From the NCBI GenBank assembly GCA_963681505.1, contig OY811974.1:3459271-3523270 (forward strand): DNA of 64,000 nucleotides. Direction: 5' to 3'. Below, piece after piece: positions 1 through 64,000 of the stretch. The translations under genes were made by a program, and so were the position numbers. The DNA comes from Eunapius fragilis. Lineage: Eukaryota; Porifera; Demospongiae; Spongillida; Spongillidae. The notes beneath the pieces are model-generated. The model was given only the letters and a program-made list of their open reading frames with translations. It did not search any database and was not told where the DNA came from. Within the stretch, counting starts at the first letter, position 1, and the number at the start of each line of letters is the position of its first letter.

Positions 1-1119
1 TTAGTAGAGGATTCATTGGAAGAACGTAAGCCACTAACCAATTATACATCTAAGGTTCTACAGAGTTATTTTAAGGTTGCGGTTGGAACACAGTACAGCT
101 TTCAAAGTTGAGTCAAAGTTCACGTGTGTGCAGCAATTAAGACGTCATTAACTTTAAGAATGGTGGAAGGAGTCAATGTCCAATGAAGAACAGCTAACTT
201 GGTTTGCACATGCAAGCCTGCAAACACACCAGTATTGTGCAGAGGATAGAAAGTTTCTGGAGTTCAATCCAACGCCTCAGAACATCTGATACATTTGTTA
301 AAGTTGGAAGGATTTCGTTCAGAAAACGGTCAGTTTGAATTAAGGCATTCCCAGCATTCTACCAGATTGTAACCCAACACATTTTTGACCTTTTGATCAA
401 ACTTGAGAATCCAGTTAACATTGCTGTTGGTGTCTCTGACTGACAAAAAGATATGCCTTGCGGTATGTTGCTGGCTACAAAATCCATACAGTATAAGAAT
501 TGGGATCACACCCATAAAAGAAGGAAATGTTGTGTTTTGTGATGGTTTCGCTGGTGATGGAATCAGCACTTGTGAAAGTGAAGATTGGGTAGACATGGTA
601 AACTGTGACAGTAAATGATCAGGCATATGATGTATTCCTGATTATGGAAGATCTCTTACGAAAAAATTTTACCCTTGCTTCTAATAGAAGGTGCTGCAAC
701 ATGCGCAGAGGGTTGACGAGGACATGTCAAAATTGGTGCTGCAGACAATTATGAGCTTATACATCAGTGTTAGAGGCTTTGGATTTGCAAGCTCTGCTTG
801 CTTGGAACGTTATAAATAGGCACAACATAAAAACTATGTCAAAGGCAAGGGCATTGTGAAGTGAACTTTGTCCTAAGCAGTAATTGAAATAGACAAACAT
901 AACCTTGTTGGCAAGATTGGCCAACAGAATATTGTTTGAATTTTTCTATGTAATGTGTTGTTTACGAATTATTGTTTCATATAATAAGGTGAAATATTAT
1001 CAATGCATCTGTATGACATTTATGTTCCATAAAATCACATACTATGTCTGAGCCACTTTGGAAGGAGACCGGAGTCTTAAATAATGGTAACACCAGCCCG
1101 GCAAATGATTTCCATGTAT
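1..1119. other. No recognisable gene
   Basis: The first 109 bases are open on the plus strand (36 codons from the window edge) and could be the end of an exon, but nothing in the peptide is recognisable. Short overlapping ORFs on both strands near 330-626 show no domain, splice context or repeat. No other structure was seen up to the MITE at 1120. Confidence 0.3.
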
Positions 1120-1416
1120 CAGGGGTGGCGGAAGAGGGGGAGGGGGGGCTGAGCCCCCCCCATAATTGTGATACACCTTTAATATGAATAAGCATTGGCG
1201 GTGTGGTTCAAGTAATGTGATTCGCTGCCATGTCTGCCAGTATGCCACTCATCGATTTAATTACCAGTCCAATTGCTTTGTTTATTGACAAATTTTGAGC
1301 AGCATGCAATTGTATATGAGTGTGTATGCGCAAATATGTAATGAAATCATATCGTGTCAAACTTCACCCCTCCCCCCCCCCCCCCCCAAATTTAAGTTCA
1401 GCTTCCACCGCCTCTG
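1120..1416. mobile_element. Short-TIR non-autonomous element with 5-bp TSD
   Basis: The left end reads CAGGGGTGGCGGAAG and the right end is its imperfect reverse complement, CTTCCACCGCCTCTG (12 of 15 match). Both ends are directly flanked by TGTAT, a likely 5-bp target duplication (1115-1119 and 1417-1421). The left arm continues into a G-rich run with GGGGCTGAGCCCC, and the right arm has a long C run. Short CAG-type ends suggest hAT, specifically a subgroup with 5-bp duplications, but that is inference. No transposase is encoded. A similar end lies at 50580-50645. Confidence 0.6.
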
Positions 1417-2215
1417 TGTATGGTTCTTATACATGTAATTCTGCTTGTGTATTTTGAAGAAACTCAGAGGATGATGGGTTACCATTGGCGCTGCCTTGTT
1501 GTCGCTGTCATCCAAAGAAATTTTCCAATGGGCTATTGCTGAGAAACACACCAACAAAAAATACCATCAGGATCTATGTCCACCTTACCAAAAGCACCAT
1601 CACGAACTCTGACCCGCCCTATTAAAATATGAACTTATTAATGCATGCATTGCAACTAATAAGTTCATGCACTGCAACTAGCATAGTTCACTTACCTAGA
1701 GGAAGAAGTATTTGCACAACAGTTACTTCACTCAGTTGCTGCTGCAGATGGGCCCTCCTGGTAACTTAATTCCAAATGTCAATCCAAATGGCGACTGTAA
1801 GTTTACTGCATTAGCGCCATTCGAACTTGCGCTCCCTTGACAATCGTCCTCATCGAAACATGTCCTAATTTATTTATACAGGGCAGTTAGTAGGCTTCTA
1901 TTAGTACAGAAAGCTTCAAAACCCCCCTACGCCGCCAATAATTTGGCCTTTGTTCTTTTTGTAAAACTAACGTAGAATCCATGGTGATGCTCATCAATCA
2001 CGATGGTACAACAATTTGACTGGCGCGGAAGGTATTTTAGGTGTTTGATTTAAAAGCGATAGGTCTTATATTCTTCAAACTAGCACTACACCACTCTTCA
2101 CCCATTGAGCGTTCTCATATGGTATGCCTTGTTACTTGACAATGCTGCATGTTGCCACGGCAATTCGCCCTTGGCAACGCTTGATCGACTAGTTTTTGCG
2201 CATTATAGGCTAAAT
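1417..2215. other. Intergenic, nothing recognised
   Basis: No open frame of note on the plus strand, and one short minus-strand ORF overlapping the C run of the preceding element. No recognisable repeat or RNA gene. Confidence 0.3.
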
Positions 2216-3295
2216 CAGTGGCGTAGGAACGATTTTAGGATTGGGGGGGCCAACTTTTAATCCATGAAAGAAAACATATGCAAATCAGTGTATTTAGCTT
2301 GCATGGTTACTAAAATTTCTAGTTCGAGCCAATGCCCGTGCGTTCAATGCTAGGTTGGCTACAACAATGGACTTGCTTGAAGGCTAGTTTTGTGCAAGTT
2401 TGTGTGTAGCAACATGTATATGTGTGCATTTATTTACCTGTTAATAAAATTTAAAAAAGGTACTTCTCCTTTCATTTGAGGAACAAAACTTCTGCGCTAT
2501 GTCACTGAGATCAACAAGGTCTTTATACACGTGAGGTAACATAACATTATTCCTGGGACATTAGTAGGTCTTTAACCGCCGAAGGACGGAAAAAGTTCGT
2601 TTATACCTGAGGGTGATAACAATACGCTAGGAATTGTATCCAGAAGCCTGGCAGCGGTATATACCTTCCCGGTCTGTTTCCGCGGAATGCGCGTCAGTTT
2701 TCATCTCTTAGCTTGTTCGACCACCCCAGGCACGCCAATTAACTTCACTTGAAGAATCACTCTGAACAGCGAGACTCAGGAGAGTTAATTGGCGTGCCTG
2801 GGGTGATCGAACAAGCTAATGCCAAACGGAATACTGACGCTGAAACAGACCGGGAAGGTACCGCTGCCTGATTTCTGGATACAATTCCTAGCGTATCATA
2901 ATTTATCAACCTCGGGTATAACGAACATTTCCCGTCCTTCGGCAATTAATGACCTACTTGACGAGAATTCTTGTGCACTTTCGCGGTTCTGCTATATATG
3001 GATTGAGAACTGGGAGAAATGTTGGTGCCGCTTGGAGGGGCAGTAAAATATGACAGACCGACTTCATATTCGCACCAAGAGTAACTGTTCAAACAGACAC
3101 ACGTGCTGTGGTCAGTGTGGTAACTGTGGTTATAACCAATGCATTTGGTGTATAATTTCTGCAGAGCATGAGTGAGCCGATAGACGCATGGATTTATATT
3201 TAATAACGGGATTAGGATTGGGGGGGCCAGGCCCCCCCAACTTTAAGATTGGTGGGGCCACGGCCCCCCCGGCCCCACCGGTTCCCACGCCACTG
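2216..3295. mobile_element. About 1.1-kb non-autonomous element, CAGTGGCG ends
   Basis: The left terminus CAGTGGCGTAGGAAC pairs with the right terminus GTTCCCACGCCACTG (14 of 15 complementary). TAAAT lies directly outside both ends (2211-2215, 3296-3300), a likely 5-bp target duplication like that of the 1120 element. Subterminal GGGGGGGCC tracts occur at both ends. No transposase ORF is present. A long foldback palindrome (2563-2958) lies inside and is probably a separate nested element. A hAT-like assignment is inferred from the CAG start only. Confidence 0.65.
2563..2958. repeat. Long foldback palindrome (nested MITE-like)
   Basis: The arm 2563-2743 is an imperfect reverse complement of 2784-2958, with a loop of about 40 bases. 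Shared blocks include GGCGTGCCTGGGGT near the loop and GAAGGACGG near the outer ends. The arms differ at scattered positions, so the hairpin is not brand new. The ORFs called on both strands here are by-products of the palindrome. Confidence 0.75.
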
Positions 3296-4110
3296 TAAAT
3301 ATATATTTTGTGTGAACTAACCAAAAGATACCATCTCAACACTTTAAGGAATCATGATCTGTCTATTTTACCTTCTGATGTCTTCGTCTTCAGATTCTCA
3401 GCATCACACGAAGAAAGCCCACGCGAACTTAATTAGTTCATGCTAGAATATTATCTCTGCTAAAACACGCGACTGTAATAGAGGTAGATTTCAAAAATAA
3501 TGTAGGTCTGTAATATCTATAATGAAATGAATGCCTAATATCCGTAATTCCTTGTTTCCTTACTTTTTACTCAATTGCTGTCTACATCACCAATTTTATT
3601 TTCATTAAATTTTTATATCTTGTTTCACACGTTTTTACGCATGAGAATAAACGAAGGAGGAAGTATATGTGCATATTGAGGCATGTATTGGGCCACCTTA
3701 GAATCATACTCTATCGTAGAACAAGAGACCGTTTGATCTGCAATCGAACAGTGGGCAAGGGTGGGGTGCAATGGGCGGAGCAGGACACGCCTATTCCCTA
3801 GGTGCTATACATGTAAGCCGAGATCCGCCTCTGGTAATAAGCTAAAATTTATAAACATGTATTATATCAGAGATACATGTATTGAATAGTCGTGCCACTG
3901 TGCTGTGTCATGCAAGATTACTTCGCATGGCGAGGAAGTAATTCATCCCGGCGCAATCACATGCATGCTTTTAACTAAACTGTCTTAACTTGGTCGGAAG
4001 ATCGGTACGGCGCAAACGGTAGCCCTGCTATATAGCATTCAAAAAACATTAGTTGTAATTGTAATAAATATATGTATTGTTTGATACAAGGTGAAGTCCA
4101 CCCTTTCCCT
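3296..4110. other. Intergenic, one possible element end
   Basis: No coding signal. Near 3812-3826 the sequence GATCCGCCTCTG resembles the right ends of the CAG-GGCG elements upstream, but no matching left end was found, so no element is called. Confidence 0.25.
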
Positions 4111-4458
4111 TCCTCATTGCCTTCTATACGGCCGAGCTCCGGGAGGCCTCCAGTATGGATGAGGAGGCCATATTCCCCATGAGGATGGGGCCAGCGGTGG
4201 CGCAGGTGGGAGCAGCAGAGCTGGGAGCAGTGGCGGAGCTGGGGCAAACAGAGCTGGGGCAAGCAGAGCAGGGGCCAGCAGTGGCACAGGTGGGAGCAGT
4301 GGAGCTGGGGGCAGTGGCGGAGCTGGGGGCAGTGGCGGAGCTGGGGCAAGCAGGACCGGTGCAGGGACCAGGACCGGTACTGGTGAATAGGGAGGGCCCT
4401 CCTCACCCAAGTCATCCAGGGTGACAGCAAACAGATTTGCAGCTTCTTCTTTCGTGAC
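4111..4458 (-). CDS. Candidate terminal exon, proline-rich
   Basis: On the minus strand a good acceptor (CCCTTGTAG) precedes an open frame that starts VTKEEAANLFAVTLDDLGEE, becomes a long Pro/Ala/Leu-rich tract of PAPPLPPAP type, and runs to a stop at 4111. The ordinary-looking first 20 residues and the acceptor suggest a real last exon. The rest is a translated GC-rich minisatellite (about 4195-4365), which is open in several frames and would arise in non-coding DNA as well. No upstream exon was identified, and no family is recognised. Confidence 0.3.
4195..4365. repeat. GC-rich minisatellite
   Basis: Imperfect tandem units of about 18 bases built on GCAGTGGCGGAGCTGGGG. They stand out from the AT-rich surroundings and keep at least three frames open. 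Confidence 0.75.
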
Positions 4459-4904
4459 CTACAAGGGTAATAATATATATAGACATAATGCCATGCATGC
4501 AAATCCTATGTACACATGCATGCCTCTTCCGTATCTTTAAGAAATATTGTAAAGAGTGAATGAGAAAAGTTGCTTTATGTAAACCAAAACTGATCTAATA
4601 TGAGGGAAAGATTAAATTATTGAAATGGCCTCCCATAATAAATGTGTTGAACAAACCAACTATATATGCGGTGGTGGGGGTGGGGCTGAATTAAGACGGT
4701 CTGCATTTCAAAAATGTTAATGGCTAGTACTTACTGATATATGTGAAACTGCACACAATCACGTATAGAGAGAGCCTAGGGTTGCTGCCACTTTAAATCG
4801 ACTTATGTTTGGGTAAAAATATTTTTAAAATATTGTACTAATTGTAGTATATATAACTATTCCTCTATCTCACACAACACTGATTTCTCAACATCAGGGA
4901 AGGA

Positions 4905-5850
4905 TTGCTCTATGTGCATGTTTCCTCGTAGCACCCCATAGTACATGTAAGACCACATGGTGGGCTATAGCTATATGCCTCCTTCCTGTGTGCATAACAC
5001 ATATGGTATATACCATATGTGTTATGCACACAGAAAGGAGGCAGGCTTGCTGTGGTTTTATTACAGCTACAAGTTGTATAAAAAGTTGACACAGAAGAAC
5101 CTTTTCACATGCCTTGCAGCTATAGACAGCTAGACATTACATTACATGTACACACATGCATGGGAAGGAGGCAGGCCTATTTTGAAAAGCACTTTGGACC
5201 TGTAGAGAACTGATATATGGATTGAATTGTGGGTTAAGTATAACATATGATTGTGTGAACTCATATGCCTCTTTTCTGGGTGAGGGTACTCCAAGGTCAC
5301 AGCTGCAACCCTAATTGGCCATTTGATAAATCTTGTAAAGCATAAATTACAATGATGTACTTGAGAACACAGGGATGTTCAGGTTTGCAGCCATAGAGAT
5401 GTTAAGACCACATGCTGGGACACTATGCATGGAAAGTAAGTTATAGTCCTGCAAAGCATAAATCGCTTATCCAAATTGAAACTGTAGCTCTTTTAAAAAA
5501 GAGCTGCATGTAATAGGTAACTGGTTCCAGCTGAAAACAGGAGAACATCATGGAGGATCAAATGGTGGTCCATGTGCATGTTTTAGCAGCCATAGAAGCT
5601 ATGACAAGGTTTTAACCACACACCATGCCACCATATATGGGATGCAGGAATGGGCAGGCTTGTGGTTTTATGGATGCAGAGTTGCAAGATAAATGTTGAC
5701 ACAGAGAAACTTGTTCACATGCCATGCAGCTGTAGATAGCAATATATTGACATGCATATAAACACATACATGGGAAGGAGGCAGGCCTATTTTTAAGAGC
5801 AGATTTGTATAGAGAACAGCAACTGATATAAGGATTGGATCGTTTTCCTA
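4905..5850. repeat. Direct duplication of a ~250-bp block
   Basis: The stretch around 5097-5225 recurs at about 5700-5840, in both cases with CACATGCC(T/A)TGCAGCT followed by GGGAAGGAGGCAGGCCTAT and ACTGATATA. The preceding parts (4915-4960 and 5575-5630) also resemble each other. The copies have diverged by substitutions and small indels. No coding signal was found. Confidence 0.6.
4976..5043. repeat. 34-bp arm perfect-centre palindrome
   Basis: A spacer-free palindrome centred between 5009 and 5010, with 34-base arms and a single mismatch. Its core is ATATGGTATATACCATAT. It lies inside the first copy of the duplicated block and is absent from the second, so it may be a tiny foldback insertion. 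Confidence 0.8.
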
Positions 5851-6023
5851 TCTGCATGTAACTCTCAGACGACTCGCAAGAACACACGCACACAATACAA
5901 TATATCAGTCCCTTGAGTGTAGGACATATTGCACCCAAACATTGCGAACACTTCTACCTCATAGGATTTCTTTTCCTGCGGCTGATTATGCTTGAAAGAT
6001 ATCCCAAGGAAAAAAATCTTGCA

Positions 6024-6185
6024 AGTTCTGGCATGATTCATGCATGATTTTCGAACCAATCCGTACTCTACCCGTAATCTTTCATGTGCGATGCAAGATG
6101 TTGCATGATCATGCATGATTGTCCGAAAATCATGCATGATTCTTGCAAGATTTAGCATGATTCTTTGCAAGATGGCATGCAAGAT
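6024..6185. repeat. Cluster of GCATGATT / TGCAAGAT words
   Basis: The words GCATGATT, CATGCATGAT and GCAAGAT recur about a dozen times in 160 bases without a fixed period. The cluster overlaps the 3' end of the minus-strand ORF at 6130-6501 and may encode its degenerate tail. Confidence 0.5.
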
Positions 6186-6586
6186 TTTTTCCCTTGGGAT
6201 CTCTCTTGGCCTTTGGATTTGCCTGATATTGATCTTGTTTGGAGGCTAAAATCAGTTCTCGATTTTGATCATAGTAGGTCTTCACGCTATCCTTCTTACT
6301 TTCCGAATCAAGCCAGTATTGGGCCTTCGCGCTCTCCTTCTTACTTTCCGGATCAAGCCAGTATTGGACCTTCGAGTTCTCCTTCTTACTCTCAGGATCG
6401 GCTTTGTAGCGCTTCCTGTCGCGTCTTCTTTTTTTCATGCGCTTCTTGAATACTGCCACGCTGCTCAATATCTTGCGACTCGCCAACACAACAGTCATCA
6501 TTTAACTTTGCGATCTTCTTTGCACAATTCTTTTCTCTTCGCGATCGACGTGACGGCATTTTGAAGAAACAAACCAGACACGTCAA
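6130..6586 (-). pseudogene. Basic protein with YWLDPESKKES-type repeats
   Basis: The minus strand encodes a highly charged protein. One frame begins at 6559 with MPSRRSRREKN. A second, overlapping frame carries RKRYKADPESKKENSK, then QYWLDPESKKESAKA and YWLDSESKKDSVK, then DQYQANPKAKRDPKGK: a tandem repeat of about 16 residues with Y, (A/L)(D/N)P and a KK/KR pair. Proteins with similar short (K/R)xxYxxxPExKK repeats are common in animal genomes and often travel with mobile elements; that link is from memory. The start and the repeats lie in different frames that change near 6430-6450, so the gene is frameshifted or has a small unrecognised intron. Function unknown. Confidence 0.4.
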
Positions 6587-6695
6587 GCTTTTGGTACACC
6601 GTACAACCGTGACAAAAACTGAATAATAGTATTATATAACTGTAGCGCACTAGGAACTATAGAACGTGTTCAAGCACACGTTCCCGCCCACTTTT

Positions 6696-6820
6696 AGGAG
6701 GAGGAGGAGGAGGAGGAGGAGGAGGGGGGAGGAGGAGGAGGGGGAGGAGGAGGAGGAGGTAGGGGAGGAGGAGGAGGGGGGAGGAGGAGGAGGAGGAGAA
6801 GAAGAAGAAGAAAAGAAGTA
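6696..6820. repeat. (GGA)n purine microsatellite
   Basis: An almost pure GGA/GGG/GAA tract. The Ser-rich and Pro-rich ORFs read through it on the minus strand are artefacts. Confidence 0.9.
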
Positions 6821-7339
6821 GAAGAAACCATTTGAAAGGTTCGAGAGTGTGAAGGAGCGAGTGTTATCTCTGTTGTCTGAGCTTTATAAGCGTCGGCAGT
6901 TTTACTACATTGTAGGTAATCGACGGTTGTATCCAAATACGCTCGCTAAAGGCCAACTGATTCTACGGTGCATCGGCAATAGTGGCATGGGGTATTTTGC
7001 TAATCATATTCATCACACTTCAAATCCTACATAGGACCTACTAACGTAGGTACTGATAGTGAGCTGGCTTTTAAAGGTTACAATACGACAATTGTATATG
7101 CCTGCTGATTCTTTACTTTTCCAATTTCATCTATAATGATTGGAGTATTATTTTATTAAACATGTTTAGCTTAGAAAAAAATCTACAGGAATATTATATA
7201 TTCCCCAATATTTCCCCCTATCTGTCGTAAACTGCGTGTTAAACATTGTGAATACAGAGTAGAGTCAAAAATGTTTCATTTTAATAACGCCTTAGCACGT
7301 TCCATGAATGGGTCATGAATTTGTAATGAAGTATGACCT

Positions 7340-7500
7340 GCACACAGTTCAATATGGCAACATGCTGCTAATACATGTACATCATCCTTTTCAGTCAGAT
7401 GCTTTGTTCCCTTGCTTTTTATACCACCATCACCTTTGATTCCTATATACCAACAACCTTCTCGTATGGAGAATGTTTTTATAACTTGTTGAGAGTTACA
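7340..7500 (-). repeat. Dispersed repeat A, copy 1
   Basis: This block contains CCCTTGCTTTTTATACCACC and GAGAATGTTTTTAT, and recurs around 19430-19520, 20540-20665, 26165-26265 and 47190-47270, in either orientation. On the minus strand it is part of a 147-codon ORF (7276-7719) with the segment TFSIREGCWYIGIKGDGG. The other copies do not keep that frame, so coding is unproven. The family is unknown. Confidence 0.55.
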
Positions 7501-7679
7501 AATGTAGTTAATAAGTGCAATGTATATCCGTTTGGTTATAACTTTTCCTAACTCTCTTATTAACTCAGACAGACAATAGTGAGTGGCATGTATATGGAAT
7601 ACCCTGTACCCTTGCATGAAACAGGTGTTGGGTGTGCATCCATATATATAGCTACATGCATATACACATGTACATGTAC

Positions 7680-9282
7680 CTGAGCTAAAGTGCTCTTCCC
7701 AGACCCTGTGTTGCCACAAAGGACCACCCTGCTATACTCTCATGATGAGGACTTGCAAATCTTGAGCCACTCAAACACCACCACCTTCTTGTTTCCCTCT
7801 GCAGCGACCATCTCAGGGGTCATTTCCGGTGTCAGCAGCTCCTAAACGCAAGTCATGCTACCAGCACTGCGTGAGCCGCACAATGCAGGGGAGTGTCCCC
7901 ATCCTAAGAGAAGGGGTGTGAACAGCTTATATAGTGACACGTATAAACATGTACATGTTTACGACATCAATAGTAGTGTATATCAGTGTATATAAATTCA
8001 ATGTAATAGTTATTCATAACTGCATTCTTAATTTAAAAAACAGCCAATAATAAGTATTTATCATGTATACGTGCGTCAAGGTTTGAAGTGGGTATGTAGT
8101 GACCCTCCATCATAATACATGAACATATCATCACACATTAATTAAATGCTTTATCTAACTCTTTTTAACATGCAAGGTACATATGTAGATGCAACACATT
8201 CTCCACAGTTGTGTTAGCTCCACTGGCCAGTGGAAGCTTCACGAACTCACTCACATCACTTGCACATGCCGAACCATCCTGTGACAGAACAGGTGGACAT
8301 TCTAAGTTGGGTCTTGGCTCCTTGCAATTTTCCACTAACAGTTTGGCTACATTAATCTGTACCATCTGTGGAGGGTTGCATGTCCTTCCTGAAAGGGAGA
8401 GGGAAGGGCCAAGCTTAAGGATGAGAACCCTGCTCTCTTTGGCCATTGTAAATACATCTTGAGATGACCACATTAAAAGTGCATGCTATGTGTACACGCA
8501 CACACACACATATGCACACCACACACACACATGCACACACCACACATGCACACCACACACACACACATTTGTACACGGACAAGAGGGATCCATATATATA
8601 AATTATGCTAAAAGTTTTATACTATCGCCAACATACACTATACATGTATTCTATTTTGGTAAGCTGGACAGCTGCCGCTGGGCGATACCGACTTTTGAAA
8701 GGGTCACGTGGTCGGCCAGTGAGTTTTAAAACAGTAAACATCCGGCCAATTATTATTTTTATTTCTTAAAGGATCTACCGAGTGCAGACTAGTTGTACTA
8801 TCTAGAGGTAGAACCAGGTATAAATGACCACCTTGTTTCTATGCAATCTATACTTTTCATATCTTATATTCACATGCATAGCTTTGTAAAATTAAAAACA
8901 GATCTGGCTAAAAATAAAAACTAAAACATGTTAACGATAACATAATAACTACCAATTAAGTGTTGTGGTGGGAGGGGCTACTGCAGATTGTAATGGATGG
9001 TGTGGATATAGCTGTGAGGCAGGGCTAGCAGAACGGGCAGACCCCTGTTGCAAGAATACTGGGCTTGCCAAAAACCTTTGCCTTACCTCGAACATAGCTC
9101 TCATCTGGGTCCTCTACAGTCACTCTTTTGGGTACAGCTGGGGTGTGATATCCATGCACTTGCACCTGGTAACGGATCGCCTCATCCACACTTATGAGGA
9201 TACACATGGAATCTGCCCTGATTAGAGCTTTCCCACAACGTCTCATGCACAGGCTTAGGTTTCTTTCCACTGTGGCTGCCAT
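7680..9282 (-). pseudogene. Ankyrin-repeat / P-loop (ROC-like) gene relic
   Basis: Three minus-strand exons fit by phase and splice sites. Exon 1 (9282-9087) starts at ATG in MAATVERNLSL and ends at a CGAG|GTAAGG donor. Exon 2 (8388-8198) follows a CCCTTTCAG acceptor and reads like decayed ankyrin repeats (QINVAKLLVENC, SEFVKLPLASGANTTVEN). Exon 3 (7903-7680) continues with DGDTPLHCAA, an ankyrin start, and ends in VVLCGNTGSGKSTLAQ, a Walker A motif, before a GTACATGTAC donor. An ankyrin array followed by a P-loop recalls ankyrin-ROC (Roco or DAPK-like) proteins; that is inference. Exon 3 carries two stops (TAG before ELLTPEM and TGA before EYSRVV) and one frame change after the ankyrin motif, so the copy is dead. 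Later exons were not found. Confidence 0.6.
8498..8574. repeat. (CA)n-rich microsatellite
   Basis: Interrupted CACACA tract with ATGCAC interruptions, lying in the first intron of the ankyrin pseudogene. Confidence 0.85.
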
Positions 9283-10545
9283 ATTACCTTGTTCCCAAAA
9301 GCTGAAGTCATATCGTAAGCACAAATGGCTTACATGATAGTATAACGGCATATCGCTGTATAGAAATGACCGTAATATAAATGCAGTTAATTTGTTATAA
9401 TTACTAAATAAACAGTTTTGTTTAAAAAGATGGCAGCTCTGTAAGCGCTAGCGGTAACGTTATAGTTTGGAGCAACGGTAAGTGGTGCCATCTACTTATA
9501 TCTATGGTGGTGCTAATCTATAAAAGTATGGTTAAGCACAGGAATGAGTGTAGTTTGATCGAGCCAAAAAGCTTGACCGGATATTGCATTCTTGACCGAT
9601 CAGTGAGTGTGAGAGCGCCGTCGAGCAAAGTAGGGTCGCACGGAATTCATATATCTGATGATTTGAATGGACCGACAACACACTAGTGATATAGTTTGGG
9701 GTTCCCGCTACTTAAAAAATGTATTTATCTCAATAGCACCACTTAAGATATTTTTCAATACATCCTTGTACTGGTTCCACCTCTAGAAGCAGAGGTATAT
9801 GTTACCAATTGTTTTTTATATCGGTTTCGATATATAATAGGCGCCCCAGCTTTTCTGGAAGGTGGGGGGCCAGGATAGGGCAAGGGGACGCCCATGAAAG
9901 ATTTTGAATCAGTAGATCGAGCAGCTATATCAGATTAATCACGAGGGCAGATTCTTGTAGAATGGCGTTAGTTCGCTTCACTCCTGTCTTGATAAAAAAT
10001 AAGAGTACTTAAGTAAGTTGAGCGTGGAAAGTAAATGCAATACAAAAGTGGCCACTGTCAGGGGATCCTGCAGCTGACTTTTGCTGCACAGGATATTTAT
10101 TATTGTATGACAATCATGGATCCAATCCACTAGATGGCCCAGAGGGCCCATTAGCTTTGAAGGGGGAGTTGGGGGGGCATATCGCTCCTAATTTTTGGTA
10201 CGTTACCTACCAATGTCCTATAGGTAGCTTGTCTCGGTTTACCTGCGGATATTCAATGAGGCTCAATGCCTAAATTGTAACTGCGGAATTAACTTAGTGT
10301 ACGAATTGAATTGTGGCTACTTGCGCGTGATAACTATCGAATGAAACGACTTTTTGTGCAACTTTTTGAAATCGTTAAGATCAGTTATTCAGCTACGCTA
10401 ATGCAAGCCGATCGACGGTGCGCTCTATAGAAGGTGACTAGCGTCTTCATCAAGACATTCCAACAAGACGCATCGGCCGGCGCAGACGCTGTGACGCGGT
10501 CATATCGAAGCTGAGGATAAAGTAAGTATTTGAGAGTGGTAATAA
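9283..10545. other. No gene recognised
   Basis: No domain or splice-consistent exon was seen. A G-rich stretch near 9860-9895 and another near 10150-10180 may be ends of old elements, but no partners were found. Confidence 0.25.
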
Positions 10546-10781
10546 TGCGCCTATCATTGTTACTTGAGACACCCCCCCCCCCCCCCCCCCCCCCCCGGGG
10601 CATTGGGAGGGATTTGACCTTTCTTAAAGCAAACTGCCCCTAGTTGGGGGTTAATAACCGGTCAAATGTCTATACTACGTGGTCTGATAAAAGGTCGAAC
10701 GCGTGCCGACTATGATCAAATGTGTGACCAGTAATGATATTCACGCGCCAAATCCCTACCTAATCCCGACTTCGCCCCATG

Positions 10782-10820
<39 letters not shown>

Positions 10821-10836
10821 CTCACGTATCAATGCA
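10546..10836. mobile_element. PIF/Harbinger-type MITE, copy 1
   Basis: The left end TGCGCCTATCATTGTTAC and a shortened right end (GTCTCACGTATCAATGCA) are flanked by TAA on both sides (10543-10545, 10837-10839). Just inside the ends lie a run of about 25 C and a run of about 37 G. The interior closely matches the MITE at 56112-56365, including TTTGACC, a TAATAAC(C/T)GGTCAA block and ACTACGTGGTCTGATAAAAG. A 3-bp TWA duplication is the Harbinger signature. No ORF. Confidence 0.8.
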
Positions 10837-10919
10837 TAAGCACGAGACAATCTTTCTGTACACGCGGGTAGTTAAGCCCTGTTATTGGGGGTAAAATTAA
10901 TAATTCTTTTTAGAGCCAC

Positions 10920-12012
10920 TGATAGATGGTTTGCAAGGTTGAGGTTTGGTGTGTGTATGGGATAGCATGTTAGTGGTGTGTGGTGGCGGAGTGGCGGGGT
11001 AGCAAGCTAATGGCACATGGGTGGTGCAATCTAGCGGTCCTTGGGGTAGCATGGAATAGGCACATTGGGAATTGAGGTAGCTGTCCTTGGAGGAAGCAAG
11101 CTAGTTGCTATCTTTCCCCCATGTGGCGTGTGTAGGCTTGAGCGGTGAAGGTTTTTTTACCCTGGCATTTGGATATCCACGGCAGTTTGTCTATGGATGT
11201 CATTTGGATCAAAATTCGGTTACTTTTTTCAACGTACATGTACATTAAGGTCCACATAATTTGATCCCCTTTACTTGTACATGCTTTTGCATTGCGTATT
11301 TTAAAATAAATTACAGATATCAATACGAGACCAAAAGTTATGTTATACAGAAACATTATTATATCTAAGCATTACTGCAGCTTCATCATAATCCCAGTAA
11401 GGAGTTAGCTTGCTGATCATTGAACATGTTGTTCAGCAAGGAGAAAATTCTCACTACGGCACCCGATGATGGTTGGATGAGGCATTACCAGCTAAACAAT
11501 GAATAAAATGTTGGCAGCAAGGTAGTCCTTTCCAAAAATGGATGACATCAGCAGATAGAGAAATGCCATCACATGCTGCTAAATAGAGATCGCTTAGGGG
11601 ATTGCACTTCACCATAACACTTTTCCGCTAGAGTCGGGACAATATGTGCTAAAAATGAACTAGTACTCTGACAAGGCTCCATAACGTAACACAATGACCG
11701 TGGCAGCTGCAGCTGTTTCAAGCGTAAACTAATTAATAATTGAGCTCTATGAATCAAATTAGTGAGTACAAATAGACATCCTATTGGATAACTTGGCTGT
11801 CATGCCGAACCTTCTGATACTGCTCAAGCCTATATGGTGTGTGGAGGAAACAAGCTATTGGTCCATAGCGGTAGCACGCTATTTGTCCTTGGGAGAACCA
11901 AGCTAGTGGTGTGTGTGTGTGTGTGTGGGGGGGGGGGGGGGGAAGCAAGCTAGTGGGACATGGGAGAAGCAAGCTAGTTGTGTGTGTGGGGTGCAAGCCA
12001 ATGGTCCATGGG
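10920..12012. repeat. Degenerate AGCAAGCTAGTGG repeats
   Basis: Variants of GGAAGCAAGCTAGTGG and TCCATGGG recur at 10990-11105 and 11825-12012, interleaved with GTGTGT runs and a G run near 11927-11942. The intervening 11110-11780 shows no gene. Confidence 0.5.
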
Positions 12013-12025
12013 GGAAGTAAGCTAG

Positions 12026-12330
12026 TTTGTGTCTTGTGTGTGTCTTGTGTGTCAAAGTGAGTGTCTTGTGTGTCAAAGTGAGTGTGTCTTGTGTGCATGG
12101 TGTGGGCATAATGTGTGTGTGTGGTATGTGTATGTGCATGGTGTGTGCATAGTGTGTGTCTTGTGTGTTGTTTGTGTGTGTGTGTCCTGTGTGTGTGGTG
12201 TATGCAGTGTGTCTTGTGTGTGCATAGTGTATGTGTGTGGATCGTGTCTTGTATGCATGGTGTGTTGTGTGTGCATGTGCATGGTGTGTTTGAGTGGTGT
12301 TCATAAAGTGTGTGTCTTGTAGTGTGTGTC
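12026..12330. repeat. GTGT(C/A)TTGTGTG minisatellite
   Basis: A dense array of GTGTGTCTTGTGTG and GTGCATGGTGTG units. The His/Thr-rich and Cys/Val-rich ORFs in all frames follow directly from this composition and are not genes. Confidence 0.9.
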
Positions 12331-12339
12331 GTGTCGACT

Positions 12340-12560
12340 GTGCGTAGGACATTCATTTCATCACTTAGTAAGTTAGTAGCTGTACTAACATCCGCCATTT
12401 CATTGTCAAATTACATCTCCTGCAGCTTCGTCCTGGATGTCCCCTAACTCCTCATCGCTGCCTTCCGTCAGTCATGTATGTTCATCAACGTCATCTACCA
12501 TCTGCAGTACGCCCTCCACAGTGGATGCAGCACTTGTACTACTTCATGAAGCCATTCTAG
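12340..12560 (-). pseudogene. Possible acidic N-terminus relic
   Basis: On the minus strand a start codon near 12553 is followed by a Ser/Thr-rich then acidic stretch (VEGVLQMVDDVDEH, GSDEELGDIQDEAAGD) broken by stops. Acidic serine-rich starts of this kind are common in piggyBac-like transposases, but nothing after it supports that. Very tentative. Confidence 0.2.
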
Positions 12561-12793
12561 TTGCAATTCCTAGTTGTAAATAAGAATCATACTTACAAAC
12601 CCACTTACTGTGTTGACACCACGATACCAGCTGTCGGTGAGGACACACCCAAATTTTCAAAATTTTATCATAAAGAATTATTTTAGTGTACATAAGAGTA
12701 CACTATAGCTCTGTGGATCCATGTTTGAACACATGTATACTGGCTATATCCGAGGTTTGCTGTGGTACTGAATAAAGTGTTCTTACGAGTATC

Positions 12794-13347
12794 ATGATAG
12801 TCATCCAACTGAAGTTAATGATGACACATTATTTGCTCCATGAACCAACAGGGGAAATTCACTTTAAAAAGGATCATCAATACTGCTATCAAATACAAGG
12901 GCAGTTAATGCTGTGTGAAATGCATACTGTGAATTCATATGTTGGACTCCTTTTGGAATGCATACAGAACGTACTCTCCCACAACCAACACAGGAAATTA
13001 AACTAGCTCTTGACACCCAATGCTCTTAACAGGACAAACTCAGTATTCTGAAAGAGGGGGTTTAAGTACTAGTGATTCAAGTTGACTGTACTACTTTTTG
13101 CTGGAGTGGTGGAAAAGAAGAAGGAAATATGGTTGCCTGTGATAATCCTGTGTGTGAGACAGAATGGTTTCACTTTGAATTTGCAGGTCTAAAACACAAA
13201 CCTCGAGGAAAATGGTTTTGTTCTGAAGCATGTGAATGCAAATGCAACATGGAATCACAATATAATATGGTGCATAACATTTATGACAATATACTGGGGG
13301 AAAGATTTGTCAATGCAGCACATGCTATGAAAATCTGGTCCACATAA
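12794..13347 (+). pseudogene. YqaJ-nuclease plus PHD-finger gene relic
   Basis: The first part contains KKDHQYCYQIQGQLMLCE, a good match to the YqaJ (lambda-exonuclease-like) core with its QxQGQL motif. The second part contains EEGNMVACDNPVC, TEWFHFEFAGL and GKWFCSEAC, the spacing of a PHD finger, although some zinc ligands are altered (WFHFEF where a Cys is usual). A YqaJ domain followed by a PHD finger occurs in animal proteins linked to mobile elements; that is from memory. The two parts lie in different frames and the copy is broken. YqaJ enzymes also occur in viruses, so origin is left open. Confidence 0.55.
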
Positions 13348-13349
13348 GC

Positions 13350-14100
13350 ACTTTCATTTCCATTGATAGCAATGGCAGGGTTCCTTGGAGAATGGTGTAT
13401 TTATTCTTCAGTAGAGCCCTATCACCCTTTCAATATATATTCAAACTCTGTGAGCACTCAACTTCTTGCGTAGATAGATAATTGTTTCTTTCGCCTTGTA
13501 AATGATGGGATTTGTAGAGTAGCTCCATGCAGTGCATTATCACCACCAATGTCAAAGCCAGTCAGCTAAAACTGTATCACCATGTTCTAAGAGGTTGAGC
13601 AGACCAGAGTGCATAGTTATGAATTTGTCAGTGGCTCACCCCCCCCCCCCCCCCCAGCATTGTGAAATAAATGAAATGCAACCATCAGTTGTAATTGCTA
13701 TAAAAATTAGTATTATGCTTCTTGTACTTGTAATTTGAGTAAGTCTGTGCTCTTGTTTGAAATGCAAGTGGTTGTTCAATAAATATCTCTGAGCAGTCAA
13801 TGATACAGCGTGTTTTGGGATAAAGGTCCTTAAAATATCTGAAGCATGTTAGCATAACATGTTTTTTGATCTGGCCACTTGATCCGAAATTTCAAATGGA
13901 TATCTAACCACGTATGAAAGTATCGGATACAGTTGACACTGCAACATTGAACAGAAAAGCCAGATCTTTTATGTAACAGTTTAGCCTCAGTTTCATTAAA
14001 GTTAGTAAAAGGCAATCAGCTTCAGCTAGTTTTGATCCAAGTGGCAAGGAGAAGAAGAAATAATAAGTACTAAGACATCATTCACATCCTGTGAGTCCAG
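13350..14100. other. Non-coding, poly-C run
   Basis: Holds a run of about 18 C near 13639-13656 and no recognisable gene or element end. Confidence 0.3.
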
Positions 14101-14102
14101 TA

Positions 14103-14935
14103 TTATATATACTTTATTGCTTTATCATTTCCTTCAATACATTTGAAACCAAACTGTGGGTGACATTGTAAAAGACTAGAAGCAGCATTTATCTCTAAGC
14201 TAATTTCATTAGTTTCAGTTTGGGCACATAGTAACTCAGAGGAAGTCTGAGTTCCAATACAGGGGTACTCACAATCCATTGTTTGCATTGCAGCATCAAC
14301 TATCTGCTTTGAATTAATCACTGGAATAGTATGCTCAACAACATCTTCAGAATGCACATCTGGAACCCAATACATGGGTGCCTGAGAAATTTCTGCTTCT
14401 GTAGATAAGGTGAACACTTCTGCCTCATACTCTACACCATCTCCAAGGCTGCATTTTTCTGCCATTTCAGAATCTGTACTGGGGCTATCAATATTTTGTG
14501 GTCTTTGCTGGACTCATTCCCTTTAAGAGTAATAGCATTTGATGTCAAGCAGGTAGTTTGATTATCTTGGACCTTGAGTGTCTTTTCAAATATCTATTCA
14601 TCCGCGCAACCTGTGACTCAGACGAAGGTGTAACATGCTTCACGAAAATATGGTGGGGACGTATTCTATATGACTTGACTTCCTGACGGGTCTTTCTAGT
14701 GTGGTATATAGACACTGTTAATGTATGTTGTCTTTGTCAGCTTAACCAACCTGACATGAAATGTTGCCTGCATAGCCTTGTGTGTTTGTTTGGAGTAAAT
14801 CTTTTCCTGTTCACTGCTGATATCTACTTTTGCCTTCTGCGGTTTGGATTTGTTGGAAAACGATAGAATCCAAGTTCTGGGCGTTCCCCGTAACGAATTT
14901 TGCAGCCAACTGCACCGCAACTCTCTATCATTCAA
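14103..14935 (-). pseudogene. Possible DDE-transposase N-terminal relic
   Basis: Two minus-strand ORFs lie in series. The downstream one (14465-14103, 120 codons) ends with a Gln/Thr-rich TQTSSELLCAQTE, then LQCHPQFGFKCIEGNDKAIKY. That resembles the region just before the catalytic core of THAP/HTH-type DDE transposases, where a phrase such as DDKxxKFYTGF is usual. The upstream one (14935-14696) is basic and unrecognised. No catalytic core and no inverted repeats were found. Low certainty. Confidence 0.25.
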
Positions 14936-16955
14936 TGTAACACGCAGTTTTTTTTTGCCAACCTATTAATTAAATATTTTTTTCGTGCCCCAAGAAAGTC
15001 ACGCCAACGGTCATGTATTAATAATTCACGGAAATCATTTATAGGTTAGTTGATGTGTCCTATTGTTTTGACGGCCAATACAACTCCCCTTTTACAGGCT
15101 TGTATGCACCACATGCCTAATTGAGTGTGGATCCAATTGTCTGCCACATTCATATAGTCATGTACATACATTATCATAGAGAACCCAAAATGGCGCCATT
15201 CAATATGGACAGACGAAGTTGCGTAGCAACGTAAAATCAATTTCAAAGGCAAGACCAAACCCTTTACTTTATTCAAGGCATTATCGAAATATATAAGAGC
15301 AATTATTAGAAAACATGAGCACAGTTAACCTCACCCATTTAGACTGCGTGACCTTTGGGCAGTGTTGCACATGTTTGCCAAGGTATCATTGCTTGAAATT
15401 AGCATAGTCGGGTGGCGAAGTCCTTACTGCATATGTAGGTTGCGCTATTGATAAAACACTGACAATATCTTCATATATATAAACCTATAGCTATTCGTTT
15501 GTATGGAAGTAATAAGCCATGTTACTAGGTACTTATGATTCATTGTGGGTGCAGACCATTTGTCCAAATTTCAATGCGATGTAACAGCTGTGAGGAGATG
15601 ATGTGTGTAAGCAATTCTGACGGGGAAATGTTAATAAAAATTACTATATTTGGTAATTTCTGGATGCCTTGCACCTTTTGTTCTAATGTTTACTGATCAG
15701 TTTGTTGTTGGTTAATCCAATACATATGGCTTTAGCTACTTGGCAATTGTGTTTACACAGAAGATGTTAGGCCTTTAAATTCCAATAGAGAGGGACACAA
15801 CGCGGCTTGTCAGTCAAACATCTAGAAAGGCAAACGACAATGTTTACACAAGTCACGCGAGCACATCACGCCAGTGTGGTAGTGATGTTAACCCCCCCCC
15901 CTCCCCCCCACTCCTTCTTCCACCGTTCTCAAATTGTAGCCGACTGCATTTTTCTAGCGATCCGAGGACAGCCGACCTATTAGGGCTAAGGATATACATA
16001 TGAGGCACAAAACGATGTGTGCATGACAAACATTTTTGGTGCCCTTTTAATACAAGCACATTCATAGGCAGCAAACTTCACACTGAATCCAGGCACTCAT
16101 ACCATTGAGCACTCTGCTCAATTCATGTTAATTTTAGGTTCTTGAACCACTTAGTATTGGTAAGGCAGTGCACAGTGATAATGCAAACCTCAAAAATCTT
16201 TTTTGCACTTGTAGGTGAGTAAAAAAAAATTCTCATAAGTTCTGCATGCACAACAAAGCTGCTATACTATTGCCTTCAAAATGGAGCTTTTTGTCCTAAT
16301 TGTGTTCGTTTTGTTTTTATATTCCCACATGAATGTGCAGATATTGCCATCTTTGCTTAACCAACACATATAAAAGCATAAGGTAAACTGCCAATAGTGA
16401 GTGTATACTACAAAAGGGTTAAATTCTTGATGGTTCCAGTATGCATGAACCATATCTAGGTGGTTTTGTTGTTGTGGTTTTAAGACACCCCATTTGAGGT
16501 TAGAGGGTACAGTGCAGCTGCTTTTCAGTCCATAACCACTTAACAATCCTTGCTAGAAAAGCTTGTGCTCACAAGATTCATAACAGAAGAACAGTGATCA
16601 CTTCTTCATTGAGCTCAAACAGGCTGCTGGTAACAGGCTATGCTATGTTGCAGTACATGTAGCAGTTTTAGACTGGCTTGCCTACCATCAATTCTGACCT
16701 GACCCTGACAAGTGGGTCATCACAGAAGTTTAACGACAATCCTATACAATGTTTATGAGCCTAGGGCTGCTTCTGTATGAGTGAACTGATTTCGTGCATG
16801 GTGTGCCATGGTTTGTGGTAGTTTAGTGCCCAACTAACACCCCATAGCCATACCTGTAAGAGCGCCATTTGAATATGTCTGCATATACAGGAGTAGGAGT
16901 AGAGAATTAACTGTCATTTCTTACAGTCACACATATATGATCTGATATAGATTAC
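14936..16955. other. Intergenic, upstream of the repeat-protein gene
   Basis: No gene seen. A C run at 15892-15910 followed by CTTCTTCCACCG resembles the right ends of the CAG-GGTGG elements, but no left end was found. The stretch directly upstream of 16956 has an acceptor-like TTTCTTACAG at 16917-16926, so the start codon may lie in the second exon of the mRNA. Confidence 0.3.
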
Positions 16956-19900
16956 ATGATGGGTATATTGGATGAGATGGTAACAGAAGAGGAGAAAGAT
17001 CGTACTGTACCAGAAGAAAAGTCTGATCGACCATCACCTGATGTCATGTCTGAGATGGAGGAAGCAGTGATCAAGATGTTCAAGGAAGGCTCATTGACCT
17101 CTGTACTTATAATGCATGCTATTAAGGAAATTTCTTCTAAATCTCACAATGTAAGTTACCTGTAATTGTACAACCATGTCATATGTTAGGCACATCACAT
17201 ATTCAGTAGCCAACACATTCATACACATGATGAAATCAACTTAGTTACCAGAACAAGCTTCTATTGATGTACCCCACCCCTTGATCGAACCACAGTATGT
17301 GGTCAAAATACATTTTATTTGGTGATTGGCGTAGTTGCCAAACCATTTAATACCTTCTGCTGAATGAAAATGTACATGTACATGTAGGACATGATGTGTA
17401 ATAAGCCCACATTGTGTGCTACATTTTGATATGCAGGGTTTACGTACATGCGTTGCTGTAAAGTCCGAATTAAATACCGCAGTGTCTATTTGAGATGACA
17501 AACATGAATAATGATGCACCCTGCATCACCTGGTTTTTTGGATTGCAATCATCAATTGTCTGAGCATGTGTGCAACCTTCAACCGCCCATACAACAGTGC
17601 TGGTATTTCTATGGTTAGTATCCAAATCTTCGACACAAGCATTTATTTCTCCTCCCAAATAGACACCGTGGCGTTTAATTGGCATTGTATGGTATATTTT
17701 ATGTAATTAATAACCATTGTGGGTAACAACAAATTTGCTTAATAAATCTGTGTTGATATAGAACAAAGATGTACGGTACATGTATTTATATCATGTTAGT
17801 TGGTGCAGAGTATGATTATGCAGGTACGTGTAGATACATGTACATGTAATCACATATTCCTCAGTTCTGTAATGGTCAGATGCCTGCCAATACTGCTGCC
17901 ATGCAACAGACTTGTGTGTACTCGCTTGTCTGAATGGATCCACCTGATATTCTGTGTGTGATAAGCTATACTGCCAGTGTGTGTTTTAAATGTACTGTTT
18001 CCATGTGTTGACTCTTCCACACATGTATATTTCTCCACAACTTTACAGGGGTTCAGCGATGTCATCATTTCAGGACTGAGGAGTGAGTTGAACCAGAAGC
18101 TGGAAATGATGACATCTTATCAGGTGACTTTGTAATGATGAACCCGGTTGGTTTTTATGAGCATTTCAATTCCTTTTTTCTTAAGTGATGATACACAGTC
18201 CATCCACCATACCTTTATACCTTTATATACCTTTTGGGCTGTGTGGCTTTGCAAATGTGGGTACATGTACTTTAAGTCCAGGGAATGTGGCAAAAAATAA
18301 GCATGCATGTTTAATTGTTTAAACTGCCTTGATCAAGGGTGCACAGAACGGGAGAAGTACTGTCCTTTGCTGGAAACCTTAATGAGCTTCTCTGTGATGG
18401 TTTCAGCTCTTCATGAAGAAGTATTGATTACCCATAGTATACTTAAAGTGGGAGTGATTAGAGGTACTGGTTTCTCTTCCTCCTCCTCCTCTTCCTTCTA
18501 CTCCTCTTCCTCTTCTTCATTATCTCCTCCTTCTCCTCCTGCTGCTCCTGCTTCCTCTCCCCTCTCCCCTTCCCTCCTCCCTTCTCCCTCCTCCCTCCTA
18601 CCTCCCCAATCCCAAATCTCAAATTTCGACCATGTAAGACCCATCGGGCAAAAACCAAGTAGTACCTAATTTGGTATATAAGGCTTGATAAACAAAAAAA
18701 TCACGTACCTGGACCATACGTCTTCTATGCTATTCACCGACATACGGTAAGCCACACCCACGCTTTACGCACAAGGGTTATCAATAGTCATATCTTTAAT
18801 GAAATCAACAAGGCGAGCATGATATAAGGCGGCAGCTACAGAACCAATCCAGAAAAAGACCGAGTTTGTCAGCTACGAGGCTGATCCCGAATAGAAAGTC
18901 TAAAAGGTTGGCAAGGAGGTAACCAGCAACTAGATTCATTCATTGTTGTAGATGTAAAGTCACTGTTACGTAACCTGTGTGCATGGTTTACACTGAATAA
19001 TCACATGGTTTCTTATGTATAGAGCATACATGTAATTGGATCAGCATTTCCCCCCCCCCCCCCCCCAAATGGATTAAGTAAGACTACACCACGTACACGT
19101 ACATGTAATTATATGCATTGTACTGCTGTGTACTATATTGTCTTCACCTCGAGCTGTACCACAGAATGAATTAGTTGCTGGTTACCTCCTTGCTGATCCC
19201 TGACTAAGAGCACGAGGCTGATCCAGAAAAGATGGACTCTTATCTCATGAAGAAATTAAAAAACACAAGAAACAATTAAGTCTATGAGAACTTTGGGGGT
19301 GGCATAGTGGCATATAGGATTGGAAGGCAAAAGGAAGGAAACAAGAGTCTAATAAAAATATAATAGTTCAATATTTCACCCATTTGTGGGACATTATGCT
19401 TGTGTGCGAAAGGTGTGACTATTATATTTCCTCTTCTTATTAGACCCCTATTTACACCAAGTGCGATAGCCTTCAAATCCTATATGCCAACATTCTCATA
19501 GATCACAGAGAATGTTTTTATTATTTGTATAATGACCTGGGCCTGGCAGATCAAGGAAGGGTGGATTTTCATCAGTGCTCAGGCTGATCGTGTAGCTTGT
19601 AACATTCAAAGTCACTGTCATCAACTCACAGTCTACAGATGCCACAATACAGTACTGCTTCTTACTGTTCACTGCTCCATCTCCGTCTGAAGAGAATTAA
19701 AACCCCCCAGTATCATTGTGGTCGCATAGTGCCAATGTGTAACAACAGAAAGATGTGGGGTCATTTGTACAGATCTGCACCACAGTCTACATGCCATGTG
19801 CCCAGACTTTTCCTTGTTGGTATCAGTTTTTTTGGAAGTAGTGATGCTTTCCAGTAATTGACGATTCAAGTGATCTTGAACTCAGCAAAGGCTGTTGTTG

Positions 19901-22900
19901 TATCCTCATAACTAATAATGTCATGTGAGGCATATCATATTAAGGTTAAGTCAACACATCCATCCTCATATTGTACACTGGTGGCCCATATTTGCACATA
20001 TGAATGCCATACCTCAGTATGCTATGTTGAGTGTAAGAATATGAGCATAGGATTGCACATTTGTCTTCAACTACATATGCAGCTTGAGAACAATTGCGTA
20101 GACAATTTCTGCTGCATATCATTTTACTGTTATGGTAAACGATGTATCAATAATATTGTTTATGCAGCTGTTGAAGAATGTACAAGCAGATGTCATTTAC
20201 AATCTGGACCACAGTAAGGTACTATTTTACCCAATCAATGGTGAGCCCAATGCTCTCAGTGATAGAGAAATGACATGTAATGACATTGTGCAGGTCCATT
20301 GAACCCAGTAACTCTGACGGATGAACTTGGAAACCATAAGGAACTTCCAAACAGAGATATACTGGTAAGCATGTGTCATGGTACTGCACACATGCAGACG
20401 TGTATTAATCCACTTCACTGCGTGTAGATGTGTGTCCATATGAGCTGCATGCATGTTGTACATACGGTACTCTTCTATGCTCCAGCCCCAATGAAAGACA
20501 ACTGGTTCATGTTTATACGTGTACACAGTTAAATATGACAACATGCTGCTAATTAAGGGTCTATTTCATTTTCCTTTTCAATCAGAAGTCTTGTTCCCTT
20601 GCTTTTTACACCACCATTGCCTTTATTCCTCTATACCACAACCTTTTTGTATAGAGAATGTGTTTATCACTTTTTCATTAATTTTTTAAAACTTTATTCT
20701 CATGCTTCTGTATGTTTTAACACTGGTTCCATGAGAATCGAATGTTTTTTGGGCCTACTCAAGTTTTAGAAAATTAGTCGGACGACGTTTTTTAGTCACG
20801 AAAGCATAAGAACCTAGTAGTGCAACTCTCTGCATGAGGGTTTGCACTATTTCTAGCGTCGTATTTACTCCTGTCGTAAGCATTTGTTTTTAGTCAAACG
20901 GTGGAAGCTTCACAGATAAAAGTACACTTTTTTTTGAAGCCTTTTCTAACATCGAAAGGGGTCCCAATATGCTTACCTTTGTAAGATGTGTCGGTTTTGT
21001 ACATATTTAGATCGTCTAACTGTATACGAGCATTGAAACCAGCACTTTTTATTATGTTGATCTTTATGGCCGCGTTCCCAGACCGATGTATTATTCCGCA
21101 GGTGTCGAACTTTGGCTGATATATAAGTCTTACTCATGCACTATTTTCCATTTGTATACAGTCATATATAGTAGAGTTCATAGTACACATCAGAACATAT
21201 GTATGTCATCACTGCTGCTAAACAGAAGCTGCTTGCCATGTGCTCTGTCTGTTACTCGCTCTGGCTTATTTCCCGTCTTTTTGATGTAGTGGTGGCTGCA
21301 GAGATATACCTCCAGTTCCACTTGGAGAGATCTTTTTCCATGTCCAAATGCTCAAAGCTTATCCTTGCCCTTCTTTTGCCTTCCAGAGCTCCCTTTAACA
21401 CTTTGATGCTATAGCCATGCAGATTCCTATGCACACTGCTGGCAGTGGAACATTACTCAAATCTGATTGCTTTCTGCAACTGCAGCTCAGCCAGGCAAAC
21501 ATACGGCTTGCTGTCATATGACTCTGAATATTATTGGCAGGACAGCAAGCCATGGCCATGTGCTTGGCCATGTGTAGTCATATATGACAGCAAACCACAG
21601 CCGTGTGCAGTCACATGACAGCAAGCTACAGCCATGTGCAGTCATATAGCTACAGCCATGTGCAGTCATGTGACAGCAAGCTACAACCATTGGCAGTAAC
21701 ATGACAGCAAGCCACAGGCATGTGCAGTCATGTGACAGCAAGCTACAGCCATGTGCAATCATATGACAGCAAACCACATGCATGTGCAGTCATGTGACAG
21801 CAAGCTACAGCCATGTGCAGTCATATGACAGCAAACCACAGTCATGTGCAGTCATATGACAGCAAGCTACAGCCATGTGCAGTCATATGACAGCAAACCA
21901 CATACATGTGCACTGCAGCAGTCATATGAAAGCAAGCCACACCGATCTGGCGATGGTTCAGAATTAGACAAAGCTATTGCCTTGCTTGGCTGACCACGCT
22001 TACGTCGATGCCACATGCAGCACTTTATGCAGTTTGTTCCTGCATGGCACTTGCTGCACACAGGCTTCTGAGAAAAAATTTTATATTGCACAAACGTATA
22101 ATGCGCATGCGCAAAATAATCAGTGTAAGTCTGGGTACGAGTTTTTTACAAAACAGAGCAGTTTGCACGTAAACTATGCTAGCTATGAACATGGTATTCA
22201 CTAGGCCTTTATTTGGTATCTAGAAGAAATACCATCAGATTTTGTTAAAAGTGATTAGAAAAAAGTGTACCAATCAGCTTTCGAACATCAAAAAAACTGG
22301 AGAGTGCATAAGTTTCACCCGGTACAAGTATATTGGTGTATATGCCACAAAGCTAAAATTTATACCAAATGGCTCATCCTGAGTTGGCCTATCAGAAAAT
22401 ATGCTTTCTAAAGCATAAAAAGCTTTTCCGACTAATTTTCCAAAAGGTCGGTTCGACAAAAAAACATTTGATTCTCACAGAAGCGGTGTTAAGTTAAATT
22501 TTATTTTCATACCATGAAATCATGGATGGCGTAGTATCAGAAAAGTAATTACTGTGGTTAGAGCGGTAGTGATGATGATGTGTAATTGGACATACAGATG
22601 GTCAGACAGCACACACTATCTGATGAGAACATTTCCAGAAGATGGCTAATGGTAATACTTGATTACAAACTCTTGGTTTACAAATAGCACACCGTTTGTT
22701 AGGACCACAATGACTTAAACTGTTTGTTTGATTGTCCCACTGCTCTAGTTTGGTCCTCCGCAAGGACTGGAGGCAACCGATGCGTAACAAATGTTTCCTT
22801 TTGTAGGTGTACAAGTGGCTGGTTTTTACTCTGTAAGGAGGGTGGGAGACACATTCTAATTAGGCCCTCTTGCTCACATACATGTATGTCTGCTGTAGAT

Positions 22901-25900
22901 TGCATACAGTAGTGTCTTATTGCGTATGTAGTCCACCGACGGTATTCAAAAGTTACTATAAAAAGCTATAGTTGAAATCTATTAGGTAAAAAAAACACAT
23001 GCAATAGCATCAGGTACTTAAGTGTGTGTATGGTAGTTTTGGTGTGACTTGTTGATGGTCTAATTTAAATTACCTGCCAAAATATACAGGGCATTACTTG
23101 GCTTTCATTTCAAGCTGTGTAACACATACAGTAGCGGTCAAAATAAAGTTTACGTAATTATTTACGCCACGGCCGTTGTACGATATAACCGTAAACGTAA
23201 CGTACATCGTAATAGGCATAGCGTATAACTCCCGTACGTGAATTAATTGTGTGGTGGCGGTTGTGTGGTACATGTTTAATATAATAACGCTGCACGCACT
23301 AGCTAAACTAAATCCATCTAACTCGGCACGGTTCTCATTTTGCTTGCGAAGTGTCAAAAACATGTTCTGACCAATACATATACGTTATGCCATAAAATAA
23401 TTACGCCGTAATTAGATACGCTAGTACTAAAAATACACGCAATAGCATCAGGTACTTGCTACTCAATCAACAGGCAGTTCTTCATAACATCAGATGTGTA
23501 TGCCCTTCCATTGCAACAGTCATCATCAACATCTATCGTGAGCCCACAGATCTCTTTGTCAATGGCAATTCCATTCTTTCTCAGGAGGGAACAACTCAGG
23601 GTGATCCCTTGGCTATACTACCACTCATATGACACATTGCAGATAATGTGCAGCAAGCATGGTATGCAGATGATGTCACTGGATCTCTCAAAATCTATGC
23701 ACTTGGTGGGATAAGTTAAGTTAGTCACAGTAGGTTCCTCTTATGGGTATTTTGTGAATGCTGTGAAGACCTGGCTCATTACAAAAGAAGATACTCACAC
23801 AAGAGCATTAGATATATTCAAGGACACACAAATCCGCATCACAATGGAAGGCAAGCCACATCTCGGAGCAGCTCTGGGTACTTCGTTGTACATAACTGAA
23901 TTTGTGAAGGCAAAAGTAAAAGATTGGTCACTGGAATTGGAACAGCTGGCTTCCATAGCAAACACACAACCACATGCTGCCTTCTTGGCTCTTACCCATG
24001 GTTTAGCAAGCAGATGGGTTTATGTGGCAAGAACTATCCCCAACATTGGCCATCTTTTGCAACCGCTTGAAGATTTACTCAGGACCAAATTTATCCCTTC
24101 GCGCTCACTGGCCGTGCAGCACCATCTGATCTGGGGAGAGAGCTATTTGCTCTTCTTGCTTGCTTAGGAGGCCTGGGCCTACTAAACCTTTCTCGTCTCT
24201 CCACCACTGAGTATTTTGCTCTTCCATGAAGGTCACACAGCCTCTAGTAGACCATATCATAAAGCAAGATGAAAAATATGGATATGAGATCCTTCAAGAT
24301 CAACTTTCTGCCAAAGCTGAAGTCCACAAATCCAAACAAGAACAGCATTCAAATGCAACTTCGACACTAAAGGATATTCTTTCACCTTCTCTTGCACTTG
24401 CCATGGACCTCTCCCAAGAAAAAGGTACCTCCACCTGGCTTTCAGTTCTACCACTTGAAGAATATGGCTTTGCACTCCATAAGGGAGCCTTTTGTGATGT
24501 TTTGGCTTTACCTTATGGCAGAAGTCCTGTGAATGCTCCACTAAATTGTGCTTGTGGCACCCACTGTTCTGTTGAACATGTGCTGTCATACCCTAAGGGC
24601 CAATCAGACACAATGAAATCAGAGAATTAACAGCTGCTCTCTTGTCAGAAGTGTGTCCACAGAGCCTCATCTACAACCCATGACAGGTGAGGTCATGAGT
24701 GGACTCTCAGCAAATATACAGAATGGTGCACGATTGGATATTGCAGCAGATGGATTTGGGGGGAGTCGGTTCAAACGGGCATTTTTTGATGTGAAATTGA
24801 ACATGCCTCTTTCACTCCACTTATTCTCTCTTGCACTGGTGGCCTTGGGCCTCAAGCCACAGCAAGCTATAAGCATCTGGCCTCTCTGCTCTATGCTAAA
24901 TGGAACCAGGCATATAGCTTAACCATCATGTGGTTGAGATGCCACCTTGCCTACTCATTACTGCAAAGTTCAGTTATGTGTATTCGAGGGGCACGCTCTC
25001 ACCTTGGCCATTATATGTCTGCTGCACAACCTCCTCTTGACCTGGTGTCAAGGGAAGCCCTTCTACTAATAGATTCTCATATTTTTTTTTCCTTTCTTTT
25101 TTAATTTATTTATATAAACTGTTTGCTTACGTCAAAACAATAAACGGCAGTAATGGTACCGTACGACAATAGCATACCGTACATATGGCAGACCATACAA
25201 CGCCCATGGCATAAATAATTACATAAACTTTTTTATGACCGCTAACTGTGGCGTCATGTTTAAAATGATACCTTGAATTTTCATCCTGTAACATTATCGC
25301 ACATCATTGCTCCATTCTGTTTCTCAACCGTGTTGGACATGTACATATGGAGCCGTAGGAACCCTGAAATCATCAAAAGGGGCCTCAGATGCTCTACATG
25401 TAAATTCAGTTATACTTACCTCCGGTTCCACAGCAAGCAGGAATATTAAGAATCTTAATCACGCTCGTGATTATCAGAAGTTTCGATTCCATATAGGATT
25501 TGATCCCACTATGAATCTCATTAAAAATAAGCGACATGTCTCTAGCAAGACTCCTGATGATCAAATCGTTAAGCTTGTTATAGCAAATGAACTAGAAGTC
25601 AAAAATGAGCAGTTTTTTCGTCTTTGTTTTATGTCACATAACCGCGCGATTATAGAGAACAAAAGTTTACTGCCCGCCCTCATACCCAGTCCCGGAACAT
25701 GGTCTTCTCCTTCTTCTTGGCAAGGCAAAACTCGGGATAGGAACACTTTTAAACAATGAAAATTTCTTCAATAGCAAGTTCATAATAGGCTGGAAGAGCC
25801 GCTTTCATATAAAATAGCCGATGGTATGTTTTGGTAAACAATCGACTAATATGGTATATGTAAGACGCAGATATTTAAGTAAAATTGGCGGCATCAAGGG

Positions 25901-28900
25901 GACCCAAGAAAAAAACGGTCCGCTAAAAGGCAATGTTACTGGTAGAGTCCTGAATCTGCTCGCTTGGCGAAGAGAGTGAGGTATGGGAAGGCTATACGTA
26001 CCCTGCAAAACCAAATGAGGCCATCGAAAATGTAAACCGATAAAGTTATTCAAAGATACGTACTGAAATGTAGCTACCTACTCTTACTACGCTTGGTTTA
26101 CAATATGACATTGGTGACTGAACATTAAGGATCAATGTGCACTAACAAAGAAAAAATGAAGTAAATAAACAACCTTCTCTATGAGAAAGTTGGTGAGATT
26201 TAGGGTTTGAAGGCAATGGTGGTGTAAAATGCAAGGAAACAAGGGTATGTAATAGTAATGGTTTGCGTGCTGTTATTCAGTTTGTAAACCTTTAACTAGC
26301 AGAATAACAAGTCAACGGAAGGGAAAGAGGGGTTATTTTGTTTGTATTCATTTGCAATGTGTTTGTTGTCATCGTATCACAAGGGATTTGTGTGGGGAAG
26401 GGGTTGCACATCTGCTTTACATCACCTGAAGGGTACTTGTTTGTTCAACTCATATGTAGTGTATAATGTGTGTGAAATAATCATGTACTGGTGCATGTAC
26501 CATTTTATTACCTGAAAAGGTGAACAAGTTTCCAGAGGCATACACAGCTATAGAGATGCACGTGTTTAAACACATGTTTTTTTTCACAGGGGGAGGGGGT
26601 TCTTATAATAATACCTTGTTATAATGCTCTTTAGCCTAACTCCCATGAATTTCTGGGGATGCTAATGCAGATATGCAGTCCAATGCATGTACATTTAGAT
26701 ACAACCCTTAATAGATGTAAGCACAGATGCATATGCAAGTAAAAATACAGCTGGTGGCATAATGGGACTACATGTTCATGTAGTTGTTGTGCTACCTACT
26801 TCATGTTTAAAATTCAATTTTGCTTTGTTGCAGTCGGACAACATTTAAGGTTTTACTATACACTGTACTTCCCTTTGCAATAGGTGGGGTGGGGATGAGC
26901 ACTTGTCTCACCCCCCCATCCCAGTATTTTACATTTATTCACTATCTTTCTGTGTTCTCTTTATAAGGAGCAGAACATGTTGCTTCAATATTGGGTCAGT
27001 TGGTGGTCTAGTTGGGTCATCTCCTAATGCTGACCTCATCTGTTAGATCACACTGATGGAAGCCATGGTGATGTCTCTTTTGTTAGAGCTGCGAAGGAAG
27101 GAGAAGGCCCTGGAGGCCATGATATCTCTTCCCCATACCATTTCCCCTCCTCCCCATGCCATTTCTCATGCTCCATCTCAGTCATTCCCTTACACTCAGG
27201 CAGCCACTGGACTGAAGAAGCCATTGCAGGTACAGTAAATTATTTCTATGATAGAAATGGGTGAACACATATGTAATACTGACAGTTTCATATGTTGTCT
27301 ATTATATGTTTAAGCAGCTGAGTGCTATATTAAATCTCCACATCCTCACTTATGCCCAGGCTGAGAAGGATCATACTAAAACATTGGATGATTATTCAAA
27401 ACTGGAGGGAGCTACGGCCGCCAATCATCAGGCAACCATTAGGGAGAGAGAATTTGAGGTTAATGTACACAATTGGTATGGTAAAAATGAATGCAAATTT
27501 ACTAATAGAAGGTTTAAAAAATTGAATTGGGCAGTATCCTTTTGTTCTCTACAACCGTGCGGTTCTGTGACATAAAACAAAGACAAAACTACTCGTTTTT
27601 GACTTCTAGTTCGATTGCTATAACAAGCTAAGCAATCCAATCATTGGGCTGTTCCAGTAAAAAAGTGCACAGGGGGGTGGATGAAAACGAGAGGCTGTCC
27701 AGGAAGGGGGGGGGTTAAGTGAAGCAGATTGCATTAGATAACAAGGGATATGCTTCGAAAGGACTTAAATGAAGTCACTGTGAAAATACTCTGTAAACTA
27801 TGCCTGGACGATTTCACCTTTTTGGAAAAATAAAGATAAATGATCAGGGTATTGTCCAGGGGGTTAAGATATCCAGCGTCTTTGTGATAGAATTACGGCT
27901 ACTATTAATTGTTTTTAGGGGTTAACATTAAATGATATACCTTCATCAAAATGAATAAAATGATCAGGGTATTGTCCAGAGGGTTAAGGTTGTTAGAATT
28001 ATGGCTACTGTGAGCCGACTACCACATGTATGGCTATGCAAAAACCACATAGCACAGAAATAACCAGGGTGTATAATTTTTAATCTTTTTTCAGGGGGGT
28101 TACAGGGGGTCTGTTCATCCACCACTCCCAAACCCCCCCCCCACCCCCCCCTGTGCAGTTATTTACTGGAACAGCCCAATGGGTGTCGTGTGTTTTTAAT
28201 GAGTTCATAGTCAGGGTCAAACCATATATGGAAGTTTTGCTACGATGATACATCATGTGGCCTGGGTGTGGGGAATATTTTTTATACAGCATACATGTGC
28301 ATCATCTGCATACATCATCTCTCTTATGACCAGGCTTGGACAGAACGAGCAAGAAAAAGAGAGGAACGTGATATGGCCATCACTGACCAGGTAGGTGGGT
28401 GTGGCAATCCCATTATAGATAATTTAAAAAAAGAAACTAGTGCATGGACCGTGATATTTTACTGTCATACTTCCACGATGCTGTCCCCCACTTTAATAGA
28501 TAAACTGTTTTACATGTACTAACTAGCTATGACATTTGATTTCAAGGTGCATCATACATGTATATATATACATGTCCATGTTCTAAGGAGCCATTTCAAT
28601 TTTCTCTTGTGGTTTTTAATACCATCTAATAATCATCTTATTCATTAGGAGTTCAAAGGACAGCTTCACCAGAGGGAACTGGAGAACCAACAGATGAAGG
28701 AACAGATGAAGGAAGAGATGAAGGAACAGGTGAATGAACAAATGAAGGAACAGATGAAGGAAGAGATGGAGGAACAGATGAATGAACTGATGAAGGAACA
28801 GATGAATGAACAGATGAAGAAAGAGCTGAAGGAACAGATGAATGAACGGATGAAGAAAGAGATGAAGGAACAGATGAAGGAACAGATGAAGGAAGAGGTG

Positions 28901-31900
28901 AAAGAAGAGGTGAAGGAAGAGGTGAATGTACAGAACAAGGAACAGATGATGGAACAGATGAAGGAAGAGATGAAGGAAGAGATGAAGGAACAGGTGAATG
29001 AACAAATGAAGGAACAGATGAAGGAAGAGATGGAGGAACAGATGAATGAACTGATGAAGGAACAGATGAATGAACAGATGAAGAAAGAGCTGAAGGAACA
29101 GATGAATGAACGGATGAAGAAAGAGATGAAGGAACAGATGAAGGAACAGATGAAGGAAGAGGTGAAAGAAGAGGTGAAGGAAGAGGTGAATGTACAGAAC
29201 AAGGAACAGATGATGGAACAGATGAAGCAACAGATGAAGGAAGAAATGAAAGAACAGCTTGCTCTGGTGAGCAGTAGTCTGTGTGTGTGTGTTTACTTCA
29301 TTTGTGTGTGTAAGTATGTAAATGTGTAAGGTAAATTGCAGGACTAGTATGACATGCATAAACATGAATGTTTGTACATACGTGCACATTAAGTAAATGC
29401 TTCACTGTACAGTCTGACCGGACATGGATTAGAGCACATGTAGTCCAACATTCCTCTGATCACTTAGTCCAACTACTTTATCCCCATGTTTTCATGTTGA
29501 TCATTACTGACCCATGGAGACCTTATGCACTCCTACCTCTCCCGCAGGAGTCTATAAGGTCACAGAGGCAATGTGATGACCTCCAACGTCAGCTGTCCCA
29601 ACAGAAGGTAAACCTACATTTGATGTCCTGAATGTGCGTACGTGTGTGCCTGTGTGGTGTGTGTGTGTGCATATACATGTGTATGAGCTTGTTTATTTGT
29701 CTTGATTGTGTAAATGAAGAATAGGGCCAATTACATGCATTTCCCATGAATTTATACATGTACATGCACATGTGCATACCATTTGCCAGCGTGCTGTCAT
29801 CTAAATAAACTATTGTTCAACTTGTATATGTACATGTATCATGTGTTTGATATCTTTCCCTTTTAGAATCAACTATGCTCATCAGTGGAGGCTAGAGCTA
29901 CTGAATGGAGTAAAAGGAGGAGACCAAACAGAAGCAAAGGACGAGATAGAGGCATGGGTCCAATCAAGTGCAATGTTCCACACGTATTAAATGATCAAAA
30001 TATACAGAAAGGACCATATGGTGGTAAGAGACCACACAGAGATAAGAGACAAGACCAAACGAAGACTGTACTTCCATGTGTAGTGAAGGGACAAAACCAA
30101 CAGGAATGTTCAGCTTTACAGAATGGTCCAGACGGAGGCAATAATATTGACCAGAACGAAGTTATAAAACGAGAGATGTGTTCAGCCAAAGAAAGAGGGT
30201 GGTCAGGCAGGGACAAGGATTCAGTCAAAGGAAATGGACCACATGTGAAGAATGTTCCAGACATACTAAAGGGATTAGGTAGTGGCAAGGCTCCATTTTG
30301 GAAGAGGAGAGAGAAAGATAAGTTTTCAGACTGTGACAAGAAGCCATTTTGGAAGAGGAGGCCAGGGAGAGAGAAAGATAAGTTTTTAGACTGTGACAAG
30401 AAGCCATTTCGGAAAAGGAGGTCAGGGAGAGAGAAAGATAAGTTTTCAGACTGTGACAAGAAGCCATTTTGGAAGAGGAGGCCAGGGAGAGAGAACGATA
30501 AGTTTTTAGACTGTGACAAGAAGCCATTTCGGAAAAGGAGGTCAGGGAGAGAGAAAGATAAGTTTTCAGACTGTGACAAGAAGCCATTTTGGAAGAGGAG
30601 GCCAGGGAGAGAGAAAGATAAGTTTTTAGACTGTGACAAGAAGCCATTTTGGAAAAGGAGGTCAGGGAGAGAGAAAGATAAGTTTTCAGACTGTGACAAG
30701 AAGCCAGATGGATACATGAAACCAGGCAGAGACAAGAAATTGGGAATAGACAGAAAACCAGGCAGAGACACCAGACCAGTCAGAAGAAAAGGACCAAACA
30801 AGGTACATGTACATGATATGTGAAGGGTGAGGGTGATAATTTAACATTTGGATGTGGATTATTGGAATGCATTAAGTGGTGTTGAACGCCTGTATTGTGA
30901 AAATACATGTAGTCAGTCAGGGATGGATTTTGTTAATAAACACACTATTGTATTTTCTATTCTACTTATCTTACTGCATGTGCTCTAACATCTGAAGTAT
31001 TTGTCGGTCCAGAGCACACATACATGCACATGTAAGCCTAATTTCTGTCGTCATATTGTACCATGGACTCTCAGCTTTATGTATATAATCATGGTTGATG
31101 TACCTACATGTAGGTCTACAAGCAATAGTGGTGTAAACAAGCACCAATGAATGTATTATCGTGTAGCATTATGAATCTATCATATTTGCCATTGGGCATT
31201 ATTAGACATAGAAGTCTGCCTTACAGTAGTTGCACTAAACGTGAAGTCTCATTTTGGGAACATGCAATTAAAGAGATCTAATTTTGATTTGGTTGCAATG
31301 CTGCACAGCCTATGTACATGTACATGTATAATTTTACATCTCCTATTCTCTTCCCTATGTAATGGAGAGGGAGTATGACAAGAGTAGCACTCACGGTAGT
31401 TAGCATGCAGTCTGCATATTTAATTAATTTATCAACAGTTTGCAGTTGGTAAATATCAATCCTCAATTTTAATTCAGCTGCCAGAGGAAGTTAAAACAGT
31501 CCCGGTGTTGTGCCCAATTCCATGTGAGTACAATGGTTGAGGTATTAAGATAGTGTATTAATTATATGCAATGGCATTTCAGGTGAAATATGTTTGACAG
31601 CGAATAAGGATAAATATTCTAAGTGTGCAGGACGAAAGAAGGGAGCAGTAGGAGAGAAGGGAGCAGGAGGAGACACGAGAGCAGAAGGAGAGAAGGGAGC
31701 AGGAGGAGAGAAGGGAGCTGGAGGAGAGAAGGGAGCAGGAGGAGAGAAGGAAACAGGAGGAGGGAAGGGAGCAAGAGGAGAGAAGGGGGCAGGAGGAGAG
31801 AAGGAAGCAAGAGGAGATAAGGGAGCAGGAGGAGAGACGGAAGCAGGAGAAGAGAAGGGAGCAGGAGGAGAGAAGGCAGCAGGAAGACAGAAGGGAGCTG

Positions 31901-32820
31901 AAGGAGAGAAGGGAGCAGGAGGAGGGAAGGGAGCAGGAGGAGAGAAGGGAGCAGGAGAAGAGAAGGGAGCAGGAGGAGAGAAGGCAGCAGGAAGACAGAA
32001 GGGAGCTGAAGGAGAGAAGGGGGCAGAAGGAGAGAAGGAAACAGGAGGAGAGAAGGAAGCAGGAAGAGAGAAGGGAGCAGTAGGAGAGAAGGGAGCAGGA
32101 GGAGAGAAGGGAGCAGGAGGAGGGAAGGGAGCAAGAGGAGAGAAGGGAGCTGGAGGAGAGAAGGGAGCAGGAGGAGAGAAGGGAGCTGGAGGAGAGAAGG
32201 GAGCAGGAGGAGAGAAGGGAGCAGGAGGAGGGAAGGGAGCAGGAGGAGAGAAGGGAGCTGGAGGAGAAAAGGGAGCAGGAGAAGAAAAGGGAGCAGGAGA
32301 AGAAAAGGGAGCAGGAGGAGAGAAGGCAGCAGGAGGACAGAAGGGAGCTGAAGGAGAGAAGGGAGCAGGAGGAGGGAAGGGAGCAGGAGGAGGGAAGGGA
32401 GCAGGAGGAGAGAAGGGAGCAGGAGGAGGGAAGGGAGCAGGAGGAGAGAAGGGAGCAGGAGGAGAGAAGGGAGCAGGAGGAGAGAAGGGAGCTGAAGGAG
32501 AGAAGGGGGCAGGAGGAGGGAAGGGAGCAGGAGGAGGGAAGGGAGCAGGAGGAGAGAAGGGAGCAGGAGGAGGGAAGGGAGCAGGAGGAGAGAAGGGAGC
32601 AGGAGGAGAGAAGGGAGCAGGAGGAGAGAAGGGAGCTGGAGGAGAGAAGGGAGCAGGAGGAGAGAAGGGAGCAAGAGGAGAGAAGAGAGCAGGAGGAGGA
32701 GAGAAAGGAGCAGCAGGAGGAGAGACGGGAACAGGAGGAGAAGAGACGGGAGCAGGAGGAGGAGAGAAGCGAGAAGAACAAGTATTTGGCAAAAGGAGAA
32801 AGGTACACTACACCAACTAG
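16956..32820 (+). CDS. 12-exon gene for a ~1207-aa tandem-repeat protein
   Basis: Exons by eye: 16956-17150, 18049-18123, 20168-20213, 20294-20364, 27047-27229, 27360-27458, 28334-28390, 28649-29266, 29548-29607, 29867-30802, 31478-31523, 31583-32820. All have AG/GT borders; phases agree throughout (mostly 0; 1 after exons 3 and 11) and the total is 3624 nt with no internal stop. ATG at 16956 has an in-frame stop 18 nt upstream. The N-terminal ~215 residues are acidic and unrecognised. Exons 6-9 form a Lys/Glu/Gln/Met coiled coil. Exon 10 has seven 20-residue basic repeats. Exon 12 has about 60 GAGGEK-type hexapeptides, then a basic KRRK tail and TAG. No signal peptide or membrane segment was seen. 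Function unknown; exons 1-4 could be a separate gene, since intron 4 is 6.7 kb and full of mobile DNA. AATAAA lies at 33115. Confidence 0.6.
18475..18605. repeat. (TCC)n / pyrimidine microsatellite
   Basis: Pure pyrimidine tract of TCC, TTC and CCT units inside intron 2 of the repeat-protein gene. The Ser-rich ORF through it is an artefact. Confidence 0.9.
18916..19196. repeat. Inverted repeat, ~30-bp arms
   Basis: GCAAGGAGGTAACCAGCAACT at 18913-18933 recurs inverted at 19169-19194. Weaker similarity of both flanks (GAGGCTGATCC) suggests a decayed short element. A C run lies between the arms at 19051-19066. Confidence 0.55.
19281..19520. repeat. Dispersed repeat A, inverted pair
   Basis: 19281-19370 and 19430-19515 are imperfect reverse complements sharing GGCATATAGGAT, and both resemble repeat A. 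The pair forms a hairpin with a loop of about 60 bases in intron 2. Confidence 0.5.
20540..20665 (-). repeat. Dispersed repeat A, copy next to the TTAA element
   Basis: Shares TTGTTCCCTTGCTTTTTA, ACACCACCATTGCCTTT and GAGAATGT with copy 1, plus the preceding TATG(G/A)CAACATGCTGCTAAT. It ends about 50 bases before the TTAA at 20717. Confidence 0.6.
20717..22492. mobile_element. TTAA-flanked DNA transposon, piggyBac-like
   Basis: TTAA at 20717-20720 is followed by CACTGGTTCCATGAGAATC. The other end is the imperfect inverse, GATTCTCACAGAAGCGGTG, then TTAA at 22489-22492. The inverted similarity extends about 65 bases, including GAAAATTAGTCGGA. TTAA target use and CAC ends fit piggyBac; Kolobok also uses TTAA. 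The interior has no recognisable transposase. A minus-strand ORF at 22091 starts with a Cys-rich segment ([20 protein letters not shown]) and runs into the minisatellite at 21530. The element is non-autonomous and sits in intron 4 of the repeat-protein gene. Confidence 0.65.
21530..21935. repeat. ~30-bp minisatellite inside the TTAA element
   Basis: About 13 units built on CAGTCATATGACAGCAAGCT followed by ACAGCCATGTG. Units alternate between AAGCTACAGCC and AAACCACA types. Direct tandem units without unique spacers rule out a CRISPR-like array. Confidence 0.85.
22493..23489. other. Intronic, nothing recognised
   Basis: Two overlapping minus-strand ORFs (22602-22905) include [17 protein letters not shown], a Cys-rich phrase without a recognised family. 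No other signal. Confidence 0.25.
23490..25080 (+). mobile_element. Reverse-transcriptase retroelement relic, non-LTR-like
   Basis: The region contains [11 protein letters not shown] and WYADD, motifs of a reverse-transcriptase core. Downstream come [13 protein letters not shown], a [17 protein letters not shown] segment, then a C-terminal Cys/His segment [14 protein letters not shown] and a final RGARSHLGH. This order matches a retroelement family that is common in sponge and cnidarian genomes; I cannot name the clade with certainty and treat it as non-LTR-like. The 5' part is missing, several breaks are present, and no terminal repeats were seen. It lies in the sense direction in intron 4 of the repeat-protein gene. 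Confidence 0.6.
25565..25680 (+). repeat. Dispersed repeat B, copy 1
   Basis: GAACTAGAAGTCAAAAA and TTTGTTTTATGTCACA recur inverted at 27528-27640, with similarity across about 110 bases. It is part of a 150-codon plus-strand ORF (25307-25759), but the second copy is not open in the same frame, so this reads as repeat rather than gene. Confidence 0.6.
26165..26265 (+). repeat. Dispersed repeat A, copy in intron 4
   Basis: Carries GAGAAAGTTGGTGAGAT and GGCAATGGTGGTGTAAAA, the reverse complement of copy 1. The rest of 25760-27046 is intronic without recognised content apart from G-rich runs near 26588 and 26885. Confidence 0.5.
27528..27640 (-). repeat. Dispersed repeat B, copy 2
   Basis: Inverted relative to copy 1, immediately left of the element at 27643. 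It is within intron 6 of the repeat-protein gene. Confidence 0.6.
27643..28180. mobile_element. Non-autonomous element, GGGCTGTTCCAG ends
   Basis: The left terminus ATTGGGCTGTTCCAGTAAA is mirrored exactly at the right (TTTACTGGAACAGCCCAAT), followed inside by GCACAGGGGGG on both sides. The interior has two direct copies of ATGATCAGGGTATTGTCCAG (27840 and 27960). A clear target duplication is not visible because the terminal bases are self-complementary. No ORF; it sits in intron 6. Confidence 0.65.
28706..29240 (+). repeat. 264-bp coding duplication in exon 8
   Basis: CAGGTGAATGAACAAATGAA at 28727 recurs at 28991, and the two 88-codon blocks are almost identical. Below that level the exon is made of short MKEQ, MKEE and MNEQ units. 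Both copies read as an uninterrupted coiled-coil segment ([20 protein letters not shown]). Confidence 0.85.
30297..30710 (+). repeat. 60-bp coding minisatellite in exon 10
   Basis: Seven units encode [20 protein letters not shown] and its variant [20 protein letters not shown]. The two variants alternate, so the effective unit is a 120-bp dimer. Each unit keeps one Cys and about nine basic residues. The Ser-rich ORFs on the minus strand are shadows. Confidence 0.9.
31638..32765 (+). repeat. 18-bp coding minisatellite in exon 12
   Basis: About 60 near-identical units of GGAGCAGGAGGAGAGAAG, encoding GAGGEK in the gene's frame. Variants change A to T, E or R, or G to E. The unit is a multiple of three without stops, so most frames on both strands stay open over 1 kb; only the plus frame continues exon 12 from a real acceptor. 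Confidence 0.9.
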
Positions 32821-33719
32821 CTCAGATAAAGGGAGTTACTAGCTGAAAGTTGTCTATTAATATTCAATTGCGTACATGTAGCTGAGTTTGTTTTGGTAAA
32901 AAAAGCTAAAAGGGGAATGTAAATAATGGTAAATATGATGTTGTTAGTGGTATAGTAGCGTAGGGTAGCGTCAGGTATGGTCGCCACCTGCACTTTTAAT
33001 AGCATATTAAAACAAAAATAATACGTTCGGATCTTTCTATATGAGTTTAAAACAACCCTAACAGGCTCCTTTGTTAGTCATACACAGTTTTACACAAGTA
33101 ACTTTGCTCTGTAGAATAAACAGGGGGTTGAATAATTAATAATGAAGCTGATGCTTTTCCATATAAATGAGCGGGCATGCACAAGTTCATTAACAGATCT
33201 ATCAAGCTTGGATGCAAGGAATCTATAATTATAAGACTTTTTTTTTACTAATTATTGGTTTCCCTAGTAACTGTAATTCATATACATAACATCCAACTTC
33301 AGTAATGCTGAATTTGTTGAAACATATTTCATAAATGTTAACCAATTGCATACATTGCAACACATCGTGTATCATTGAATACCTTTCATGGTAGTAGGAA
33401 TTTAAGACAATGCAAATTATTATCACTTGAATGATAAGAGATGCAAAATAAAAATTACATCCTCATGCAGAATGCCAAGTAGTGAGCAAATAAATATTGC
33501 AATCATAATACATTACTGCATTGTAATTGCTTATCCAGAAATCATCATGTCTTCGGACAACCAGATCAAAAGAAGCCTCATTCACATGCCAAATGTTTGT
33601 ACTTCTTATGATATTGTCCTTCATTGGTAAGTTGTTTTATTGTATGCGCTGTTGTAAAAAAAGTCATGCCATTAAGAATTATGTCAACTTGGAGTTACGC
33701 TTTATGTTATGTGCTGTCC
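32821..33719. other. 3' flank of repeat-protein gene
   Basis: AATAAA at 33115-33120, 295 nt after the stop, is the best polyadenylation signal. No gene recognised up to the transposon at 33720. Confidence 0.4.
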
Positions 33720-34403
33720 GGGTCATTCCATACTTAATTGAGCCACCCTAATCTCAAACAGAAGTAATATTATCTACCCCAAGAAATATACAAAATCTCT
33801 GTACATGTTTATAATCTTAAGTTATTCGGTTTAAGAAATATAACTGTGAATAATTTGGGGTTTGGACTACATGGAGGAGCATTGCTTTAACCTTGTAATG
33901 GCTATGCTAGGGAATCATATATACAATGAAGGGTACAATGCGGGCGTACTCATTAGTAATGCAATTTATTACATAAGTCACAAGGTCTTACCGATATCAT
34001 GAATATTTAATGTGATTTTAAGTATAAGAATTCATTTAACCAAATTGCACCAAATTTTTTGGAGTGGTGGCTGCTAATGCCAATAGGGGTTCAAGCTTGT
34101 AAGTATTTTGGGAAACAAATACCCTGGGCTGGGATACCCTATTTAAAAGCTGGCAGCCATTTTTGTGTCCACCCCTTAAAGTTGTTATGGTCAAGTGGGT
34201 TTACATAGTACTCTTTATAGCACATTGTTAAGTTAATATACACGAAGGCCCTGGCCGCTCCAATGTTTGTTGTGCGGCTCTGCTTTGTTGAATTGTATGC
34301 TCTAACAAAAACGCAATTCAATCTATCGCACGCATTGGAATGGCGCGTAGCATCTTTGTTAGAGATGACACAAAAGGTAGTGCATAACCGGTCAGCATGC
34401 ATG

Positions 34404-34410
34404 TATAAAA
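34404..34410 (+). promoter_or_regulatory. TATA box of the transposase
   Basis: TATAAAA lies 38 bases upstream of the first ATG of the transposase frame (34448) and just inside the left inverted repeat. Confidence 0.4.
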
Positions 34411-34447
34411 GGCCTACACATGTGGATTAGAAGTGTAGTTCCCTGCC

Positions 34448-36748
34448 ATGTCTTTTCTTGGTATAAAAATCTGCTGCAACCCACTGAAGCTCCATCAGAA
34501 GGCCCAGAAAAGGGATGTAAGACGTTTGTCAGAAAGAGTTGTAGCACAGTATCCATCACTTGGACTCACTCCCTATCAATACATTTGTACTATTTGCCGG
34601 AAAGAATTGAAAAAAAAGAATCCAAGCTGTAGCACCTGCACCCACTTCACTTGAGAGCATGGATGATAGCCTGCCACCTCCTGTTGACAGCCCTGGTGAC
34701 ACCAGAGACAGCGAATGTGGAAGCTCATGTTCCTCTGATAGCAAGCAGACAACTGACAGCACTGAACAAGATGCATCTTCTGTTGATTTAGCAGAACCCT
34801 CAGAACGTTTAAGCTCAAACACCATCTGACGGATGATACTGGAGAAGAGATGATTCGCCAGCTGAAAGAAAAATTTCATTCTACGACATCTAGAAGTGAG
34901 AGAATGAGGGTATTGACGGTCTTACCTCAGAGCTGGTCCACACGCAACGTTGCCAAGGTGTTCGGTGTATCAAGTTACTTAGTCACAAAGGCCAAACAGT
35001 TGGTGGCAGAGAAGGGTATTCTATCTAGCCCCAATCCTAAAGGAGGAATGACACTTCCTGTCAGAACAGAAGAAGTTAAAAACTTCTATCTTTGTGATGA
35101 CATCAGCCGCATTATGCCTGGAAAGAAGGACTTTGTATCTGTTTTGGGAGCTGATGGTAAAAGAGTCCACGACAAAAGTGACTACTGCTCTGCAACCTTA
35201 GGAAAGCCTACAATGAATTTAAGTACGGCATGATGGACTGAAGGTTGGCTTCTCCAAGTTTGCTCAGCTGCGACCAAAAGAGTGCATTATAGCAGGAGGC
35301 AGTGGAACACACTTGGTGTGCGTTTGCACTATCCACCAGAATGTTAAGCTAATGATGGCAGGTAGCAGGCTGGAGTCGCTCACACAGGGAGAAATCAAAC
35401 ATTATCGGCACTGCCTTGCTGCAATGCAATGCAATCCTCCCAGTATAGAGTGCTTTCTTGGCAACTGCAACCGATGTATAGGGTGCTTTCTTGGCAACTG
35501 CAACCAATGCCCTGGTGCAGAGCCACTTTGTGCTGGACTGCAAGCTGTGACCGATGGAAATGAAATTGACACAGTGGAGATCTGGCAGTGGACAACTACA
35601 GACCGTGCTACACTTGAAACTAAAGTCTTGTCTGTGGATGAGTTCATTGAGATGTTCATCACTATGCTCAAAAAGCTATTGGTACACGACTTCATAGCCA
35701 CAATGCAGGCCAGCTTCTTGCAGCAACGAAAGGATACTCTTAAAGTCGGAGAGTTTTTAGTAGTAGCAGACTTTTCAGAAAATTATAGTTTTGTTGTACA
35801 AGACGAAATCCAGTCCTTTCACTGGAACAATTCATCAGCAACTATCCATCCATTTGTGTGCTACTACATGGACAAAGGACAGCTCGCAAACCTGTGCTAC
35901 ATCGTCATCTCGGAAAGTCTCCAGCATGACACAATAGCAGTACACCTTTTTCAGAGGAAACTTGTGGAGTTCTTGACACAGGAATGTAGAGGGAAAAAGC
36001 CGCAGAAAATTATGTACATGTCAGATGGGTGTGCTGCACACTACAAGAATTGCAAGAACTTTTCTAATCTATGTTACCACTTTGAGGATTTTGTGTCAAA
36101 GCAGAGTGGTATTTTTTTGCCACATTGCATAGCAAGTCTGCAGGAGATGGTGCTGGAGAAACACTGAAGAGGCTCGTCACAAAAGCCAGTCTGCAACGCC
36201 CATATGAGAACCAAATTCTAACTGCATACCAGCTCTATAGCTATGCAGTCACCGAGATCAAAGGGATGCACTTTGGATTTGCAACTGTGGATAAGCATGA
36301 CTAGGAATCCAAGCTACTGTAGGCACGGCTGAAAATGAGTCGAACTATTCCAGGTACCCAGAAACTTCACAGCTTTGTACCACAATCTACCAACACAGTA
36401 GATGTAAAGCAGTTCTCAAGCAGCAGTACATCAAGAATTGAAAAGGTTAATTTTGTGGAGGTTGTTAACCATCTCCCATTTGTTGCCATCAGTGGATATG
36501 TTACTGTTTTATACAATGGATCTTCTTGGAAGCGAAGAATCAGACCGTGTGGTAACAGTAGCATTCCTCCATCCATGCATTCCAGCTGCATCATTTGTTT
36601 ACCATGATCATGAGGACGTTCTGGACATAGATCCCTCTGATATTTTGACCCATGTTAATCCAACTACTGCTACGGGTCGAACATATGTTCTAAGTAAAAA
36701 GGAAATGCAAGAAGCCAACCTTGCTTTAGCAGCTAGACTCTGACAATT
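34448..36748 (+). pseudogene. DDE-type transposase of the long-TIR transposon
   Basis: The start MSFLGIKICCNP leads into a Cys-rich domain (CCNPLKLHQK, ICTICRKELKKK) and a Ser/Asp-rich linker. A helix-turn-helix-like segment follows (WSTRNVAKVFGVSSYLV), then the conserved phrase GGSGTHLVCVCTIHQN, then the catalytic region: VADFSENYSF (first Asp), FHWNNSSATIHPF, MSDGCAAHYKN (second Asp) and GAGETLKR (candidate Glu). It closes with GTQKLHSF and ATGRTYVLSKKE. The same arrangement is widespread as an uncharacterised transposase in cnidarian and sponge genomes (from memory). The frame changes or stops about five times, for example after CSTCTHFT, after SSNTI, after TMNLSTA and at the GAGETLKR region, so the enzyme is dead. 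Confidence 0.65.
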
Positions 36749-37331
36749 GTAACGTTTAGATAGAGCTGTACTTTATAAACTTTGTGGATTGTCTGTTATA
36801 ACATTGACAATTAACACCTAAGAGTACTATGTAAACCCACTTGACCATAACAACTTTAAGGGGAGGACACAAAAATGGCTGCCAGCTTTTAAATAGGATA
36901 TCCCAGCCCAGGGTATTTGTTTCCCAAAATACTTACAAGCTTGAACCCCTATTGGCATTAACAGCCACCACCCCAAAAAATTTGGTGCAATTTGGTTAAA
37001 TGAATTCTTATGTACTTAAAAAATCTCATTAAATATTCATGATAGCTGTAAGACCTTGTGACTTATGTAATATATTGCATTACTAATGAGTATGCCCACA
37101 TTGTACCCTTCATTACAGGTATGATTCCCTAGCACAGCCATTATAAGGTTAAAGTAATGCTCCTTCATGTAGTCCAAACCCCAAATTATTCACACGGTTA
37201 TATTTCTTAAACCAAATAACTTAAGATTTAAACATGTACAGAGATTTTGTATTTTTCTTAGGGTAGATAATATATGGAAAATATTACTTCTGTTTGAGAT
37301 TAGGGTGGCTCAATTAAGTATGGAATGATCC

Positions 37332-39449
37332 ATCCTTTACATAAGTGGTTAATGATTTGACTATGTTTTTCTAATTCCTGACGTGCCTTTTTTTAGAATG
37401 CCTATATATGTAACATCGTAATATGAAATTGTTATAGGCAAGTGCAGTGTTTTTCCAATATGGGTTTTTTTATGAGTACAATACAGTTAACCCTTCTTAA
37501 TAATAGTTGCTTTTGTGTAATAACATAAATCTTTAGTGCTATGCATAATTTATGTTGTCAAAGATAACTAACGATCTTTACTTTGTTCATGTATTGGTTA
37601 TTGTTATTTTGATTTCTTTTGGCTTTTAAATTGGGTCCATTATTTGTTACCTTCTCAGTGGACAACATGTTGATTGAAGCGTACGGAATCAATAACACAT
37701 TCTTGATAGTTATATTGTGCAGATTTTCATAATGTTTGCAACTGAAAATTATACTTCACCTTTTCATGCTGCTGTTACAAACTGCTGACTGATTTCTGTT
37801 CTTTATCATTCAGCAATTGAATAATTATTTAGTTGCGCAGATATATGTATACCTTGTGCACCCACTGTCAACACAATAGTTGTGTTTTTCAATATTAACA
37901 TGGAATGCCCATAACAACTTTGCCGCATAATGGGGCGAATTACCTTCACCAAAATACGGTGACATATTGCAGGACACAGTAGTGTAATATAACTATAGCT
38001 GCATGAGTCATGACTACAACTTTGCATTGATTTTGAATTTTACAAATAACAGTTCTCTCTAAGGTATTTGAGTCTTTTCAGCATTCATTCTATTGAAGTG
38101 CGCAAACTCACCATACTGGCCACTTATGAAAAAACAATCTTTATGAAATATCCTTCCTTATTAGCAACAATCACAAAGCTTTAAATGTATGTGCATTAAT
38201 GAAAAGCATTAATATGTATGAGTCAGTGATTTTATTAATATTCATCCTATGGAAAACTGCACAAGAAAAATTTATCTCTACAGTCTACACTCTCCTACTA
38301 ACATAACATATACCTGAATGTTTGCCTCATAGAGCTCATTATAGTATCACATTTGCCAAATGAATACATTGTAAGCACTAGCTGAGTCACACAAAACTTA
38401 ACACTAGTTTCAACTGGTTTTCAATACATGGTAGAATGATTGCCGCGTCAGTGTGTGAACCAGACAGAACTAGAGGTGTTCGACAACAGATTCTGTTTCA
38501 GTTGATATCCAATTCCCATCGCCCTTAAAACACATCAATTCGGTAAAGTTGTTACAAGCATTGCGTATTAAACTAGTTGTCAGTATCGTATGCACTGATC
38601 CATGTACCTTGCACTGAATTGTTTTGAAGTGAAACGTTTAGCTCATGTACTCTGAGCGCAAGAATAGCAATTTCATCTGCCGAGAAGGATATGAAGTATT
38701 CATGTTAATTGTTCCAATTACCTGCGGCAAATTTTTCTTTCGACAACATTAGAAATCTTAGTACTACCTGATTCTCACTTTCACCTTTCTTCAGATTTTG
38801 TGCTTATATCTAAATGTTGCAGCTGTTCAAACTACTCCTAATTTGAAATAGTTTTGCTATTTCAAAATTGCTTCATAATGATTGTTCCATACTTTACTGG
38901 TAGTTGTTTTTTTTGCACATGTACACAATCACTAACGACTCTGAAGGAATGCAATCACTACTAGTGCAAACAAGTTATATTTTCATATAAGTTATCGAAT
39001 TAAATCCATGTTCCTAGGAACCCCTCAAGAGTTAAGCTTTCAATGCTGAGTGCTTCAACATTTTCTTCCCTCTTACATGCAATACAATCCTGAAGAGTGT
39101 ACCAAAGAAACCTGTCATTTCCTTTAGGAACTTGAAATTCTAGAAGCGCTTGTTCCTTATAGGTAACAACTAATTTAGCAAACACTTTTACTGCACTTGG
39201 GTCACTTACTCATTCGCTTAAGTCTAAAACGCTTCCAATCCATCCAAGGAAAATAGACACTCAGTTAGATACAATGACAACACAACGTGTACATGTACAT
39301 GCAATTGTAATAAAAGAGCTCAACTATTAATTTGAATCAGCCTGCAGTCTGACTGATGTCACTTACAATTGGAACTGATTCTGATGCAGCGTCCACATTT
39401 TGTGACTTGTTGAAGATGACCTGCGCATATTATAAGTTAAATATTCCTG
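37332..39449. other. Intergenic, AT-rich
   Basis: No gene, RNA or element end was recognised. The only ORFs are short and lack features. It probably holds the upstream region of the Ig/FN3 gene at 39450. Confidence 0.35.
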
Positions 39450-41382
39450 GTGACACTAAACCAACATTTTAAACTTTATAATAGAAACCAGGAAAAAGGA
39501 ATACATGCACAATGTAAATACCTCAAATCATGCAGTAATATTTTTATATTGATTTTATTAGCGTTTCTATTCATTATACTTCTAGGTGCTACTGAGGTTG
39601 TTGTTGTGCCATCACATGACTACACAACATTTCTGAACAATGCATTAACATTTACATTCAACTGTTCTGGAAATGGAAAATTTTTGTTCTGGACAGTTGA
39701 TGGCCATTCTACTGCTACATCATACGTACTGGATAAAGGAATAAATTACACACAATGCCAAACATTACCTAATGGATTTACAGTGTCCTCTTTGCTCATT
39801 GTTCCAACCACCGAAGCCAACAAAAATATTACTGTGATTTGTACAGTGCTGGATCAAGTGAATAACCACTTCTCTAGTGATCCAGTAAAACTTATTCTTC
39901 AAGGTACATTTAATGCATGTTACAGGTAGATTTTCCTTTGCATTCTATACCATATCCTTTGTCATTTAAGCATTGTGTGTAGTTATAGTTATCTTTCTAC
40001 CCAGGTCCACTACAAGCACCTCAGCAGTTAAGTATCAATTGCTCCTGGTCAACCATAACACTCTCCTGGATTGCACCACCTTCACTTGAAATTTCACCCC
40101 CTTTCACTATGTCTCATTACATACTTGCTAACAAATATGACCAACATTACAAGGAGTTTTGATAATCCTTGCAAGCCTGACATGTCTTGTATTCACTCAT
40201 TTAATCTAAGCAATCTTTCAATTTCAATTCATGATGAACATGGTGAGAGAAAAAATAGAACAATTTTGGACTATCTTGGCACAATTCAGTTTATGTTGAT
40301 ACCTGTGAATGGTGCTGGATATGGAGATTCAGCCACATGTATGTGCACACCTCATATGGAAACAGGTATGTATACATTAATTAGGTGATAGTTATGATTG
40401 ATGTAGCGGGCATGGTTAGCTCCTGGAGTTAATTAAGGTGTATTGGCACCCTAGATTGGTTTTTGTCCTAATTGCCTCTACACCATTGCTAACAACAGAA
40501 GTATTTTTTGTACTTCACATTGCCTCCTATCATTTAACACATCCAGGATTATTGTTCCTCCGTTATCACCACTTCTTGTTCATACTTGCATCAAATCTGT
40601 ATAAATTAGTTACCACATATTGCATCTTATATTATGGTAAAAATTCATATTGTCTGCCTCATTCAGAAATAGCAGCCGGGGCATAATCAGATAGACAAAA
40701 GTCATTCAACTAATGCATCCAATGAGTGTGTGCTCTTAGTCATTTGAAACTCACTACAAATTTTGGTGTTTGTTCTCCGAAGTGAAATTGCCATATGCTG
40801 GTATAAACGCAAGTGATGTAGCAGTTGGTTATACTGATCTGTGGGAATGGCATTGCATGTTTGTGTCCCGATATACACTTAGTTTTGATCTAATGAACAC
40901 GATTATTGCACAATCATTGTTTGCAGTACAACTGCTATTGCTTCAGTTGTAGTGGGTCAACACAAAAGACAAAGCTACAGATCTTATCACTTGCACCCTA
41001 ACAACCCTATTTAATGATCCCTAACGTTATTAATAAGGTTCTCCAGTTACGCAGTCCAGGGCTGCTACACAATTCAATATACATGTATATGCATGATGGA
41101 GGGCAGCCCTTGTGCTTTATGTATTGTATGCACTTTCTGTAGATAATGCCCAGACACAGTCAACTGATGAAATTGCCTTCTCTGCCTCTTCCGATGGCAC
41201 CAGTCAAACAACACCCAATCCATCCAACGGTTATTCATAATTATAATTGTGTATTAATAGTTCTTATGTGCATATTTGTTTCAGCGTTAATTCCTAATGC
41301 AAGTGGTGCTCCAGTTGTGGTAGTAGTAGGCTGGACAGTTTTGGCTGTAACTGTAGCATCAGCTGGAGCTATAGCGCAATAG
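39450..41382 (+). CDS. Ig + FN3 domain surface protein, paralogue 1
   Basis: Exons: 39450-39903 (or from an acceptor at 39586), 40005-40365, 41143-41229, 41285-41382. All internal borders are phase 1, typical of Ig-superfamily genes. Residues 29-46 are a strongly hydrophobic signal sequence. The Ig-like domain has Cys72, Trp81 and Cys131. The second exon is FN3-like (LSWIAPPSLE early, NGAGYGDSA late) with several N-glycosylation sites. Then a Ser/Thr-rich linker and a hydrophobic C-terminus (VVVVVGWTVLAVTVASAG) that could be a membrane anchor or GPI signal. It is closely related to the gene at 58994 but has no cytoplasmic tail. Odd point: exon 2 changes frame near 40100-40140, so this copy may be a pseudogene, or the assembly has an indel there. 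ATTAAA lies at 41637. Confidence 0.55.
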
Positions 41383-42292
41383 TCATGTGTCAGAAAGAAA
41401 GCTGGTAGGTCACATCTTGAATATGATGCATGGCTTTACCTTTGTACTTTTTCCATTGTTCAATCATATGATTTCGTACAATCGTTATTTCATTGGAAAT
41501 AATTTCCCTCATACCAGGGACAAAGAAAGATTAGAATTTTATGTCAGTGTGAAACTTGCTTGTGTATTTAAAGTTGGTAGAACATGTCTTTCATGCACAC
41601 CCGCAAGTTACATTTTCTTGTACAGTGTTTCATTTCATTAAAACTGCCATAGTAAATCTTGTTTTATAAATGAACAAGGTTACGTTTAGATGATTATTAT
41701 GCTAAATGAATTTTTGATTCAATCATTCTGCAATTTATATGCATGAGTATGAACAAGAAACGGCAATAAGGGGTGAATTGATGTGGGGTAATAAGTGATG
41801 CAACATTGCCAACATGAATACATTTGATATTAATGGGGCATTGTAGCATTGCAAGAACTCAAGTGCCAATACACTAGGGTATGAATACTCTCTAACAGCA
41901 GTTAGCAAAATGGAAAATGATCAACAAATGCCAGGCATAAGGTAAACGATATAAATATACATTTTTAGATCGTCTGATCTGAGTCTCACAGCCAACTCCT
42001 TTGCATTGGCTGTCTGATAGATCGACGAGAAACTAGCTGTAAAAAAAGCCAGATCAGATATTGTGTTTAGATATATAATGGCTTTTTAAAATGTGTTTAC
42101 ATGTACAGGTGTGAGAGTACCCCTGGTGAGGCTGGTGGGTGTAGTGTTATCTAACAATCACAACAAGGCAGCGGTGGTGCAAAAGCAGCGGGCCAGCGAT
42201 GACGTGGTAGACCAGCAAGCACGGATGAAGGACGTGGCAAGGGATGTACAAAAGAAGTGAGTCACCAGCGATGATGTGCCAGACCATTGAGA
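41383..42292. other. 3' flank, nothing recognised
   Basis: Near 42120-42330 two blocks resemble each other (CCAGCGATGACGTGG and CCAGCGATGATGTGC), and the first is open as LSNNHNKAAVVQKQRASDDV. No family is recognised. Confidence 0.25.
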
Positions 42293-42457
42293 ATGGATAA
42301 GAGGCGTCCAGCACATAGTAGGACAGTGGAACAGTGTGCGCACATAGTTTCTATTGAATCCAAGGAAGGTGAGGGCCTAGACGCAGAGGAGTTAGAAGGG
42401 GTGCAGCAACCACACCGGGAAGATGCAAAATATGTGTATGCTCATGATGTAAGGTAG
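42293..42457 (+). CDS. Short unrecognised ORF (54 aa)
   Basis: Open from ATG (MDKRRPAHSRTVEQCAHIV) through an acidic EGEGLDAEELEGVQQ stretch to TAG. The composition looks protein-like and differs from its AT-rich surroundings, but there is no homology I recognise. It may be a fragment of a mobile-element protein. Confidence 0.2.
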   Translation: MDKRRPAHSRTVEQCAHIVSIESKEGEGLDAEELEGVQQPHREDAKYVYAHDVR

Positions 42458-42747
42458 GAAAAGGATACTGGACGCACTGTTTGTCCTGCACTAGCCATGG
42501 CTGTTCCCAATCAACTTAGTTTCACCTACTCAATTAAGTCGAAGGCACTGAATTTGAGTATTTTTTTGTCATGCTTCCATGTAACCTTGTAGATGAAATA
42601 TGCATTCAGATGACTCAAAAGGGAAAGGCACTCCTTTACTGTTACAGTGGGTGAATTCTGATTTTTCATGGGTACTGTCTGTACATGTTGTGCCACCCTG
42701 TTGACCTCCCCACACACGATTACTGGGAAGGACCACTCTCTTCATTG

Positions 42748-42777
42748 TACAGTGTGCACAAATGTGCACACTGTACC
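42748..42777. repeat. Short hairpin palindrome
   Basis: GTACAGTGTGCAC and GTGCACACTGTAC pair perfectly around AAAT. Confidence 0.7.
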
Positions 42778-43834
42778 AAAAGGAATTAGTGCTCTCCCTG
42801 TACACTAAAATCTAATGAAGATGCTTCAAGATGAGGTATCTATAAAATCCTATATTTAGCACTTCTTTTGGTTCTGTTACGTTTACATGTGCTAAATAAA
42901 TAGTTCATCAATGTCTTTCCTGCATGTTGCTCCGTTCTTGCCTTCACAAGGATGGAAGATTATTGATATCAGCACAAGTCTCCTCAAAACCACTGAGTTT
43001 TTAACGTTCAAAATGTTCAATTTGGAAGCTATCTGATAAGTTGGCTTAACTGAAAGCTATTCTTCAGGTACCATCGCATAAATAATAAAATATGTAGGTA
43101 CGTAGGCCGAGAAGCTCTATTACATACTTCAATAAATTTTTGAAAATTGATATAACTTAAACTTTTATACATAGCCTAACAGAGCAAATTAAATGCATCA
43201 AAAATATGCTTTTGCCACGGAAATCAGATTGCTACTTCAAAAGTTATAGCATTTCAAACATTGCGTCACTGGTAACTAACAATGTACGCAATGTCAATGG
43301 ACCGCGATATAAAAAACTGTGACCGCTTGACTTCTCCATGCAGTTCCCGTGAAAGTATTCAAGATATTGATGCCATAATTGCATTATATACACTTTTCAA
43401 GGTTAATAAGGTTAAGTTAACATTACATCTAAATTTAGGTCTCCCATCATATAATCAGCTAATAGCCCGTATAGTGTTAATGTAACATTATCTCCTTCTT
43501 CGCATTCATCATTCTTCCAGTATGTAATATTTTAGGAACTTGAGACTTCTTGGATTGCTTTACACATATGATGTGTCCATTGTAAAGCACATTCTGGTTA
43601 TCAACGTACCACAGCTGTTCAAAATAGAAACCATTTAAAACAGACTCATTTGATTAAACGCTTAATATTACATTCTTTTTACACTCTGGAATATCTTGAG
43701 ACTCATTTAATTCCTTTTCTGCAACACATTGCAACTTCTTTTCTATCTTCCTCCTTAAACTGTTCTCCTTCTTTTGAATCTTAACTTTAATTCTCTGATC
43801 TTATAATATAGAAACATTGTGTTCATGCTGTTTA

Positions 43835-45921
43835 TTAACTAACTTTACTCTCCGACCTTGTCTGATTGACTATATATTCTTGCTCGTCCTGAGAGTGTGC
43901 ACACAGCCACTGCATTGTTCCATTAATTTTACATTTCACTTTTCCATCAAGGAACCCTACTTTAATGTTAGAAGCTTTTCTATAAAGGTAGTCAGCCATG
44001 CCAAGGTTCTCTAAACACATTTTATGCTATCAAGGTTTGAAATACCTGAATTAGTATATAGTTCATGCATCCATGGTCCTGTGACCATTTTCCCTATGAT
44101 TCCTAGTGCACGCAATTGTAATAAAATGTTAATGTTTCTCAAGTCTTTCACCAGTGATGTTCGTAAAGTTGCATTATTATTAGAACTTTTCAATATATCA
44201 CTAGCGTTGTTCTTAGATAATACAAAACACCGGCAAGATGAAACAGTACGTGAAAACGATTACCAACATATCGAATTATAACACTTTGTTTGATATTATT
44301 TTGTTGTTAAAACCAGATGGGTCTCCCTTTCCTTGCTTAAATCTCATTTTGTTCATAGCAATAATAAAATTAACAGCACAGCAGTCCCTGCCAAATGTGT
44401 CACTTTTAACATTATTTTGATTGTCATATACCTTTAGAATGTTCGTACACTTCTTTGCAATCCCATCAAGAGGATGAAATTGCACTTTAGTTCTAATAAT
44501 TCTACTTCAAATGCCGATTCTAGCTGTTGCATTACACAGTGATTTACTGCAACTCTATCACTGAGGGTGTTCTTCAAATGCTTGATAATCCTGGACTTGG
44601 CATGAAGATAGTCTACTCCATGATATGCAGCATATGTAGTAATAATAGAGTTTATGGAATCACAAATATGAGACATGTAGTCTTCAGTTGTACCTCCGGA
44701 GAGGGATCTTAAGCTTAACACATATGATTTTGGTGGTACTATAGAAACACTTATATGTACTTCATTTATATGTTCTCCATTAATGGTTGTAGAGTCCCAC
44801 GAAAGTGTTACATTATACATTATTTCACCAACTTGCAAATCACTTAGTACTCCAAGTTCATATGCTAAATAACTTACCGTAGATGGTTCAGGGAGAGAAG
44901 TAACTTTCAAACCTGCCATTTGATCTAAAATCATTTCATATGCAGGTTATGGGTACATGATATTCCAGGCAGCAGTAAATGGCTTTGCGGCATGACGTAC
45001 TATAGGATTTTCCATCAGATTTAGTGTCTATGTATGTTGGCTCTGTTTGCATTAAAACATCAGAATTGTACTCCGATTGAAGTATATCATTATCAGCTTT
45101 AAGATTGTGCACTTGATTTCTTAATACATTATTCTCTCTATTCAATACTTGTACCAAATGTGTATGAGATATCTTAAACTTCCTGAACTTAGATCTTATA
45201 ACAGCCAGCAATCTTCTCAGACTTTTTACTTCGGATTGACTGCTTCCATGTTTCAATACTACATTATCATTTTTTAACTTCCTAATGAATGTATCTTTTG
45301 CATTTATCTCGACTTCTTTACAGCTGTTAATTTGGAACGAATCACAGCTTCAAATTGCTTTCTTCCTACTTAAGGCTTGACTTAGTCGTTTATTATTAGT
45401 GCTTTTCTTTATTAAAAGCTTCGCCTTAAGAGAATCCTTAGAGAATCCTTAGAAGCAAACATTCTTCTAAGAGCTATTCTTCTGTTAGCACATTTATGAC
45501 AATCGGAAATTAAAGTGTAAGACACTGGACATGAAGTGTGTCCACCTTCACCACTAGTATAGTGTGGCAATGACAATACATGTAAAGTACTTGATGAGTT
45601 CAAAGGCACTGTGAATTTCTGATTCAAAAATGATACTAAGTTATACCAAGTTCTACTAAGACATTTCTTCATGTCCTTCACTGATGCTAATAAACGTGTA
45701 ATGGACTGGGATAATGCCTTTAAGTTTGCATCATCCTTTGGTACCAGCTTTGAAACCAACCTCACTGTTTCCTGCTTGTTAAGACTTGCCAGGTCAATAT
45801 TAATGTACAGCACTAATCCATTCCTTATTTCAGGAACAAGCAGTTTGTAATGCTCATCAATATCATTTTTGAACATTAAAAGATGCTTCCTCAGATCATT
45901 AGCAGTTCTCATTCTAAACAA
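43835..45921 (-). pseudogene. Second transposase relic (SDRVAVNH family)
   Basis: Read on the minus strand the parts come in order. First is an N-terminal domain (SFLNQKFTVP, then CHKCANRRIALRR). Next is a coiled-coil stretch (VLNRENNVLRNQVHNLKADN), then KSYSTSCRKAIYCCLE. The core follows: LPEPSTVSYLAYELGVLSDL, LSWDSTTINGEHINEVHIS and TLSDRVAVNH, with LELKCNF/FHPLDGIAKKC. A C-terminal region (GNRFHVLFHLAG, LVTGPWMHELY in degraded form) ends near 43835. WDSTTI and SDRVAVNH hold candidate catalytic Asp residues. I recognise the family as a transposon protein frequent in marine invertebrates but cannot name the superfamily. At least four frame breaks separate the parts. No inverted repeats were found around it. 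Confidence 0.55.
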
Positions 45922-46849
45922 AAATACAAATAGAATGCATTTCTCAATGTTAATGCATAGCTAGGATACACTAACATGAATATACTGTCTTGAAAAATAC
46001 GCTGTGTGTGCACCATCACATATTGATAATACAGCTGTTTTTAATGACATGAGGGTCCATGCTGTACAATATTTTCTATGTATAACGCGTGCCGGATTCG
46101 GTGTGTATTAAATAGAACATCATAAACAGAAATAGATTGCCTATGCATTGAAAATACAAAGACAAGTTTAATTAATTCTCAGGGCAATAACATAGAAATA
46201 CCAGTTTAAGCAACATTATGTAAAGCTATAGCAATCGAACATTAAACGCCTGCGGCGATAAATGAATCAATTTGCACCATCCAAAGCTCATGAAATTGTA
46301 TCCTGATATAGACTAGGACCTAGTAAACATGTAAAACGCTTCCTTAAGTTAGTGTCTTAACAAACTGGGGAATAACTAATCGCGATAGATTACTATAGAA
46401 ATCAACGAGGCACACAAAATAACGCCGTATGCTAGCTAACATTTAGACACCATTAGTGTACCTTTTCTTCTGAAATAGTAATAAAGTGTTAAATACCTTC
46501 CAAACAACTTTTCAAAGCGCGCGTCTTTTTAAGTCACTCGTCGATTAATCGAAATTACGGTCACAATTTTTGACGTAATATAGATCACCTGCTTCCGCCC
46601 ACGCAAACGCACCTAGCTCTATATGTCTTTGTAGCGTTATAGGACCATCTCACTATTCTTCCGTTGACAACTTAAGAAACCCATGCACAGCAAGCACTGC
46701 AGATACCAGTATTGCATCTTCCACGTGCAGTCTTTTTACAAGAACAACGCTGTAAACTTCCACCATATCGGGCCCACCCCCAAAACGACAACCGCAAAAG
46801 CAAAATGAATAAATTACAGCCTTCTGCAACTAAACGCTGCTATATTGAC
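45922..46849. other. Non-coding, probably 5' part of the transposon relic
   Basis: No gene. It lies directly upstream of the transposase relic and may contain that element's unrecognised terminus. Confidence 0.25.
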
Positions 46850-47176
46850 ATATTATTTTGATTGCGTTTCGTGACTAAAATGATTGTGTAGTAGTAAGAA
46901 TTTTACATTCAGATTAAAGATTTGTTTGAAAACTGCCTAGAAAAAATCTGTACTTTTATCCTGAAACTACCGGGAAATGAAGGAGTCAGTTGGGTGTGCC
47001 CGAAGATAGAAGAGCCCTAATGATCCATATGTTTTTAAAAAATTTCAGAGTACATTACAGCATTGATTGGACTATCAAGATATGCAACTGCTTTTGATTT
47101 ATGTTTAGTGCCGATTCGTTTTCATTTTGGCTGTTTCCAACAAACTAGTACCCGTTTCTCATGGAACGGGTGTTAA
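46850..47176 (-). mobile_element. Solo end of the TTAA element family
   Basis: Ends with CCCGTTTCTCATGGAACGGGTG then TTAA (47173-47176). The inner sequence resembles the left end region of the 20717 element in reverse (CGTGACTAAAA, TACTTTTATC, GGAAGC). No partner end was found. Confidence 0.45.
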
Positions 47177-47189
47177 GACAAGTAAAGAA

Positions 47190-47270
47190 AAACATTCTTT
47201 AACGAGAAAGTTGGTGGGATATAGGAATTGGAGGCAAATGTGGTGTAAAAAGAAAGGGAAAAAGGTTTGG
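47190..47270 (+). repeat. Dispersed repeat A, copy beside the solo TTAA end
   Basis: Holds GAGAAAGTTGGTGGGATATA and AAATGTGGTGTAAAAAG. As at 20540-20717, repeat A lies just outside a TTAA terminus of the same family. Confidence 0.55.
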
Positions 47271-47381
47271 TAGTAAAATAAGTCAAAAATGCTCAATAGC
47301 TATATGCACTGAAAGAAGTTTTCAGAATTACACTTGCTGGTACTAGTGAATTCAATGACGTAGGCACCCTCTCCTATTGCA

Positions 47382-48184
47382 TTGAAGACCCATCTGAATA
47401 ATTGGACAGAAAAAGCATGCATATATTGTCAGCAAACAAATGTGGGCTCAAAAACATCCATCCCTGCCTATTGTTTCCTTGCACACATCAATGGACTATC
47501 CTGCTCCTATATTTGCAGCAATCGATGTGGGAAAATGTGTCCAACCTTTCCTCTGGCAATAAAAGATCCTTGCTATTTCAAAGTAGGGTAAATGCAGTTT
47601 AGATTCATAGTGGTCTTGAAATACAACCAAGAGTTATGAGTTAGCACAAAATAGTGTGCTTTCTAGATCTGCCATCATCATGTTATGAGTGTTTATTGAG
47701 AAACACAAATGTAGAGGCTCTAGAAGACAAGGCAATACCATTATGCAAATACAATCCTAGCAACTCTAAACTAAACAGTGGAGCAGCCGTTATTACAACT
47801 GTAAGAACAGTGGAAGTGTTACAGTATGCTTCATTTGAGGGTGAGTTTTGGCACATTTTCTATTGAATCAATATCCTCATCTGAGCAGAAGAGTTGAAGA
47901 ATTTGTAGCGCAATGCTGAAAGGAAGGATTAAGACAGCTAGTCTGTAGAGGAGAGAACACAAATAAAAGCCATCATAAGATGTCCGCAGGAGGATGTGCA
48001 AGCCAGACTTCTTGCTCAAGATACAAAGATGGACATTTTGTTGCTATATCAGAGGTCCCTGTTGTTGGCCAAATTGGAACGGTATATCCGACGCAAGTAC
48101 CTTTCTGAACATGAAAATCAGAGGATGGAGTTCAGAGTGAAACACATGCCTAAAGAAGTCAGCCTGGATATAAGAGAGATTTGA
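47382..48184 (+). other. Unrecognised ORF cluster
   Basis: Three short plus-strand ORFs: one Cys-rich (TEKACIYCQQTNVGSKTSI, CSYICSNRCGKMC), one with LPSSCYECLLRNTNVEAL, and one basic (KLERYIRRKYLSEHENQR). They look more protein-like than the average ORF here and lie between two TTAA-family ends, so they may be remains of one element's gene. No family is recognised. Confidence 0.25.
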
Positions 48185-48599
48185 TGAAGTGAATACAAGT
48201 CAGAATATCAAGTATGCGCTTTATAAAGTCTTTCTTCAACTAGATACAAAGCACAATAACAGATAGTTTTGTTGCATTATCAATGCTTCGCATAATAATG
48301 TATGCTAAAGAATGATTGTTGTAAAATTAGGGAATGCCTTCAGGAATAAGTACAATAGCACTCACAAAACAAAGACAAAAAAGCAGTCTTAACACGAAAG
48401 GAACCTTATTATTCCGACAAGTATGGGAGCTCAGCTGCTCTCTTTGATCTCGGTCGTTCTGCACAATACTGGTCCGGTGACACAAAATGCAGCCGTTAGT
48501 GCGCATGTGTATAATAAATCAGCAAGACGCGGTACTGCACCAAATGCAAACCACCAGTCCTAGAAGCTTGGCTTTGGCAAAAAAAAAAACTATGTTAAA

Positions 48600-48887
48600 G
48601 TGTAAGGCTACATAGAAGCATCAAATAAAAAGTTTTCTATTTCTGGCAATGATGCTTCAAAAAAAGTGCCGTATTTTGGTAATCTTTCTGACCGATTAAC
48701 TCCTCAGAAGAATGCAGGTCTTCAACCCTAAACTAGAAAATATGCATACCTTCATCCAACTGATTTATAAACACTTAGCAACGAACAAAATGATTCAAGT
48801 TTCATCTCCGACACATTTTAGTTTTTGCAAATTCCAAAAAATGGGCTACAAAATTAAAGTACCCGTTTCTCATGGAACGGGTGTTAA
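48600..48887 (-). mobile_element. Second solo TTAA-family end
   Basis: Ends in GTACCCGTTTCTCATGGAAC, GGGTG and TTAA (48884-48887), the same 25 bases as at 47149-47176 and in the same orientation. Only this end is clear; the inner border is approximate. Confidence 0.45.
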
Positions 48888-49001
48888 ATTAAACGTTGAT
48901 TGGACGCAACCCAACACTGCTATTCGTATGCTCATAAAGGTTGCCGTATTTGGTGATTGAAAATTTGCCACGAAGCAAGAGATATAATTTTTAATCCATT
49001 T

Positions 49002-49041
49002 CCATCCTTAATTTAGGATGGAAATCCTGAATTAAGGATGG
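49002..49041. repeat. Short inverted repeat
   Basis: CCATCCTTAATT and AATTAAGGATGG flank a 16-base spacer that itself contains GGATGGAAATCC. Confidence 0.7.
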
Positions 49042-50579
49042 CTTTACGCCGCTATATATTTTAGGGGATATTAAGCTTCTATAGGCTTCCATCTAAACAG
49101 CACTATCTAATTAGCCGTATTTTTCCACAGCAAAACCACTGTTTAGGCTTGTGTAACGTTCGTTCGTAATAATGCCGCTTACAACCAAAGTCAGAGAAAA
49201 ATAGAAGGAAATAACGACTAATTAGCTAGCGCTCTTCGTTTCAAATCACGTGAGCAGATTTTAAAACCCTCTGCACTGACCGAGAGAGCTTGTGTTCAAG
49301 TCAAGACAAAATCGGGGGTCCGTTACGCACAATTGGCACAAATAGGTTTCATCTTTGCAGTTTAGAGGCCAGGCACACTGAATTTCAGAAGCCATCTTTA
49401 GAATCATCGTTACTCTTTCTTTAGCATTAGTACAGCTGTAAGCAATTGTGCTTGTTATTTTATACAAAGGATAAGAATACTGTTGTGAAGACAAAGCCTC
49501 AGGCGTCCGAGCTTACGTAAGTAAGAATGATTTGATCAAATATATGGTCCGTTTTCGCTGATACAATCTCATATAAATTTAGCGAAACGACATTTTCTTG
49601 GGAACAGTCCTACATATGTGCAATGCATTGTGCTCCAAAACAGGATATTAACCTTCAGCCCTATATAGCCGATGTATTTTTGCTTCTATTTCATATTATT
49701 GAGAATCTCCAACCTGCGATAAGCACGTTGACGGACTCTCGTGATCGTGTTATTGGCCACAAGTGTAAGTTAATTATACAGGCCTTACAACGGCCGCGGA
49801 AGGTATATAACATTGGGGGGAGCGGGCTCTAAAAGCGACGACAATTAAATTCATTAATACTATGTACACTGACCCAAAATCTGTTACACAGCTAGATCTA
49901 AATGATGTGTACATACATGCGTATGCGCAGAGTTACGAAGTAAATGAGCCAAAATAATGCGATCGCTCTTCATTAACGGCTGTAAATTTTTTTTGCGATG
50001 TCTTGTAAATTGGTATAGGATCTGTTAAATCTTTAAGACCTTTCAATACTTCAATCTGTTTAGGCTGATAAACCTCACTCTTATTGCTACAGCACGTACT
50101 TCGACAGTCGCAAGCTGTCAAATCATTAGCAGCAAGGATGATTGGTGCAATGTCTTCTAGCTGCAGCTCCTCCGGAAAGTTAGAAGTAGGCGGAGGTAAT
50201 TCGAATTCGATTCCGCTGAACAGTTAGCTGGTAGCAAATCAAAATCAATGCTAGGACTAGGTTGAGGTAAGTTCTCTGCAGAACAGTTAGCTGTTGGCAA
50301 TGTGGGATCTATTGCACATTGAGATAAGTCAACTGGGCCTGTATCGTCTTTGGTTTGCTCATTACCACCTCGATGACCTAAATTTTATCCCGCTTCAAAG
50401 ACCACGCTTCATCTAAATGAACCTGCCTTTGCTTCATTTTGTCAAGCACGTGATAGCAATTGAGTCACGCGCGTTCGTCTGTTCATGTACTAAATATGAA
50501 TACGGTTTGATATGATAGCCGAGCCGCATTGTTAATTATAAGTGAATTAACGATACGTATTTTCAGGACCTTTTGTTAT
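49042..50579. other. No confident gene
   Basis: The minus-strand ORFs at 49494-49261 (CAWPLNCKDETYLCQLCV) and 50121-49933 (ACDCRSTCCSNKSEVYQPKQ) are Cys-rich but unplaced. Upstream of the latter, 50440-50170 has protein-like but interrupted minus-strand frames (IDLSQCAIDP-type phrases repeated with AENLPQPSPSIDFDLLPANC). Possibly a decayed gene. Confidence 0.2.
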
Positions 50580-50645
50580 AGGAGGGCTCAGCCCCCCCAG
50601 CCCCCCTCCCTCCCTCCCCCCTCTCCCCCCACCCTTCCACCGCTG
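50580..50645. mobile_element. Fragment of the 1120-type element
   Basis: GGGCTCAGCCCCCCC followed by C-rich sequence and CCTTCCACCGCTG is the reverse of the left end of the element at 1120. No second end was seen. Confidence 0.45.
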
Positions 50646-52545
50646 CCTTGGCCAGGGAAGAGTGGTGGTGGGTCAAACGCCCCCTCAGAACAAGTGATAC
50701 CCTTATTGCACGCATTTGAGTTGCGGCCTGAATTTAACTAACACATTTCTTTAATGGCATTCATCCTGGTTCATGCCGAACAATAACTTGCTTTATAAAA
50801 CTTAGTCGAGGTAAATTAGCTAGTGAACTTGTCAAAATGCAATAAAAAATTAATTGGATTCCAGTCAAATCATACATGTAACCAACCAGCTCGCTAAAAA
50901 TAAATTATCCATCTAAGAATTAACTCCTTTCTGGTATAACGTTCGTGCAATTGAAAACAGAAAAAGACAGCACTATTATTTGGGACTGATAATGAGTCTG
51001 CAAGCCAACGATTTTGTTTTTTGGAGTGGTGTTAGCCACTGAACATAATCTTTTACATTGATCTTTTGCTTATCTCACACAAAGTATTGTCTTGACCTCT
51101 AACAAAAGAATCTTTTCCTGTGTTTATTATTCCTAAATTGCTGTACTTGTTACGTGTACATCCTAATTATTATCTGGGTTAATTGCTTTATCATCAATTT
51201 ATAGGTATTGGGTAATGTTTGTTCAGATGACAAGTCTGGTAGCGATTGGCAATATTTTTTGCGCGCACGCGTTAGCCATGTAGTCATGTTGTGTGTAGAT
51301 TTTCCGTATATTACTTTCTCAGCGCTAAGCGCCTCCCCCCCCCCAAAAAAAATTAAAATTAAAATTAAAATGCAGATCAGGCCTGCTTTCTGATCAGGAT
51401 CGATCTCACTAAACATGTTTGTTGGTCTGTGATAGGAGGACCTCGAGCATCTGATGCAGATCACAGTAAGAAGAAACTTAGCCACGAAACAATAAAGTGT
51501 AGAGCTATATGGATTTTTCAGCTATATGAGCGATGCATGACATGTACTTTTTAAAGAGTTCACTGTTCACAAGGAAAATCGACGGTTAGATTTCAAGTTA
51601 GATTTCAAGTGGGATTTAAAAATCGCCTGAATGATTGTTGCATGATTCACTGTTCAATCACGCAATATCTAAACGATTGCATGCACGAGTGGTGGTCGCG
51701 GTGATTACGCGTTCAATCACTAGCCGTTTTTGAAATAATAAGAATTATTTTTCTGGCCAAAACCCTGTACGGCTTTGGCCAAATAAGCCATGACGAATCC
51801 TGATTCGCTTATTCGCCTAGCTTGCATGCAATTGTATGTATGCCTACGGATAGGATTGTAGAGAAACAGCTATTTTTTATGTGAAACGGATGCATGATGC
51901 ATCTTTTGAATAAAAGAATAAATCTGTACCAGAGCACAAAATTAACGTTACCCCTTCTTTTACATAGCAGTTTTATATTAACAGCACTTGTGTGGCCCTG
52001 TTTGCATGCAAAATGAACAGCTTTTCTTTTATACATAGGGAGTACGGTGAACATGGAGTCACTCATCACAATTCTGTCATGCTGTCCAATAGCTGGTAAG
52101 TTCTGCACCATTTAATCTGTTGTTAGCCCTCCGAAGAATATAATGGTATTAGTTTTCATAGCGGCTGCTACGAACACAGTCACTGAGGTTTTCTTTAGTT
52201 ACCAATGTCACTTTATTTTCTCTATGATCGAGCAGCGAATTTTCTGTATGACCGAGTGGGTACTGTAGAAGCGATGTTGAAGAGCGCCAACAGCATCAAA
52301 CGCTTCATTTAGTATATATCCGGATTTTGTCTTTAGTGGTCAGAAACATGTATGACCCATCGGGCGAAATACAAAACTGAGTAAATTTGCATGGTCAGGT
52401 ACATTAGTCTATAACGCCATGCATCCCTTCCTATAGTTCGTTTCGGTGCAGACATGCACGTGTAGATTCGTGGCCGTAACATGGATATGTTGTCTATAGG
52501 AAGCGAACACAGCGTGAGGAAAGTCTGGTCGAGTGTTATTACGCC
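50646..52545. other. No gene recognised
   Basis: Only short unsupported ORFs. GACCCATCGGGC with flanking similarity near 52355 also occurs near 18638, so both are pieces of an unrecognised repeat. Confidence 0.3.
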
Positions 52546-52727
52546 ATGAAAAAACGAAACGCTGTGTCTTTAGGAGAAAAACCCATTGAGCAGCTTAAGC
52601 AAGGAGGGTCTCCAAGAACAGCACAGCAGTATAGTGATACCTCAATTATCTTGGAGGACGAAAATGTGAAGGTTGAAAGACTTGAACCAGCTTTCGACAG
52701 AGTAAACGCTTTAAGGCCGAGGGTCGA
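52546..52727 (+). other. Short ORF ending in a palindrome
   Basis: From ATG the frame reads MKKRNAVSLGEKPIEQLKQG and continues as a hydrophilic peptide for about 60 codons, then runs into the palindrome at 52728. The composition is protein-like but there is no recognised domain. Confidence 0.25.
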
Positions 52728-52815
52728 CTTCCTGCCGATTTATCGCCTGCAACTGAAATGAATATGCGTAAAAACTCGTATTCATTTGAGTTGCAGGCGA
52801 TAAATCGGCAGGAAG
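52728..52815. repeat. 88-bp foldback palindrome
   Basis: 37-base arms (CTTCCTGCCGATTTATCGCC onward) with one mismatch and a 14-base loop. A probable MITE; no target duplication identified. Confidence 0.75.
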
Positions 52816-53111
52816 TTCACCCGTGTATGTCGGCCTTTAGCACAATTTCTAGATTCAACGATGATATTCATTCAAATGTTAGACGACCCTGCTCTTTTGC
52901 CAACGCCGTAAAGATTCTACAGTACGCGTACATTAATCTTATAACTGCTTTATACACATGTATTATAAACTGTTTGTTTACGTCTATGAATACATGTGTG
53001 AACATGTAATCCAATCGCCACACTGCGCTTGCATTTAAGACCATTTACATGTACAGGGAAGACCACAATTATTATCTGATTGCACTTGGTGGTCTTATTT
53101 GTGAGCGCTTA

Positions 53112-53327
53112 CAGTACGGACTCGCAAATATGGAAAATCACACCTTGCAAATATGGGCATTTCATCGTGGAGTTGGAAAGCTGTTGGTGTACAAAGTGCA
53201 ACCATAATGCTTTCATCAGTTATATTCATTTGGTGAAGGTCAGCCCAGATCTATGGATAACAACAGATCAAAGCCCAACAGCGTTCTCAACCCCACAATA
53301 AAATGCCATATTTGCGAGTCTGTACTG
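53112..53327. mobile_element. Tc1/mariner-type MITE
   Basis: CAGTACGGACTCGCAAATA at the left and its near inverse TATTTGCGAGTCTGTACTG at the right are each flanked by TA (53110-53111, 53328-53329). The terminal CAGT and TA duplication are the Tc1/mariner pattern. The left subterminal motif GCAAATATGG is duplicated. No ORF. Confidence 0.75.
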
Positions 53328-53749
53328 TACTGTAATGAGTGTGAGATTAATGCGGTTTGCCTCGTGCCTCGTGTCGACCACACGGCTACCACCACCACAG
53401 CGATAGAATAGCCCCGCTTCTTCTTTGAGAGCCACTGACTGCGTAGCACAAACTCATTCCAAAGCCAGTTGGAAGAATTGCAAATACATCTCTGCCTTCA
53501 ACAACACATCCAGTTGTTCTGGCTTCATAAAAGGGTAGCCCAACTCCTTAGCTACCTCGGTAACGTAGTCGCTAACTATACTTGTCTGCCCGAACGCCAT
53601 ATAAGCGGTTAAATGGAAAAGCCTATGATTATCTCACATCAACCGCTAATTGGGTGATAACGAACCCACTTGAATGCTGTAATCTGATTGGACTGCAAAC
53701 CCAGAACAGCTTGCAATCCGACTACCCGTAGTCGGGCCACCCCCGATTA

Positions 53750-53897
53750 ATGGCGGCCAATGCTAGCAGCGCTATTGTAATCGAAGACCAGGCAGACCAG
53801 GTCGGCTCTGCAAACGATTTCACATGCAACGGAGTGCCGAAGAAGAGGAAAGCGTCAGCGATTACAGATTTCGTTATAGATGCTATAGGATTTTTTA
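53750..53897 (+). pseudogene. N-terminal coding fragment cut by a MITE
   Basis: ATG at 53750 opens MAANASSAIVIEDQADQVGS, then VPKKRKASAITDF, and is cut after IGFF by the element at 53898. A KKRK-S-ITDF phrase near the start is typical of BED/hAT-type transposases or nuclear proteins, but 49 residues are too few to decide. No continuation was found after 54598. Confidence 0.35.
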
Positions 53898-54598
53898 TGC
53901 ACCTATCAATGGTAACTGCAACCCCCCCCCCCCCCCCCCCCCCCAATCCGGGACATATGGGGGATTTGACATTTATTAAATCAAATGCCCCACTGTTGGG
54001 GACTAATAACTGGTCAAATGACCCCTCCTCGACCCAGTCCCGTTACATGTTTGATACCTTTTATGACCAATGGTTTCGTTCCTGCTATTCAGAACGAACG
54101 CGCGTTAGCCTTTGTAGGTATACAGCTGATATTGTGCCGCTATAAGAGTTGTAGTTATAATTGTACTAGTAGTTTGGTAAAGCGCATGTTCTTGTTTCCG
54201 GTGAGGTACAGGCTAGGTATGATGTTGCGTACCTACCGTGAATGTGCCAAGGTCGTCACAAGTTTTGAGCTGCAAAACACGCCGATATTACACAACCAAA
54301 AATTTAAACATTGTTACAGGATGTAAGCACCGAACGGTATTGGGACGGTCCTGTTTTCGGGACCGTGCCAATACCGTTCGGTGCTTACATCTTGTAACAA
54401 TGTTTAAATTTTTGGTTGTGTAGGGTGAGGTCACAAGCTGTTATACGATTAAAATTCATTCTCGCGGTCGAGGTCAAATCCCCGCGTACGGTCAAATGCG
54501 CACCCTCAATAATCTGATTAGCCGGTCAAATCCCCCACTAATCCCCTATATGTCCCGGATGGGGGGGGGGGGGGTTGCAGTTACCATTGATAGGTGCA
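53898..54598. mobile_element. PIF/Harbinger-type MITE, 701-bp copy
   Basis: The ends TGCACCTATCAATGGTAACT and AGTTACCATTGATAGGTGCA are perfect inverses and are flanked by TTA on both sides (53895-53897, 54599-54601). The inner arms hold C and G runs and TATGTCCC/GGGACATA blocks. It carries a nested palindrome (54289-54422). Same family as 10546 and 56112, but a longer branch. Confidence 0.85.
54289..54422. repeat. 134-bp nested foldback in the MITE
   Basis: Arms from TACACAACCAAAAATTTAAA inward to ACGGTCC pair almost perfectly around TGTTTTCGG. TA at both edges hints at a separate TA-targeting insertion. Confidence 0.75.
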
Positions 54599-54601
54599 TT
54601 A

Positions 54602-55105
54602 TGCCGAAATGCTAAAATTGCAAAGCTTCTGGAGCTTACAGCGCTCCCCCATAACCCCTAGCTGGCAGGGTGGGAGGCAACTTCCCCGGGGCGGCGCCGC
54701 TCACTACTCTGCCCCACCTATAGCATTGACGTCACGCGCGCCTTGCATTGTTTAGTTACATCATATGTATGCTGCTATTTATGTATACGGCACGCTATAA
54801 ATATGTACCACGTGAGCGTATGCCGCCGCCTTCTATCGTTCCCGTCCGGTTATTGTTTATCTCGTACCCACGCAGCGCATATTTATAGTAACATACTTAA
54901 TGATGTAAGACGCGCGCGACGTCACATGCAACTCCTCTATTGTGCCCCCCTCCTCCTAAATCCTGGATCCGCCACTGGTTCGTTGTATAAACAATGCACC
55001 CAACCGTGTGAAATCCACTCAGGACAGCCGCATATGATGTTACCTGCCACGACCGCTACCTGCATGATACAAGACCAAGTAGCTTTCTGGCCAGACCTCA
55101 TAATG
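54602..55105. other. Non-coding, one element end
   Basis: GGATCCGCCACTGG at 54965-54978 is the inverse of a CAGTGGCGGATCC end as found on many animal DNA transposons. No partner end or gene was seen. Confidence 0.3.
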
Positions 55106-55256
55106 CTAGTACACAGCCAATTTTTTACAACCTGTAAGGCATGATATCACCATGAATATGATCATATCATACCTGACACATACTCTGTTGGGAAATCGAA
55201 CTGATACAGGTTGTAAAAAATTGTTCTGTGTACATTGGGGTCTGGGTACGAGACTA
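55106..55256. mobile_element. Truncated TAGTCTCGTACC-family MITE
   Basis: The right end GGTCTGGGTACGAGACTA matches the family of 55443 and 57164. The arms ACACAG, AATTTTTTACAACCTGT and their inverse pair as a hairpin, but the outermost ~25 bases of the left arm are missing. ATGCTA occurs at both borders, a possible remnant of the target duplication. Confidence 0.5.
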
Positions 55257-55605
55257 ATGCTAAGTTCTCTGTCTTCACCACCATGGTCCCTACCCCTTCA
55301 TGACGCGAAATCAATTAAGAGGAAGAGAGATAAGTATGCCCGCTTTGGAAATCTTCTCTCTCCATAGACAATCCTTCGGAGTTCCTCACTCCCTAGCGGG
55401 AATCAGAAGGGAAAAGACAGTCGCCAACATAGGCGTCCGCTCTAGTCTCGTACCCAGACCCACGCCACAGCAGCGGGTGGATTACATCACCGCTACGTGG
55501 AAGTAGGGTCTGGAGAATCTCTCGGCAAAATCGTGGCCAGTGGAATGTAAGGATTGATATTAATTCATACCACTGTCACGCGCTGCGGGTGACTAGGCAA
55601 TTAAG

Positions 55606-55980
55606 ATGGCTTCATTGTGCGTTATGTGTGGCTTTCAGTCGGTGCCGAAGCAGAGAAGGTTATTGCACAGCACCTCTACAATTTACGTATTACCCTTGCC
55701 GAGGCGACTAACGCACGATAGAATGGACGTCGATATCGATGTACCTTCCAGTGTGCTTTGTATAAGATGTTTTAGGTTGCTTGATAAATGCATCAAATTG
55801 AAGCGCGAACTAGATTTGGCGGAGCAAGAAGCAGCAGCTTGTGTTAAAGTGATGTCTGATACATATACAGCTCCTTCTGTCTCCTCTGAGGTTCATACTC
55901 CAGTGCAAAGAAAGAGGTCATCTGATAATCGTGGTGACCTAGTGGGTAATCAATTGTCACCTGCAGTGTCGGTAAAATGA
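55606..55980 (+). CDS. ZAD-like zinc-finger ORF of the helicase element
   Basis: The 124-residue ORF starts 62 bases inside the left inverted repeat. CVMC near the N-terminus and CIRC at about residues 52-55, followed by a helix-forming FRLLDKCIKLKRELDLAEQE, give the C-x2-C...C-x2-C-helix pattern of a ZAD-like zinc-binding domain. The Ser/Arg-rich tail (VQRKRSSDNRG) probably runs into deleted sequence: the stop at 55978-55980 lies at the junction with the helicase exons, so the true C-terminus may be missing. A DNA-binding or dimerisation role is inferred. It is intact as an ORF. Confidence 0.5.
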   Translation: MASLCVMCGFQSVPKQRRLLHSTSTIYVLPLPRRLTHDRMDVDIDVPSSVLCIRCFRLLDKCIKLKRELDLAEQEAAACVKVMSDTYTAPSVSSEVHTPVQRKRSSDNRGDLVGNQLSPAVSVK

Positions 55981-56001
55981 GTGGGATAACCGTTCCGCTA
56001 C

Positions 56002-56715
56002 CCTGTCTAGTAGAAGGGCATCGCTGTTTGCGTCTCCTGCATACACTGCTGTAGCATCTCTCCTTGTTAGTGCTTCGATCTGGTCCTTCATTAACGCGTG
56101 CAAGGGACTAATGCGCCTATCATTGTTACGTGAGACCCGCCCCCCCCCTCCCCCCCCGGGGCATTAGGAGGGATTTGACCTTTATTAAAGCAAACTGCCC
56201 CTGGTTGGGGGTTAATAACTGGTCAATTGTTTACACTACGTGGTCTGATAAAAGGTCAAACGCGTGCCCGACTACGGTCAAATGTGTGGCCAGTTATGAT
56301 TTCACGCGTCAAATCCCCGACTTCGCCCCAGGGGAGGGGGGTCTCACGTAACAATGATAGGTGCATAACAACGATGACTACTGACCCATCGGTTCTTCCC
56401 GCTCGTCTGTCGAACAGTGTAGGCAGGATCCAAACAAACTGATCATGAAAACAAGTTTGCTTGTCCCCAGTGTTTAGGGGGGCCAAGGTCTAATCGAATC
56501 TGGCGACCATGCGGCAACCTACGCAGCAGATATCTGCAGAAGGACTTCCCGCTTCCAGTTGGTAAAGAAACGAAGACATCACAACCACTCACAAAGGCTT
56601 CAATAGCTGCTCGCTGGTCAGGAGTTACACACTGAAAGCCAAGCTTGATTGCAGCGTAGGTGATCTCGTCTGAATCCACGATTACGAACGCGTGACTGTC
56701 ACGCGAAAAATTCAA
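56002..56715 (-). pseudogene. RecQ-like helicase fragment (motifs I and Ia)
   Basis: The first exon starts at ATG 56715, just inside the right inverted repeat. It carries LGFQCVTPDQRAAIEAFVSG (Q-motif region) and FVSLPTGSGKS (Walker A), up to about 56545. A second block begins after a CAG acceptor at 56438 with WILPTLFDRRAGRTDGSVV, is interrupted by the MITE at 56112-56365, and resumes in the same frame with SPLHALMKDQIEAL, helicase motif Ia, then AVYAGDANSDALLLDR, to a possible donor at 56001. The DEAH box and everything downstream are absent. The intron border after exon 1 is not clean. RecQ-family helicases unwind DNA 3' to 5'; this fragment cannot. Confidence 0.65.
56112..56365. mobile_element. 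PIF/Harbinger-type MITE inside the helicase exon
   Basis: The ends TGCGCCTATCATTGTTAC and GTAACAATGATAGGTGCA are flanked by TAA (56109-56111, 56366-56368). The interior matches the copy at 10546 over most of its length. The C and G tracts next to the ends are shorter and interrupted here. Confidence 0.85.
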
Positions 56716-57163
56716 TTAAAATCACTAATTGCGCATGCTCGCAATCCGATTGGAACGTTCAGATTCGAACGCCACTGGCCACGATTTTGCCGAGAGATTC
56801 TCCAGACCCTACTTCCACGTAGCGGTGATGTAATCCACCCGCTGCTGTGGCGTGGGTCTGGGTACGAGACTACGTCCGCTCAGAGTTATCCAGGGGGAGG
56901 GGGGGGGGGGGGGGGGGGGGGGGGGCAAAACCAAACCAGGGGGAAGGTGCGGGAGGGGGATGTGCCCCCTCCCGCGCGAAGCGCGAAAGCTTTCAGTGTT
57001 ATTCAGTTTTATAAGTATCGATCATGCTGTTATATCAATGAATATTAATTAGTTTGGGTATGCCAGGGGGGGGGGGGGCAAATGCCCCCCCCTTGCCCCA
57101 ATGAGCGGACGCCTATGTCGCCAAGTTTGTGATCTCGCCGGGAGCTGGCTGGAGGGCTGGAGG

Positions 57164-57261
57164 TAGTCTCGTACCCAGATCCACGCTTACGTAAGCATTA
57201 TCGCATATAGTATACATTATGCGATAATGCTTACGTAAAGGTGGGTCTGGGTACGAGACTA
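57164..57261. mobile_element. 98-bp fully palindromic MITE, 9-bp TSD
   Basis: Starts TAGTCTCGTACCCAGATCCA and ends with the inverse, TGGGTCTGGGTACGAGACTA. The centre GCATTATCGCATA is palindromic too. GGCTGGAGG flanks both ends (57155-57163, 57262-57270). It shares its terminal 16 bases with the helicase element and is probably mobilised by the same enzyme. Confidence 0.85.
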
Positions 57262-57289
57262 GGCTGGAGGCCTAGAAATTTTTTGTCAC

Positions 57290-58620
57290 CATTCGGGTCC
57301 AGATAGCTTCCAACATATCCACACTGGAGCTGGTCAATACTCTGCCAGCTCTTTACAGTGTACCCTGTGGAAGTACAACACGCTCTTTAGGCAAGAGCCA
57401 GGGACACTCAGCAGGCCTTCCACTTGGAGGATATCCTGGTATGGTGTATCACGAATCCTCATTTCAGACAAGATCTTATGGTTCTCACCCATGAGCCGCA
57501 ATTAACTAGCAACTCTCACCATGACAAACATGCCATGCACATACCATCAGGCAAGGAGATCGGCCAGTGGATCAACTTTGGGAAATGCACCTTCTCCCAC
57601 ATGTGCTCCATGGATAACAGGCTGTGGTGAAGATCACTCTGCCAAGGCCTGCCCTCACACCAGTACTCCAGGGGTTAAGGGAGCTCCAATGGGCTCATAC
57701 CCCACTCTGAGGCTAAGCCTGAACTGAAGGGACATCCCAACAAAGCCTGGGACTCCTGGCTGCTCAACGGCATTGACAACAGTGTTTCCACAAGCTACAA
57801 TGGTCCTCTCTTCTCCTTCACTGCACACAACCTTACCTCACAATGCCCCCTAGAGCCTTTTGTACATCTGACCAAGGAGAAAAATGGGAAGTGGAGAGTG
57901 AGAGTCATCCTTCACCTGTCAGTGCCAGAGGGTATCATCATCAATGACTTCATTGCCAAAGAAGACTTTGCCATCCACTATTCTATAAATGACGATGCTG
58001 TGGCGCTCCTTAGCAGATTCAATGATGGCCTGAAATCTGTCTTCAGAATGGTCCCAATCCAGGCATCTGAATGGGAAGTCCTTGGCATGTATTGGTGAGA
58101 GCAGTATTGACATATGCCTCCCTTTTGGTCTCCACTTGACCCCCAGCATGTTCAACAACCTTGCCAGCGCCTTACACTGGATCTTGGAGAATAAGTGCTA
58201 CCTCTGTCACCTTCCTGGGCATTGTACTGGACTCCTCATTGCAGCAGCTCAGGTTGCCACCAGAAATCTCCATCTCTAATCAGCTCATGGCACGATAAGC
58301 ACGAAGTCACCAAGCGAGAGCTCCTGTCCCTCATCGGGAAACTCTCCTTTGCAACCAAGGTAGTCCCGGCAAGACACCTGTTTCTATGCCGCCTCATACA
58401 CTTCTCAACCACAGTGAGGAGGCTACACCCCCACATTCATCTCAACAATAATGCCAGAGCCGACCACTGCCACCACTTGATGGCCATTTGGTGCCCGTTG
58501 AAGTCTAGGGACTTAGACCCTGCCCTGGAGACAAGAACAATGAAAAGCTTGCAGAGGCATGAGGTCAAGGCACCAACAGGAGTTGAGTCTTGTCAGCAGT
58601 AGAGCTCTGAGAGTTAAATT
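57290..58620 (+). mobile_element. DIRS-like retroelement fossil
   Basis: Parts seen in order: a Cys/His zinc-knuckle-like segment (CTFSHMC with CGEDHSAKACP), a reverse-transcriptase stretch (VILHLSVPEGIIINDFIAKE, then ICLPFGLHLTPSMFNNLASA) and an RNase-H-like end (TKRELLSLIGKLSFATKVV). The phrases fit DIRS-type tyrosine-recombinase retroelements. It is broken in several places and lacks a recognisable recombinase and terminal repeats. Old by its degree of decay. Confidence 0.55.
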
Positions 58621-58993
58621 TAATATTTTCTAATATTGCTGACAGAGAGTGCTGTTGGCATGGAGAAGGTGAGGTATAATGTGACACAGAATGCGAATGA
58701 TGTATTTCCAATGAACAATATATATTCCCACTTTGCGCTAACATTGTTTAATGATCCTCGGTTTACAGCATAATGAACGTGATGAAGGTTTTAAGGGACG
58801 CTTAGATTATTACATAACATCCATACACCAAAGTGCCTATCAATAAATACAATGTTTACATGAACTGAACAAAATAACAGGCAGTCTCTAATCAAAAGTT
58901 TAGGTTATTATACTACCTTTGGAATCAGACATCATTATCATTCGTATAATAGAGTACAATTTTTTTATGATGACAATATCTGCTCTGTTCCAG
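58621..58993. other. Intergenic or first intron of Ig/FN3 gene 2
   Basis: Probably contains or precedes the signal-peptide exon of the gene at 58994, which was not identified. Confidence 0.3.
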
Positions 58994-61303
58994 TCTGCAT
59001 TATTGTTGTCCATGTCATGCCAGCGACAGACTATGTGGCATTTGAAAATGATGCAATGACGTTCACCTATCGCTGTATTGGGAATGGTACCAGTCTCTAT
59101 TGGACTGTTGATGACTATACTACTGGCCAGATTTATGTACGAGATAGAGGAATATGGAATACGTATCCTATTATGTCATCTGATGGGCTGAACATATTCT
59201 CTCATCTCATTGTTCCAACTACCAAAACCAATAATAACATTTCAGTTATCTGTAATATTTTGGATTCATCATTTAACAGCTGGTCAAGTGATCCAGTGAA
59301 ACTTACACTTCAAGGTATAGTAATGTACTGAATGTAATCTGTACATTTATGTAGTTGATGCAGTAGTTATGAAGGTAAATAATTAAACCGGGCCACTATC
59401 AAAATTACACTGAATGATGCTATTCCCTCATTGAGATATTGCTAGTATGATTAAGTGGACATGCAAACAGTGTGATGTGGTGACAACAATTTGTATGATA
59501 GATTTTCATATTTGAATCCTTTATCATTGTGAAACTGTACCAACAACTAAATTGATGCTGTTATCAATAAATGATAACTCCAATAACGTGTGTATGGCTC
59601 TTTTTATTTTCTGCACTTGACTAATGGAGATTATTTTGACCTAATCTAGGGATTCTGGTTGCTCCATACAACTGTTCAGCAACTCTGTCCAGTACCACTA
59701 TTAATTTGAGTTGGGTGGCTCCATTCTCTCTTGATATCACTGACTACACCACTGACATATTTTATTATACTCTGTGTAATAAAAAAATCATGTATGAATG
59801 TTGGAATATTTCTAGTGATCCTGACTGCACCTTTCCTAGAATATGCATCACATCTCTGAATTTCAATAACCTTCTGCTTAAGGGTGGCAGGAATACATCA
59901 TCCATTGGCGACTGTAATCATATTGAGTTTATCTTATTCGCTGTGAATGGAGCTGGAAATGGAAATGCAACTTCAGTTACCTGCACTGACAGTCAAACAC
60001 CATGGACAGGTTTGTGTAACAAGGGCTCATGGTTTCATTATGCATTGCATATATTATGTAATCAGAAAATCAGACTTATACTGCTTTTGGTGATCCCAAG
60101 TGTGGATCCCATTGACTATTATAATAGTACAGATTGATTTTCAATTTTGGCCAGCACATTATTCGTTAATCAGGATCACTTAACCAAGGCCTCAATTATG
60201 TATATTTTGAACCATAGCCATGGTCTTCTGATGGAAAAGAATGTAGGAATACATGTCTTATGTCATAGTATATAGAACTAGTTGTAAGTGGGAATAATGT
60301 ATAAAACATGATGTTTGTTATATATGGGACTGTGTCTGTGAAAATGATTCTTCGCTATAAATGTATGGGGTCATTGGCAGCAAAATGGGAACCTAGCACA
60401 AATTATTAAAAATTTCCAGGACGGAGCATTAAAGTTGATGCGTGCAATTAATGGCTCAAATTGAACGAGGACTTTGTACAGCTGTATCTTCCTAATGGAA
60501 GAAGTAAAAATTAACAATTGTACAAATCAATAGGTACAGGATCCCTTAATTTGTATAAAGTGCATTAAATTTTCCTGCAGATAGATTTGGAGAGTCTAAA
60601 CTATTGGACATTGCACCACTGGCATGAAGCTAATGCAAGACTCCAATTTCTTTTACCATAGAGAAATTGTGTAGTACAAATAGGAGGTCAAAAACTTTTA
60701 CTGTTGTGAAGTTATAGCAATTCATACATGAATCATTATTATAACAGCAAAGGATCATTTTCACAGACACTGTACCATATGCTGAAACAATAAATTATTA
60801 GCATGCTCAAGTTTAGTGGAACAATTTTGAGACCAGTGTTGTAGAAGAATTCCATTAATTTCTGCAGCTGTTACATCAATTGAAATGTCCATAGCTAATC
60901 AGACAGCTGCTACTATTGGTTACCATTACACACTACCACACTCCATTGGTAAGCTGACATGTTATGAAGCTCAGTGTGATTTTGTTCATTTTATCATTAG
61001 CAGTGAATGGAATCATCTACAGTGTCCCTACCCTGGTAATGACAGCCGCTGTGTCTGTGACCTGTGCACTTCTTTATATCAAATGCAAACATAAAGGTAT
61101 GAAAATGATATTGGTTTGATGCTTTATGTATAATTTACAATTGGTTAGGTAAAATGGAGAGCATTAAAATGGAAGAGAACAATGCTTATGGTGTGCTGAA
61201 ACATAGTCCAGTGGCAAAAAAAGCACTTGTTATGGAAAGCAATGAAATTGAACTGGAACAAAACAAGGCATATGAAGAAATCAAAAAAACCATCATCAAT
61301 TAA
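58994..61303 (+). CDS. Ig + FN3 receptor-like membrane protein, paralogue 2
   Basis: Exons: 58994-59314, 59650-60009, 60868-60948, 61001-61096, 61149-61303, all phase 1 with AG/GT borders; open throughout to TAA. Exon 1 is an Ig-like domain (YRCIGNG and SVICNILD cysteines, LYWTVDD tryptophan). Exon 2 is FN3-like (INLSWVAP, VNGAGNGNA) with many N-glycosylation sites. A short stalk exon follows, then a transmembrane helix (VPTLVMTAAVSVTCALLYI) with a basic KCKHK stop-transfer. The 50-residue cytoplasmic tail has two tyrosine motifs, NAYGVL and KAYEEI; pYEEI is the classic Src-family SH2 ligand. The signal-peptide exon upstream is missing. Likely a type I cell-surface receptor; ligand and pathway unknown. 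AATAAA at 61508. Confidence 0.7.
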
Positions 61304-61507
61304 ATAGTACTCACCGATTTCAAGTTATACATGATATCCTGGTACCATAGAATGTAATACGTGTATATAGTACATATGGTACAAGAACAAAATGGCTCAG
61401 CAAAATGTACTGCAAAATATAGCTGGCATTGCGTTAATTTTCAGTGCGTGCGTTCTTTTATGTAGCTTAAATTAATATGCAAGGTTCTATTTGGACATTA
61501 AAACTGC

Positions 61508-61513
61508 AATAAA
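61508..61513 (+). terminator. Polyadenylation signal of Ig/FN3 gene 2
   Basis: AATAAA 205 nt after the stop codon at 61303, the first canonical hexamer downstream. Confidence 0.4.
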
Positions 61514-61743
61514 GTAACACTGATTTAAAAGGAGTATCATATCCAGAAATGTACGGTTAAAGGGAATTGAAAATTATTGCGGTTTGTACATTCCATAGAA
61601 AATGAACGGCTATTTGTTTGTAACCAACTTAATAGAATACAATACTGCTTTTGGTATGCACGATCTTGATTTATATGAATAAATCAAGCTAGGTGGTAAA
61701 ACAGCACTTTCCATAGAGACCTACGGAAACTCAACTCTTCTGC

Positions 61744-62044
61744 CAGTGTTGCCGCGATTTATCGCAAAATGCGATTATATTATTATATCGCGAAACGCGA
61801 TATATCGCGATTAGTATTACTCTTATCGCGAAATAAACGTGTACGGATGTTAACATAGATATGCGGATTTTGGAAATCTTAATTCAGATACGAGCAGAGA
61901 TTGAGGCATGTCATGAAATTAATTTACGGAATTACGTTTAAAGTTAAAACAGCTTTGAATTTTGCGATATTTATATCGCGATTAAATCCACGATGTATCG
62001 CGATATAGACGATTAAAAATGAATATTATTTCGCGGCAACACTG
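61744..62044. mobile_element. hAT-type MITE, 8-bp TSD
   Basis: CAGTGTTGCCGCGA and TCGCGGCAACACTG are perfect inverses at the ends. The flanks TCTTCTGC (61736-61743) and CCTTCTGC (62045-62052) are an 8-bp target duplication with one change. The interior is rich in ATCGCGATA motifs. CAGTG ends with 8 bp fit hAT. Confidence 0.8.
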
Positions 62045-62052
62045 CCTTCTGC

Positions 62053-62544
62053 ACCTTACTAATGAATTCAGCAGCTCACAATTATTCAGCCAGTTTAGAT
62101 CCAGATTTTGTGGGCCCCAGAATAAGAGATCATGCAGTTCTGTTATTTTTAGAGATATTTAAATCACCTAGTACAGGTATAGGCCTTTTGGGTTTTAATT
62201 GTCTGGGTCACAAGGACTAAGATCCAATCAGAACCATCTTGTGCAGTTTTAAACTACAAGGTGGTTTGGACGCACTCCTTGGAATCATGGCTTCATGTTA
62301 CGGCTTCATTCATCGTTCATTTGGACTGTTGAGCTGTAAACATTTTTTCAGGTTGCAATGATCTATCATGCTGCTAACTGCAATTGCCAACAGTAGTCAA
62401 TAATACTGAGAACTGAGCATACCGAAATATCATAACACATGAGAGTGCCTATGCTTACATAAACTCACTCCCTTTGGGGTTGGTTTTAACCATGATTATG
62501 AATTTGTATACAACTGATTGTAAGTTGTAATTTGTGATACAACT
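62053..62544. other. Intergenic, nothing recognised
   Basis: No gene or element end was seen. Confidence 0.3.
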
Positions 62545-62674
62545 GATAATTCCTCCCTTGGGGACGGCAGTCAGGATGATGGCTGGGGCAGGTATGGCAG
62601 AAGTGGGGGTCACAATGATGTCCACCCTCTCAAACAAGTTGCCTGAGGACCTCCACAGCTCGCGCGTGCTGTTT
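62545..62674 (-). pseudogene. Amidase (FAAH-like) exon fragment
   Basis: After a TGCTCAG acceptor the minus strand reads STRELWRSSGNLFERVDIIV, then TPTSAIPAPAI and TAVPKGG. VDxIVTPTxxxxAP is the late amidase-signature region of fatty-acid amide hydrolases, closest in memory to the plant/invertebrate FAAH type. The expected continuation does not follow and no other amidase exons lie nearby, so this looks like a stranded exon or pseudogene piece. Confidence 0.5.
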
Positions 62675-62962
62675 CTGAGCATTGATTATCAGTTTTATGC
62701 ATATATCTGATACCTGAAGATGTCCTTCAAGAAGAGTCTAAAGTGATTGGTATGATTGGTGCTCTTTAAAACCATTCCTATCTGGATTTGTACTCACCTG
62801 AGAATTATCCACATGCATATGCATGGTTTCTATTGCTCACTTCTACACGTTTCTACATGTTTTGGTCCGTTTGATAGAGGCTTATGTCTGGCACTCAACC
62901 ATAGCCTATTGCTGTTGACATTGCCCACATTTGGGGCTTGATAATATCAAAACACACAGGAA

Positions 62963-64000
<1,038 letters not shown>

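Follow-up and report, generated by a model that had tools for sequence, protein, structure and literature searches.

A probable AcademH-type deletion derivative in the sponge Eunapius fragilis and its relatives with DUF6589 and RecQ-type helicase genes

We analysed a window of 64,000 nucleotides of Eunapius fragilis (the whole stretch of DNA, contig OY811974.1) within a genome of 219 Mb in 24 contigs. With a probability of roughly 85%, a 1430-bp element in this window is a non-autonomous deletion derivative of a cut-and-paste AcademH-type transposon, with DUF6589 as its transposase and a RecQ-type helicase as its second gene. The element fits a known, little-studied transposon lineage and not a new kind of system. 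New here are the assignment of DUF6589, an uncharacterised Pfam family that can be tied to a transposase role via its genomic setting, and TIR-only palindromes of 100-124 bp, whose junctions differ from one another.

Structure of the nested insertion

The region is built up as follows (positions are those of the window).

55239-55256, minus strand: solitary exact copy of the terminal motif, some 190 bp upstream of the element and adjoining a short inverted repeat
55421-55427: left TSD of the outer MITE, TCGCCAA
55428-57117: outer MITE with its insert (251 bp without it)
55428-55442: left 15 bp of the outer MITE, CATAGGCGTCCGCTC
55434-55442: left 9-bp TSD of the 1430-bp element, equal to the last 9 bp of the outer MITE's left part
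55443-56872: probable non-autonomous AcademH-type element, 1430 bp, termini TAGTCTCG...CGAGACTA
55443-55543, plus strand: left TIR of the 1430-bp element, 101 bp
55606-55980, plus strand: CxxC...CxxC zinc-finger frame, ending within a presumed former intron
55989-55993: internal-deletion junction, with about 4.35 kb gone relative to L016:1238-5592
55993-56111, minus strand: RecQ-type helicase fragment (SPLHALMKDQ region), truncated by the inner MITE
56112-56365: inner Harbinger-type MITE, 254 bp, with TSD TAA at 56109-56111 and 56366-56368
56434-56535: 102-bp segment missing from L016, breaking the helicase frame right after the GKS motif
56536-56715, minus strand: N-terminal RecQ-type helicase fragment with Walker A motif LPTGSGKS
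56772-56872, minus strand: right TIR of the 1430-bp element, 101 bp
56873-56881: right 9-bp TSD of the 1430-bp element, CGTCCGCTC
56882-57117: right part of the outer MITE, ending GAGCGGACGCCTATG
57118-57124: right TSD of the outer MITE, TCGCCAA
57164-57261: near-palindrome of 98 bp (57155-57270 with its TSDs), 9-bp TSD GGCTGGAGG on both sides

The two ends of the 1430-bp element are complementary at 101/101 TIR positions and the perfect 9-bp TSD CGTCCGCTC is found on both flanks, precisely as the preliminary description had reported. Its proposal that the element splits a 251-bp MITE (TSD TCGCCAA) also holds: boundaries and TSDs were verified, and the MITE has other copies in the genome. In three of these the alignment begins at the first or third base of the right-hand 9-bp repeat and extends through the last MITE base, which is consistent with their being unsplit.

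PIF/Harbinger MITEs are recognised by a 3-bp TAA/TTA TSD plus TIRs. The inner MITE shows TSD TAA and 36-bp inverted arms (92% complementary), and its boundaries are covered by alignments at about 20 other genomic places. That it is a 254-bp Harbinger-type insertion, as first described, is supported by its site in 20 loci examined: filled in 5 (L001-L005), empty in 13 (GGGACTAACAACG) and not found in 2. The idea of three stacked insertions had to be abandoned. In L002-L005 the TAA-flanked MITE sits at the identical site, yet these copies have four different 9-bp TSDs, so the MITE was already in the element before the insertion into the window. The MITE entered an ancestral element and the loaded element then moved as a unit, which makes two insertions here, not three.

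Five other copies (L006, L007, L014, L017 and L025) carry the inner-MITE family about 40 bp away in opposite orientation, with the first site empty. This was an independent insertion, and two insertions in one small segment may point to a preferred target. Further pieces of this TAA-flanked family are located at window positions 10546-10834 and 53898-54020.

Comparison with L016, a long member of this family, shows that the window copy derives from a longer form by internal deletion: it aligns at L016:704-1238 and 5592-6063 (the latter in three pieces) with 95.8-98.3% identity. Most likely it produces no useful protein. The deletion, the 102-bp segment and the MITE all break up its helicase, and the element would be moved in trans by the DUF6589 protein of a long copy. 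The minus strand at window positions 53440-53508 holds another RecQ-like Walker A fragment (VFAILPTGFGMSLCYA), probably left over from a different helicase gene or element.

Recent movement had been argued from the identical TIRs. This is fair for the window copy, which is 98.2-99.1% identical to its four nearest copies (L002-L005), but identical 101-bp TIRs are not universal (7/16 copies measured). A truncated regulatory zinc-finger protein under selection, an idea prompted by the seemingly intact ORF of derivatives, was considered and rejected: 14 copies of the ORF hold 18 non-synonymous against 7 synonymous distinct substitutions where 2.87:1 is expected, so no constraint was detected (p = 0.82, with little power). 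This test left aside L002, L019 and L024 (indels) and L023 (missed by the motif search).

Target site duplications and coding content of longer copies

TSDs were tabulated for 37 two-ended copies, comprising the window element and its relatives, the sister element L070, the long copies L087/L088 and the palindromes. A 9-bp TSD is exact in 30/37 and has one mismatch in 4 more (34/37 altogether). With one mismatch permitted, no copy shows a TSD of 8 or 10 bp (0/37); a 4-bp TSD is exact in 0/37 and present with one mismatch in 1/37. The 9-bp sequences themselves varied, and three copies (L006, L023 and L075) have no TSD. Four copies (L015, L017, L021 and L022) had several ends, from which one pair was picked, so that a bias toward matches is possible. 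L016 was scored apart from the table, and eight loci that had fewer than two ends or whose ends were not analysed were left out (L008, L012, L013, L026, L027, L082, L083 and L085). Other lengths would have spoken against the family as first described, and the table agrees with that description.

That the TIR and its contents belong to some larger non-mobile repeat, another possibility that had been raised at the outset, or to a segmental duplication is scarcely credible. L028/L081 are indeed located in duplicated segments and L017/L073 share duplicated right flanks, so the number of independent TSD sites is at most 35. In the other copies, however, differing 9-bp duplications end exactly at the TIRs, except for the three copies without TSD and for L004 and L018, which both have TGTGTGTGT flanks (compatible with other odd lengths too).

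The preliminary description had advised looking for longer copies with a transposase between the two ORFs. Longer copies exist: L016 and L087/L088 carry DUF6589, the putative transposase, between the zinc-finger frame and the helicase. L016 has the same 127-codon zinc-finger frame as the window copy (zf-AD-like, E 0.078, below the Pfam cut-off), placed upstream and on the same strand of a 479-codon frame that matches DUF6589 (E 3.9e-36). On the opposite strand, and convergent to these two, are DEAD, Helicase_C and RecQ_Zn_bind frames, the very arrangement of zinc-finger ORF and RecQ-like helicase that had been proposed for the family. Because of this frame order and strand, the zinc-finger frame might well be the first exon of the DUF6589 protein, joined to it by splicing. 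The ends of L016 were completed with L071 and give the TSD TGGATTATT/TGGATTATA (8/9 identical). Its right TIR is split by about 5 kb of other DNA, after which the TIR resumes and ends at C1:3464071. The interrupting DNA extends from L016:6063 to G000:C1 ~3464000, has the ends (C)AGAGATAA...TTATCTCT(G) and is accompanied by a 7-8-bp duplication, CTACTTC(C).

L087 and L088 are two copies of a sister family (5301 bp, 99.76% identical) with 104-bp TIRs, TAGTCTCG termini and perfect 9-bp TSDs (CCCCACGAA and AGGCAGCAC). In L087 we find DUF6589 (E 2.4e-36), with DEAD and Helicase_C on the opposite strand and RecQ_Zn_bind just below the cut-off; the best solved-structure matches of its C-terminal helicase frame are to the RecQ family (1oyw, which we take to be E. 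coli RecQ, 4tmu RecQ, RECQ5 and WRN). For the question why some cut-and-paste transposons carry helicases, these near-identical 5.3-kb helicase-bearing copies are a natural place to begin. The same frame order is kept in a diverged relative, L069, which has lost its left end and has its helicase frames opposite DUF6589.

Pfam scans covered the listed frames of at least 90 aa (10/10 in L016, 14/14 in L087 and 9/18 in L069). Beyond the families named, the frames of L016 and L087 yielded no family above the cut-off except ResIII, overlapping DEAD in L087. Neither a MULE domain nor an XPG-type nuclease was matched in the scanned frames of the three copies.

A 3605-bp copy in L009 at first resembled an autonomous element encoding a new transposase of its own, but this reading was rejected: its middle is a separate nested element of 2531 bp (L009:5503-8032), copies of which, up to 100% identical, occur elsewhere at many of the 20 loci fetched. 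The exon pieces of this nested element (CESYNGAIRSRN motif) have at least 150 scored genomic matches and gave no Pfam family at a meaningful E-value. Set against 127 of the 150 helicase matches, its transposase matches formed 5 pairs within 10 kb (1.7 expected).

For DUF6589 we obtained at least 116 genomic matches (102 of 215 candidates scored), grouped as at least 90 loci; 14 control genomes yielded none. A RecQ match (among 150 scored helicase matches) lies within 5 kb of at least 23 of the 90 loci, against 0.6 pairs expected, and 22/23 of these close pairs are convergent. In the remaining pair an additional DUF6589 piece adjoins a helicase match that already had a partner. Among the listed matches, 67/90 DUF6589 loci and 128/150 helicase matches have no partner within 5 kb; the helicase list takes in short derivatives without DUF6589, and many unpaired loci are expected if fragments and deletion derivatives predominate.

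These observations also bear on the suggestion of a gene-capturing Mutator-like element, which would have picked up its zinc-finger and helicase pieces as exons of host genes. Mutator-like elements (MULE) typically have long TIRs and a 9-bp TSD, and the element resembles them in its 101-bp TIRs and 9-bp TSD. Nonetheless, we consider this origin very unlikely: the two pieces are the two ends of one repeated DUF6589 and RecQ arrangement seen in the long copies and convergent in nearly all close pairs, and the element differs from MULE in these genes and in lacking the MULE domain in the scanned frames.

Returning to DUF6589 as transposase, its conserved acidic positions are of interest. In 16 loci (including the query L016) the D of (G/A)GD and the E of EH(L/V)N are both conserved in 16/16, and the D of GDN (VDN in one locus) in 12/12 loci whose match covers the position; of the remaining four, two matches begin downstream and two loci have no match there. 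In the C-terminal block of 13 sequences, D74, E78 and H79 are among the invariant positions. As a sequence pattern, the three acidic positions would look like a DDE triad. The C-terminal profile against PDB sequences gave two haemoglobin matches at E ~0.7, which are not meaningful, and in viral contigs 33 pattern matches led to 0 confirmed. The Pfam entry for DUF6589 is without transposase annotation. Since our search found no published mention of DUF6589 (the sole text match to PF20231 being a nanophotonics paper), its assignment as a likely DDE transposase is put forward from its genomic setting in this genome.

TIR-only palindromes and a possible route to them

The 98-bp near-palindrome close to the window element had been described as its relative with a TSD of its own. 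The 9-bp TSD was confirmed; kinship to the window family was not, as the match is limited to the outer ~23 bp. Its 49-bp arm instead matches the L087 TIR at 38/49 positions without gaps, so it appears to be a TIR-only derivative of an L087-like family. For the interior, the local score against the L087 TIR is reached by 0/1000 shuffles, against 886/1000 for the window-family TIR.

Twelve elements of 100-124 bp (L028, L072-L081 and L084) are made up of the two TIRs of the window family, left and right, fused with hardly any or no sequence between them (L028 is counted by its identity to L081), and 11/12 show a 9-bp TSD when one mismatch is tolerated. Junctions were measured in 11 of them, L081 being omitted as a repeat of L028. 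Ten retain 48-66 bp of each 101-bp TIR and L075 retains 32 bp on the left. At 8 of the 11 junctions the TIRs overlap by 2-8 bp (one mismatch allowed), at 1 they abut and at 2 there is filler of 5 or 12 bp.

Long copy, 1.4-kb derivative and TIR-only palindrome form a series of steps by which very short non-autonomous elements come into being, and the series includes one pair at a duplicated insertion site. L017 (1429 bp) and L073 (114 bp) have ~600 bp of right flank in common (96%) and are both flanked by TGAGCCCTC, the left copy in L017 differing at one base. They are likely to represent one duplicated insertion, of which one copy was reduced in place to its TIRs. Beyond the TSD the left flanks of the two are unlike, since in L017 the TSD is directly adjoined by the end of another element; in view of this mismatch, shrinkage in place is likely, not proven.

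Within the window the 18-bp terminal motif is present 5 times when up to 3 mismatches are allowed, and 0 times in 100 shuffles. In its exact form (TAGTCTCGTMCCCAGACC, one ambiguous base) it has 2368 genomic occurrences, against 0 for a reversed control. Some of the first 100 listed positions on G000:C1 form opposed pairs spanning ~100-160 bp, several of exactly 133, which suggests a separate amplified very short family.

A possible mechanism can be outlined from the order of the parts. In its long form the element would read TIR, zinc-finger exon and DUF6589 protein (with introns, rightward), RecQ-type helicase (leftward), TIR. DUF6589 protein supplied in trans by other copies might bind the TIRs and excise the element, which would then be joined into a 9-bp-staggered cut, gap filling giving rise to the 9-bp TSD. 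The helicase could aid the opening of ends, or gap processing and copying of the element during repair. Interrupted gap repair might then produce internal deletions that leave a 1.4-kb derivative or, at the extreme, a palindrome in which each TIR keeps its outer 48-66 bp.

One may go further and regard DUF6589 as the DDE transposase of a RecQ-bearing lineage that is maybe separate from Academ and shrinks in place by microhomology-guided deletion, possibly helicase-aided, to near-perfect palindromes with 48-66-bp arms, near the minimum transposable unit. As a whole this extended proposal is unlikely.

Comparison with known transposon systems

Assignment of the window element to AcademH, the helicase lineage of the Academ superfamily, rests on its composition and TSD length. 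According to part of a paper on IS481EU (PMC10045372), AcademH has TSDs of 9 or 10 bp and AcademX of 3 or 4 bp; the title of Kojima 2020, as cited there, places AcademH in animals and fungi. A RecQ helicase in Academ is reported in a section of a paper on Fanzor (PMC3627910). At the level of these descriptions, our copies agree with AcademH in having a helicase beside the putative transposase DUF6589 (L016, L069 and L087) and a 9-bp TSD (none of 10 bp). As both features examined (helicase and 9-10-bp TSD) are found here, we file the element as AcademH-type. The guess of a helicase-bearing Academ was thus a fitting one, and the accompanying view that the element matches nothing that can be named no longer applies.

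RecQ helicases are recorded in Kolobok too, both in fungal KolobokH and in Kolobok-1_CCri, where the helicase lies on the complementary strand (in the part of PMC9587614 consulted), which indicates that helicase capture recurs. These are likewise DDD/E transposons with a RecQ helicase, and together with the silence of the literature found on DUF6589 they lend something to the thought that the present elements are a RecQ-bearing DDE superfamily of their own, with DUF6589 unrelated to the Academ transposase and the AcademH likeness convergent. Given that both AcademH features examined are present, we hold this to be unlikely. Kolobok itself differs in its TTAA-specific 4-bp TSD, against varied 9-bp TSDs here.

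AcademX carries an XPG-type nuclease. The lack of one in the scanned frames of L016, L087 and L069 is a further likeness to AcademH. With AcademX the elements would share one superfamily by name, but differ from it in TSD length (3-4 bp, as given in the same part of PMC10045372, against 9 bp here). Overall, the composition and TSDs of the window element and its long relatives place it most probably with AcademH.
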